DNA of 36,137 nucleotides. Origin: a virus. The stretch is from IMG/VR virus record IMGVR_UViG_3300046170_000384, positions 1-36,137 of that record; one strand, written 5' to 3'. Positions 1 through 36,137 of the stretch are shown here, piece after piece. The notes below the pieces were generated by a model that had not been told where the DNA came from, searched no databases, and saw only the letters and a program-made list of their open reading frames with translations. Positions within the stretch are counted from its first letter, which is position 1, and the number at the start of each line of letters is the position of its first letter. A program made the position numbers and the translations under genes.

Positions 1-117
1 TGGTCTTACAAATGCATCCGCAAAGTTTTCAATGTTCTCTAGTTTCTCATATCCATGATGGATAAGCATAGTGCCTATCGCTAAACGAAGTAATAAGAAT
101 CCTAGAGATTGAATCAC
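1..117 (-). CDS. DoxX/DoxD-family membrane protein, 5' part only
   Basis: The gene runs off the left edge, so only the first 39 codons are present. The product starts [15 protein letters not shown] and continues with [10 protein letters not shown], which matches the first transmembrane helix and the following loop of DoxX-family proteins (pattern LLLRLAxG...HGxxKL). The GTG start overlaps the psbD stop (TTGTGA), so it is translated as part of the psbA-psbD operon. DoxX-like genes are known as cyanophage accessory genes, and their function in infection is unknown. The family call rests on a short fragment. The overlapping start supports it being a real gene. Confidence 0.6.
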
Positions 118-1170
118 AATGCGTTACCTCTAGGTAGAACTTCCTCAGGGAATACGAATGACTCATGTGGTTGATCAACTGGTGCCAACCATGCACGTAG
201 TCCTTCATTCAATAGATGTTCTTGGTATAGAAAGTCTCAAACTCTGGATCTTCTGCTGCACGAATCTCTTGAGATACAAAGTCGTAAGCACGTAGATTAA
301 GAGCGAGTCCAATAATACCGATAGAACTTGTCCAGAGACCCATGACGGGAACGAAGAGCATAAAGAAATGCAACCAACGCTTATTACTAAAAGCAATACC
401 GAAGATCTGTGACCAGAAACGGTTCGCAGTAACCATCGAGTAAGTCTCCTCCTCTTGCGTAGAGTCAAAAGCCTTGAAAGTGTTTGCTTGATCCCCATCT
501 TCATACAGAGTGTTTCTCTACAGTTACACCGTGAATAGCAGATAGCAATGCTCCACCAAGTATACCAGCAACTCCCATCATATGGAAAGGGTTGAGCGTC
601 CAGTTATGGAAACCCTGTAGGAAGAGTAGAAAGCGGAATATCGCAGACACACCAAACGACGGTGCAAAGAACCAACTGGACTGTCCGAGAGGATAGATGA
701 GAAACACACTGACAAAAACAGCGATAGGCCCAGAGAACGCAATAGCGTTGTACGGACGGAATTCCAATTAACCTAGCCAACTCGAATTGACGAAGCATGA
801 AACCAATGAGGGCAAATGCTCCGTGGAGCGCCACAAAATTCCAGAGTCCCCCAAGTTGGACCCAGCGGACGAAATCCCCCTGAGCCTCAGGACCCCAGAG
901 AAGAAGAAGAGAATGACCCATAGCGTCAGCTGGAGTGCTAACTGCCGCTGTAAGAAAATTTGCACCCTCAAGATAGGAACTAGCGAGACCGTGGGTATAC
1001 CAGCTCGTTGCGAAAGTCGTGCCAGTAAGCCAGCCCCCAATAGCAAGATAAGCAGTGGGTAGAAGAAGAAGTCCAGACCAACCAATAAAAACGAAACGAT
1101 CCCGTTTAAGCCAGTCGTCGAGTACATCGAACCACCCCCTTGTTGGTACTTGTAGTGTACTTGTAGTCAT
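114..1170 (-). CDS. psbD: Photosystem II D2 protein (three single-base frameshifts)
   Basis: This is D2, which pairs with D1 in the photosystem II reaction centre in the thylakoid membrane. The reading begins [20 protein letters not shown], continues through [15 protein letters not shown] and [15 protein letters not shown], and ends [12 protein letters not shown]. Three frames must be joined: an extra base near 758-759 (GGAATTCCGTCC where GGAATTCGTCC is expected), an extra A in the run at 513-515, and a missing base near 214. Corrected, it gives about 351 residues, the normal PsbD length. An AAGGA Shine-Dalgarno precedes the ATG. It follows the small gene at 1188-1400 and overlaps the DoxX start. 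The protein is conserved right up to each break, so sequencing error is more likely than decay. Confidence 0.93.
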
Positions 1171-1187
1171 TTATTTTTTCCTTGATT

Positions 1188-1400
1188 TTAGTTAACAATA
1201 CCTGTTAAGGCAAATTTTGTTTGATCACCTGGTGTATTTTCATAGGTAGAAGAGTCTCCATATCCTTTGTGATCATTATAACCAACCATACGACCTTTCG
1301 TATTTTGAAGGGCAGGCATAAAGACAATGAATAAGAAAACTCCTGGTGCGCCGATGAATGCAACGGCAACAATCACATAATACGTAAGAAGTTCAGTCAT
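1188..1400 (-). CDS. Small single-pass membrane protein between psbA and psbD (paralogue of 14142-14369)
   Basis: This is a 70-residue protein with one hydrophobic N-terminal helix (about residues 5-30) followed by a polar tail containing MPALQNTKGRMVGY. A second copy lies at 14142-14369 beside an hli gene, and the two are identical at about 47 of 63 aligned positions. I do not recognise it as a named photosystem subunit; it does not resemble PsbN or PsbZ as I remember them. Its place between psbA and psbD, and the second copy among hli genes, suggest a photosynthesis-linked role in the thylakoid membrane. That is inference. The gene lies downstream of the psbA terminator, so its expression needs read-through or a separate start. 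Confidence 0.8.
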   Translation of the reverse strand: MTELLTYYVIVAVAFIGAPGVFLFIVFMPALQNTKGRMVGYNDHKGYGDSSTYENTPGDQTKFALTGIVN

Positions 1401-1426
1401 AATAAAACTTAATATTTGAAGGTAAA

Positions 1427-1457
1427 AAAGAAGGGGTCCGAAGACCCCCGCTTCTTA
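1427..1457 (-). terminator. Rho-independent terminator downstream of psbA
   Basis: On the minus strand GGGGTC and GACCCC (1433-1448) flank a UUCG tetraloop, flanking AAGAAG/CTTCTT bases extend the stem, and a T-rich tail (TTCTTTTTT) follows. It ends psbA transcription, with read-through presumably feeding psbD. Confidence 0.85.
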
Positions 1458-1475
1458 CTAATTGTAGCAGGTTAA

Positions 1476-2558
<1,083 letters not shown>

Positions 2559-2712
2559 TGAATTGAAAAAAGTAAGATCATCAGGGAAATGATGGTTTTA
2601 CTATTCCTGTATCACCCTTAGATACAGGTATTAAAGACGTTTTTAGACACCCTATAGGTCTTGGTTTGCGGGGTGTAACGAACAGTTAAGAAATGTGTTG
2701 GTTCCTTAACCT
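2559..2712 (-). ncRNA. Structured psbA 5' leader, candidate PhotoRC-type cis-regulatory RNA
   Basis: The roughly 150-base psbA leader can fold into three successive stem-loops on the minus strand: GTTAAG/CTTAAC (2685-2710), ACACCC/GGGTGT (2647-2676) and a perfect 8-bp CCTGTATC/GATACAGG with a 7-base loop (2606-2628). The third loop contains AGGGT, which could pair with the ACCC of the second stem. PhotoRC RNA motifs are known upstream of psbA in cyanobacteria and cyanophages. Assigning this leader to that family is inference from position and hairpins. Confidence 0.5.
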
Positions 2713-2719
2713 CTCGACT

Positions 2720-2754
2720 TATTTATAATACTACGGTTTTCCCCGACCTGTCAA
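2720..2754 (-). promoter_or_regulatory. Composite early (sigma70) and late (T4-type) promoter of psbA
   Basis: On the minus strand a perfect -35 TTGACA (2749-2754) is followed after 18 bases by -10 TATTAT (2725-2730). The T4 late promoter octamer TATAAATA (2720-2727) overlaps it, giving TATTATAAATA. The same design recurs at 15487-15520. Confidence 0.8.
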
Positions 2755-2758
2755 CCCC

Positions 2759-4306
2759 CTATTTTGGTTTCTTTGCTGCTGCTCTGACTTTCTTATCGAT
2801 ATGGGGGTTGCCCGTTGGTGGCATTGCCTTGGCACTCTGAGGGTCTAGACGATTAAATCTATTTGCAATCTTCTTACCACCAACCAAGTCAGGATGGAAT
2901 CCATTGACCATCTTAGGTGGTTCTTGCATTGGGAAACCAAGTGGTGCTGGTTTACCATCATAGTATCCAGGGATTTTACTAGTGATATCCTTTACAGACT
3001 TGAGTTTCTTTTTCTCTGAAAGAACTTCTCCTTCTGGTTCATGATGGGCAAGATCAAGTTGTTTTTTCCAAGCGTTTACATGTTTTGTGTGTGCTGCTTT
3101 CCAACTATCTGTATACGCTGTGGCTTTGGCTCTCCATCTATCATCCATAGTATCTTTATTGTTACCTGCTTTTTTAAGAATACTTGGCCAAGTTGAAGGA
3201 TTATCATAATCTACAAACTTACCATCTTTATCTTTGTATCCTTTTCTAACATAAGGTTTATCTGCACCGGGAGTGCCATATGGACCTTTTGCACTAGCAA
3301 CATTTCCATAATCTTTACCGCCACTTGCTTTTGGAACATAAGAACCTTTAGGCAAAAATGGATTTGAATTATCAGGTTTTGTAGGATTTTCCTTTTTCCA
3401 CTCTGCTGCAGGCAAACCATATGTTTTATTCACCCAATTATACAAATCATCACTCATAGCATCAGTGGCACCACCAGCTGCCTGGTCCCAACTATCTGGC
3501 ATAATAGTGTCAGAAGGTCTTGCAGTACTACCAGTCATGCCAAGATACTTTAACATATACTCATCACCTGCATCTAACATATCCATCAATTTCTTTTTCC
3601 GATCTTCTGCAGAAAGACCCTGCATTGATGGGTCAGTTCTAATAAAATTAGTTGCCTCTGGACTATCAAGAGAAACAAAGACATTCATTGGAGTTCTTCT
3701 TTGGAATGTCAAATTACGAATTACATTTGTGCCTATACTACCACCACTACTCTTACTGAATGAAAATGCAAAGGAAACACCTTTTTTTCTATCAACACTT
3801 TTAAGTGATAATACTTTTCTTCCAGCAGATGTTGATATATTATAATCAGTATAACCACTACCATTTGCAGTGACTATTTCAAAGGAATCAATGGTTCCTG
3901 GTGATAACTCAAATACAAGAGTATCAAACTCAGATGTATCAATATCAATAATAAATCCACCATTTACTTCTGGTGGTATACCAGCACTTGCAGGACCAGA
4001 AGTATATGTATTTCCACTCTGACTAGATCCAGGACTACTACCACCTCCTTGTATTGGGCTAGTGACATCACCAAGATCAACATCACCTTGGGCAGGAAGA
4101 GTTGTATTAAACATACCAGAACTAGTCATGCCTTCAGCAATACCCTCCCTCCAATTAGAAAACTCTGGACTGCTAAGATTTCTCAGTTCCTCTCTAATCT
4201 GTTCTCTAATTTCATCAGCAATTTTTTTTCGTTTTATTTTTTCTTCACGCAATTCTTTGACACGATTCATATCAATATGCTTAAGTGCCTTTGTATATAA
4301 ACTCAT
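2759..4306 (-). CDS. Putative virion structural protein, 515 residues
   Basis: This is a 515-residue protein with a charged helical N-terminus (about residues 10-45, rich in Lys, Glu and Arg), a Gly/Ser-rich stretch (about 85-110), a beta-rich middle, and a Pro/Lys-rich C-terminal half with repeated polar segments (GGKDYGNVASAKGPYG) ending in a basic KKVRAAAKKPK tail. I recall similar large proteins among cyanomyovirus virion or hypothetical structural proteins, but no enzymatic motif is visible. A late-type octamer AATAAATA lies at 4326-4333, about 20 bases before the ATG, consistent with late expression. It is divergent from the secreted-protein genes at 4420. The virion role is inference. 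Confidence 0.6.
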   Translation of the reverse strand: MSLYTKALKHIDMNRVKELREEKIKRKKIADEIREQIREELRNLSSPEFSNWREGIAEGMTSSGMFNTTLPAQGDVDLGDVTSPIQGGGSSPGSSQSGNTYTSGPASAGIPPEVNGGFIIDIDTSEFDTLVFELSPGTIDSFEIVTANGSGYTDYNISTSAGRKVLSLKSVDRKKGVSFAFSFSKSSGGSIGTNVIRNLTFQRRTPMNVFVSLDSPEATNFIRTDPSMQGLSAEDRKKKLMDMLDAGDEYMLKYLGMTGSTARPSDTIMPDSWDQAAGGATDAMSDDLYNWVNKTYGLPAAEWKKENPTKPDNSNPFLPKGSYVPKASGGKDYGNVASAKGPYGTPGADKPYVRKGYKDKDGKFVDYDNPSTWPSILKKAGNNKDTMDDRWRAKATAYTDSWKAAHTKHVNAWKKQLDLAHHEPEGEVLSEKKKLKSVKDITSKIPGYYDGKPAPLGFPMQEPPKMVNGFHPDLVGGKKIANRFNRLDPQSAKAMPPTGNPHIDKKVRAAAKKPK

Positions 4307-4325
4307 TCGACCACAACTTTATTAT

Positions 4326-4393
4326 TATTTATTTTATCACAAAAGTATCACTAAGAACATTTACTTGCTCTTGAAAATACATCTCTCTAAATA
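4326..4393. promoter_or_regulatory. Divergent late-type promoter elements
   Basis: This AT-rich intergenic stretch holds AATAAATA on the minus strand (4326-4333), facing the 515-residue gene, and TCTAAATA on the plus strand (4386-4393), facing the gene at 4420. Both resemble the T4 late octamer TATAAATA and sit at plausible distances from the starts. Such matches are expected by chance in AT-rich DNA, so the call is moderate. Confidence 0.4.
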
Positions 4394-4419
4394 CATATAC
4401 ATACCCTTCTCGGTTTACT

Positions 4420-4914
4420 ATGAAACGGTTTCTACCTTTCATAATGTTATTGATGACCGCACCAGCAGCAAGTGCAGGTGCTCTTACTCATAAGTTATCT
4501 TCTAGTGTTCAGTTAACCGTTGATGCTGCTGCTACCAATGTCACAAGACTTGGTAGTAACTTCTCAATTTCAGGCAGCGGTGTAGATACTACTGACGGAA
4601 CAACAGTTAATACAATTTCTACTGGTGCAATTACCAGTGGAATTTATGCCCCAGGCACAATTGCTGCTACTCAGGATAATCCTGGTAGTTCCTTTAGTTT
4701 CTCTCAGTCTTATACACAGGCAGATGCAATCCCAACCAGTGCAGTCACTGTTGGTGATGTAGCAAACTTCGGCAATATTACATCTACAACTGCAGGATCT
4801 GCTGGTTCTCTAGCTGGTACTCTTAGTACTGCTGGTGCTATTACTTTGACGGCTGGTGGTGCTGGTACAAATGCTACTGGTCAATTTGTCAGTGAGCTCA
4901 CGATTCTACACTAA
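4420..4914 (+). CDS. Secreted Thr/Ser/Gly-rich protein, first of three plus-strand genes
   Basis: The 164-residue product begins MKRFLPFIMLLMTAPAASAG, a textbook signal peptide with an AxA cleavage site. The mature part is low-complexity, rich in Thr, Ser, Gly and Ala, and predicted to be beta-strand (SSVQLTVDAAATNVTRLGSN). There are no Cys residues and no enzyme motif. It is followed 21 bases later by a second secreted-protein gene. Similar small exported proteins occur in cyanomyoviruses and may be virion-associated. Export to the periplasm or outer membrane is inferred from the signal peptide. These three genes are the only plus-strand genes in the window. Confidence 0.75.
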   Translation: MKRFLPFIMLLMTAPAASAGALTHKLSSSVQLTVDAAATNVTRLGSNFSISGSGVDTTDGTTVNTISTGAITSGIYAPGTIAATQDNPGSSFSFSQSYTQADAIPTSAVTVGDVANFGNITSTTAGSAGSLAGTLSTAGAITLTAGGAGTNATGQFVSELTILH

Positions 4915-4935
4915 ATAAAATGGAGGTCAGAAAAC

Positions 4936-5407
4936 ATGACTTCTGGAAAGACAATCATATATATTGTGATGTCTGCAGTGGCAGCAAGTCTTATTCCTGC
5001 CACTGCCCTGGCGGTCCCCGTGGTCCCAAACTTCACACAGGGGTCAATGACAAGTCACACGGAAACAACATCGAAGGTGACTGAAACGATTAACTCTATA
5101 GACTATGCAACAGGATGGCAATATTCAGTATCGGGAACAAACGTGACCAACGGGGGGACAATCCCTCAGTCCGAACCCAACGACAAACTCAGTGATAGTG
5201 AATCCATTAGGAGGAACAGAGGGGCAAGTAACAAGCGCCAACTCTGGTCTCGATTTAAATGGACAGAGTTTCACAATCGCAGATCCAGGAGCAGCATTCC
5301 AGTTCACTCAGACCTACATGGGACCGGGTGTAACGAATCAAACTGTGATTCAAAGAACCACAGAGGTTACAAGCATTACAGACACAACAAGTATCTTTAC
5401 CCAATAA
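4936..5407 (+). CDS. Secreted protein, second of three (one frameshift)
   Basis: The product starts MTSGKTIIYIVMSAVAASLI and reaches an ALA cleavage site, a clear signal peptide. The mature domain (VVPNFTQGSMTSHTETT, then TSANSGLDLNGQSFTIADPG, ending TTSIFTQ) is beta-rich and Thr/Ser-rich like its neighbour. A run of six G at 5152-5157 shifts the frame; with five G the reading continues NGGQSLSPNPTTNSVIV and gives about 156 residues. The frameshift is probably a homopolymer error. A GGAGGT-like Shine-Dalgarno (TGGAGGTC) lies 12 bases before the ATG. The gene ends at the start of the third gene. The function is unknown. Confidence 0.75.
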
Positions 5408-6404
5408 AAGTATTATGTCTATCTGCCCTGACTGCGGTTGTAACTGTCCCTGCACATGCAGCGGATGTAGGGGGTGTAAGTGCAACAGCAAACCCAATCG
5501 CAAATAGTTCAGGCTCGGTTACCAACCAAGCAATCAGGTTTTACAAGGACCATATATCACTAACCAATATGGTGGTGGTATAGCATGTCAAGGACCGACT
5601 GCTAATATTACACCATTCATTACTCATGCTCGTAATGAGAAGGATCCATTTGAGACACACTACATGGAACCTCAGTATGATAACAGAGATTTTGAAGGTC
5701 AATTAGTAGAAACTCAAAAGGTAGTAAAGAACTGGCCGTGGGAATCTTGGTATGATGATAGAACATATACTAATTCAGATGGTGAAACTGTTCGCGCATT
5801 TGAAGATGGTCAAGATATGACCATTAGAACAATGGAAATGATGGGTGATGGTGTGCCCGATAATCCAGGAGCAGAACTCTGGCAGAAACCAGTAAGAACT
5901 GGTGATACTAAAAACTACAGTACTAGTCTTGGATTATCTGCAACAATCTCTTTCCCACTTGATGGTGGACTACAAGAACGTTGTAAACAAGCAGCAGATA
6001 CTCAAATCCAAATGCAGCAACAATTGATTGCCAATAAAAGATTAGACTTTGAGATTGCGAGACTTAAAAATTGTGGTGAATTAATGCAGAGAGGAATCAG
6101 TTTCCATCCCAGAAGTCCTTATTTTAAAGTGTGTGCAGACGTGGTAGTTCAAAATGTCAATACCGTCAAGCAACATCGTCACTCTATCCCTTCGGTTTCA
6201 GTGCCGAACGTAGAATCTTTATCGCCCGGTTCCGGTCGCGTTGCTCCGCCTTCCTCTCAGTCGCAGACAATACCGGGGGCGTCTTACCCCGTAAGGCAGC
6301 AATCTTCTTCACAACCTTCTTCGTCACAGGTTTCACCACTTTTAACAAAAGGTCAGCAAGAGGTTTTGCAAGCAGTGCCGAGGTCGTTGCCACCACAGCG
6401 ATAG
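5404..6404 (+). CDS. Secreted putative virion protein, third of three (one frameshift, unclear start)
   Basis: The corrected reading starts near 5404 with KVLCLSALTAVVTVPAHAAD (signal peptide, AHA cleavage) and continues SSGSVTNQAI, then QGPYITNQYGGGIACQGP and on to about 333 residues. A missing base near 5535 shifts the frame. The apparent first codon is ATA, where ATG overlapping the previous stop would be expected, so the start base may also be wrong. The C-terminal part has a Gln-rich coiled region (IQMQQQLIANKRLDFEIARL) followed by CGELMQRGISFHPRSPYF. It resembles a protein family I recall from cyanomyovirus genomes. The last 73 residues are low-complexity and overlap the convergent gene at 6184. 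Confidence 0.7.
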
Positions 6405-6987
6405 ATGCAGTGACAGTTATCATACCTGCTGATGGTATGTTCTGGACAATCTGATCTGGTATATTTAAATTTTCAAATACGGGGAGACATTCTTTTCCTA
6501 CTGTCTCATACCCAGTAATCTTTTTATTACCCTCTAGGATTTTTCCTACAGGGTTTTTTAATTCTTGTGCTCTACTTGGACACTCTGCTTTTGCAGCATC
6601 TGTTTTAGGAGTTGATGGTGCATCAGGAGTTGGTGGTGGTTTTGCTTCTGGTGCTTTATATGGTGGTGGAGGTGGAGATGTTGTAGTTACTTCTAATCTA
6701 CGTGGGTCATAATCTAATGGACTATAACTAGGTGTCCCTGCATCACAGAAAACTCTAACACCATCCTTGTCCTCTTCTTTCAGTGTTTGATTCTCACTAC
6801 TATCTCTATGAGACTCAACACATCCAGGTATATTAACAATAGGAACACCCACCTGTGTAGACACGGGTGGGTAAATTGGGACTGCTTGTGAGGGTGTCTT
6901 TAGCCAATCAGGTGTATCATTGATGAATAGATTACCAACTTGCCTAATTCCAATATCAATATTACCTATTTGGATTTCTGGAATCAT
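6184..6987 (-). CDS. Proline-rich protein with C-terminal basic helix, putative structural protein
   Basis: The product has about 267 residues if translation starts at the ATG at 6987, which overlaps the upstream stop (TGATG). A longer start at 7017 is also open. It has a Pro-rich linker (TSPPPPPYKAPEAKPPPTPD, about residues 100-120), a hydrophobic helix (MITVTASIAVVATTSALLAK) and a Lys/Arg-rich tail with LSATERKAEQRDRNRAI. I recall comparable conserved tails in cyanophage proteins. The layout suggests a membrane-associated or virion protein. Its 3' end overlaps the convergent plus-strand gene by 221 bases. Confidence 0.7.
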   Translation of the reverse strand: MIPEIQIGNIDIGIRQVGNLFINDTPDWLKTPSQAVPIYPPVSTQVGVPIVNIPGCVESHRDSSENQTLKEEDKDGVRVFCDAGTPSYSPLDYDPRRLEVTTTSPPPPPYKAPEAKPPPTPDAPSTPKTDAAKAECPSRAQELKNPVGKILEGNKKITGYETVGKECLPVFENLNIPDQIVQNIPSAGMITVTASIAVVATTSALLAKPLADLLLKVVKPVTKKVVKKIAALRGKTPPVLSATERKAEQRDRNRAIKILRSALKPKG

Positions 6988-7229
6988 CAGTCTTTCCAAC
7001 CACCTTTCAATACCCATTCATCATGGTATTGATTTTTCCAGGAACTACTAATCCCATACGAGGGTTGGATAACCTGTTCAATGTATCTTCTATTTTCTTT
7101 TGCAAGATTAAGACTCAGAGTTTCTAAACTCTTTACCCTACCATCAACTTGGGATGCCCACCATACAGCACCAGCACCCTGAACGAGTAGGAATGATACA
7201 ATCGCAAAAGGAACCTTTAAGTCTTTCAT
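6987..7229 (-). CDS. Single-pass membrane protein with periplasmic helix
   Basis: This is an 80-residue protein, with an N-terminal membrane anchor (about residues 6-27, PFAIVSFLLVQGAGAVWWAS) followed by a predicted coiled helix (VDGRVKSLETLSLNLAKENR). That shape fits phage inner-membrane accessory or spanin-like proteins, but there is no lipobox and no clear match. Its start overlaps the upstream stop (TAATG) and its stop overlaps the next ATG (TGATG), so it is translationally coupled on both sides. Confidence 0.7.
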   Translation of the reverse strand: MKDLKVPFAIVSFLLVQGAGAVWWASQVDGRVKSLETLSLNLAKENRRYIEQVIQPSYGISSSWKNQYHDEWVLKGGWKD

Positions 7230-7432
7230 TAGTCTTTAAAATATTTTTCAATAACTTCTAGACGTTCTTCTTCTTTTGCAATCAAATCAATCTGATCCTG
7301 GATTGCGCCAAGCACATCTGGATGCTCACCAATACCAACCGGATTGACAAGATAAACTTCAATATTCATCTTTGCTTTTTTAATGTTCCCAATAGCAAGT
7401 GCCTTGAGAGCTTCCAACATTTCTCTTCTCAT
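7229..7432 (-). CDS. Small helical conserved phage protein
   Basis: This is a 67-residue, mostly helical acidic protein (MRREMLEALKALAIGNIKKA, then a charged C-terminal helix KEEERLEVIEKYFKD). An AGAAAGGAT Shine-Dalgarno lies eight bases before the ATG. It is coupled to the downstream gene by TAATG. I recognise no function. It is typical of small conserved cyanophage hypotheticals and may act in assembly together with its neighbours. Confidence 0.7.
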   Translation of the reverse strand: MRREMLEALKALAIGNIKKAKMNIEVYLVNPVGIGEHPDVLGAIQDQIDLIAKEEERLEVIEKYFKD

Positions 7433-7525
7433 TTTTAATCCTTTCTAATGTTACAAGTTAATTCGCAGTTTTCACCTTCAAATTCAGAGTCTGGGATAAA
7501 AGGTGCAGATCCACAGACAGCACTC

Positions 7526-7984
7526 CTACACCAACGTGCCGTGGGCCCTTCTGATTTCCCTGAGTGCTTCAAGGTCCATGTTTTTTGTTCCTCCGTCGTA
7601 GGCATGAGCATAACCCTCCTCAATCATTTGCTCGTTGAGTGACACTGTGTCATCCCCGATGTATAACCAACCCAGAAGACGCCCATACTTGCCAGTGCCA
7701 CCAACAAGTTCAGTCCTAACAGACAACTCATCATCACCAGCCAACGTGCCTTCGAGTTTCTCTTTGAGCCAGTTGGTTGCTTCGATTCCAAGAGCTTTCT
7801 CCTCTAAGTTTCTGGTCCTCTTTTCTGGCGTATCAACTCCTGCAACTCTAACTCTTTCTTTCTTGTATAGATCAAACCCCAGATCAATGGTGACATCAAT
7901 AGTATCACCATCAAGGACACGGTTGATCTCCGTCACTCGGAAGTTGTAACAACTCTTCCTGCTTGGGGGTTTCATGGCTCCCAT
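7526..7984 (-). CDS. Thermonuclease-like (SNase-domain) nuclease
   Basis: This is a 152-residue protein with a staphylococcal-nuclease fold. The domain begins VTEINRVLDGDTIDVTIDLG with the metal-binding DGDT. It then has RVRVAGVDTPE carrying the catalytic Arg and Glu equivalents, and YGRLLGWLYI with the second catalytic Arg. The family cuts DNA or RNA with Ca2+; here it could degrade host nucleic acid. The ATG at 7984 is preferred because the more upstream TTG lacks a sensible spacing. After the stop, another frame stays open to 7435 (WCRSAVCGSAPFIPDSEFEG), which could be a C-terminal extension lost by a frameshift. Confidence 0.85.
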   Translation of the reverse strand: MGAMKPPSRKSCYNFRVTEINRVLDGDTIDVTIDLGFDLYKKERVRVAGVDTPEKRTRNLEEKALGIEATNWLKEKLEGTLAGDDELSVRTELVGGTGKYGRLLGWLYIGDDTVSLNEQMIEEGYAHAYDGGTKNMDLEALREIRRAHGTLV

Positions 7985-7998
7985 GTTCTTCTCTCTTA

Positions 7999-8118
7999 TC
8001 AACTCCTAATATGTATATGATGACATAAACTGCCATAGCACACGGCAAGGATTACCATAATGATCACTGACCATACAGGATCATCTGGATTATCAAGTGG
8101 TCTAAGTATGAGATTCAT
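7999..8118 (-). CDS. 39-residue membrane micro-protein
   Basis: The protein is MNLILRPLDNPDDPVW followed by a hydrophobic helix (SVIIMVILAVCYGSL) and HHIHIRS. It overlaps the 3' end of the upstream 57-residue gene by 17 bases and lies within the chain of coupled small genes. The N-terminal domain is short and polar, and the helix is probably inserted in the thylakoid or plasma membrane. I recognise no function. Support comes from operon position and the absence of any competing frame. Confidence 0.6.
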   Translation of the reverse strand: MNLILRPLDNPDDPVWSVIIMVILAVCYGSLCHHIHIRS

Positions 8119-8275
8119 TATTAAAAGGTGCCCAGTGTTGCCACCCATATTTGTGAACGTAATGCATACCAATAATAGGTACAACAACTAATGCAAGACT
8201 TAATGCCCCAATCCCAAAAGGATTGTTAAGTGTAACTGCAGCGAAGTGTGCTGCTTTGTGTGCTAAAAGATTCAT
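8102..8275 (-). CDS. 57-residue membrane micro-protein
   Basis: The protein starts MNLLAHKAAHFAAVTLNNPF, has one transmembrane helix (GIGALSLALVVVPIIGM) and an aromatic/His-rich tail (HYVHKYGWQHWAPFNNESHT). Its ATG overlaps the upstream stop (ATGA), which supports it as a translated gene. It resembles no photosystem subunit that I can name. The His-rich ends could bind metal or pigment, but that is speculation. Confidence 0.65.
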   Translation of the reverse strand: MNLLAHKAAHFAAVTLNNPFGIGALSLALVVVPIIGMHYVHKYGWQHWAPFNNESHT

Positions 8276-8496
8276 AGATACCCTCCCCAGGTTTTCCAGA
8301 AGTCTAAAAAGTAAAAATTGATCTCACTTATAGTTCCAAAAGGTGCTTCTTCACCTTCAGTTTCAGCCCACTTCTTACAAAATCTAGAAATATCAGATGA
8401 ACTCATTACATGATTTACACCATACATTCTAGCGAATGCACTCATAGCAAAATCATAACGCATTTTAATGTGCCGTTCCATTTCCGTCATAGTCAT
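8272..8496 (-). CDS. Small soluble conserved phage protein
   Basis: This is a 74-residue protein starting MTMTEMERHIKMRYDFAMSA. It has an amphipathic helical first half and an aromatic C-terminus (EINFYFLDFWKTWGGYL). I chose the ATG at 8496; a GTG three bases upstream and a later ATG are also possible. It overlaps the 43-residue gene upstream and its stop overlaps the next ATG (ATGA). The function is unknown. Confidence 0.65.
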   Translation of the reverse strand: MTMTEMERHIKMRYDFAMSAFARMYGVNHVMSSSDISRFCKKWAETEGEEAPFGTISEINFYFLDFWKTWGGYL

Positions 8497-8596
8497 CACT
8501 CTCGTAATAAAAGTTTTCGCCCTTATAAAGTGCGAAGAACACTGTTGTTAACACAAATGGAATTGAAATCCACAATAGAATTGTACTAAAAGTCAT
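8465..8596 (-). CDS. 43-residue membrane micro-protein
   Basis: The protein is MTFSTILLWISIPFVLTTVF followed by FALYKGENFYYESDDYDG and a short end. It has a single N-terminal helix and an acidic tail. Its ATG overlaps the stop of the upstream barrel-like gene (ATGA), and its 3' end overlaps the next gene by 32 bases. It has the shape of a small thylakoid or plasma membrane subunit. I do not recognise it. Confidence 0.6.
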   Translation of the reverse strand: MTFSTILLWISIPFVLTTVFFALYKGENFYYESDDYDGNGTAH

Positions 8597-9066
8597 TTGA
8601 AAAATACCTTAAGTCCTAGAGATGTTCTACCACCTTCAAATTCTTTTATGCTGCTTAAATATTCAGCAAATAATTTTAAATCATTACCATACTCGATACC
8701 AATAGATCCTAAAGGACCTTCAAAGTTATCTCTACTATCAAACTTTGAGTTATTCACAGATATACCACTATACACCGTAAGATCTTGTGATAGTGGTGCT
8801 AAAAATTTTACCCCTGCATGATTGATACCAGGATGATCATCACATTGCATTGGTGATGAAAGATGTTCAGCAAACAATCTTATATGTGTGTACATGTCAT
8901 ATTCAATACCAAAGGAACCAGAAGGTTCATGTAAATCAAATTGCTCAGTATCATATGGTTCTATATTGACTCCAATATAGGTTTTAACACTATCTGGACT
9001 CATAACTCCAAGTATTGCAGTTGTTAGTGTTCCAACAATAGTGCTTGGTCCAATACATAACATCAT
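8593..9066 (-). CDS. Beta-barrel-like membrane or exported protein with internal repeat
   Basis: The 157-residue product has a hydrophobic start (MLCIGPSTIVGTLTTAILGV) that could be an uncleaved signal or anchor. It then has two copies of a strand pattern: GSFGIEYDMYTHIRLFAEHL and GSIGIEYGNDLKLFAEYLSS. Alternating aromatic and polar strands ending in FFK resemble small outer-membrane barrels. The start is coupled to the truncated gnd gene (TAATG). It may change the host envelope or be a virion protein, and both are inference. The gene at 15006-15372 is the other barrel-like protein in the window. Confidence 0.6.
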   Translation of the reverse strand: MMLCIGPSTIVGTLTTAILGVMSPDSVKTYIGVNIEPYDTEQFDLHEPSGSFGIEYDMYTHIRLFAEHLSSPMQCDDHPGINHAGVKFLAPLSQDLTVYSGISVNNSKFDSRDNFEGPLGSIGIEYGNDLKLFAEYLSSIKEFEGGRTSLGLKVFFK

Positions 9067-9533
9067 TAAACATTACCTGGTGAAAGAGATTGGAAAATCT
9101 TTGAGCAAACATCAATAGCACCAGGTGCTCCATACACTCCAGAGAAGATATATGAGATACCTAACTTAGAACAATACAGTTCCAGTTCCTGACATTTTGT
9201 TATGTCGCTGGTACTATGATCAATAATGATATCACCCTCCTCAAGCAAAGGTAGCAACTCATCAAGGGTATCTTCTGCCTTTTGCTCAGGACATGTAATC
9301 TGAAAGATACCAGGAATTCTTCCAGCACTAGTAAATTTCTTATTATCAGTTTTAACTGCTCGGACAAGATACTCTATTGAAGTTACACATCCACTAAGGT
9401 GTCCTGCTTCATATTGTCCACAGGCATTCTCATAGTTAGTACTACTGTAACCCCAGACTTCAATACCCTTTGCAAGCATACGGCGAGCCATACCTTCACC
9501 AGTACGACCCAAACCAATCATTCCAACTTTCAT
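9066..9533 (-). CDS. 6-phosphogluconate dehydrogenase-like NAD(P)-binding domain, truncated
   Basis: This 155-residue protein starts MKVGMIGLGRTGEGMARRML with a Rossmann GxGxxG at residues 7-12. It aligns with the N-terminal domain of the short (YqeC-type) 6-phosphogluconate dehydrogenases that cyanophages carry as gnd. It stops after FSGVYGAPGAIDVC, so the whole helical catalytic domain with the active-site Lys is missing. The substrate-contacting GNS motif is replaced by ST (IIIDHSTSDIT). It cannot be a normal 6PGDH. It lies in the petE operon with ATGA and TAATG couplings on both sides, so it is translated, perhaps as a cofactor-binding or vestigial protein. Confidence 0.8.
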   Translation of the reverse strand: MKVGMIGLGRTGEGMARRMLAKGIEVWGYSSTNYENACGQYEAGHLSGCVTSIEYLVRAVKTDNKKFTSAGRIPGIFQITCPEQKAEDTLDELLPLLEEGDIIIDHSTSDITKCQELELYCSKLGISYIFSGVYGAPGAIDVCSKIFQSLSPGNV

Positions 9534-9688
9534 TTAATTCTTCCTTCCAATGCAGCAAGCGTATCAAGAGGAATCCATGCTGGATTCTCATCTTTAAATT
9601 GCACTTGAACTTCAACAATTGTTTTCTCAAGTTGTCTTGAGTAAGATTTTCTTGTATTTTTTACACAAGAAATAATATTTTGTGTCAT
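9530..9688 (-). CDS. 52-residue conserved micro-protein
   Basis: The protein is MTQNIISCVKNTRKSYSRQL, then EKTIVEVQVQFKDENPAWIP and LDTLAALEGRIK. It is soluble, with a basic first part and an acidic second part. The start overlaps the upstream stop (ATGA) and the stop overlaps the gnd-like ATG (ATGA), which argues strongly for translation. No function is recognised. Confidence 0.65.
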   Translation of the reverse strand: MTQNIISCVKNTRKSYSRQLEKTIVEVQVQFKDENPAWIPLDTLAALEGRIK

Positions 9689-9810
9689 GGATTTTTAGAG
9701 TCTAGTCCTAATTCTTCAAGATATTCTATCCACCATTGTGGATCTTTTTGAGTTTTCCAGTTTGGTACTGGGATACCCTTGAAGCGAATAATATCATTAG
9801 ATCGCTTCAT
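9685..9810 (-). CDS. 41-residue conserved micro-protein
   Basis: The protein starts MKRSNDIIRFKGIPVPNW and continues KTQKDPQWWIEYLEELGLD. It is Trp-rich and soluble, and coupled by ATGA to both neighbours. The WKTQKDPQWWIEYLEELGLD segment looks like a short conserved interaction motif. No function is known to me. Confidence 0.65.
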   Translation of the reverse strand: MKRSNDIIRFKGIPVPNWKTQKDPQWWIEYLEELGLDSKNP

Positions 9811-10016
9811 CTATAGTCTGTGCGATCTGTAAATTCCTCTTCCTCTTCGTCAACATCCGCATACGCATTGTCCACGTATGGTCCTCGTTTTCGTAAAGGT
9901 TCTCGTCTAACATAATCGGTTTCTGTATTTACTGCAGACACCCATACGGCAAGTTTCATAACAATAAAGATTAAAACAAGAGGTGTAAAACAAGCAACTA
10001 GAATAACTGGATTCAT
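9807..10016 (-). CDS. Single-pass membrane protein with acidic tail
   Basis: This 69-residue protein has an N-terminal helix (NPVILVACFTPLVLIFIVMK), a short basic segment (RREPLRKRGPY) and a strongly acidic tail (ADVDEEEEEFTD). It sits between a 29-residue micro-gene and a 41-residue micro-gene, coupled by ATGA to both. The position in the petE operon hints at a thylakoid role. That is inference only. Confidence 0.7.
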   Translation of the reverse strand: MNPVILVACFTPLVLIFIVMKLAVWVSAVNTETDYVRREPLRKRGPYVDNAYADVDEEEEEFTDRTDYR

Positions 10017-10102
10017 TTTCCCCGATATCTTACAGGATATGTTAACTGCATTCCTGCAACTAACAACACTATAAACGCAAATACAAACAGTGTACTTATC
10101 AT
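10013..10102 (-). CDS. 29-residue membrane micro-protein
   Basis: The peptide is essentially one helix (STLFVFAFIVLLVAGMQL) with a basic end (YPVRYRGK). Its ATG overlaps the petE stop and its stop overlaps the next ATG (ATGA both times). Its size and shape are like the one-helix subunits of cytochrome b6f or the photosystems, but I cannot assign it to one. Confidence 0.6.
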   Translation of the reverse strand: MISTLFVFAFIVLLVAGMQLTYPVRYRGK

Positions 10103-10443
10103 TCTACATGAAGATGTCCAATCATGCCAGCCCCCTGATGAGGACCACAAAAGAAATCATAGTCTCCTGCATCAGCAAATATAATGTCTTGTGATTCTCC
10201 AGGATTAAACATCAATGATTCCCTAGAAAGATCTGCTCTACCCTCAACAATAATATTATGTGGGGGCAACATTCCGTTTACGAAATGAACTGTTTCACCA
10301 GCAGTAATACTAATATTATCTGGACTGAATACAAGATTTCCATTGGAACCCATTGTTACGTCTACGGCGTATGCAATCCCAGGTAAAAATATAATCATTG
10401 CCGAAAGTGTGGCAACAATAACTGCGCTAATAAACTTCATCAT
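10099..10443 (-). CDS. petE: Plastocyanin
   Basis: This copper protein carries electrons from cytochrome b6f to photosystem I in the thylakoid lumen. The 114-residue precursor has a signal peptide (MMKFISAVIVATLSAMIIFL, cleavage after AYA) and a mature domain with all four type-1 copper ligands: His62 in PPHN, and Cys99, His102 and Met107 in FFCGPHQGAGM. Plastocyanin is a known cyanophage auxiliary gene. It heads an operon of micro-genes that includes the gnd-like fragment. A -10 TATAAT lies at 10466-10471 without a good -35. A second in-frame ATG follows the first directly. Confidence 0.95.
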   Translation of the reverse strand: MMKFISAVIVATLSAMIIFLPGIAYAVDVTMGSNGNLVFSPDNISITAGETVHFVNGMLPPHNIIVEGRADLSRESLMFNPGESQDIIFADAGDYDFFCGPHQGAGMIGHLHVE

Positions 10444-10465
10444 AGTTCATGCAACTACACTATCT

Positions 10466-10471
10466 ATTATA
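10466..10471 (-). promoter_or_regulatory. Likely -10 element of the petE operon
   Basis: TATAAT on the minus strand lies 22 bases upstream of the first petE ATG. The position where a -35 would be expected reads ACCCCA, so this would be a weak or activator-dependent promoter if it is used. Confidence 0.4.
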
Positions 10472-10522
10472 GGCAAGATTTCCTAAAATGGGGTATGTTT
10501 TGACTTCGTGACTAAGTTAGGA

Positions 10523-11087
10523 TTAACAATCATTAAAGACTGAACCAACAGTAGATCCTGCTGCAGATCCCAGTCTACCACCCAAAAGTGATACCCAACC
10601 AGCCGCTAACCATCCAACATACGGAATGCCAATTACAGCAGGAACACCAACTCCAGCAGCAATACTACTTCCCTGCCATTGCACCTTGACTCCGTGCTCC
10701 AGCGTCCGCCACGATACACTCTATGTCTTTTGCAGACTTTCCCTCGCCGTCTACAGCACCTCCTAGATTTCTAGTGCCATCCATAGTGTATTGATCTCTG
10801 CGCCACTCACGGCGACTTTCATTACCACCACCAAACAATCCTCTCTTTTCTTTATCTAATGATAGAGATTTTTGTGACTCAAGAACAGCAGGATCGTTTG
10901 CTTTATATTCTATACTATAACCTTCTTTACCTGCCTCTACCTTATACGAGGAATAATCTCCCCTCGGGAAATTAATAACTGGTGCTTCTGGCACTTTGGT
11001 TGCTGTAATGATGTGTCCCAGAACACCGATGTGTGCTACGGCAACAACACCACCAACTCCTAATGCAGTCCATTTAAAGAAGGTCAT
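10523..11087 (-). CDS. Conserved cyanomyovirus membrane-anchored protein (one frameshift)
   Basis: The reading starts MTFFKWTALGVGGVVAVAHI with an N-terminal anchor, continues INFPRGDYSSYKVEAGKEGY and YTMDGTRNLGGAVDGEGK. After removing one extra base near 10676 (ATGGCAGG where ATGCAGG is expected) it goes on GSSIAAGVGVPAVIGIPYVG and ends in FNDC, about 187 residues. The C-terminal half is a Gly/Ala-rich membrane hairpin. I recall the same layout, ending in NDC, in other cyanomyoviruses, so the corrected length is probably the true one. The role is unknown; a virion or lysis-associated membrane protein is possible. Confidence 0.7.
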
Positions 11088-11091
11088 AAGA

Positions 11092-11538
11092 TTATACGGT
11101 AGGTTTTACGGGTGGTTCATCATCCTTAGTGATGAACTTGATTGGTGCTTGCTCCACACGAATGGTTTGTGCAGGTGCAGTTTGTGCTGCAGCAGCAATC
11201 AATCTTTCCATATCTGCTTTACTGATGCCACCACCAGCGGAAGATCCATTACCATTTCCATTGCCACCTTTCTTTGCTGCCTGAACACCAAAAGTCGCGA
11301 GCACCCCAGTAAAGACACTCGCGATAAAAGTTGGATCTAGTTTTTGCTCGGGAATACCGAGTACAGGTGGTAACTGGATGTACGCCAGCGTGAGTATTCC
11401 GCCGCTCCAAACAAGGATGCCAAGCCTAACAAAAGTAGACAGAATATCAAGTTGTTCTTCTTTGTCACTTGCTGCCTCCTTCATTTTTCCAAGAATACCT
11501 TTTTTCTTGGGATCTTCCTTCTTAACTTCTTCGGGCAT
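11092..11538 (-). CDS. Conserved cyanophage two-helix membrane protein, holin-like candidate
   Basis: This 148-residue protein has a Lys-rich cytoplasmic start, a first transmembrane helix (FVRLGILVWSGGILTLAYI), a second (TFIASVFTGVLATFGVQAA) after PEQKLDPT, then a Gly/Asn linker and a soluble tail (ISKADMERLIAAAAQ). Two helices with charged ends next to a hydrolase region fit a holin or holin-like role, but I have no diagnostic motif. A CATAAATA octamer at 11561-11568 lies 23 bases before the ATG and may be its late promoter. Confidence 0.6.
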   Translation of the reverse strand: MPEEVKKEDPKKKGILGKMKEAASDKEEQLDILSTFVRLGILVWSGGILTLAYIQLPPVLGIPEQKLDPTFIASVFTGVLATFGVQAAKKGGNGNGNGSSAGGGISKADMERLIAAAAQTAPAQTIRVEQAPIKFITKDDEPPVKPTV

Positions 11539-11560
11539 GGATAGAAAGCCGAGGCAGTTT

Positions 11561-11568
11561 TATTTATG
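11561..11568 (-). promoter_or_regulatory. Late-type promoter octamer CATAAATA
   Basis: The octamer has one mismatch to the T4 late consensus TATAAATA and is placed about 20 bases before the start of the two-helix membrane protein gene. It overlaps the 3' end of the preceding gene. Confidence 0.45.
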
Positions 11569-11758
11569 GTTTGAGTGCGTCAACAGTTAGTTTTGTTTTG
11601 TTTATAGAGTTGTATTGATTACAAAGAACATCACTTGATTGATGTTCCCATTTGTGATACGCATCTTTGAGAGACTTGAAGTAATCTTCACCATTGAAAT
11701 CTTTCATTTCTTCGGCAACAATGGCTTTGATTAACACATCTCTTGTTAAATGTGTCAT
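11564..11758 (-). CDS. Small soluble conserved phage protein
   Basis: This 64-residue protein starts MTHLTRDVLIKAIVAEEMKD and continues YFKSLKDAYHKWEHQSSDVL. It is helical and acidic/basic mixed, with no recognised motif. I used the internal ATG at 11758 instead of the TTG 27 bases upstream. It is followed directly by the late-type octamer of the next gene. The function is unknown. Confidence 0.6.
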   Translation of the reverse strand: MTHLTRDVLIKAIVAEEMKDFNGEDYFKSLKDAYHKWEHQSSDVLCNQYNSINKTKLTVDALKP

Positions 11759-11858
11759 ATGTAAATGCTTGTTTTCCAACAACAAATTTTACATTACAAG
11801 TCTAGGAATTATCCAAAAAATTTGTCTTGGGTGAGTACCTGGATTGTCTTAGGTCTTA

Positions 11859-12533
11859 TTATTTATTAATGTAACCGTTTTCAACCAGGTATTTACGAGT
11901 CAATGGTGTTGGATCATATTCGGTCCACATCTGACCAGCAGCACAAGCATTCAATGCATTCATAGTCATGTGTTCAGTCTTACCTGCCCACATTGCTTCC
12001 TTCTCCCATGGAATTGCTCCTGGTTGTAATGCATATGTCCTACGTACCATCTCTTGCCACATCTCAGGAACACTTTCCTCTGGTAGGATAAGAGCAATCA
12101 AACTATTATCAATCGTTCCTGCCATACAATCCTGTGCAGCGTGCCATCCTTCATGACGCATCACACTCATCAATACTCCAGGACGACCCATAAATCTTTT
12201 GTTCAAAAAGAAGTTATTGGAGACAGTATGATAGACACCACGATTTCCTACTGGAAAATACTTCTCGTCAGCAAGATATACACCAACACCAACATGGTTC
12301 AGTGAAGACATCATATGATTGAATTCTTGTGCCACTGAAGTAAATGCTTCAGGGTTATCATAATTTGAAGAAACATCTAACAAAGAATTCACTTTAGTTA
12401 CATCATCAGTGCATTCCTGAAGAAGCATACACCCCATTGAATGACTAGTATAATAATCATCCTTTCCAATAGGATCTGCCATTACGGGAGCAGCAAGACA
12501 TGCTGCCATCAAGGCCATAATAATTTTTTTCAT
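11859..12533 (-). CDS. Secreted putative zinc metallopeptidase (HExxH)
   Basis: This 224-residue precursor has a signal peptide (MKKIIMALMAACLAAPVMAD, cleavage after VMA). The mature protein has RHEGWHAAQDCM with the zincin motif HExxH at residues 127-131. Several Cys (CMLLQECTD near 35-41, CMAG at 136, NACAAG near the end) could form disulfides in the periplasm. I recall close relatives in other cyanomyoviruses annotated as hypothetical. A metalloprotease or peptidoglycan-linked role during lysis is inferred from the motif and the neighbouring SleB hydrolase. The third zinc ligand is not obvious. The start at MKK is chosen because a signal peptide follows immediately. Confidence 0.75.
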   Translation of the reverse strand: MKKIIMALMAACLAAPVMADPIGKDDYYTSHSMGCMLLQECTDDVTKVNSLLDVSSNYDNPEAFTSVAQEFNHMMSSLNHVGVGVYLADEKYFPVGNRGVYHTVSNNFFLNKRFMGRPGVLMSVMRHEGWHAAQDCMAGTIDNSLIALILPEESVPEMWQEMVRRTYALQPGAIPWEKEAMWAGKTEHMTMNALNACAAGQMWTEYDPTPLTRKYLVENGYINK

Positions 12534-12534
12534 A

Positions 12535-12789
12535 TCAGAAAGGTAGAGCGGATCCAGTAGTTGTGGGAAGTGGTTGAGCACCACCAGTAGCGGAAGGAAG
12601 TTCTGGCATTGCAGCGTCCATCATTCCAGGAAGTTGTCCGGCAATTGCTTCTGCTGCTGCATTTGCAACTTGAGATTTGATGTTCTCAACAATAGAATCC
12701 TTATTGAGATACAGTGCAGTACCGCCTCCGACGATACCTGCAGTTCCTACAAATGATAGGACTGCTAAAACATTAATTACTTTTTGCAT
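12535..12789 (-). CDS. Small membrane-anchored phage protein
   Basis: This 84-residue protein has an N-terminal helix (VINVLAVLSFVGTAGIVGGG), an amphipathic helix (VENIKSQVANAAAEAIAGQL) and a Pro-rich end (ATGGAQPLPTTTG). The Ala-rich amphipathic middle could be membrane-active. It lies between the SleB-type hydrolase block and the HExxH protein, so a lysis role is possible, though unproven. A late-type AGTAAATA lies at 12809-12816, about 20 bases upstream of the ATG. Confidence 0.65.
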   Translation of the reverse strand: MQKVINVLAVLSFVGTAGIVGGGTALYLNKDSIVENIKSQVANAAAEAIAGQLPGMMDAAMPELPSATGGAQPLPTTTGSALPF

Positions 12790-12808
12790 AATACCTTAAT
12801 TACTTACT

Positions 12809-12816
12809 TATTTACT
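12809..12816 (-). promoter_or_regulatory. Late-type promoter octamer AGTAAATA
   Basis: It shares the TAAATA core with the other late-type sites and stands 20 bases before the ATG at 12789. The match is short and the region is AT-rich. Confidence 0.35.
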
Positions 12817-12820
12817 AAAA

Positions 12821-13210
12821 TCATCCAACTCCAGACTGCCAACCTTCTTGAAAGTTTTCAGAGCCCCCAGGAGGATTTAATTGAGTAGTTGTTTTACCAT
12901 TCTTGATTGCAATATTATACATCACTTCATGGATATTGTCAACCTCTTTACATTCTTCTTTGCGGTTTTCTTCTTCTCTTCGTGATGCTTCCTCAAGCAT
13001 TTCTTCATGAGTCATTTGCTTTTTACTTTTAATTGGAGAAGGACCAAACCAAGGATCGTCAGGAAGAATTACAGGTGCAGGAATACCTATAAAACCATAT
13101 CCTTGAGTCAAATGCCCTGGACCACACTCAGCAACTGGTGCCTCAATCCTAGTAATTTCTTTTTCAGTAAGTTTAGGTTTGAGTAATTTTTTAATTGCTT
13201 TGAGTATCAT
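12821..13210 (-). CDS. Soluble conserved protein coupled to the SleB hydrolase
   Basis: This protein of about 129 residues starts MILKAIKKLLKPKLTEKEI. It has a Pro-rich central part (GIPAPVILPDDPWFGPSP), a charged helix (THEEMLEEASRREEENRKEE) and the C-terminus QLNPPGGSENFQEGWQSGVG. The ATG overlaps the stop of the hydrolase gene (ATGA), which decides the start over an upstream TTG. No motif is recognised. Coupling suggests it works with the hydrolase. Confidence 0.65.
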   Translation of the reverse strand: MILKAIKKLLKPKLTEKEITRIEAPVAECGPGHLTQGYGFIGIPAPVILPDDPWFGPSPIKSKKQMTHEEMLEEASRREEENRKEECKEVDNIHEVMYNIAIKNGKTTTQLNPPGGSENFQEGWQSGVG

Positions 13211-13602
13211 TGCCAATGATAGTGGTAGAAGTTCCCTCTATTATGACACATTGGGTCTTCAGATGCAACCCTGTATTTGAGCATACTCTGACCTTTGAAA
13301 CTTGTTCGGTCTCCAATAATGCTATATGCTTTTAGAAGGTTCTCTTTTCCTTTTTCAGATTTAAGTTCATTAACCAAGTTGATGTCAGCAACAGGTCTCT
13401 TGTAATCAAATCCCTGATACTGACCAGGAGCATACACAACGTCTGCAACTGTATTTGGATAAAGGGGGGATCTAACTCTATTGAGAACTGATGCAGCAAC
13501 GCAATACTCATCGAAAGTATTCACAGCTGCCTCAACTTGAATGGCTCTCGCCAAGTGATCATAATCAAGAGCAGTTAGTCCTAGGATCGTTTCTAAAATC
13601 AT
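13207..13602 (-). CDS. SleB-type cell wall hydrolase, candidate endolysin
   Basis: This 131-residue enzyme of the SleB/hydrolase-2 family cleaves peptidoglycan, probably as a lytic transglycosylase-type endolysin. The N-terminal LARAIQVEAAVNTFDEYCVA contains the likely catalytic Glu24. It is followed by the family hallmark ASVLNRVRSPLYPNTVADVV and YAPGQYQGFDY. No signal peptide is present, so release would need a holin. A sigma70 promoter at 13637-13665 drives it, starting inside the terminator of the upstream hli operon. The next gene is coupled by ATGA. Confidence 0.85.
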   Translation of the reverse strand: MILETILGLTALDYDHLARAIQVEAAVNTFDEYCVAASVLNRVRSPLYPNTVADVVYAPGQYQGFDYKRPVADINLVNELKSEKGKENLLKAYSIIGDRTSFKGQSMLKYRVASEDPMCHNRGNFYHYHWQ

Positions 13603-13605
13603 ACC

Positions 13606-13634
13606 ATTAAAAAAGGAGCATTTTTAGTGCTCCT
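13606..13634 (-). terminator. Terminator of the hli micro-operon, overlapping the start of hydrolase transcription
   Basis: On the minus strand AGGAGCA and TGCTCCT (7 bp, 7-base loop, 13614-13634) are followed by TTTTTT. The predicted start of the hydrolase transcript (about 13630) falls inside the 5' arm, so only transcripts coming from upstream can form the full hairpin. Confidence 0.8.
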
Positions 13635-13636
13635 GT

Positions 13637-13665
13637 AATATATCTCAAAATATTTAGTTTGTCAA
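13637..13665 (-). promoter_or_regulatory. Sigma70 promoter of the cell wall hydrolase gene
   Basis: Minus-strand TTGACA (13660-13665), exactly 17 bases, then TATATT (13637-13642). The spacer also holds ACTAAATA (13651-13658), a late-type octamer. The -35 overlaps the stop codon of the upstream gene. Confidence 0.75.
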
Positions 13666-13808
13666 GCAGAAGGGGACGGTGCATAAACTGGTGTCATCAT
13701 CCCTCCGTCTGGTGGTCCATCATCATCTTCATTAGTTTCTATGAAGAGGAGCATAAAGAATAGGGGTGCCAATAAAAAAATAGTTGTCTGTGCCCATTCT
13801 ATACTCAT
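13662..13808 (-). CDS. 48-residue membrane micro-protein, end of the hli operon
   Basis: The protein has one helix (TTIFLLAPLFFMLLFIE) after a short MSIEWAQ start, then an acidic, Gly/Pro-rich tail (NEDDDGPPDGGMMTPVYAP). The ATG overlaps the stop of the 21-codon gene upstream (ATGA). It is the last gene before the terminator. Its form is like one-helix thylakoid subunits, but I cannot name it. Confidence 0.65.
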   Translation of the reverse strand: MSIEWAQTTIFLLAPLFFMLLFIETNEDDDGPPDGGMMTPVYAPSPSA

Positions 13809-13870
13809 GAGTTTCTAGCTGCTGCACCAATTGGAATAAGAAACAGCAGTGCTGCTACTACAAATCCCAT
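13805..13870 (-). CDS. 21-residue hydrophobic micro-peptide
   Basis: The peptide is nearly one hydrophobic helix (MGFVVAALLFLIPIGAAA followed by RNS). It is supported mainly by couplings at both ends: its ATG overlaps the hli stop (TGATG) and its stop overlaps the next ATG (ATGA). It is as small as the smallest photosystem and cytochrome b6f subunits. It could instead be only a translational bridge. Confidence 0.45.
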   Translation of the reverse strand: MGFVVAALLFLIPIGAAARNS

Positions 13871-13977
13871 CACCAGATACCTGGAATGATTTGTCCTGTG
13901 GTTGCATAACTACCCATTGCGGCAATGACTCCGATCATTGCTGCCCAACCATTGATGCGTTCTGCGTTTTCGTTCAT
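13870..13977 (-). CDS. hli: High-light-inducible protein, 35 residues
   Basis: This minimal HLIP is MNENAERINGWAAMIGVIAA followed by MGSYATTGQIIPGIW. It has the chlorophyll-binding signature ExxNGxxAMIG in its single helix. HLIPs bind chlorophyll and carotenoid and protect photosystem II and chlorophyll synthesis in stressed thylakoids. They are common cyanophage genes. Its ATG overlaps the stop of the 49-residue gene (ATGA). The second family member is at 14455-14673. Confidence 0.9.
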   Translation of the reverse strand: MNENAERINGWAAMIGVIAAMGSYATTGQIIPGIW

Positions 13978-14123
13978 TGTTCTAGTTCCTGTGTTTTGTT
14001 GTAAATGATAATTTTGCTTCCATCATGACTAAACATCAGTTCGTCATCATGATCCCAGCAAAGTTCTTCGTATAAAGCATTGAGTTTCTCCATGTCATCA
14101 TAGAGAGCATTGGGATCAGGCAT
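13974..14123 (-). CDS. 49-residue acidic micro-protein
   Basis: The soluble acidic protein starts MPDPNALYDDMEKLNALYEE and continues LCWDHDDELMFSHDGSKIII. It lies between the membrane paralogue and the HLIP and is coupled to the HLIP by ATGA. No function is recognised. It appears to be a conserved type of small acidic cyanophage protein. Confidence 0.65.
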   Translation of the reverse strand: MPDPNALYDDMEKLNALYEELCWDHDDELMFSHDGSKIIIYNKTQELEQ

Positions 14124-14141
14124 AATAATTAGAAATGTTTT

Positions 14142-14369
14142 CTATCTATTCGCCTTCACTGTCAGGTAGAATTTGGTTTGATCTGTTGGTGAGTTCTCAT
14201 AAGATGAAATATCACCATATTCTTTGTGGTCACCATAACCAACCATTCGTCCTTTAGTATTCTGCAGAGCAGGCATAAAGGCAATAAAGAAGAATACTCC
14301 TGGGGCACCAACTAAAAGGGCACCACCAATCACATAATAAGTTAGAATTTCAAGTAGAGAGGGTTCCAT
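14142..14369 (-). CDS. Small single-pass membrane protein (paralogue of 1188-1400)
   Basis: This 75-residue protein starts MEPSLLEILTYYVIGGALLV. It shares with the psbA-psbD spacer gene the invariant stretch FMPALQNTKGRMVGY and the C-terminal pattern YENxPxDQTKF. The ATG at 14369 overlaps the upstream stop (TGATG), which decides the start. Two divergent copies, each embedded in a photosynthesis operon, point to a thylakoid function with selection for both, for example binding photosystem II or HLIPs. That is inference. The helix is at about residues 8-33. Confidence 0.8.
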   Translation of the reverse strand: MEPSLLEILTYYVIGGALLVGAPGVFFFIAFMPALQNTKGRMVGYGDHKEYGDISSYENSPTDQTKFYLTVKANR

Positions 14370-14455
14370 CAATAGGTTTCAGATAGGTTTTCAATAGAAT
14401 AGCAGAGCAATACCAAGAATGCAATACTTGTCAGGGTAAAGACAAATTCGGTCAT
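14369..14455 (-). CDS. 28-residue membrane micro-peptide
   Basis: The peptide MTEFVFTLTSIAFLVLLCYS ends IENLSETY, one helix with polar ends. Its ATG overlaps the HLIP stop (TAATG) and its stop overlaps the next ATG (TGATG). The shape resembles small b6f or photosystem subunits without a match I can name. Confidence 0.55.
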   Translation of the reverse strand: MTEFVFTLTSIAFLVLLCYSIENLSETY

Positions 14456-14673
14456 TAGAATCCGAATGCGCCAAAGAAGAATACACTACCAGATGTAGCA
14501 TACGAAACAACTGCTGCAACAAAACCAATCATCGCAGTGCGACCATTTAGTTTCTCTGCTTTCTCTGCGTATGACTCATAACCGTAACGTTCCGCATCAG
14601 TTTGTGAGATATACATTTGGGGTTCTCTGGCGAACAGATTTGTGCGTCCACCATCTTCAGTTGTTACAGTCAT
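14455..14673 (-). CDS. hli: High-light-inducible protein, 72 residues
   Basis: This HLIP has an N-terminal extension (MTVTTEDGGRTNLFAREPQM and a Tyr-rich linker) and the chlorophyll-binding helix EKLNGRTAMIGFVAAVVSYA. The C-terminus is GSVFFFGAFGF. It is the first gene of a seven-gene micro-operon behind a perfect sigma70 promoter, with an ACGGAG-type Shine-Dalgarno about 7 bases before the ATG. Its role would be photoprotection of the infected host's thylakoid. Confidence 0.93.
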   Translation of the reverse strand: MTVTTEDGGRTNLFAREPQMYISQTDAERYGYESYAEKAEKLNGRTAMIGFVAAVVSYATSGSVFFFGAFGF

Positions 14674-14700
14674 GATACACTCCGTAATGTTTCTTTACAT

Positions 14701-14729
14701 ATTATATAGGAAACATAAAGTTTTGTCAA
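14701..14729 (-). promoter_or_regulatory. Consensus sigma70 promoter of the hli operon
   Basis: Minus-strand TTGACA (14724-14729), 17-base spacer, TATAAT (14701-14706): a perfect match to the consensus. The -35 overlaps the end of the upstream gene. No late octamer is present, so early expression is expected. Confidence 0.88.
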
Positions 14730-14935
14730 TACTCCATGTCTCCACCATAACGGGTGCAGGTCTTTTTGTTTTCTTCTGATGCTCTACACCATTGCCTCAC
14801 GTAACTATCTGCATCCATAGTCATTTCATAGTGAGCATGGTTATGCAGTGCCCCTATCAGTGCTATCATTCCAAATAACAGAAGGGAGGTTAGTGTTCCT
14901 GGATTTGTTATGAAGTTTATAAGGTATTTTTTCAC
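14726..14935 (-). CDS. Small membrane protein between the barrel gene and the hli operon
   Basis: If translation begins at GTG 14935, the product has 69 residues: a short basic start, one helix (TLTSLLLFGMIALIGALHN) and a polar Cys-containing tail (QWCRASEENKKTCTRYGGD). The start is uncertain because this GTG lies right in the T-tract of the upstream terminator and no Shine-Dalgarno is visible. The function is unknown. Confidence 0.5.
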   Translation of the reverse strand: MKKYLINFITNPGTLTSLLLFGMIALIGALHNHAHYEMTMDADSYVRQWCRASEENKKTCTRYGGDMEY

Positions 14936-14963
14936 AAAAAAATGGGGATGCCGTCGCACCCCC
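14936..14963 (-). terminator. Rho-independent terminator of the barrel-protein gene
   Basis: On the minus strand an 8-bp GC-rich stem (GGGGGTGC/GCATCCCC, one G-U pair, loop GACG, 14944-14963) is followed by seven T. Confidence 0.88.
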
Positions 14964-15005
14964 AGTATAACATCTAGATGTTTACTTGTCTATATGAACA
15001 ATCAA

Positions 15006-15372
15006 TCAGAAGTTGTACTTGACGCCCAGCTTACCACCAAGACCGAAGTCATCTTCGTCTTCAGCAGTCAGGAAGGAGAGCTCACCGTAGACGCCAAGGG
15101 CATCGGAGACGGGGAGTCCAACTCCTGCTTTACCAGAGAACTGAGTGTCAGTCTCTTCGCCGTCAACAGCGACGATTGCAGGACCAGCCTGGACTGTAGT
15201 AGGAAGCAGCACCTGCTTCTCCTTCAAAACCTACGTGAAGGTCTGTCGTGGCCGCAGTATAGTCATCGCCAACCCAACCGGCATTGGTTTCTACGTTAAC
15301 GTATGGACCTGCAAGGGCAGCGCCAGCAGAAGCGAACAGAGCAGCGGAGGCTGCGAATACAGATTTAAACAT
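15006..15372 (-). CDS. Exported beta-barrel (porin-like) protein (one frameshift)
   Basis: The precursor starts MFKSVFAASAALFASAGAAL with cleavage near ALA/GPY. The mature protein is a run of amphipathic strands with polar turns (YVNVETNAGWVGDDYTAATT, then GKAGVGLPVSDALGVYGELS, ending GKLGVKYNF), typical of a small outer-membrane barrel. One extra base near 15195 shifts the frame; corrected length is about 121 residues. AAAGGT precedes the ATG. It has a strong composite promoter and its own terminator, so it is probably highly expressed. Possible roles are host outer-membrane modification, superinfection exclusion or a virion component; none is shown. Confidence 0.75.
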
Positions 15373-15486
15373 TTGTTTTACCTTTAGTTACTTGCGGAAT
15401 GGATACCCGCAGATGAATAGGGACTCGACTGTCCCGTGTTAAGTATACCCTTTGTTACTTTAATTACTGAAAGACAAAAGGTTAAG

Positions 15487-15520
15487 TATTTATACTACTT
15501 TATTCTTCGTAGTATGTCAA
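15487..15520 (-). promoter_or_regulatory. Composite early/late promoter of the barrel-protein gene
   Basis: Minus-strand TTGACA (15515-15520), 17 bases, TAGTAT (15492-15497), overlapped by TATAAATA (15487-15494), an exact T4 late octamer. An inverted repeat ATACTAC/GTAGTAT brackets the spacer. The -35 overlaps the last codons of the glycan operon. The design is that of the psbA promoter. Confidence 0.8.
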
Positions 15521-16333
15521 GAGGGTGGGTTATCCGTCCTTTGCTGTTGTGCAGCAGAGTTTTCAGTAATCCGACCCAGGTAAGGATCATAGTTCATTTG
15601 CTCCTTAATGTCAATAGATGGACCTTGTTGTTTCCAGTATTCACTTTGAGCCGTGTAATTTCCTTTATGAAAAACATCAACATGTACTGGATGAATACTA
15701 GACCCAAGTTCAGTTTTATACAAAAGAAGAGGGATAGAAAAAGTATTTCCAGAGTTGTAAATCAAATCATCCGCAACAGGACGTGGTTTCATACCTTGAT
15801 CTAACTTATACTTTTCTCCACGACAATGAAGTCTTACAAGTTTCTCTGCATGGTATCTGTTAATTACATAGCAAGCCGTAGAGAAATCATTAACAAATCT
15901 CTTGTGAAGTTTAACATGAATGTCTCCAGTACAAATGATTGCAATTTGAACTACATCCCAATCATAAGGAAAATGTGCATAGAAGTCTGTCCAGGTAAAG
16001 TTCCAGAAACGAACTAAATCCAAACTACAATCATCTTCCATGATAACCGCATAAGGACTGTCAGAGGTCTCCAGATAATGCTTCAGTGCCTTTAGATGCG
16101 AAGTAGTGCATCCAATCTCTCCAGAGGTCATCAAAGGGGGATACATCCCCTTTATGATGTCACTCAGGTCATCATCTCTTCCATCATAAGCAGAGATTCT
16201 TTCATAGGTTTCTATTTCCCAATACTTAAATTGATCTTCCATATACTCACGTCTTTCTGGTTGACCATCAAGATTAAGATAATAGATTGGGACCAATCCC
16301 TTTAAGTTTGTATAGTGCTTTGTTTCTATCCAT
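15517..16333 (-). CDS. GT25-family glycosyltransferase (one frameshift), last gene of the glycan operon
   Basis: The protein resembles LPS glycosyltransferases of family GT25: VPIYYLNLDGQPERREYMED at the start, GEIGCTTSHLKALKHYLETS, then VIMEDDCSLD with the metal-binding EDD. The true start is probably the ATG at 16333 that overlaps the previous stop (TAATG); an extra G in the run at 16298-16300 shifts the frame, and correction gives MDRNKALYKLKGLVPIYYL and about 271 residues. GT25 enzymes transfer Gal or similar sugars to LPS or glycoproteins. Donor and acceptor are unknown here. Confidence 0.8.
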
Positions 16334-17136
16334 TATAAAACCTCCCAATGTTCAGGGAATAAATCTTTAGTATTTAAATGTGCATTGTTTGGACCGAACC
16401 ATTTTTTGGGAGCAATAACTCTTCCACTATTACCCAACCAAGCACCCCACCATGAGAATGATGAGTTGGCAATAATATAATCACTACACTGCGTCATCAA
16501 ATATAGGTCATGGTATGGTCCTGATGCCTCAGAAACAATAAATTTATCAGAGGAGAATAGTTCTTGTGCCATACACCATTTAGGATCATCACTGAAAATA
16601 ACTACTTGTCTATTAGCATCAAACTTACTGAGAGCCTCCTCATAATAATCGAGATTTTGATTGTAATGATTATCAGAGTTGATTAAAAAATCACCTCTAC
16701 GAATATGAATAGCAATAGGATTATCAAAGCAATCATCTACAATTTGTTTACATTCATTTATAATTTCTTGCTTGAATAAAAATTGCTGCCGAACTTCATC
16801 AGCACAATGCTTAAAGTATTCCTCGGTTTGAAAAAATCCATAGAGGGTATAATCAATCTGCCTATTGCCATGAAGAATATTAATGTCAAACTCAAATCCT
16901 TTCTCCTGGAAAACATTTTCCGTGTTTAGAAATCCAATATTGTCAGGTTTGATATCAAAGCAATCAAATAACTCAATTCTCAATCGATTACCTAATACAT
17001 CAACAACCAACTCATCATGATTTGGGACTGTAAATGATACTCCGTTATAACGAGCAATACCTAAAGTTGATGCATATTGGAACATTTGATTTCCCAATTG
17101 CCCCATCTTACCAAGATAATTAAATGCTATAGTCAT
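16333..17136 (-). CDS. GT11 fucosyltransferase (alpha-1,2-fucosyltransferase family), copy 3
   Basis: This 267-residue GT11 enzyme opens with GKMGQLGNQMFQYAS, the family's N-terminal motif. It has HIRRGD at about residues 144-149 (the GDP-fucose-binding HxRRxD) and IIANSSFSWWGAWLG near 220-235, another hallmark. GT11 enzymes transfer L-fucose from GDP-fucose, usually alpha-1,2 to galactose, making H-type structures. The donor is supplied by the gmd and fcl genes of the same operon. The stop overlaps the GT25 start (TAATG) and the start overlaps the epimerase stop (ATGA). Confidence 0.93.
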   Translation of the reverse strand: MTIAFNYLGKMGQLGNQMFQYASTLGIARYNGVSFTVPNHDELVVDVLGNRLRIELFDCFDIKPDNIGFLNTENVFQEKGFEFDINILHGNRQIDYTLYGFFQTEEYFKHCADEVRQQFLFKQEIINECKQIVDDCFDNPIAIHIRRGDFLINSDNHYNQNLDYYEEALSKFDANRQVVIFSDDPKWCMAQELFSSDKFIVSEASGPYHDLYLMTQCSDYIIANSSFSWWGAWLGNSGRVIAPKKWFGPNNAHLNTKDLFPEHWEVL

Positions 17137-18017
17137 TTTAAATTTTTCCTAACCCATTCAATAACATTAATACTCCACCTCCATCCCAAAATTTCTTTCA
17201 CTTTATCTATGTTTGCAGTAGAGTGCATTACCTCTCCAGATCTTTGAGGTATAGTAATTTGATAATCAGAAATCAAATCAGCAATTGTTTGAATTTCGGT
17301 TCCTTCTCCTGTACCAATATTAAATACCTGCCCATACTCATCAAGATCTCTCTGAGTCGCGATGATGTTAGCATAAACAACATCAGAAACATGAACAAAA
17401 TCTCTCGTTTGGTATCCTGGTTCTACGATTGTCAGAGGCTCTTTATTATCTTTCTGCTTCTTAAAGATAGACATCACAGGAGCATACTGACCTGTCTTAT
17501 GACACCCCTCCCCATAAACATTAAAGTATCTAAACATCACTGTCCGTAAACCATAGAGATGATAATACATTTCACAGAGTTGTTCTCCAGAATACTTAGA
17601 GATTGAGTAAGTATTCAGGCACTGAACTTGATTTGTCTCATACTTGGGATGAAACATTCTATTTCCATATACAGCAGAAGTAGAAGAGAATACAAATTTA
17701 TCTACACTATGAACTCTAGCACATTCTAGAGCATTCATTGTTGCTAAGATATTATTTGCCATACTTTCATTTGGTTTCTCAACACAGTACGGTATAGAAA
17801 CTTCCGATGCTAAGTGAAAAACATTATTGACACTTTCGAAAAGATGAATATATTTTGTATATTTTTCAGATAGATCATAAAGATAGTATGTTGCCTTTGG
17901 ATTTGGATCGTGATGTTTCACTCTATCCAAAACTATAACTTCATGTCCAAGGTCAATGAGTCGATTTACAAGATATGATCCAATAAATCCACACCCTCCA
18001 GTAACTAATGATTTCAT
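17133..18017 (-). CDS. NAD-dependent sugar epimerase/dehydratase (extended SDR, GalE-like)
   Basis: This 294-residue extended short-chain dehydrogenase starts MKSLVTGGCGFIGSYLVNRL with the NAD motif GxxGFIG. It has VFSSTSAVYG and the catalytic pair Tyr137-x3-Lys141 in YSISKYSGEQ. RYFNVYGEG and the downstream substrate-binding region resemble UDP-sugar 4-epimerases and related dehydratases. It could make UDP-Gal, UDP-GalNAc or a uronic-acid epimer as donor for the neighbouring transferases; the substrate cannot be read from the sequence. It is coupled by ATGA overlaps at both ends. Confidence 0.85.
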   Translation of the reverse strand: MKSLVTGGCGFIGSYLVNRLIDLGHEVIVLDRVKHHDPNPKATYYLYDLSEKYTKYIHLFESVNNVFHLASEVSIPYCVEKPNESMANNILATMNALECARVHSVDKFVFSSTSAVYGNRMFHPKYETNQVQCLNTYSISKYSGEQLCEMYYHLYGLRTVMFRYFNVYGEGCHKTGQYAPVMSIFKKQKDNKEPLTIVEPGYQTRDFVHVSDVVYANIIATQRDLDEYGQVFNIGTGEGTEIQTIADLISDYQITIPQRSGEVMHSTANIDKVKEILGWRWSINVIEWVRKNLK

Positions 18018-18661
18018 AAAACTCTCTCAGGTAAAAAATAATTCCTATTGAAGTTGAAACACTCCTGTGTTGGATAACTTGTAAGTGAATTTACAGTTGC
18101 TTGATAGGAACTGTTTTGATAGAACATTGGATTGTCAAATGTATATACATTAAACCAGCGTTGTATCTCAGCAAATCCAATATCCTGATAACTACCAATC
18201 ACGTTACCAGCATGAAAACTTACTCTCTGGCACATTCTAACATAGTCTTCTGTCAGATACAATATAGCATGTGCTCCAAGCATGTTATAAACACGATGAA
18301 AATTATCACTTACTTTTTCATATTGAACAAAAGGCCCAGAATGTCCATTCATCCTTCCCCATGATGACACTCCAAGATAAACTGCATCAGCATTATTGGG
18401 AACTTCAATTTCTGGTTCAAAGTCTTTGATCATACAATCATCTTCAAAAAGAATGAAGGGAGGATCAATCTCTTCTAGTCCTTTAAGATGTGCCAGAGAA
18501 CACCCGACCAATGGATTATCTGGACAAGGAACACCTTCAACACGAATTGAATTTTTAAATCCACAGTCTTTGATAAGTTTTTGCATACTTTCATTTTTCT
18601 CAGTATGCTCAGTAAGATTCAGATAGACTACAGGGATTTCTCTAAGATCTAAGTGCAGCAT
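18014..18661 (-). CDS. GT25-like glycosyltransferase, short form
   Basis: The 215-residue protein has the GT25 pattern: VVYLNLTEHTEKNESMQKLI at the start, PLVGCSLAHLKGLEEIDPPF and FILFEDDCMI with the metal site EDD. The C-terminal region (GSYQDIGFAEIQRWFNVYTF) carries a second acidic/aromatic segment as in the family. It lies between the GT6 gene and the epimerase. It overlaps the GT6 gene by 20 bases. Confidence 0.78.
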   Translation of the reverse strand: MLHLDLREIPVVYLNLTEHTEKNESMQKLIKDCGFKNSIRVEGVPCPDNPLVGCSLAHLKGLEEIDPPFILFEDDCMIKDFEPEIEVPNNADAVYLGVSSWGRMNGHSGPFVQYEKVSDNFHRVYNMLGAHAILYLTEDYVRMCQRVSFHAGNVIGSYQDIGFAEIQRWFNVYTFDNPMFYQNSSYQATVNSLTSYPTQECFNFNRNYFLPERVL

Positions 18662-19343
18662 GGTTCTTTTTCAAAGCAATAATTTTTCCAGGTTGATAAG
18701 GATAATCAGTTCCTATGAACTCCTCAGCATAGCAATAGGTCGGATCAAGATCTAAGGTAGGTGGATTATCAATTAGATACCTGTTCATGTGACTTTCATC
18801 GTGCCAGAGAGCAACAACATTCTTCTTAAGATCTTCATCTACTCTCTTTGCAATAGTGTCTGCCATTTCCATGAAGACCTCTGTCTTTCCACCATTGAAA
18901 CCACCAGCATAGTAAGTGACGGTCTTTTCTTCAGGAGGAACACATGCAAGAGATTTAGGATTCCTATCAAATGTTTGCGATGCAGGATTAGACAATGATT
19001 GATATCCGTGACGTGTTGCAACAAGATCACCACAAACTTCTTCTGCCTCTACTAATCCATCGATACGCATGTCCGCATCAAAGTAAAAGCAATAATCGTG
19101 ATCAAGAATAAAATCTTTTTCTTTCACAAAGTAGTTATATCGTTTCAAAGTGGGCATTGGCCAGGGTTCATGATCAATATAATGAACCCTAACATTATCA
19201 CCCGCTTCTTCTATTTCATGATCTGTAAATAGAAGACAATTAATCTCTGCACCAGGACAGAACTTCTCGGAGATATCTTCGTACAGTTTTTCTACGAACT
19301 GAAGATACTTATTAGTTGCAATAGTTAGAATACAGATTTTCAC
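18642..19343 (-). CDS. GT6-family (ABO blood-group-like) alpha-1,3-glycosyltransferase
   Basis: This 233-residue protein matches family GT6 over its whole length: CLLFTDHEI, YFDADMRID with the metal-binding DxD at 89-91, YYAGGFNGG (144-152) and ALWHDESHMNRYLIDNPPT (from about 178), the last nearly identical to mammalian ABO and alpha-1,3-Gal/GalNAc transferases (WHDESHLNKYL). GT6 retains anomeric configuration and adds alpha-1,3 Gal or GalNAc, classically to Fuc-alpha-1,2-Gal. At the ABO-specific positions 266/268 it appears to have Ala and Gly. Many bacterial GT6 lack DxD; this one keeps it. A GT6 was reported in cyanophage P-SSM2, as I recall. Start is GTG, overlapping the FkbM stop (GTGA). 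Confidence 0.92.
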   Translation of the reverse strand: MKICILTIATNKYLQFVEKLYEDISEKFCPGAEINCLLFTDHEIEEAGDNVRVHYIDHEPWPMPTLKRYNYFVKEKDFILDHDYCFYFDADMRIDGLVEAEEVCGDLVATRHGYQSLSNPASQTFDRNPKSLACVPPEEKTVTYYAGGFNGGKTEVFMEMADTIAKRVDEDLKKNVVALWHDESHMNRYLIDNPPTLDLDPTYCYAEEFIGTDYPYQPGKIIALKKNHAALRS

Positions 19344-19960
19344 AGTAGATTTTTCCTCACGTAAAGAGCATCACCCCAGATTTGACCTTCCCAACTAGTC
19401 ACCACACGTTCCATATTATATCCTTTCAAGAACTCGTCCAGTTCCTCAACATATGCATTGTTCTCATATACTTCATCACGATTGACTTCGCAATAAACAT
19501 AGTCAACCTTCTCAAGGGTTTTTGTACCACCCTTTAGAACTTCAAGTTCATAACCTTGAACATCCATATTAATGAAGTTATATTCGTGACAATCATAATT
19601 ATCCAAACAACTAACTTCAACATCCTCTGTAGTAGGGAACTTTACATAAGGATGATGTGTAAGATGAACTTTTGGTTTCAGAATACTACTACTCTGTTTT
19701 TCATTATCACTAACATACATCGTAGTCTTTCCAGGTTCAGAACCAAGAGCAACCTGATGCCCCTCAATATTGGCATTCAAATCCTTTACCTTATCTGCCA
19801 AGATATTGAAGTTCTCTTCTAATGGTTCAAACATAACCATGTCTTGAATACCACAATCAATATAATCAGGTATCTCTTCACCATAATGGGCACCAATATG
19901 AATGATGCCCTTGATATTCATTTTGTATTTGTCTACTAGACTACGAAAACTAAGTAACAT
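19340..19960 (-). CDS. FkbM-family methyltransferase, copy 2
   Basis: This 206-residue SAM-dependent methyltransferase has GIIHIGAHYGEEIPDYIDCG (SAM motif I), VMFEPLEENF (motif with the ribose-binding Glu), SCLDNYDCHEYNFINMDVQG and YELEVLKGG, the FkbM signature. It probably O-methylates a sugar. It overlaps the GT-B gene by 11 bases and the GT6 gene by GTGA. Methyl capping often ends glycan chains, consistent with an exported or virion glycan. Confidence 0.88.
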   Translation of the reverse strand: MLLSFRSLVDKYKMNIKGIIHIGAHYGEEIPDYIDCGIQDMVMFEPLEENFNILADKVKDLNANIEGHQVALGSEPGKTTMYVSDNEKQSSSILKPKVHLTHHPYVKFPTTEDVEVSCLDNYDCHEYNFINMDVQGYELEVLKGGTKTLEKVDYVYCEVNRDEVYENNAYVEELDEFLKGYNMERVVTSWEGQIWGDALYVRKNLL

Positions 19961-20813
19961 TAAAAATCTCCATTAGTGTTTTTACCGATGCTTTGTAGGA
20001 AAGATTGTCCTCCACGTATTTACGCGGATTATATTCGTCTATTCTACTATAAAAGTTATCAAATGTCTCGTCAAAGTTAGAGTCAAAGACTCTTTCTCCG
20101 CAATCAGACGACCAGAAAGGAACGGAAGTTGCAGGAACTCTCCATTGATCTCCTTGATCAGACCATTCCGTTACATCCCAAACAAACATTGGAGTATTAC
20201 ATGCCATGATTTCTTGAACTGCAATACCTTGACTCTCAGTTCCATTCAACAGAAAACAGAATTTGGATTTTGATGCTAGTTCATTCACTTGTTCCGGGGT
20301 ATAAGATCCATACTGAAGGATGTTGTATGACAACTCCCTAGACTCTAAGAAAGATACAACCTTTTCAAGTTCTTCTGATGATCTCCTTTTGAAATAAACA
20401 AGACAATCATACTCATATGATCTCTCTACATCAGGTAGTTCAATTCCAACAGGCCATACAGAAATCTTTTCCTCTGAATATCCAAACTTACTAATATATA
20501 AATCTTTCACCCATTGAGATGGTGCAATGATTGATTTGTAATAGTGTGGATTTTCTTTCAATTCATTAGTATGACCATCAAACATCCAGATCTGGGGACC
20601 AATAACACAATTTTCTAGTGTAAGATTTGAATGTTTTACATGCCCATTCCAGTCATACTGAATTAAAAAGTTGTATTTGTATTCCTCAACATTCACTGCA
20701 TAAGGAATATTCTCTTGATCCAAACTTGCGCGTAGATTTTCTACAACTTTTTTAGGACCATTCATTCCAGACGAATGTCCCCAATAAGATGGCTCGTAAA
20801 ATAAATTTATCAT
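19950..20813 (-). CDS. GT-B glycosyltransferase (GT4-like)
   Basis: This 287-residue protein has the C-terminal half of a GT-B fold with ENCVIGPQIWMFDGH, IIAPSQWVKDLYISKFGYSE and the nucleotide-sugar E-x7-E motif in TESQGIAVQEIMACNTPMFV. The N-terminal region HSSGMNGPKKVVENLRASLD resembles the GT4 acceptor domain. It would transfer a sugar from a nucleotide donor to the growing glycan in the cytoplasm. It sits between GT11 and FkbM genes, coupled by ATGA on the upstream side. Confidence 0.82.
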   Translation of the reverse strand: MINLFYEPSYWGHSSGMNGPKKVVENLRASLDQENIPYAVNVEEYKYNFLIQYDWNGHVKHSNLTLENCVIGPQIWMFDGHTNELKENPHYYKSIIAPSQWVKDLYISKFGYSEEKISVWPVGIELPDVERSYEYDCLVYFKRRSSEELEKVVSFLESRELSYNILQYGSYTPEQVNELASKSKFCFLLNGTESQGIAVQEIMACNTPMFVWDVTEWSDQGDQWRVPATSVPFWSSDCGERVFDSNFDETFDNFYSRIDEYNPRKYVEDNLSYKASVKTLMEIFNVT

Positions 20814-21580
20814 AACTTAACCCATTCTTCTAACATATGATCAGATCCAGATGCTTCACGATTCCATCTCTCTGGTCCAATAGTAAACTCGCTATTTCCC
20901 AAAAATGCACCCCACCAAGAATATGATGAGTTTGCAATGATGTGATTCTTACACTTAGTCATCAAGTAAAGATGCCCGCTATCTTTAATATCATTACATT
21001 CAGATCCAACAAAAGTGATTTGCTTATCTGTTTTGATATTTTCCGTACACCATTCAACATCCTCAGAGAATATGAAATAATGCGGATCGGGATACTTAGA
21101 TTCCATCAGTTCGATTGCACGATCATAGTATGCCTTATCAAGAACACCATGATGGGCGAGAGCTGTTGGATTAGTAATATAGTCACCCCTTCTAACATGA
21201 ATGGCAACTGGAGTTTCTACATTAGAAATTTGTTCTTCGACATTCTTAGTTGCTTCCGAAAATTCTACAGAGAAAGTAAATTGCTCTCTAATCTCATCAA
21301 CAACATTTTCAAACTCTTTTAAATTTTGAAACCATCCTTGAAGCAATGTCGCACCTTCTGGTGCATCTTCTGCGGTAGTATGTTTGATATTTAAAATATC
21401 AAGATCATAACCACGTCCAGTTAAACCATTTACAATAATCTTTCTTTCCTGATTCTGATAGAAGGAGGAATCAAGACGGAGTTCTGTAAACTGTGAGTAT
21501 TCTTTCAGTGCAGAAACTCCTGCCGCATACTGAAACATTTGGTTTCCCAAACCACCTTGAAGATAAACGTATAAAATCAT
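20810..21580 (-). CDS. GT11 fucosyltransferase, copy 2
   Basis: This 256-residue GT11 enzyme starts MILYVYLQGGLGNQMFQYAA, has HVRRGD at 128-133 and HIIANSSYSWWGAFLGNSEF near the C-terminus. The ATG at 21580 overlaps the stop of the previous GT11 gene (ATGA), so the longer TTG reading is discarded. All catalytic landmarks are present. It is adjacent to GT11 copy 1 but clearly diverged, so the two probably act on different acceptors rather than being a recent duplication. Confidence 0.93.
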   Translation of the reverse strand: MILYVYLQGGLGNQMFQYAAGVSALKEYSQFTELRLDSSFYQNQERKIIVNGLTGRGYDLDILNIKHTTAEDAPEGATLLQGWFQNLKEFENVVDEIREQFTFSVEFSEATKNVEEQISNVETPVAIHVRRGDYITNPTALAHHGVLDKAYYDRAIELMESKYPDPHYFIFSEDVEWCTENIKTDKQITFVGSECNDIKDSGHLYLMTKCKNHIIANSSYSWWGAFLGNSEFTIGPERWNREASGSDHMLEEWVKL

Positions 21581-22428
21581 AGTACAGTCCAATCATCTGG
21601 ATAAAAATCTTGCTTGTGGTAGGTAAGTTCATTACCTTGAGTATCAAAGTCAGACTGTTCAAGACTTCTATGATACTTTGGACAAATAACAGTTCTGTTA
21701 TCATGTTCATTAAGATATGCAGCCCACCAACTAAACGTACTATCATGCGAAACTATGTTGTGATCACATTTTGTCATCAAACATAAATCCATTATTGTAT
21801 CGTTTGTTTCACTGACAAAGAAGTTGTCCCCTTCATACTTATCCTTTAAGTATTCAATATCAGAACTATTATCATTTCCTTCAGATCTAGATCCACCAGT
21901 AAATATCAAAAAGTTTGCTTCGTTATTAAAATAACCTAAAGCCTTAGTGACAAAACTATCAATTACTTCTTGATTCAACTGATTTAAATCCACATTATCC
22001 CCTCTCCTAAGATGAATAGAGACAACAGGACCATCAAACCTTTCTAAGGATTCATCGCATTTCTTTCTAATTTCTGGGTCGATCCTAAACGACTTCTTAA
22101 TTTCATCCTCACAAAAATGAAAATAATTCAAGTTTTGAAAGAAACCAAATAAATCAACATTGTCGCCCAGATTAAAAAAGTTTTCATCAAAATCAGAACA
22201 CAAACCAGGTTGATCATATCGTTGATATGATGAACTATCTGTGATCGTAGGATGATCGATATTGAAATTAAAAAGAAGACATTTTTGACCATGCCAAACT
22301 ATATTCTTTAAATCACTCATCAAAGCAATGTCATATCCATTCTTGACAGAGAGACCTTTTAGTGCAGCATATTGAAAAAATTGGTTACCCAATCTTCCAT
22401 ACTTTCCAAGTTGGGAAAAAGTAATCAT
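21577..22428 (-). CDS. GT11 fucosyltransferase, copy 1
   Basis: This 283-residue GT11 enzyme starts MITFSQLGKYGRLGNQFFQY and has SIHLRRGDNV (HLRRGD at 139-144) and SHDSTFSWWAAYLN where the other copies have ANSSFSWWGAWLG. The changes NSSFSWWG to HDSTFSWWA mark it as the most divergent of the three. The ATG at 22428 overlaps the dehydrogenase stop (ATGA). It probably uses GDP-fucose, but a different GDP-sugar made by this operon (for example GDP-L-galactose) is possible. Confidence 0.9.
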   Translation of the reverse strand: MITFSQLGKYGRLGNQFFQYAALKGLSVKNGYDIALMSDLKNIVWHGQKCLLFNFNIDHPTITDSSSYQRYDQPGLCSDFDENFFNLGDNVDLFGFFQNLNYFHFCEDEIKKSFRIDPEIRKKCDESLERFDGPVVSIHLRRGDNVDLNQLNQEVIDSFVTKALGYFNNEANFLIFTGGSRSEGNDNSSDIEYLKDKYEGDNFFVSETNDTIMDLCLMTKCDHNIVSHDSTFSWWAAYLNEHDNRTVICPKYHRSLEQSDFDTQGNELTYHKQDFYPDDWTVL

Positions 22429-23576
22429 AGGTTTATAATGAAACAATCTTCTGTAATGTTGAACTTATTATCAACAAATCTTATTTGATCACCATACTTT
22501 TCATTCAAATACTCTGATACTTGGGAGGTAACTCTACGATCATTTTGAATATAGATTTTAAATCCACGATCAAGAAGATCAAGACAAAGACGATACTGCT
22601 GACTTTCCGTGATAATATCGGTCCCTCTCTTGTATGAAATATATTCAAAGTAGAAAGGTTTTCTCTCAGCATTCATCTTCTCCCAGTAGTTGGCAACTGT
22701 CAGAGCATGTTCATTATTAAATCCATCGGTGACATATCCAAGATTATACTCCAGTCCAACCTTTTTTGCAAAGTGTGCAAAGGCACGATTATCTCTAGGA
22801 AGGCATGGGCCACCATACCCCAAACCATAGTTCATGTACTTACTACCAATCCTTGAGTCACATCCAATTGCTCTAAGAACAGTAGTGATTTCATCACCGC
22901 ACCCAGACTTATGGAGAACGTCACCAAGCATGTTTGCATAACTGATCTTAGTTGTGAGAAAACAGTTGACTGCAATCTTAGTAATCTCTGCAGACTTAGG
23001 AGTCATTACACAAACGATGGCTCGTGTAACCTGAATTTTCTTGTAAAGAGTTTTAATGTCCTGAATAACATGATTCTCAAATTGAGAATCAACCCCAAGC
23101 AGAACCATATCTGCCTGCTTCAGGTCACTGATGATAGAACCTTGAGCAATGAACTCAGGGTTATACATCACATGCACGTTGCGAGGCAGATACTTTTGGA
23201 ATGCATCACAATCACCAGGATTAGTAGTACAACCAACCACAAAATATTTCTTCTTAGTTACATCCTTCAGATCTTCTACAACACCCCATACAGCAGACAC
23301 ATCATATGATCCATCCTCAAGTGAAGGAGTCGCGACCAGAGTGTAAATCAAATCACACTCTTCGATGACTTCCTTATTATTTGTTGTCGCTTTAAAGTTC
23401 TTAGAAATACGAAGAAGATCTTCTACCTCTGGCTCATTGGTAGAGATCTTTTTTGCATTCAAATCATTTACATAGTCTTCTCTGATGTCAGAGACAAGGA
23501 CATCATACCCTGCTTGTTCGCAAAGTAGAGCAAAACAAATTCCTAATCTGCCTGCACCAATAATTCCAATTTTCAT
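22425..23576 (-). CDS. UDP-glucose/GDP-mannose dehydrogenase family protein
   Basis: This 383-residue NAD-dependent four-electron sugar dehydrogenase starts MKIGIIGAGRLGICFALLCE. It has YNPEFIAQGSIISDL in the substrate loop, AEITKIAVNCFLTTKISYAN with the conserved Lys and Asn, and GYGGPCLPRDN with the catalytic Cys258. These support an active UDP-Glc 6-dehydrogenase (UDP-glucuronate) or GDP-Man 6-dehydrogenase. It is shorter than the 400-450 residues usual in bacteria, mainly at the C-terminus. Two NAD+ are used per turn, which may explain the adjacent NAD synthetase gene. Confidence 0.9.
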   Translation of the reverse strand: MKIGIIGAGRLGICFALLCEQAGYDVLVSDIREDYVNDLNAKKISTNEPEVEDLLRISKNFKATTNNKEVIEECDLIYTLVATPSLEDGSYDVSAVWGVVEDLKDVTKKKYFVVGCTTNPGDCDAFQKYLPRNVHVMYNPEFIAQGSIISDLKQADMVLLGVDSQFENHVIQDIKTLYKKIQVTRAIVCVMTPKSAEITKIAVNCFLTTKISYANMLGDVLHKSGCGDEITTVLRAIGCDSRIGSKYMNYGLGYGGPCLPRDNRAFAHFAKKVGLEYNLGYVTDGFNNEHALTVANYWEKMNAERKPFYFEYISYKRGTDIITESQQYRLCLDLLDRGFKIYIQNDRRVTSQVSEYLNEKYGDQIRFVDNKFNITEDCFIINL

Positions 23577-24313
23577 AACTTAAATGTTGGGATTGGTTCC
23601 ATCTTATGTTTGTTCTGCGTATTAAAGTCATGTAAAACTCTAACAGCAGGTCCAGTGCCATGCTCCATAGCATACTCTAGGTCTGCATAGGACGCACCTA
23701 GTTGATCTTCATCATTTCTACCATCATCCCATAATCCATCAGTTGGTTTTGCTTCAATAATCCTTGAGTCAACTCCCAAGAATTTTCCAAGTTCCCATAC
23801 TTCAGTTTTATAAAGGTCTGCGATAGGAGCGATGTCAACTCCACCGTCACCATATTTAGTATAGAATCCTACACCATAATCTTCAACCTTATTTCCCGTA
23901 CCCACAACAATACCACCTACAGATCCAGCAACCTGATACAGGGTTACCATGCGAATACGAGATCTAGTGTTTGCAAGGGCAAGTTTATTGTCATTGTATC
24001 CATCCATAGCGGATACAAATGTATTAAAGGTGTTTGATAAGTCGTACTTAAGTTTGGTTGCGTTAGAATATTTTTTCTCCAACCAATCAAGATGTGTATC
24101 TGATAGATTCTCTTGATCTTCCATTTGATGAATAGGCATACCCAAAACATAAGTAGGAAGTCCAGTCTCAGCACAAAGAGTTGAGACTACAGCAGAATCA
24201 ATGCCGCCAGATACACCGACAACTAATGCTTTGATATTGTTTTTAGTTACATAATCCTTTATCCACTCAACAATATTCAGTTTTAGTTCAAGATAATCTT
24301 CGATTCTGTTCAT
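23573..24313 (-). CDS. nadE: NH3-dependent NAD+ synthetase
   Basis: This 246-residue N-type ATP pyrophosphatase makes NAD+ from deamido-NAD, ATP and ammonia. It has the P-loop SGGIDSAVVS at 35-44, LANTRSRIRMVTLYQVAG and VVGTGNKVEDYGVGFYTKYG followed by GDGGVDIAPIADLYKTEVWE, the diagnostic NadE segments. There is no glutaminase domain. It is embedded in the glycan operon, coupled to the dehydrogenase by ATGA. It probably supports the NAD-using sugar enzymes or the infected cell's redox pool; that link is inference. Confidence 0.95.
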   Translation of the reverse strand: MNRIEDYLELKLNIVEWIKDYVTKNNIKALVVGVSGGIDSAVVSTLCAETGLPTYVLGMPIHQMEDQENLSDTHLDWLEKKYSNATKLKYDLSNTFNTFVSAMDGYNDNKLALANTRSRIRMVTLYQVAGSVGGIVVGTGNKVEDYGVGFYTKYGDGGVDIAPIADLYKTEVWELGKFLGVDSRIIEAKPTDGLWDDGRNDEDQLGASYADLEYAMEHGTGPAVRVLHDFNTQNKHKMEPIPTFKL

Positions 24314-24314
24314 T

Positions 24315-24935
24315 TTATTTAAGGCTCCAGTTTTCCCATACCCATTGATAATGCCAGTCTAAATTATGTGTTTTGGATAATACTTTAGTTAGTCTTTCAT
24401 ATGCTTCCTCAGCACCTGGAGGTTCTGGATGGAATTGTATTTGAAAGTTTTTAATTTTAGTTGTGTAATTATTCTCAAAAATGTTTTCAAGAATTTCATA
24501 CTCAGAACCTTCCACATTAATCTTTAGCAAATCAATGACATCAAAGTTAAGTTCTTCATATACCTCAGTAAATGATCTTACTTCCACACTACTCACTGGC
24601 ATATTTTCCTCTTCGCTAAATCGTTGAACTTCTACTAGAGAAGATCCATCATTGCAAAAGTAAAATTCTTGAGTTGATGTTTTATCAGAAACTCCATAAT
24701 TGAATGATCTAATCTTCTCATTAGAGTTAAACCTTCCTGCAATCACATCATAAAATTCTTTAAAAGGTTCAAATACATAAACATTACAATTAAATTTATT
24801 GTAGATATTATTAGCAAAATCGCCTTTATATCCACCCAAATCAACAACTACAGAGTTTGGATTTAAAGAGTAATCAAGTCTTTTAGTATAATCTCCGTTG
24901 TCAGCTAACCACCTATCTTGATCAAAAAATACCAT
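24315..24935 (-). CDS. FkbM-family methyltransferase, copy 1
   Basis: The 206-residue protein has SVVVDLGGYKGDFANNIYNK (SAM motif I), VYVFEPFKEFYDVI, VRSFTEVYEELNFDVIDLLK and INVEGSEYEILENI, the FkbM signature. It is only distantly like the second FkbM gene in the operon. The probable activity is O-methylation of a sugar. It shares a TAATG overlap with the GT-D gene upstream of it. Confidence 0.87.
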   Translation of the reverse strand: MVFFDQDRWLADNGDYTKRLDYSLNPNSVVVDLGGYKGDFANNIYNKFNCNVYVFEPFKEFYDVIAGRFNSNEKIRSFNYGVSDKTSTQEFYFCNDGSSLVEVQRFSEEENMPVSSVEVRSFTEVYEELNFDVIDLLKINVEGSEYEILENIFENNYTTKIKNFQIQFHPEPPGAEEAYERLTKVLSKTHNLDWHYQWVWENWSLK

Positions 24936-25801
24936 TAGTCTTCCCTCTCTAATAAAATGTGTTTTCCTTTTCCATTATATGCTAGATAATCAACTCCTGC
25001 ATACAATTCCGTTTCATCAATTTGATAGTTAGTCCAATCTCCAACATATGGTCTTTCTACATCAATAATACCTGCAAGGGCATCGATAGAAGCACCAACG
25101 TCAAGAAATACAGCATCAGTATACTTCTTAAGTCTATGTATTAGACCAGACTTAACATGGCCCATACCCATTAAGAAAATCTTAGATGTGGTATTTTTAA
25201 GTTGCTCTCCAACCATTTTTTCAGTTGCATCAATATCATCACAAGCAAATTTCTGGGGAAGAGATACATAATCTTCAAACTTTTCAAGTCCAAGATACTC
25301 TTGATATTGAGGTGCTTCAATAATATTACGAATGATATTCATCTTTATATCTGCACCAATCAAACCAATCTTTCCAGCAAAGGTTTGAAGCAACCACTTG
25401 TTAGTAACTAATCCATACCCAAACTCTGCTGGATAGTCAATATTCACTCCGGAGAGAACCTCACCGAACTTTTGGCGATTATCAGGATAAATCTCACAAG
25501 TATAATAATCACACTCTCTAGCACCATCCTTGAATGCCTGGTGATCAATCTGACTATATGGTTTACTTAATGCTCTACGCCCAGGTGTTGCACTACCAAC
25601 TGACTCACCTTTTAGGAAAAAATAATCACCATCACCAAACTTGTAAAAAGTTTTAGATTCATTCTTATCTACAAGATCAACCAGAAGGTCCTTAAATTCA
25701 CTCAACTTCTCTTGAAAGTTTGGGTAGGTTTTAACACTACCAAAACATGGATTGGCATCTAAGTTTTTAGTGCCATCAATTTTGTAAAGATCCAAATACA
25801 T
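24935..25801 (-). CDS. GT-D-fold-like glycosyltransferase
   Basis: This 288-residue protein has TFYKFGDGDYFFLKGESVGS, where GDGD takes the place of the GDGE-type motif of GT-D (DUF1792/SP_1767-like) transferases. Near the C-terminus it has MGMGHVKSGLIHRLKK and VFLDVGASIDALAGII, also typical. GT-D enzymes transfer glucose or related sugars to glycans or glycoproteins. The family call rests on the motifs and overall layout. It is coupled to FkbM copy 1 (TAATG). Confidence 0.65.
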   Translation of the reverse strand: MYLDLYKIDGTKNLDANPCFGSVKTYPNFQEKLSEFKDLLVDLVDKNESKTFYKFGDGDYFFLKGESVGSATPGRRALSKPYSQIDHQAFKDGARECDYYTCEIYPDNRQKFGEVLSGVNIDYPAEFGYGLVTNKWLLQTFAGKIGLIGADIKMNIIRNIIEAPQYQEYLGLEKFEDYVSLPQKFACDDIDATEKMVGEQLKNTTSKIFLMGMGHVKSGLIHRLKKYTDAVFLDVGASIDALAGIIDVERPYVGDWTNYQIDETELYAGVDYLAYNGKGKHILLERED

Positions 25802-25802
25802 A

Positions 25803-26966
25803 TCAATCCTCTACTACTATGGTGCCATGATAGATGGTTGTTTTACCATCATACGATGTAATTGATTTCTCATAATAATATTGTTTAATCCAATAGATCA
25901 CATAATCAATATCTTCTTGTGTCATTCCGGGATGACAAGGGAGACTTATTAACTTTTTCCATTCACGATCAGCAACAGTGTAACTACGGTCCTGTCTAAC
26001 AATTTTATGTGTATGTAGTGGTTTATAATGAACACTGGTATGAATTTTTTTATCTGCAAGATAGTTTATCATATCATTCCGTTCGATCGCAGGAACACGG
26101 GCACCATAATGCTGAACTGTTTCTGACCAAGCCGGTGTTCTAATTAACCCAGACAATCCTTCATTGTAACATTTCTGAATGTGCCTACGCCATTCAAGAT
26201 GATTAGACAATTTTTTCATTTGTTCCAGTGCAATTGCTGCTTGAAGATCTATCATATAACACTTATATCCCAGAACATCAACATCATAATCCCAAGAGTA
26301 TCCAGGTTTATCACCCAAATTGTTCATGCGAGAAAATGTGCTGGTAATTCCCATCCAAGTTAGTGGAACAAGTTTTTCATAAAGATCCTTATCGTTGGTA
26401 GTAATCATGCCACCATCACCACATGGCATGGTCTTTACTGCCTGAAAAGACCATACTGCAGCATCTCCTTTAGATCCTGCTCCAGGAGTATAACAACTAT
26501 GAGCACAATCTTCTAGAATGAACCCATCATAAAACTCACGAATCTCATCAATAGGTGCAGGAACACCTGCCATATTAACAGCAATAATTGCTTTAGTATT
26601 TGGTTTTAGATTTCTACGAACATCTTCAGGATCAATGCATAGAGTATCATCCAAAACATCCACAATATTTGATGTACAATTATTCCAAAGAGGGGCAACT
26701 GCAGTTGTTATAAACGACATTGTGGGATTAATAATATCACAGTCTTTAATACCCAATGCCTTAAACACAAGATCTTGACCTGCAGTATTACTAGTTACTG
26801 CCACTGCATACTTGGCACCAACCATTTCAGCAAACTTTTTTTCAAACTCAGCTACCTTGGGACCTTTACCCCACCAACCAGTTTCAATACATTCTCTAAG
26901 AGAATCAAGTTCTTCATTACCTCCAACTGGTCGAAGAACAGGTAATACGGTTTCACGAATTTTCAT
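25803..26966 (-). CDS. DegT/DnrJ/EryC1/StrS-family sugar aminotransferase
   Basis: This 387-residue PLP enzyme has GWWGKGPKVAEFEKKFAEMV, SNTAGQDLVFKALG, LEDCAHSCYTPGAGSKGDAA with PLP-binding Asp153, and WSFQAVKTMPCGDGGMITT with the Schiff-base Lys178. The Lys argues for aminotransfer and against the His-type 3-dehydratase ColD. With gmd in the same operon, a likely substrate is GDP-4-keto-6-deoxymannose, giving GDP-perosamine, but other keto sugars are possible. The last 25 residues (YDGKTTIYHGTIVVED) extend past the usual family end. Confidence 0.88.
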   Translation of the reverse strand: MKIRETVLPVLRPVGGNEELDSLRECIETGWWGKGPKVAEFEKKFAEMVGAKYAVAVTSNTAGQDLVFKALGIKDCDIINPTMSFITTAVAPLWNNCTSNIVDVLDDTLCIDPEDVRRNLKPNTKAIIAVNMAGVPAPIDEIREFYDGFILEDCAHSCYTPGAGSKGDAAVWSFQAVKTMPCGDGGMITTNDKDLYEKLVPLTWMGITSTFSRMNNLGDKPGYSWDYDVDVLGYKCYMIDLQAAIALEQMKKLSNHLEWRRHIQKCYNEGLSGLIRTPAWSETVQHYGARVPAIERNDMINYLADKKIHTSVHYKPLHTHKIVRQDRSYTVADREWKKLISLPCHPGMTQEDIDYVIYWIKQYYYEKSITSYDGKTTIYHGTIVVED

Positions 26967-26967
26967 G

Positions 26968-27669
26968 TTAGCAAATGTGATAGTTAGAAACGTCTAGTGT
27001 TTGTCCATTGATTTCCCAATCATTACGAATTAGACCCAAGAAATCCAACATCTCATAATCAATAATATTATTGATTATGTAATTATAAAGATTTTGTTCT
27101 GATCCAATATGATTGGAAAGGTTGTTATCCAATTCTTTCATACTGTGCTCTGCATATTGTACCATACATTCTCTTTTCATGGAGAAAAACATATCATTAA
27201 ACAAGGGTCCTTTATTTGATTCAGTCAATCTACCATCCAAAAATAAAAAATCTGGATTAGATATCAATGCACTCTTTTCTAAACGTTCCGTTCTTTCAAA
27301 TACATAAGGACAGGTAAAAACTTTCCTTGCAGAGATGTAAGAAATATTTTCATATTGATCTAAATTAGTTTGATCTAGAGCAGTTTTGAGCATGAGAAGT
27401 TCTCCCATACCTTTATTTCTTGTCCCAATATTACCTTCACTACCCACTACACACATCTCTGTATCGGAAAGTAATTCCTTTAATTCATTATTTTTTAGTT
27501 GATCTGGTTCATCAATAGTATTTTCACAGACCAAAAGATCAAAAGAATCTGGTAGAACTCTCTTCAATTGTTTAAGGCAGATTAAGTATTCATCTTCTCT
27601 AGCATCACAGACTTCTTTAGAAAGTTGAACTGGACGCAAAGAGCAGAATGCTAATGCTAAATTTTTCAT
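26968..27669 (-). CDS. Unrecognised protein within the glycan operon
   Basis: This 233-residue soluble protein starts MKNLALAFCSLRPVQLSKEV and contains EGNIGTRNKGMGELLMLKTA and ISYISARKVFTCPYVFERTE, then KGPLFNDMFFSMKRECMVQY. The layout (N-terminal strand, central acidic loop, FSMKR segment) is reminiscent of GT-A-like glycosyltransferases, but I see no clear DxD. It is coupled to the STELLO-like gene by an ATGA overlap and is followed directly by the aminotransferase. A glycan-related function is inferred from position only. Confidence 0.7.
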   Translation of the reverse strand: MKNLALAFCSLRPVQLSKEVCDAREDEYLICLKQLKRVLPDSFDLLVCENTIDEPDQLKNNELKELLSDTEMCVVGSEGNIGTRNKGMGELLMLKTALDQTNLDQYENISYISARKVFTCPYVFERTERLEKSALISNPDFLFLDGRLTESNKGPLFNDMFFSMKRECMVQYAEHSMKELDNNLSNHIGSEQNLYNYIINNIIDYEMLDFLGLIRNDWEINGQTLDVSNYHIC

Positions 27670-28581
27670 TCGTATGCTTTCATATAAGTTTTATAAAAGT
27701 GTTGTGCTTCTTCAGGAAGATTATCCATATATTTTTGAAGGTTATTAATAAAATTGTAAGTATTACGATAACCAATTACTTCTTTTTCAAGATTAGTCAC
27801 CAAATCTTGTACGTTTCTGTCCTGATAAACCGATGCTTTATTATAGATCACTGAGTTAGGGAAATAATATTGCAAAATATATGAACCCCAGATATCATCC
27901 ATTCTTCCTACATGAGGAAGCACAGCATAGTATGGCAATACTTCTCTTGCTAAAAAAGTATTCTGACTATTAAATGGAGCGATTTTATTTGAACAGTATG
28001 GTTCCTCTACATTGTATTTTACTATAGGTTTCATTGTAAGTCTAGCCCATAGCATCAATATCAGGATCACCATCCCATAGATCTGCCTGAACTAATACCT
28101 TACGCTTTACTTTGCCTTTGTACTCAACTTCATGCCTTTTTCCTAGCAAATCAATTGGAAAACCTCTGTGCCAAATATCTGGAGTATTTGTTACAGACAA
28201 TGGATCAAATACATTCTGAGATGGTTCATACAAATCACATTCAATTGCCTGACCAACTAAAAGATTTTTACCCCAATCATCATAGGGAATATTATCATCA
28301 TCAACTGTGGCAACAATGTCTGCACCTTGCTTGTATGCATAAAGAAATCCAATATTTCTTCTTTGAATACTCTTCCATCCAATTGAATCAGACAAATCTT
28401 TGTTAATAGTATCTTGCATGTCTGGAGAGAGGTAAATGCAATCCAGTTCCTCATACTTTAAATGTGGAGTTTTTGTATCACCTACTACAATAAGTGTCCA
28501 TCCCTCCATCTGAGAAAACTTTTGTGTTGCTAAAGTCGGTGCGTTAATAGTTGTAGTTACAATATATTTTTTTAATCCCAT
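27666..28581 (-). CDS. STELLO-like (DUF288-type) glycosyltransferase (one frameshift)
   Basis: The reading starts MGLKKYIVTTTINAPTLATQ, then LIVVGDTKTPHLKYEELDCI, SIQRRNIGFLYAYKQGADIV and ATVDDDNIPYDDW. The VGDxKTP and RNIGFLYAYKxGA...DDDNxP pattern is that of the STELLO/DUF288 family, whose plant members act in cellulose synthase trafficking in the Golgi. An extra G at 28046-28048 shifts the frame (ATGGGCTAG where ATGGCTAGA is expected); corrected length is about 304 residues. The DDDN likely binds metal and nucleotide sugar. Confidence 0.75.
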
Positions 28582-29503
28582 TCTATTTCTCCATTAATGA
28601 TAATTTCAGTATTGCTATTAATTTTCTGCTTATTATACTTAATAAATCCCCAATCAGATTTATTCTCATACTTTACTTTGGCATAATTATTGTCTCTAGG
28701 AAGAGGATGTCCGTGATAAATGTGATAATAAGGTGAACTTAAAAACTTAAGATTTTTTCCTTTGTGTAGCAGATTCCAAAGAATTTCTGCGTCCATACAA
28801 GATTGATTTAAAAGCTAGTTCGATGACTATTATCATTCTCATTGTATGCTGTAGCAACATTAAAGAAGACATCTCGCGAGAACATGGTTGCATCTCCAGA
28901 CCATAAACCAAGAACGGGATCTTCTTCAAGAAGATTATGATACTTTAGATTCTCATACAGATCTAAAACTTGTTTAGGATCTCCCCATCCATCAAGAGGG
29001 CCTGTTAATTCTCCACCATGATTAGCAACTCTAGGATTAGATACTGGGTAGTCGCCTAGAGAAATATCTCCACGCATCCTGCAGCGATAGAATACATCTT
29101 CTTTATCATCACTATCAAGTTCCCCCCTAATCTCATTAATCAACTCTTCAGTCATCATAATGTCCGAATTAGTGATAAAGATTAATTTACCAGTAGAAAT
29201 TCTACATCCAGCATTTTTTGCAAAATACTCATAGTAAGTTGAAGGTGTTAAATCTTCAGCAACAGATACTGAAGGGTCAACAATCAAATTCTTCACTCTA
29301 GGGTGTTGAAGAATTTCTTCCATTAAAGAATTAACATAAAGATATTGCTCATTGATTGGATTAAAATCAACCACAATCATTTCATAATCAATACCCGAAC
29401 TATCAAGCAATTTAAGATTATGCGATACTGCTTGTTCTAACCTATCAATAAATTGTTCACCGTAATTATCATCCCTACCACCCAATACAATACTTAAGTC
29501 CAT
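28572..29503 (-). CDS. GT-A (GT2-like) glycosyltransferase (one frameshift)
   Basis: The start ATG overlaps the fcl stop (TAATG), giving [37 protein letters not shown] carries the nucleotide-sugar acidic motif. GLWSGDATMFSRDVFFNVAT and, after the break, MDAEILWNLLHKGKNLKFLS and YHIYHGHPLPRD complete a GT2/GT27-like fold. A T appears to be missing in the run at 28810-28813; correction gives about 310 residues. The 3' end overlaps the STELLO-like gene by 10 bases. Donor and acceptor are unknown. Confidence 0.75.
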
Positions 29504-30465
29504 TAAACTTTCTCCATTAAAATTTGTTTGTACCAATCATAAGTCTCTTTAATTCCATCTTTTAATTCAATCTTCGGTTCCCAACCAAGTGATTTAATTT
29601 TAGCAACATCAAGAACTTTTCTTAGAGTACCATTAGGTTTATCAGTATCCCAGATAATGCCACCTCTGAAGCCAACTACATCAGAAATCATCCTTGCAAG
29701 AACACCAATCTCAATGTCTTCACCAGTTCCAACATTAAGAGGTTCATCACTATCATACTTAACCATGGCAGTAAAGCAAGCTTCTGCAAGGTCATCAACA
29801 TGAAGAAACTCTCTCTTAGGTGTTCCATCACCCCAAAGATAAATTGATGGGTTAAAAGGTCCGCCAAGATCATGATCAATTACATCTTTACCTTCATCAA
29901 ACTTGCGAATTAATGCTGGAAGAACGTGAGATGACTCAAGGTCAAAGTTATCGTTTGGACCATAAAGATTCGTAGGCATCAGAGAGATTGCATTGAATCC
30001 ATACTGCTTACGATATGCTTGACACATTTTGATACCAGCAATCTTTGCAATTGCATAAGCATCATTTGTAGGTTCTAAAGGACCAGTCAAAAGGTATTCT
30101 TCTTTGATTGGTTGTGGGCATTCCTTAGGATAGATGCAAGAAGATCCAAGAAACAAAAGTTTTTTTACACCAAACTTCCTAGCAGCATGAATGATATTTG
30201 ATTGAATCATCAAATTATCATAGATGAAGTGAGCAGGAAAATCCCTATTGGCAAGAATACCACCTACTTTTGCTGCTGAAAGATAGACGTATTCTGGTTC
30301 ATTATCATTAAAAAATCTTTCTACATCTTCTTGCCGTCGAAGATCAAAATGACATGAAGGAGTTACAGAAATATTCGCATACTCCTTTCGATGAAGCATA
30401 CGAGTAATTGCAGACCCCACTAATCCAGTATGTCCAGCAACATAGACTCGACTCTGACTATTCAT
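29503..30465 (-). CDS. fcl: GDP-L-fucose synthase
   Basis: This 320-residue bifunctional 3,5-epimerase/4-reductase turns GDP-4-keto-6-deoxymannose into GDP-L-fucose using NADPH. The cofactor motif [10 protein letters not shown] is at 11-20. [20 protein letters not shown] and [15 protein letters not shown] give the Ser-Tyr137-Lys141 triad region, and [20 protein letters not shown] is diagnostic for Fcl/WcaG. It follows gmd with an 8-base overlap, so the product of one is the substrate of the next. Confidence 0.95.
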
Positions 30466-31465
30466 AAAGACACATTTCCTTAACTAATTCTTTAAAAGAA
30501 ACTTTAGGCACCCAACCTAAGATTTCTTTTGCCTTTGTGGCATCACCTAATAAAGTTTCAACTTCAGCAGGTCGGAAATATTTATCATCTATTCTAACAA
30601 TTGTTTTTCCAGTATTTTTATCAACACCTACTTCATCAAGTCCTTGACCCACCCACTCAATATCAAAACCAAAGTAAGATGCAGATTCTTCTACAAAATC
30701 CCTAACTGAATACTGCTCACCAGTAGCAATAACATAATCATCTGGTTCGTCTTGCTGCAACATCAACCACATTGCTTCGACATAATCTCTAGCATGTCCC
30801 CAGTCTCTTTTAGCATCTAGATTTCCAAGATATAAACAATCATCTTTTCCATTTCTAATCCTATTCAATCCCATTGCAATCTTTTTAGTTACAAAAGTTT
30901 CACCTCTCCTTGGACTTTCGTGATTAAATAAAATTCCTGAACTTGCATGAATACCATATGCCTCCCTATAATTTTTTGTAATCCAATGGGCATATAATTT
31001 TGCCACACCATATGGTGATCTTGGATAAAAAGGAGTTATTTCCGTCTGAGGAATTTGTTGAACTTTACCAAACATTTCGGAGGTAGATGCTTGATAGAAC
31101 TTAACTACATTCTCCATTTTAAGAATTCGTATTGCTTCTAAAATACGAAGAGTTCCCATTGCATCACTGTTTGCAGTATATTCTGGAGTCTCAAATGATA
31201 CTTTTACATGGCTCTGTGCTCCTAAGTTATAAATTTCATCAGGTTGAATCGTTTGAATCAACCTAATAAGATTGGTGGAGTCTGTGAGATCTCCATAGTA
31301 CAACTTAAAATTTTTATCATTTTCAAAAATATCATCAATTCTACTGGTATTGAACGAAGAACTTCTTCTTTTAATACCATATACTTTATATTTCTTGTTT
31401 AATAAAAACTCCGCTAGATAAGAACCGTCTTGACCTGTGACTCCAGTGATGAGTGCTTTTTTCAT
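30458..31465 (-). CDS. gmd: GDP-mannose 4,6-dehydratase
   Basis: This 335-residue enzyme makes GDP-4-keto-6-deoxy-D-mannose from GDP-mannose, the branch point to GDP-fucose, GDP-perosamine and GDP-rhamnose. It has [20 protein letters not shown] at the start, [10 protein letters not shown] with Thr/Ser/Glu at 128-130, the catalytic Tyr152 and Lys156 in [32 protein letters not shown] and [17 protein letters not shown], all diagnostic. Host GDP-mannose is presumably the source. It is coupled to the epimerase gene by ATGA. Confidence 0.96.
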
Positions 31466-32494
31466 GAATTAATTTGAGAGACAATCCAGTTATAAGTTTT
31501 ACGAATACCTTCTTCCAAAGTCTGAGAATAATCCCAACCAAGTTCTTTACGAATCAAATCATTGTTAGAATTACGACCACGAACTCCAAGAGGTCCATCA
31601 ATATGAATCTTAGCAACTTCCTTTCCTGCAACTTTTGCAGCAGTATCTACAAGTTGATTGATGGTTACCATCTCTTCAGAACCAATATTAACTGGTCCCA
31701 TAAAATCAGACTGCATCAATCTGTAAGTTGCTTCAACGCATTCGTCAACGAACAAGAAGGAACGAGTTTGTAAGCCATCTCCCCACACTTCGATTGCTCC
31801 ACCTTGCTCCGGGAGGTAAGCGACTTTACGGCAGATTGCAGCTGGTGACTTCTCTCTGCCGCCGTCCCAGGTCCCTTCAGGACCAAAGATATTGTGATAC
31901 CTAGCAATACGAACAGGGATGCCATGGTTGCGATTGTAGGCAAGGTAGAGACGCTCGCTAAAGAGTTTTTCCCATCCGTATTCGGAGTCTGGTGCTGCTG
32001 GATATGCATCATTTTCCCTCAGTCCAGGATTGTTTGTTTCTTCTTGAGCATATTCTGGATACATACAAGCAGAACTAGAGTAGAAAATTTTAGGATAATC
32101 TCCACCCATCTCTTTTACTACTCGGAGAACGTGCAGATTAATAGTCACAGAGTTCTGCATAATGTCTGCATCATTCTCACCACTGAAAACGAAACCTGCA
32201 CCTCCCATATCAGCAGCAAACTGATAGATTTCGTCAAATGGTTCTACCATTTGATAGGGAATTTCATTATGATAATTACCTTGATATCCTTTGAATTTTA
32301 AACACTGTCTAACATGATCATAGTGAGTAAGATCAGCTAACAACAAACTCATTAGCCTCCGTTTCAGAAAATTCGGGACGTTTTACATCAACTCCACGAA
32401 CCCAGTATCCTTCGGATCGTAATCGTTTTACCATATGTGAACCGATAAATCCACCTGCACCCAGTACAAGTGCAGTCTTAGTATATTCAGACAT
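31462..32494 (-). CDS. GDP-mannose 3,5-epimerase (one frameshift), first gene of the glycan operon
   Basis: This enzyme converts GDP-D-mannose to GDP-L-galactose and GDP-L-gulose. It is best known from plants in vitamin C synthesis. The reading starts [20 protein letters not shown] and shifts frame near 32336-32345. It continues [80 protein letters not shown] and [20 protein letters not shown], all diagnostic for GME. Corrected length is about 343 residues. It begins about 25 bases after the -10 of a sigma70 promoter. Its presence beside gmd gives two fates for the same GDP-mannose. Confidence 0.93.
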
Positions 32495-32518
32495 TAATAA
32501 AAAAGTTTCTTATTATGT

Positions 32519-32547
32519 ATCATACAAAAAAAGACCCTTGTTGTCAA
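32519..32547 (-). promoter_or_regulatory. Sigma70 promoter of the glycan operon, inside a terminator
   Basis: Minus-strand TTGACA (32542-32547), 17 bases, TATGAT (32519-32524). The -35 is part of the hairpin loop and 3' arm of the terminator at 32525-32555, and the T-run of the terminator forms the spacer. No late octamer overlaps it, so early transcription of the 17 kb operon is predicted. Confidence 0.75.
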
Positions 32548-32555
32548 GGGTCTTT
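32525..32555 (-). terminator. Terminator upstream of the glycan operon
   Basis: GACCCTTG and CAAGGGTC form a perfect 8-bp stem with a 4-base loop (32533-32552). T-runs flank it, seven T on the minus strand and TTT on the plus strand. It ends transcription arriving from the tRNA side. Confidence 0.85.
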
Positions 32556-32566
32556 GAAGGTCTTGT

Positions 32567-32657
32567 CATGCACGCCACTTGCTCTTTTACCTGAAGCAAG
32601 AAACAGAGCGGGAGTATAACCCCATCCACACCACTTACTCTTAGGTAAAGTAAGAAA
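32567..32657 (-). repeat. Tandem imperfect repeat with two matching hairpins
   Basis: Two units of about 36 bases (32623-32657 and 32567-32603) share TTTCTTRCTT, TAAxAGxRAGTGG and GTGxATG on the minus strand, 56 bases apart hairpin to hairpin. Each forms a stem: CTTACT/AGTAAG (32634-32654) and CTTGCT/AGCAAG (32578-32600). The A-T pair of one is a G-C pair in the other, a compensatory change that suggests selection for RNA structure. No convincing protein is encoded here. Confidence 0.55.
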
Positions 32658-32661
32658 CCTA

Positions 32662-32853
32662 TTAGTTCCAGAGTGCTTGGACTTTTGTTTCCAACTCAAT
32701 GAACCTTGCATCAACTTCTTGTTGTGCTTTATCACTAGATTCTAGTGCTGCAACCTTTGCTTCAAGTGCTTTGAGTCTAGCTTCAACCTCAACGTCATAT
32801 TTTGACATCGCTGCTCCGCTTGCAGACTTTGCTGCTTTTCCTTGTGTTGACAT
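32662..32853 (-). CDS. Small coiled-coil protein
   Basis: This 63-residue protein starts MSTQGKAAKSASGAAMSKYD. It then forms a heptad-repeat coiled coil (VEVEARLKALEAKVAALESS, ending ELETKVQALWN). Short coiled-coil proteins of this type recur in cyanomyoviruses and may be virion-associated. ACTAAATA on the minus strand (32878-32885), 25 bases before the ATG, is a late-type promoter candidate. A downstream in-frame ATG (MSKYD) could also start it. Confidence 0.7.
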   Translation of the reverse strand: MSTQGKAAKSASGAAMSKYDVEVEARLKALEAKVAALESSDKAQQEVDARFIELETKVQALWN

Positions 32854-32877
32854 TTTAATAAATTAATAACTTTTTTT

Positions 32878-32885
32878 TATTTAGT
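32878..32885 (-). promoter_or_regulatory. Late-type promoter octamer ACTAAATA
   Basis: Located 25 bases before the coiled-coil gene and identical to the octamer in the hydrolase promoter spacer at 13651-13658. Confidence 0.4.
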
Positions 32886-32958
32886 TTTTAGAAGGGTCTA
32901 ATGACTCCACCAGTTCTGTTAAAGTCCATCCGTGACTTTGGGATTATCCCGACCAGGG

Positions 32959-33201
32959 CTAGTTTACACGACATACCGAGTCTTTAGTATAACAGGGTAC
33001 ACCATCTGGATCTAACCATTTGGTGTACTCAAAGTCATCAATCGCAGTCAGGAGTTGCATCTGGTTATCAAGGAGGTACATATCACTGTATCTCTTTGAC
33101 CAACTATTTGCTTTTTGAATACGATAGTCTGGCATACCATTGATTTCCAATGTACCACACTCAACATAACGATACGGGAAACGTTCTAGTAGAACTTTCA
33201 T
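32959..33201 (-). CDS. Small soluble phage protein
   Basis: The 80-residue protein starts MKVLLERFPYRYVECGTLEI and continues YSDMYLLDNQMQLLTAIDDF and YTKWLDPDGVPCYTKDSVCR. It is rich in Tyr and Asp with three Cys. It overlaps the gene upstream by four bases (ATGA). The 105 bases after it contain a short AAAGTC/GACTTT hairpin (plus-strand arms) without a T-run. No function is recognised. Confidence 0.65.
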   Translation of the reverse strand: MKVLLERFPYRYVECGTLEINGMPDYRIQKANSWSKRYSDMYLLDNQMQLLTAIDDFEYTKWLDPDGVPCYTKDSVCRVN

Positions 33202-33410
33202 GCTTCGACTGCTTCAAGATCGACAGAGATTTGTTCCATCAAAATATCATAATCATCAAGAGCATCGCCTGAAAAGACAACACCAGTGTTTTCATAATAA
33301 CGACGGACCTTTTTGAGAAGTTTCGGATTCTTCACATCCAGGAAGAACTCTCCATTTACCGCACCCTTTAGAGTTTGGATATCTTTCTTGAACTTAGTAG
33401 TCAGTGTCAT
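33198..33410 (-). CDS. Small soluble phage protein
   Basis: The 70-residue protein starts MTLTTKFKKDIQTLKGAVNG and has a basic central helix (VKNPKLLKKVRRYYENTGVV) and an acidic end (DDYDILMEQISVDLEAVEA). It is led by a sigma70 promoter whose -35 lies in a palindrome. It is the first gene of a two-gene unit. The function is unknown. Confidence 0.65.
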   Translation of the reverse strand: MTLTTKFKKDIQTLKGAVNGEFFLDVKNPKLLKKVRRYYENTGVVFSGDALDDYDILMEQISVDLEAVEA

Positions 33411-33432
33411 TGTTTCGTTTGTTGACCTTAGT

Positions 33433-33462
33433 ATTATAAGGGTTTGACAGGGTTTCTGTCAA
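33433..33462 (-). promoter_or_regulatory. Sigma70 promoter with palindrome over the -35
   Basis: Minus-strand TTGACA (33457-33462), 18 bases, TATAAT (33433-33438). TTGACAG and CTGTCAA (33444-33462, 5-base centre) form a perfect inverted repeat covering the -35, which could be a repressor site or a hairpin ending the tRNA transcript. Confidence 0.7.
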
Positions 33463-33463
33463 G

Positions 33464-33536
33464 TGCTTCCTGTGAGGATCGAACTCACCTTAGGCAAATT
33501 ATGAGTTTGCTGCATTCACCAGATTGCTAAGGAAGC
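33464..33536 (-). tRNA. tRNA-Met(CAU), or tRNA-Ile decoding AUA if lysidine-modified
   Basis: Cloverleaf: acceptor GCTTCCT/AGGAAGC with discriminator A, anticodon stem GCAAA/TTTGC with loop CTCATAA, T-stem GTGAG/CTCAC around TTCGATC. It has no initiator features (no C1-A72 mismatch, no GGG/CCC anticodon stem). A separate tRNA-Ile(UAU) follows, which makes an elongator Met more likely. Confidence 0.88.
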
Positions 33537-33539
33537 AAA

Positions 33540-33611
33540 TAGGACTGCTGGGAATTGAACCCAGTTTACCCCGTTATAAGCAGAGAGCATTAACCAATAT
33601 GCGACAGTCCC
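33540..33611 (-). tRNA. tRNA-Ile(UAU)
   Basis: Acceptor GGGACTG/CAGTCCT (one G-U pair), D-stem GCAT/ATGC, anticodon loop CTTATAA, T-stem CTGGG/CCCAG. A UAU anticodon is rare in bacteria, which normally read AUA with a modified CAU tRNA. It would serve the AUA-rich phage genes. Confidence 0.88.
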
Positions 33612-33785
33612 TCAGGATCCTTCGTTGTTTTGCTCTGTGTATATTCGTATGAGTTCATCATCAGCAGGCACCATCACTGCCCTTTCACCTCTTTTATTTT
33701 GCACTCCTATCGTCTCTCCGTTCTCCACCCTTTCCATCAATTTTTCCCAGTTTTTTTGCCAGTATTCCACTGAATAAAATTCCAT
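33612..33785 (-). CDS. Phd/YefM-type antitoxin-like protein without a visible toxin
   Basis: The 57-residue reading from ATG 33785 is MEFYSVEYWQKNWEKLMERV, then ENGETIGVQNKRGERAVMVP and ADDELIRIY. The pattern W..N...LM..VENGE.I...N..G..AVMVP matches the DNA-binding part of Phd/YefM antitoxins. The frame is open upstream to an ATG at 33869 that overlaps the previous stop (TGATG), so a longer product is possible. No toxin gene is adjacent. It ends directly before the tRNA-Ile gene. It may act as a repressor or neutralise a host toxin; both are inference. Confidence 0.65.
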   Translation of the reverse strand: MEFYSVEYWQKNWEKLMERVENGETIGVQNKRGERAVMVPADDELIRIYTEQNNEGS

Positions 33786-33868
33786 AGTTGCATTATGTAT
33801 AATGAAATTATGTGGTAGGTTCCTATCGCCGCTACTCCTGAACCTGCCGAAGGGGAGCACCGCAGCCA

Positions 33869-34051
33869 TCAAATGCGTCCTACTAGAGCCAATACTCCAT
33901 GAGAGTAAAACCCTAGAAGGATACCACCAAGGATGGCACTTATAATTGTAGCAGTTTTATTGTGTTTGTCAATTGCTTTGTCAATCATTTCCTGACACTC
34001 CTTTTTAGATACAAGGTGGTCAGGTATGATTTCATTCATCCTGTGAGACAT
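33869..34051 (-). CDS. Small C-terminally anchored membrane protein
   Basis: The 60-residue protein has a soluble start (MSHRMNEIIPDHLVSKKECQ) and a C-terminal helix (ATIISAILGGILLGFYSHGV). It overlaps the upstream 51-residue gene by 20 bases and ends in TGATG with the next frame. No function is recognised. Confidence 0.65.
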   Translation of the reverse strand: MSHRMNEIIPDHLVSKKECQEMIDKAIDKHNKTATIISAILGGILLGFYSHGVLALVGRI

Positions 34052-34187
34052 TTAGAAGATTCTTCATTGGGTCTGGTTGTCCCCCTACTATAGCACAAGC
34101 TCGCTTATAATAGTAGTTGTCTGTTGTGCCGTTTTCCTCAAACTTCTCTTTGATGATTGCCCAATTGGCGAATTCGTCTGGATGCAT
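34032..34187 (-). CDS. 51-residue soluble micro-protein
   Basis: The protein starts MHPDEFANWAIIKEKFEENG and continues TTDNYYYKRACAIVGGQPDP and MKNLLNVSQDE. It is acidic and soluble, and first in a short unit with the membrane protein gene that it overlaps. No motif is recognised. Confidence 0.6.
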   Translation of the reverse strand: MHPDEFANWAIIKEKFEENGTTDNYYYKRACAIVGGQPDPMKNLLNVSQDE

Positions 34188-34233
34188 GGTAGAAAGAAAG
34201 TGTCTACAATGCTATTTAATGTATCAAGATGCT

Positions 34234-34255
34234 ACACTGATACTATTATCAGTGT
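34234..34255 (-). terminator. Perfect hairpin just downstream of tRNA-Ser
   Basis: ACACTGATA and TATCAGTGT form a perfect 9-bp inverted repeat with a 4-base loop, starting 7 bases after the 3' end of the tRNA. There is no clear T-run, so it could be a processing or stabilising hairpin instead of a terminator. Confidence 0.5.
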
Positions 34256-34262
34256 TTCTTAA

Positions 34263-34350
34263 CGGAAGAGAGAGGATTCGAACCTCCGGAGGACTTGCAT
34301 CCTCGCTAGTTTTCAAGACTAGAGCCCATAAACCACTCGACCACTCTTCC
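34263..34350 (-). tRNA. tRNA-Ser(UGA)
   Basis: An 88-base class II tRNA with acceptor GGAAGAG/CTCTTCC, anticodon loop CTTGAAA (UGA), long variable arm and T-loop TTCGAAT. It reads UCA codons. Confidence 0.92.
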
Positions 34351-34599
34351 TTATTTGACTTCAAAGTCCAATCTACGAACTTTGCGTCTACGTCTCTCCT
34401 CCTGATAGAGAAGTTCTTGAGTAGAGAAATGACTATCAATCTTTCTCTCCACATTATTAGTTACCATTACAACTTTATCTAAGTCTTTAGCACCAATTTT
34501 ATCATCCACAATACTCATTTGATTGGGACAACCACAGAATTGAACCTTGCTACTGCTTGTTAGTTCTTTTCTACACTCTTTGCATCTAATAGTAATCAT
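34351..34599 (-). CDS. Zinc-ribbon-like small protein
   Basis: This 82-residue protein starts MITIRCKECRKELTSSSKVQ and has FCGCPNQMSIVDDKIGAKDL. CxxC and CGC could bind one zinc in a rubredoxin-like knuckle. The C-terminus is strongly basic (QEERRRRKVRRLDFEVK). It ends immediately at the tRNA-Ser 5' end. A nucleic-acid-binding role is likely but unproven. I recall similar CxxC...CGCPN proteins in cyanophages. Confidence 0.7.
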   Translation of the reverse strand: MITIRCKECRKELTSSSKVQFCGCPNQMSIVDDKIGAKDLDKVVMVTNNVERKIDSHFSTQELLYQEERRRRKVRRLDFEVK

Positions 34600-34621
34600 T
34601 AGTAATACTTTGAATTCGACA

Positions 34622-34693
34622 TGGGCGAAGAGGGGATCGAACCCCCGACAATCTCCGTGTAAAGGAGGTGCTCTACCGCTGAGCTATTCGCCC
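34622..34693 (-). tRNA. tRNA-Val(UAC)
   Basis: Acceptor GGGCGAA/TTCGCCC with discriminator A, anticodon loop TTTACAC, T-stem GGGGG/CCCTC around TTCGATC. It is very like bacterial tRNA-Val(UAC). The anticodon stem has one mismatch at its base. Confidence 0.93.
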
Positions 34694-34695
34694 AA

Positions 34696-34767
34696 CTCCC
34701 CCGGCAGGATTCGAACCTGCGACCAGACGATTAACAGTCGTCGGCTCTACCGCTGAGCTACAGAGGA
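34696..34767 (-). tRNA. tRNA-Asn(GUU)
   Basis: Acceptor TCCTCTG/CGGGGGA (two G-U pairs), D-arm AGCTC/GAGC, anticodon loop CTGTTAA, T-stem GCAGG/CCTGC, discriminator G. The 5' end overlaps the last codons of the gene at 34758. Confidence 0.93.
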
Positions 34768-34952
34768 TTGTTATACTCTTTCTTTGTTTTGAAGTAGAGT
34801 TTATAATATCTCTTCTTCATTTCATTGAGAGTATCCATATCATCTTGAAATCCCATGTATTTACACATTTGGGATGACCCTTCCAATTCACTAATCAATC
34901 TTAGTATACTGACAGGATGTCTTTCAAGTCCTCCAAAATCATACTGAGACAT
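34758..34952 (-). CDS. Small soluble protein whose stop lies inside tRNA-Asn
   Basis: The 64-residue protein starts MSQYDFGGLERHPVSILRLI and ends KRYYKLYFKTKKEYNNPL. Its TAG stop and last two codons are the first ten bases of the tRNA-Asn gene. It lies between two tRNA genes. Tyr/Lys-rich ends are the only notable feature. The function is unknown. Confidence 0.6.
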   Translation of the reverse strand: MSQYDFGGLERHPVSILRLISELEGSSQMCKYMGFQDDMDTLNEMKKRYYKLYFKTKKEYNNPL

Positions 34953-34969
34953 AATAATAGTTTGGAGAA

Positions 34970-35040
34970 AGCGGAATACCAGAATCGAACTGGTGACGAA
35001 AGGTTGGAAACCTTTAGTTTTGCCTCTAAACTAATTCCGC
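34970..35040 (-). tRNA. tRNA-Gly(UCC)
   Basis: Acceptor GCGGAAT/ATTCCGC, anticodon stem AAAGG/CCTTT with loop TTTCCAA, T-stem ACCAG/CTGGT. It reads GGA codons. Confidence 0.92.
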
Positions 35041-35058
35041 ATATGAATGGGCCTTACA

Positions 35059-35088
35059 CAAGAGAGGAGGTGGTGGTGGTCTCTCTTG
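35059..35088 (-). repeat. Hairpin between tRNA-Gly and tRNA-Arg
   Basis: CAAGAGAG and CTCTCTTG form a perfect 8-bp stem around a 14-base GGT-repeat loop (plus-strand sense) in the 56-base spacer. It may separate or help process the two tRNAs. No T-run follows. Confidence 0.45.
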
Positions 35089-35096
35089 ATGCCCAA

Positions 35097-35170
35097 CGAC
35101 TCAAGTAGGATTCGAACCTACGACCGACTGCTTAGAAGGCAGTTGCTCTATCCTGCTGAGCTATTGAGTC
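35097..35170 (-). tRNA. tRNA-Arg(UCU)
   Basis: Acceptor GACTCAA/TTGAGTC with discriminator G, anticodon stem ACTGC/GCAGT with loop CTTCTAA, T-stem GTAGG/CCTAC. It reads AGA, a codon favoured by AT-rich phages and rare in many marine Synechococcus hosts. Confidence 0.93.
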
Positions 35171-35182
35171 ATAGGTAGGGGA

Positions 35183-35413
35183 TTAACCCCTTTCAACGCC
35201 ATCGTTGTTTTCGACAAAATCATCATACTGCTTTTCTGTGATTTCGTCAAGTGATACGACTTCTAAATCTTCTTTAGGGTCGAACCACTCATCAAACTCT
35301 GCCATGATGGCCATTTGATCGTAGATTCGTTCTACACCTTTGCCATTGTACTCTTGGACTTTACCAATTGCCCATTCACGAACTTCTGATACAATTTCTT
35401 CAGTCTCCACCAT
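35183..35413 (-). CDS. Acidic small protein downstream of the GIY-YIG gene
   Basis: The 76-residue protein starts MVETEEIVSEVREWAIGKVQ and continues YDQMAIMAEFDEWFDPKEDL and EITEKQYDDFVENNDG. It is very acidic, as DNA mimics or assembly factors can be, without a recognised family. The frame is open further upstream, but those codons lie within the nuclease gene. It overlaps the nuclease end by 14 bases and ends just before the tRNA-Arg gene. Confidence 0.65.
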   Translation of the reverse strand: MVETEEIVSEVREWAIGKVQEYNGKGVERIYDQMAIMAEFDEWFDPKEDLEVVSLDEITEKQYDDFVENNDGVERG

Positions 35414-35840
35414 AATAATCTTTTCGGAAGTACCTGCTGAGGATGTTACCATTGTAGTATGCAGGTCCTCCTGTGTCAAGGGATTCGGTGAGGACTCCGT
35501 TGAGGAAGAGTTGTTTTGTTTCTTCGAAGTTTGTTTTGCCAGGTGTTTTATGTAATGACAGGATAGTTCTACTAAAATTTTGTCTACCCAATCGTTCAAT
35601 GTCTTCTTTAAGTTCCGGACAAGACCCATAATACTTTTTCCAGTCAGATTCTTTTTTTACTCGGCGTTTCTTTCCTGGAGGTTTCCGATGACTCCAAAAA
35701 TACTTTCGCCCAATGTATTGTCGTTGGTTTGTGAGATTGGTAATGTTATAAACAAAACCATAGTAGTCGTGAACATCGTCACTAGTAAAAGGTCTCTCCA
35801 AATAGATCCATGGATTTTCATAATCAATATCGATACTCAT
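35400..35840 (-). CDS. GIY-YIG endonuclease-like protein
   Basis: This 146-residue protein has YYGFVYNITNLTNQRQYIGR, a GIY-YIG-type catalytic start (YGFVY and YIGR), then FWSHRKPPGKKRRVKKESDW and YYGSCPELKEDIERLG. Its C-terminus has YNGNILSRYFRKDYYGGD. Such proteins are common in cyanophages and resemble T4 Seg-type homing endonucleases. The ATG at 35840 overlaps codons of the previous gene. It is next to the tRNA cluster, a frequent site of homing and exchange. Confidence 0.8.
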   Translation of the reverse strand: MSIDIDYENPWIYLERPFTSDDVHDYYGFVYNITNLTNQRQYIGRKYFWSHRKPPGKKRRVKKESDWKKYYGSCPELKEDIERLGRQNFSRTILSLHKTPGKTNFEETKQLFLNGVLTESLDTGGPAYYNGNILSRYFRKDYYGGD

Positions 35841-35985
35841 CAATAATGTTTAACACCTTGTCGAGATATTTATGTGCCATATCTCGATCCCCTTGCCATG
35901 TGGTATCAGGTTCATCGTATACATCATTTTTTAATTTGAGTACACGATTTTTTAACTCTTCTTTCTTCAGTTCATTCTTAGGCAT
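35824..35985 (-). CDS. 53-residue soluble micro-protein
   Basis: The protein starts MPKNELKKEELKNRVLKLKN and continues DVYDEPDTTWQGDRDMAHKY and LDKVLNIIDEYRY. It is helical and charged. It overlaps the nuclease gene by 17 bases and follows the partial gene at the right edge. The function is unknown. Confidence 0.6.
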   Translation of the reverse strand: MPKNELKKEELKNRVLKLKNDVYDEPDTTWQGDRDMAHKYLDKVLNIIDEYRY

Positions 35986-35994
35986 AGGGGAAAC

Positions 35995-36137
35995 TCATGT
36001 CCCTCTATTTAAGCATTTCTTTTCATCTTTGTCATCATTTTTGAGCATTTCAACAATTTGTTGGTATCTAATCACTTGGTCTGGGAGATATGGTTGAGGC
36101 CCAAGACGTAGTAAATCTTGGTCCTCTTTCGAAAGTT
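35995..36137 (-). CDS. 3' part of a gene running off the right edge
   Basis: Only the C-terminal 46 or so residues are present: LSKEDQDLLRLGPQPYLPDQ, then VIRYQQIVEMLKNDDKDEKK and CLNRGT. It is soluble and charged. It ends 10 bases before the next ATG, so it is in the same operon. The family cannot be told from the fragment. Confidence 0.55.
   Translation of the reverse strand, partial: LSKEDQDLLRLGPQPYLPDQVIRYQQIVEMLKNDDKDEKKCLNRGT

Follow-up and report, generated by a model that had tools for sequence, protein, structure and literature searches.

The wcaG RNA (RF01761), a catalogued structured RNA of ocean cyanobacterial viruses, is filed, following a proposal in the main text of Weinberg et al. 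(2010; PMC2864571), as a cis-regulator of downstream exopolysaccharide and high-light genes. Listings describe it as a probable riboswitch-like regulator of phage exopolysaccharide genes, a label taken up in later papers on cyanophage genomes. Two further RNA families in the same main text invite comparison: the STAXI motif, which shares a pseudoknot repeated in tandem but has other gene neighbours, and manA (RF01745), which is also a structured RNA, known from both marine metagenomes and T4-like cyanophages, but forms a separate family, with no Rfam match in the window analysed here (a virus record of 36,137 nucleotides, IMGVR_UViG_3300046170_000384). Also related are the PeSLs, composite promoter-terminator motifs of T4-like phages (Arbiol 2010 and Comeau 2014, as cited in PMC4503421), which combine a terminator stem-loop with an early-type promoter where modules meet; our comparison with them draws on the citing paper and general knowledge.

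The region studied here has its best relatives in T4-like Synechococcus phages such as SynMITS9220M01, Bellamy and S-SM2, and it carries a true copy of wcaG. The Rfam match, at 32564-32662 on the minus strand, spans the full model (1-98 of 98) and scores 91.5 bits against a gathering score of 42, which bears out the guess of an earlier sequence-only reading that the hairpins at this place form a wcaG-type RNA. The limits proposed then, 32567-32657, were roughly right, with ends 3-5 bases off those of the Rfam match and the minus strand as the transcribed one. The stem letters are all present (plus strand: CTTGCT 32578-32583, AGCAAG 32595-32600, CTTACT 32634-32639 and AGTAAG 32649-32654), and the surrounding 500 bases hold eight perfect 6-bp inverted repeats with loops of 5-12 bases, a number that none of 300 dinucleotide shuffles reached (mean 1.2). 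The locus agrees with the catalogued family in sequence, secondary structure, cyanophage source and a position flanked by a small gene and a glycan operon. It differs in that the catalogue points to the downstream genes, a label that suits the surroundings here poorly, as they speak for the transcript on the upstream side.

Table 1. Features of the wcaG locus, in window coordinates
Feature	Position	Strand	Details
wcaG RNA (RF01761)	32564-32662	-	Two tandem H-type pseudoknots plus linking hairpin; Rfam, covariation
Pseudoknot 1	32634-32661	-	Stem CUUACU 32654-32649 / AGUAAG 32639-32634; helix UAGG 32661-32658 / CCUA 32645-32642
Linking hairpin	32610-32623	-	GGG 32623-32621 / CCC 32612-32610
Pseudoknot 2	32578-32607	-	Stem CUUGCU 32600-32595 / AGCAAG 32583-32578; helix UCUG 32607-32604 / CAGG 32593-32590
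Intrinsic terminator (pattern scan)	32530-32555	-	AAAGACCCTTGACAACAAGGGTCTTT plus T-rich tail; 11-bp, starts 8 bases past wcaG
Promoter-like site, glycan operon	32519-32547	-	TTGACA 32547-32542, 17-nt spacer, TATGAT 32524-32519; 11/12 consensus matches
First glycan gene, NAD-dependent epimerase/dehydratase	31462-32494	-	Pfam PF01370 on intact part; frame broken near 32345
Coiled-coil-like ORF, 63 aa	32662-32853	-	PHROG 35121, E 4.6e-17, no assigned function; stop codon abuts wcaG 5' end
CTAAATA, T4-type late-promoter-like heptamer	32878-32884	-	Precedes coiled-coil ORF
Second structured element	32893-32960	-	Hairpin AGUC-ACGGAUG-GACU (32937-32923), then AACAGNNCUGGU; covarying stem
gp206-like upstream-module gene, conserved	32959-33201	-	PHROG 481, no assigned function
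Upstream-module gene, conserved	33198-33410	-	PHROG 552, no assigned function

The structure of wcaG can be read from its relatives. We collected at least 258 full-length relatives with at least 208 unique cores and aligned 61 divergent ones, on which both hairpins, the linking hairpin and the loop helix of pseudoknot 2 were scored. Across the whole structure, 98.5% of cells are paired in these 61 sequences and 175 cells have changed on both sides. Column shuffles give 39.7 such cells, and sliding the partners by 1-3 columns gives 0-26. For pseudoknot 2, the stem is paired in 100% of cells and the loop helix in 99.2%, the latter with 55 double-change cells; the linking hairpin is barely tested by covariation because it is nearly invariant. 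Pseudoknot 1 has a loop helix too, formed by the bases just 5' of UUUCUU, which pair with the loop as AGG/CCU, GAG/CUC, UGG/CCA or AAG/CUU. Over 85 unique combinations this helix averages 2.94 pairs, versus 2.32 when permuted, and 0 of 2,000 permutations reach that value. As both hairpins carry a loop helix, wcaG consists of two tandem H-type pseudoknots, established through covariation. The loop helices do not appear in the main text of Weinberg et al. on wcaG (PMC2864571); we claim no priority for them. Selection for RNA pairing had been proposed from an A-T pair in one unit that is G-C in the other; the swap is real, but it sets one unit of the molecule against another and is weaker as proof of pairing. 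The strong covariation in the 61 divergent relatives is better evidence, and it upholds the proposal. A single-sequence minimum-free-energy fold (z -2.2) lacks the covarying stems, because the two units are alike enough to pair with one another, and we set it aside.

Other forms of the RNA are also found. Single-unit copies with one pseudoknot only occur in ACG-2014b (L318, 1503-1541) and S-SCSM1 (L346, 4387-4432), and extended or divergent copies with a further unit, GUUUU-CCUGUUU...AAACAGG-UGGCGUGCAUG, occur in S-PM2 (L345, 1480-1700) and ACG-2014e (L348, 2730-2960), each with a tRNA gene directly 3'. The 3' tail (columns 110-117 of alignment A1) has two main forms, GCGUGCAUG and GCGAGCCUG. 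Among the matches listed, two lie in genome contigs, both from MAGs (L352, 5551-5599; L353, 2826-2870) with bins assigned to Bacteroidetes and Sideroxydans; these are possibly misbinned phage or chance matches.

The claim that no gene covers the hairpins holds in practice. A frame of 63 codons with a GTG start (32544-32735) crosses wcaG, but the conserved coiled-coil ORF overlaps it in a different frame and it looks spurious; a protein-coding reading of the region is unsupported. Small hypothetical ORFs are annotated across wcaG in several phage records. A BTnc231 sRNA hit in Rfam, at 16.5 bits against a cut-off of 80.4, was dismissed as chance.

As the loci were gathered by wcaG sequence patterns, the frequencies below describe wcaG-bearing loci only. 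Upstream, the same small-gene module, made up of the families of the two PHROG-assigned module genes and the coiled-coil ORF in Table 1 (the last of which may be replaced by a small membrane-like protein), lies 5' of wcaG in 173 of 186 loci among the matches listed, and it is kept in 153 of 163 listed loci regardless of the downstream genes. In the window, a small late-type unit comprising CTAAATA and the coiled-coil ORF continues directly into wcaG. Where that gene is present among the listed matches, its stop codon falls on the first bases of wcaG in 32 of 35 loci, and HTAAATA stands about 32 nt 5' of it in 40 of 41, compared with 9 of 410 random windows. By analogy with the T4 consensus TATAAATA, HTAAATA would be a late promoter in cyanophages; this putative promoter is confined to coiled-coil-type loci.

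Between the coiled-coil ORF and the gp206-like gene lies a second structured element, which has no match in Rfam. Among the matches listed, the fetched cyanophage loci contain 96 distinct copies, each with at least four Watson-Crick pairs, and the stem takes the compensatory forms AGUC/GACU, AGAC/GUCU, CGUC/GACG and CGCC/GGCG. Over 22 combinations it averages 4.18 pairs, versus 2.80 when permuted (permuted maximum 3.77). Most copies lie about 300 nt 5' of wcaG and some 40-100 nt 5'. One lead is that such elements form a series in which wcaG may come last.

Promoter and terminator calls are pattern matches throughout. A PeSL-type combination is present in the window, where the terminator (32555-32530) overlaps the -35 box of the 11/12 promoter match and TTGACA sits within the hairpin. 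Among the matches listed, 174 of 195 relatives have a terminator within 110 nt 3' of wcaG, at a median spacing of 10; within 150 nt 5' of it, the count is 3 of 195, against 7 of 195 random windows. In 140 of these 174 listed relatives, the hairpin contains a -35-like box and a -10 box follows, with a 17-nt spacer in 130, TATAAT in 106, and TTGCAT (70) or TTGACA (34) among the -35-like boxes. The next operon therefore seems to own a promoter 3' of wcaG. Conversely, promoter-like sites in the 150 nt 5' of wcaG are rarer than random among the matches listed (none in 151 of 195 loci, versus 104 of 195). In a set of 109 mutually divergent representatives of the listed matches, the terminator is present in 91 and the upstream module in 99. 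Strictly matched, the fused element occurs 191 times behind wcaG and 9 times elsewhere in the same listed loci, raw counts from redundant loci that were chosen for wcaG. It resembles the PeSLs, but here it nearly always follows wcaG and holds its -35 box within the hairpin.

Downstream of the fused element, the genes vary. Among listed loci with both flanks long enough (163), glycan genes open the downstream side in at least 122, hli does so in 5, and 36 are unclassified, some of which also look glycan-like. The catalogued position of wcaG 5' of exopolysaccharide or high-light genes thus holds here, before an epimerase operon, and in 127 of 163 relatives among the matches listed: epimerases follow in S-SM2, Bellamy, SynMITS9220M01 and S-SKS1, and hli in Syn9, S-RS29 and S-IOM18. 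A tRNA and a tail-fibre-like gene follow wcaG in S-RSM4 and a 2OG-Fe(II) oxygenase gene in S-H38; in S-SCSM1, two inserted metabolic genes separate the upstream module from the annotated wcaG. In 11 unclassified contexts among the matches listed where tRNAs follow, the terminator is missing from 8, wcaG stays and the upstream module is retained in 10. The order of upstream module, wcaG, terminator-promoter and variable operon is conserved, and the combination of constant upstream and variable downstream genes is consistent with PeSL-type module shuffling.

We consider it about an even bet (probability near 0.5) that wcaG chiefly forms a structured 3' terminus for the transcript coming from upstream and sits before a composite terminator-promoter, with the glycan operon starting anew after it. 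Transcription would begin at the late-type promoter near 32884, pass through the 63-aa coiled-coil ORF and then wcaG, and stop at the intrinsic terminator; the pseudoknots might protect or mark the 3' end so formed, or give rise to a stable small RNA. A host-type promoter lying within the terminator would start the glycan operon afresh, leaving wcaG out of its main mRNA, and the terminator-promoter would form the border between a late unit on the upstream side and an exchangeable one for host metabolism. Several lines of genomic context favour this reading: the terminator some 10 nt behind wcaG in 174 of 195 listed relatives; the fused site in 140 of those listed, with few promoter-like sites 5' of the RNA; the constant upstream module, the stop codon at the start of wcaG and HTAAATA before the coiled-coil genes; and the tRNA contexts, which often lose the terminator yet keep wcaG and the module. 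Two observations count against it. A glycan gene comes first downstream in at least 122 of the 163 listed loci, where a pure 3' element needs none, and a terminator directly behind a structured RNA also has the look of an attenuator.

That last arrangement is what would be expected if wcaG instead regulated the glycan or hli operon in cis from its 5' side. Transcription begun further upstream would then cross the RNA, which would sense a metabolite or light-linked signal and control terminator read-through, as an attenuator or riboswitch. This explanation, already published in Weinberg et al. (PMC2864571, main text), accommodates both the 127 of 163 listed loci with a glycan or hli gene first downstream and the terminator at a fixed short distance in about 90% of listed relatives, but we judge it rather unlikely. 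The sequence-only reading had set the hairpins just before the glycan operon; the adjacency stands, with both on the minus strand, but it does not make wcaG the leader of that operon, because the intrinsic terminator and promoter-like site intervene, which bears on the catalogued 5' UTR role. In most listed loci the promoter-like site 3' of wcaG would bypass the RNA, such sites are not enriched 5' of it, and wcaG persists before tRNA and tail-fibre genes. Nor is an antiterminator pairing clear: when own-pair complementarity between wcaG and the terminator is compared with permuted pairs, the left arm shows a slight excess (7.37 versus 7.16; highest of 60 permutations, 7.31) and the right arm none.

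A compact structured RNA directly before a strong terminator, next to polysaccharide genes, also recalls RNAs that act on RNA polymerase, such as the antitermination or pausing elements put of HK022 and EAR of the Bacillus eps operons, and wcaG could by analogy let upstream transcription pass the terminator. However, put and EAR act in leaders near the promoter, whereas wcaG lies far from any promoter-like site and some copies have no terminator, making such a role improbable. More improbable still is that the block persists mainly because it offers a homology site for module exchange, its RNA structure being incidental. The constant upstream and variable downstream genes would suit such a site, and PeSLs are described as mediators of shuffling in T4-like phages in the paper that cites them (PMC4503421), but DNA homology would preserve sequence and not pairing, and the covariation would be unexpected.

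Returning to wcaG as the end of the upstream transcript, the label of cis-regulator of exopolysaccharide genes would then rest on adjacency, and searches for a sugar-metabolite ligand would target the wrong gene. More tentatively, the genomic context suggests that wcaG has been assigned to the wrong neighbour: late cyanophage transcripts would have it as a tandem-pseudoknot domain at their 3' end, where it would close a series of related structured elements and be fused to a terminator that holds the promoter of the next operon. If so, late upstream transcription could be insulating or blocking the host-metabolism operon. The wcaG-terminator-promoter block could also provide a simple model for how early and late modules are separated and exchanged in T4-like cyanophages.

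Finally, we note that the psbA- and psbD-like genes at the far end of the window (205-2558, minus strand) are split over several frames. Like the break in the first glycan gene, these are likely indel errors of the contig. A PhotoRC-II RNA (RF01717, 75.2 bits) lies at 2593-2688 on the minus strand, 5' of the psbA-like reading frames.
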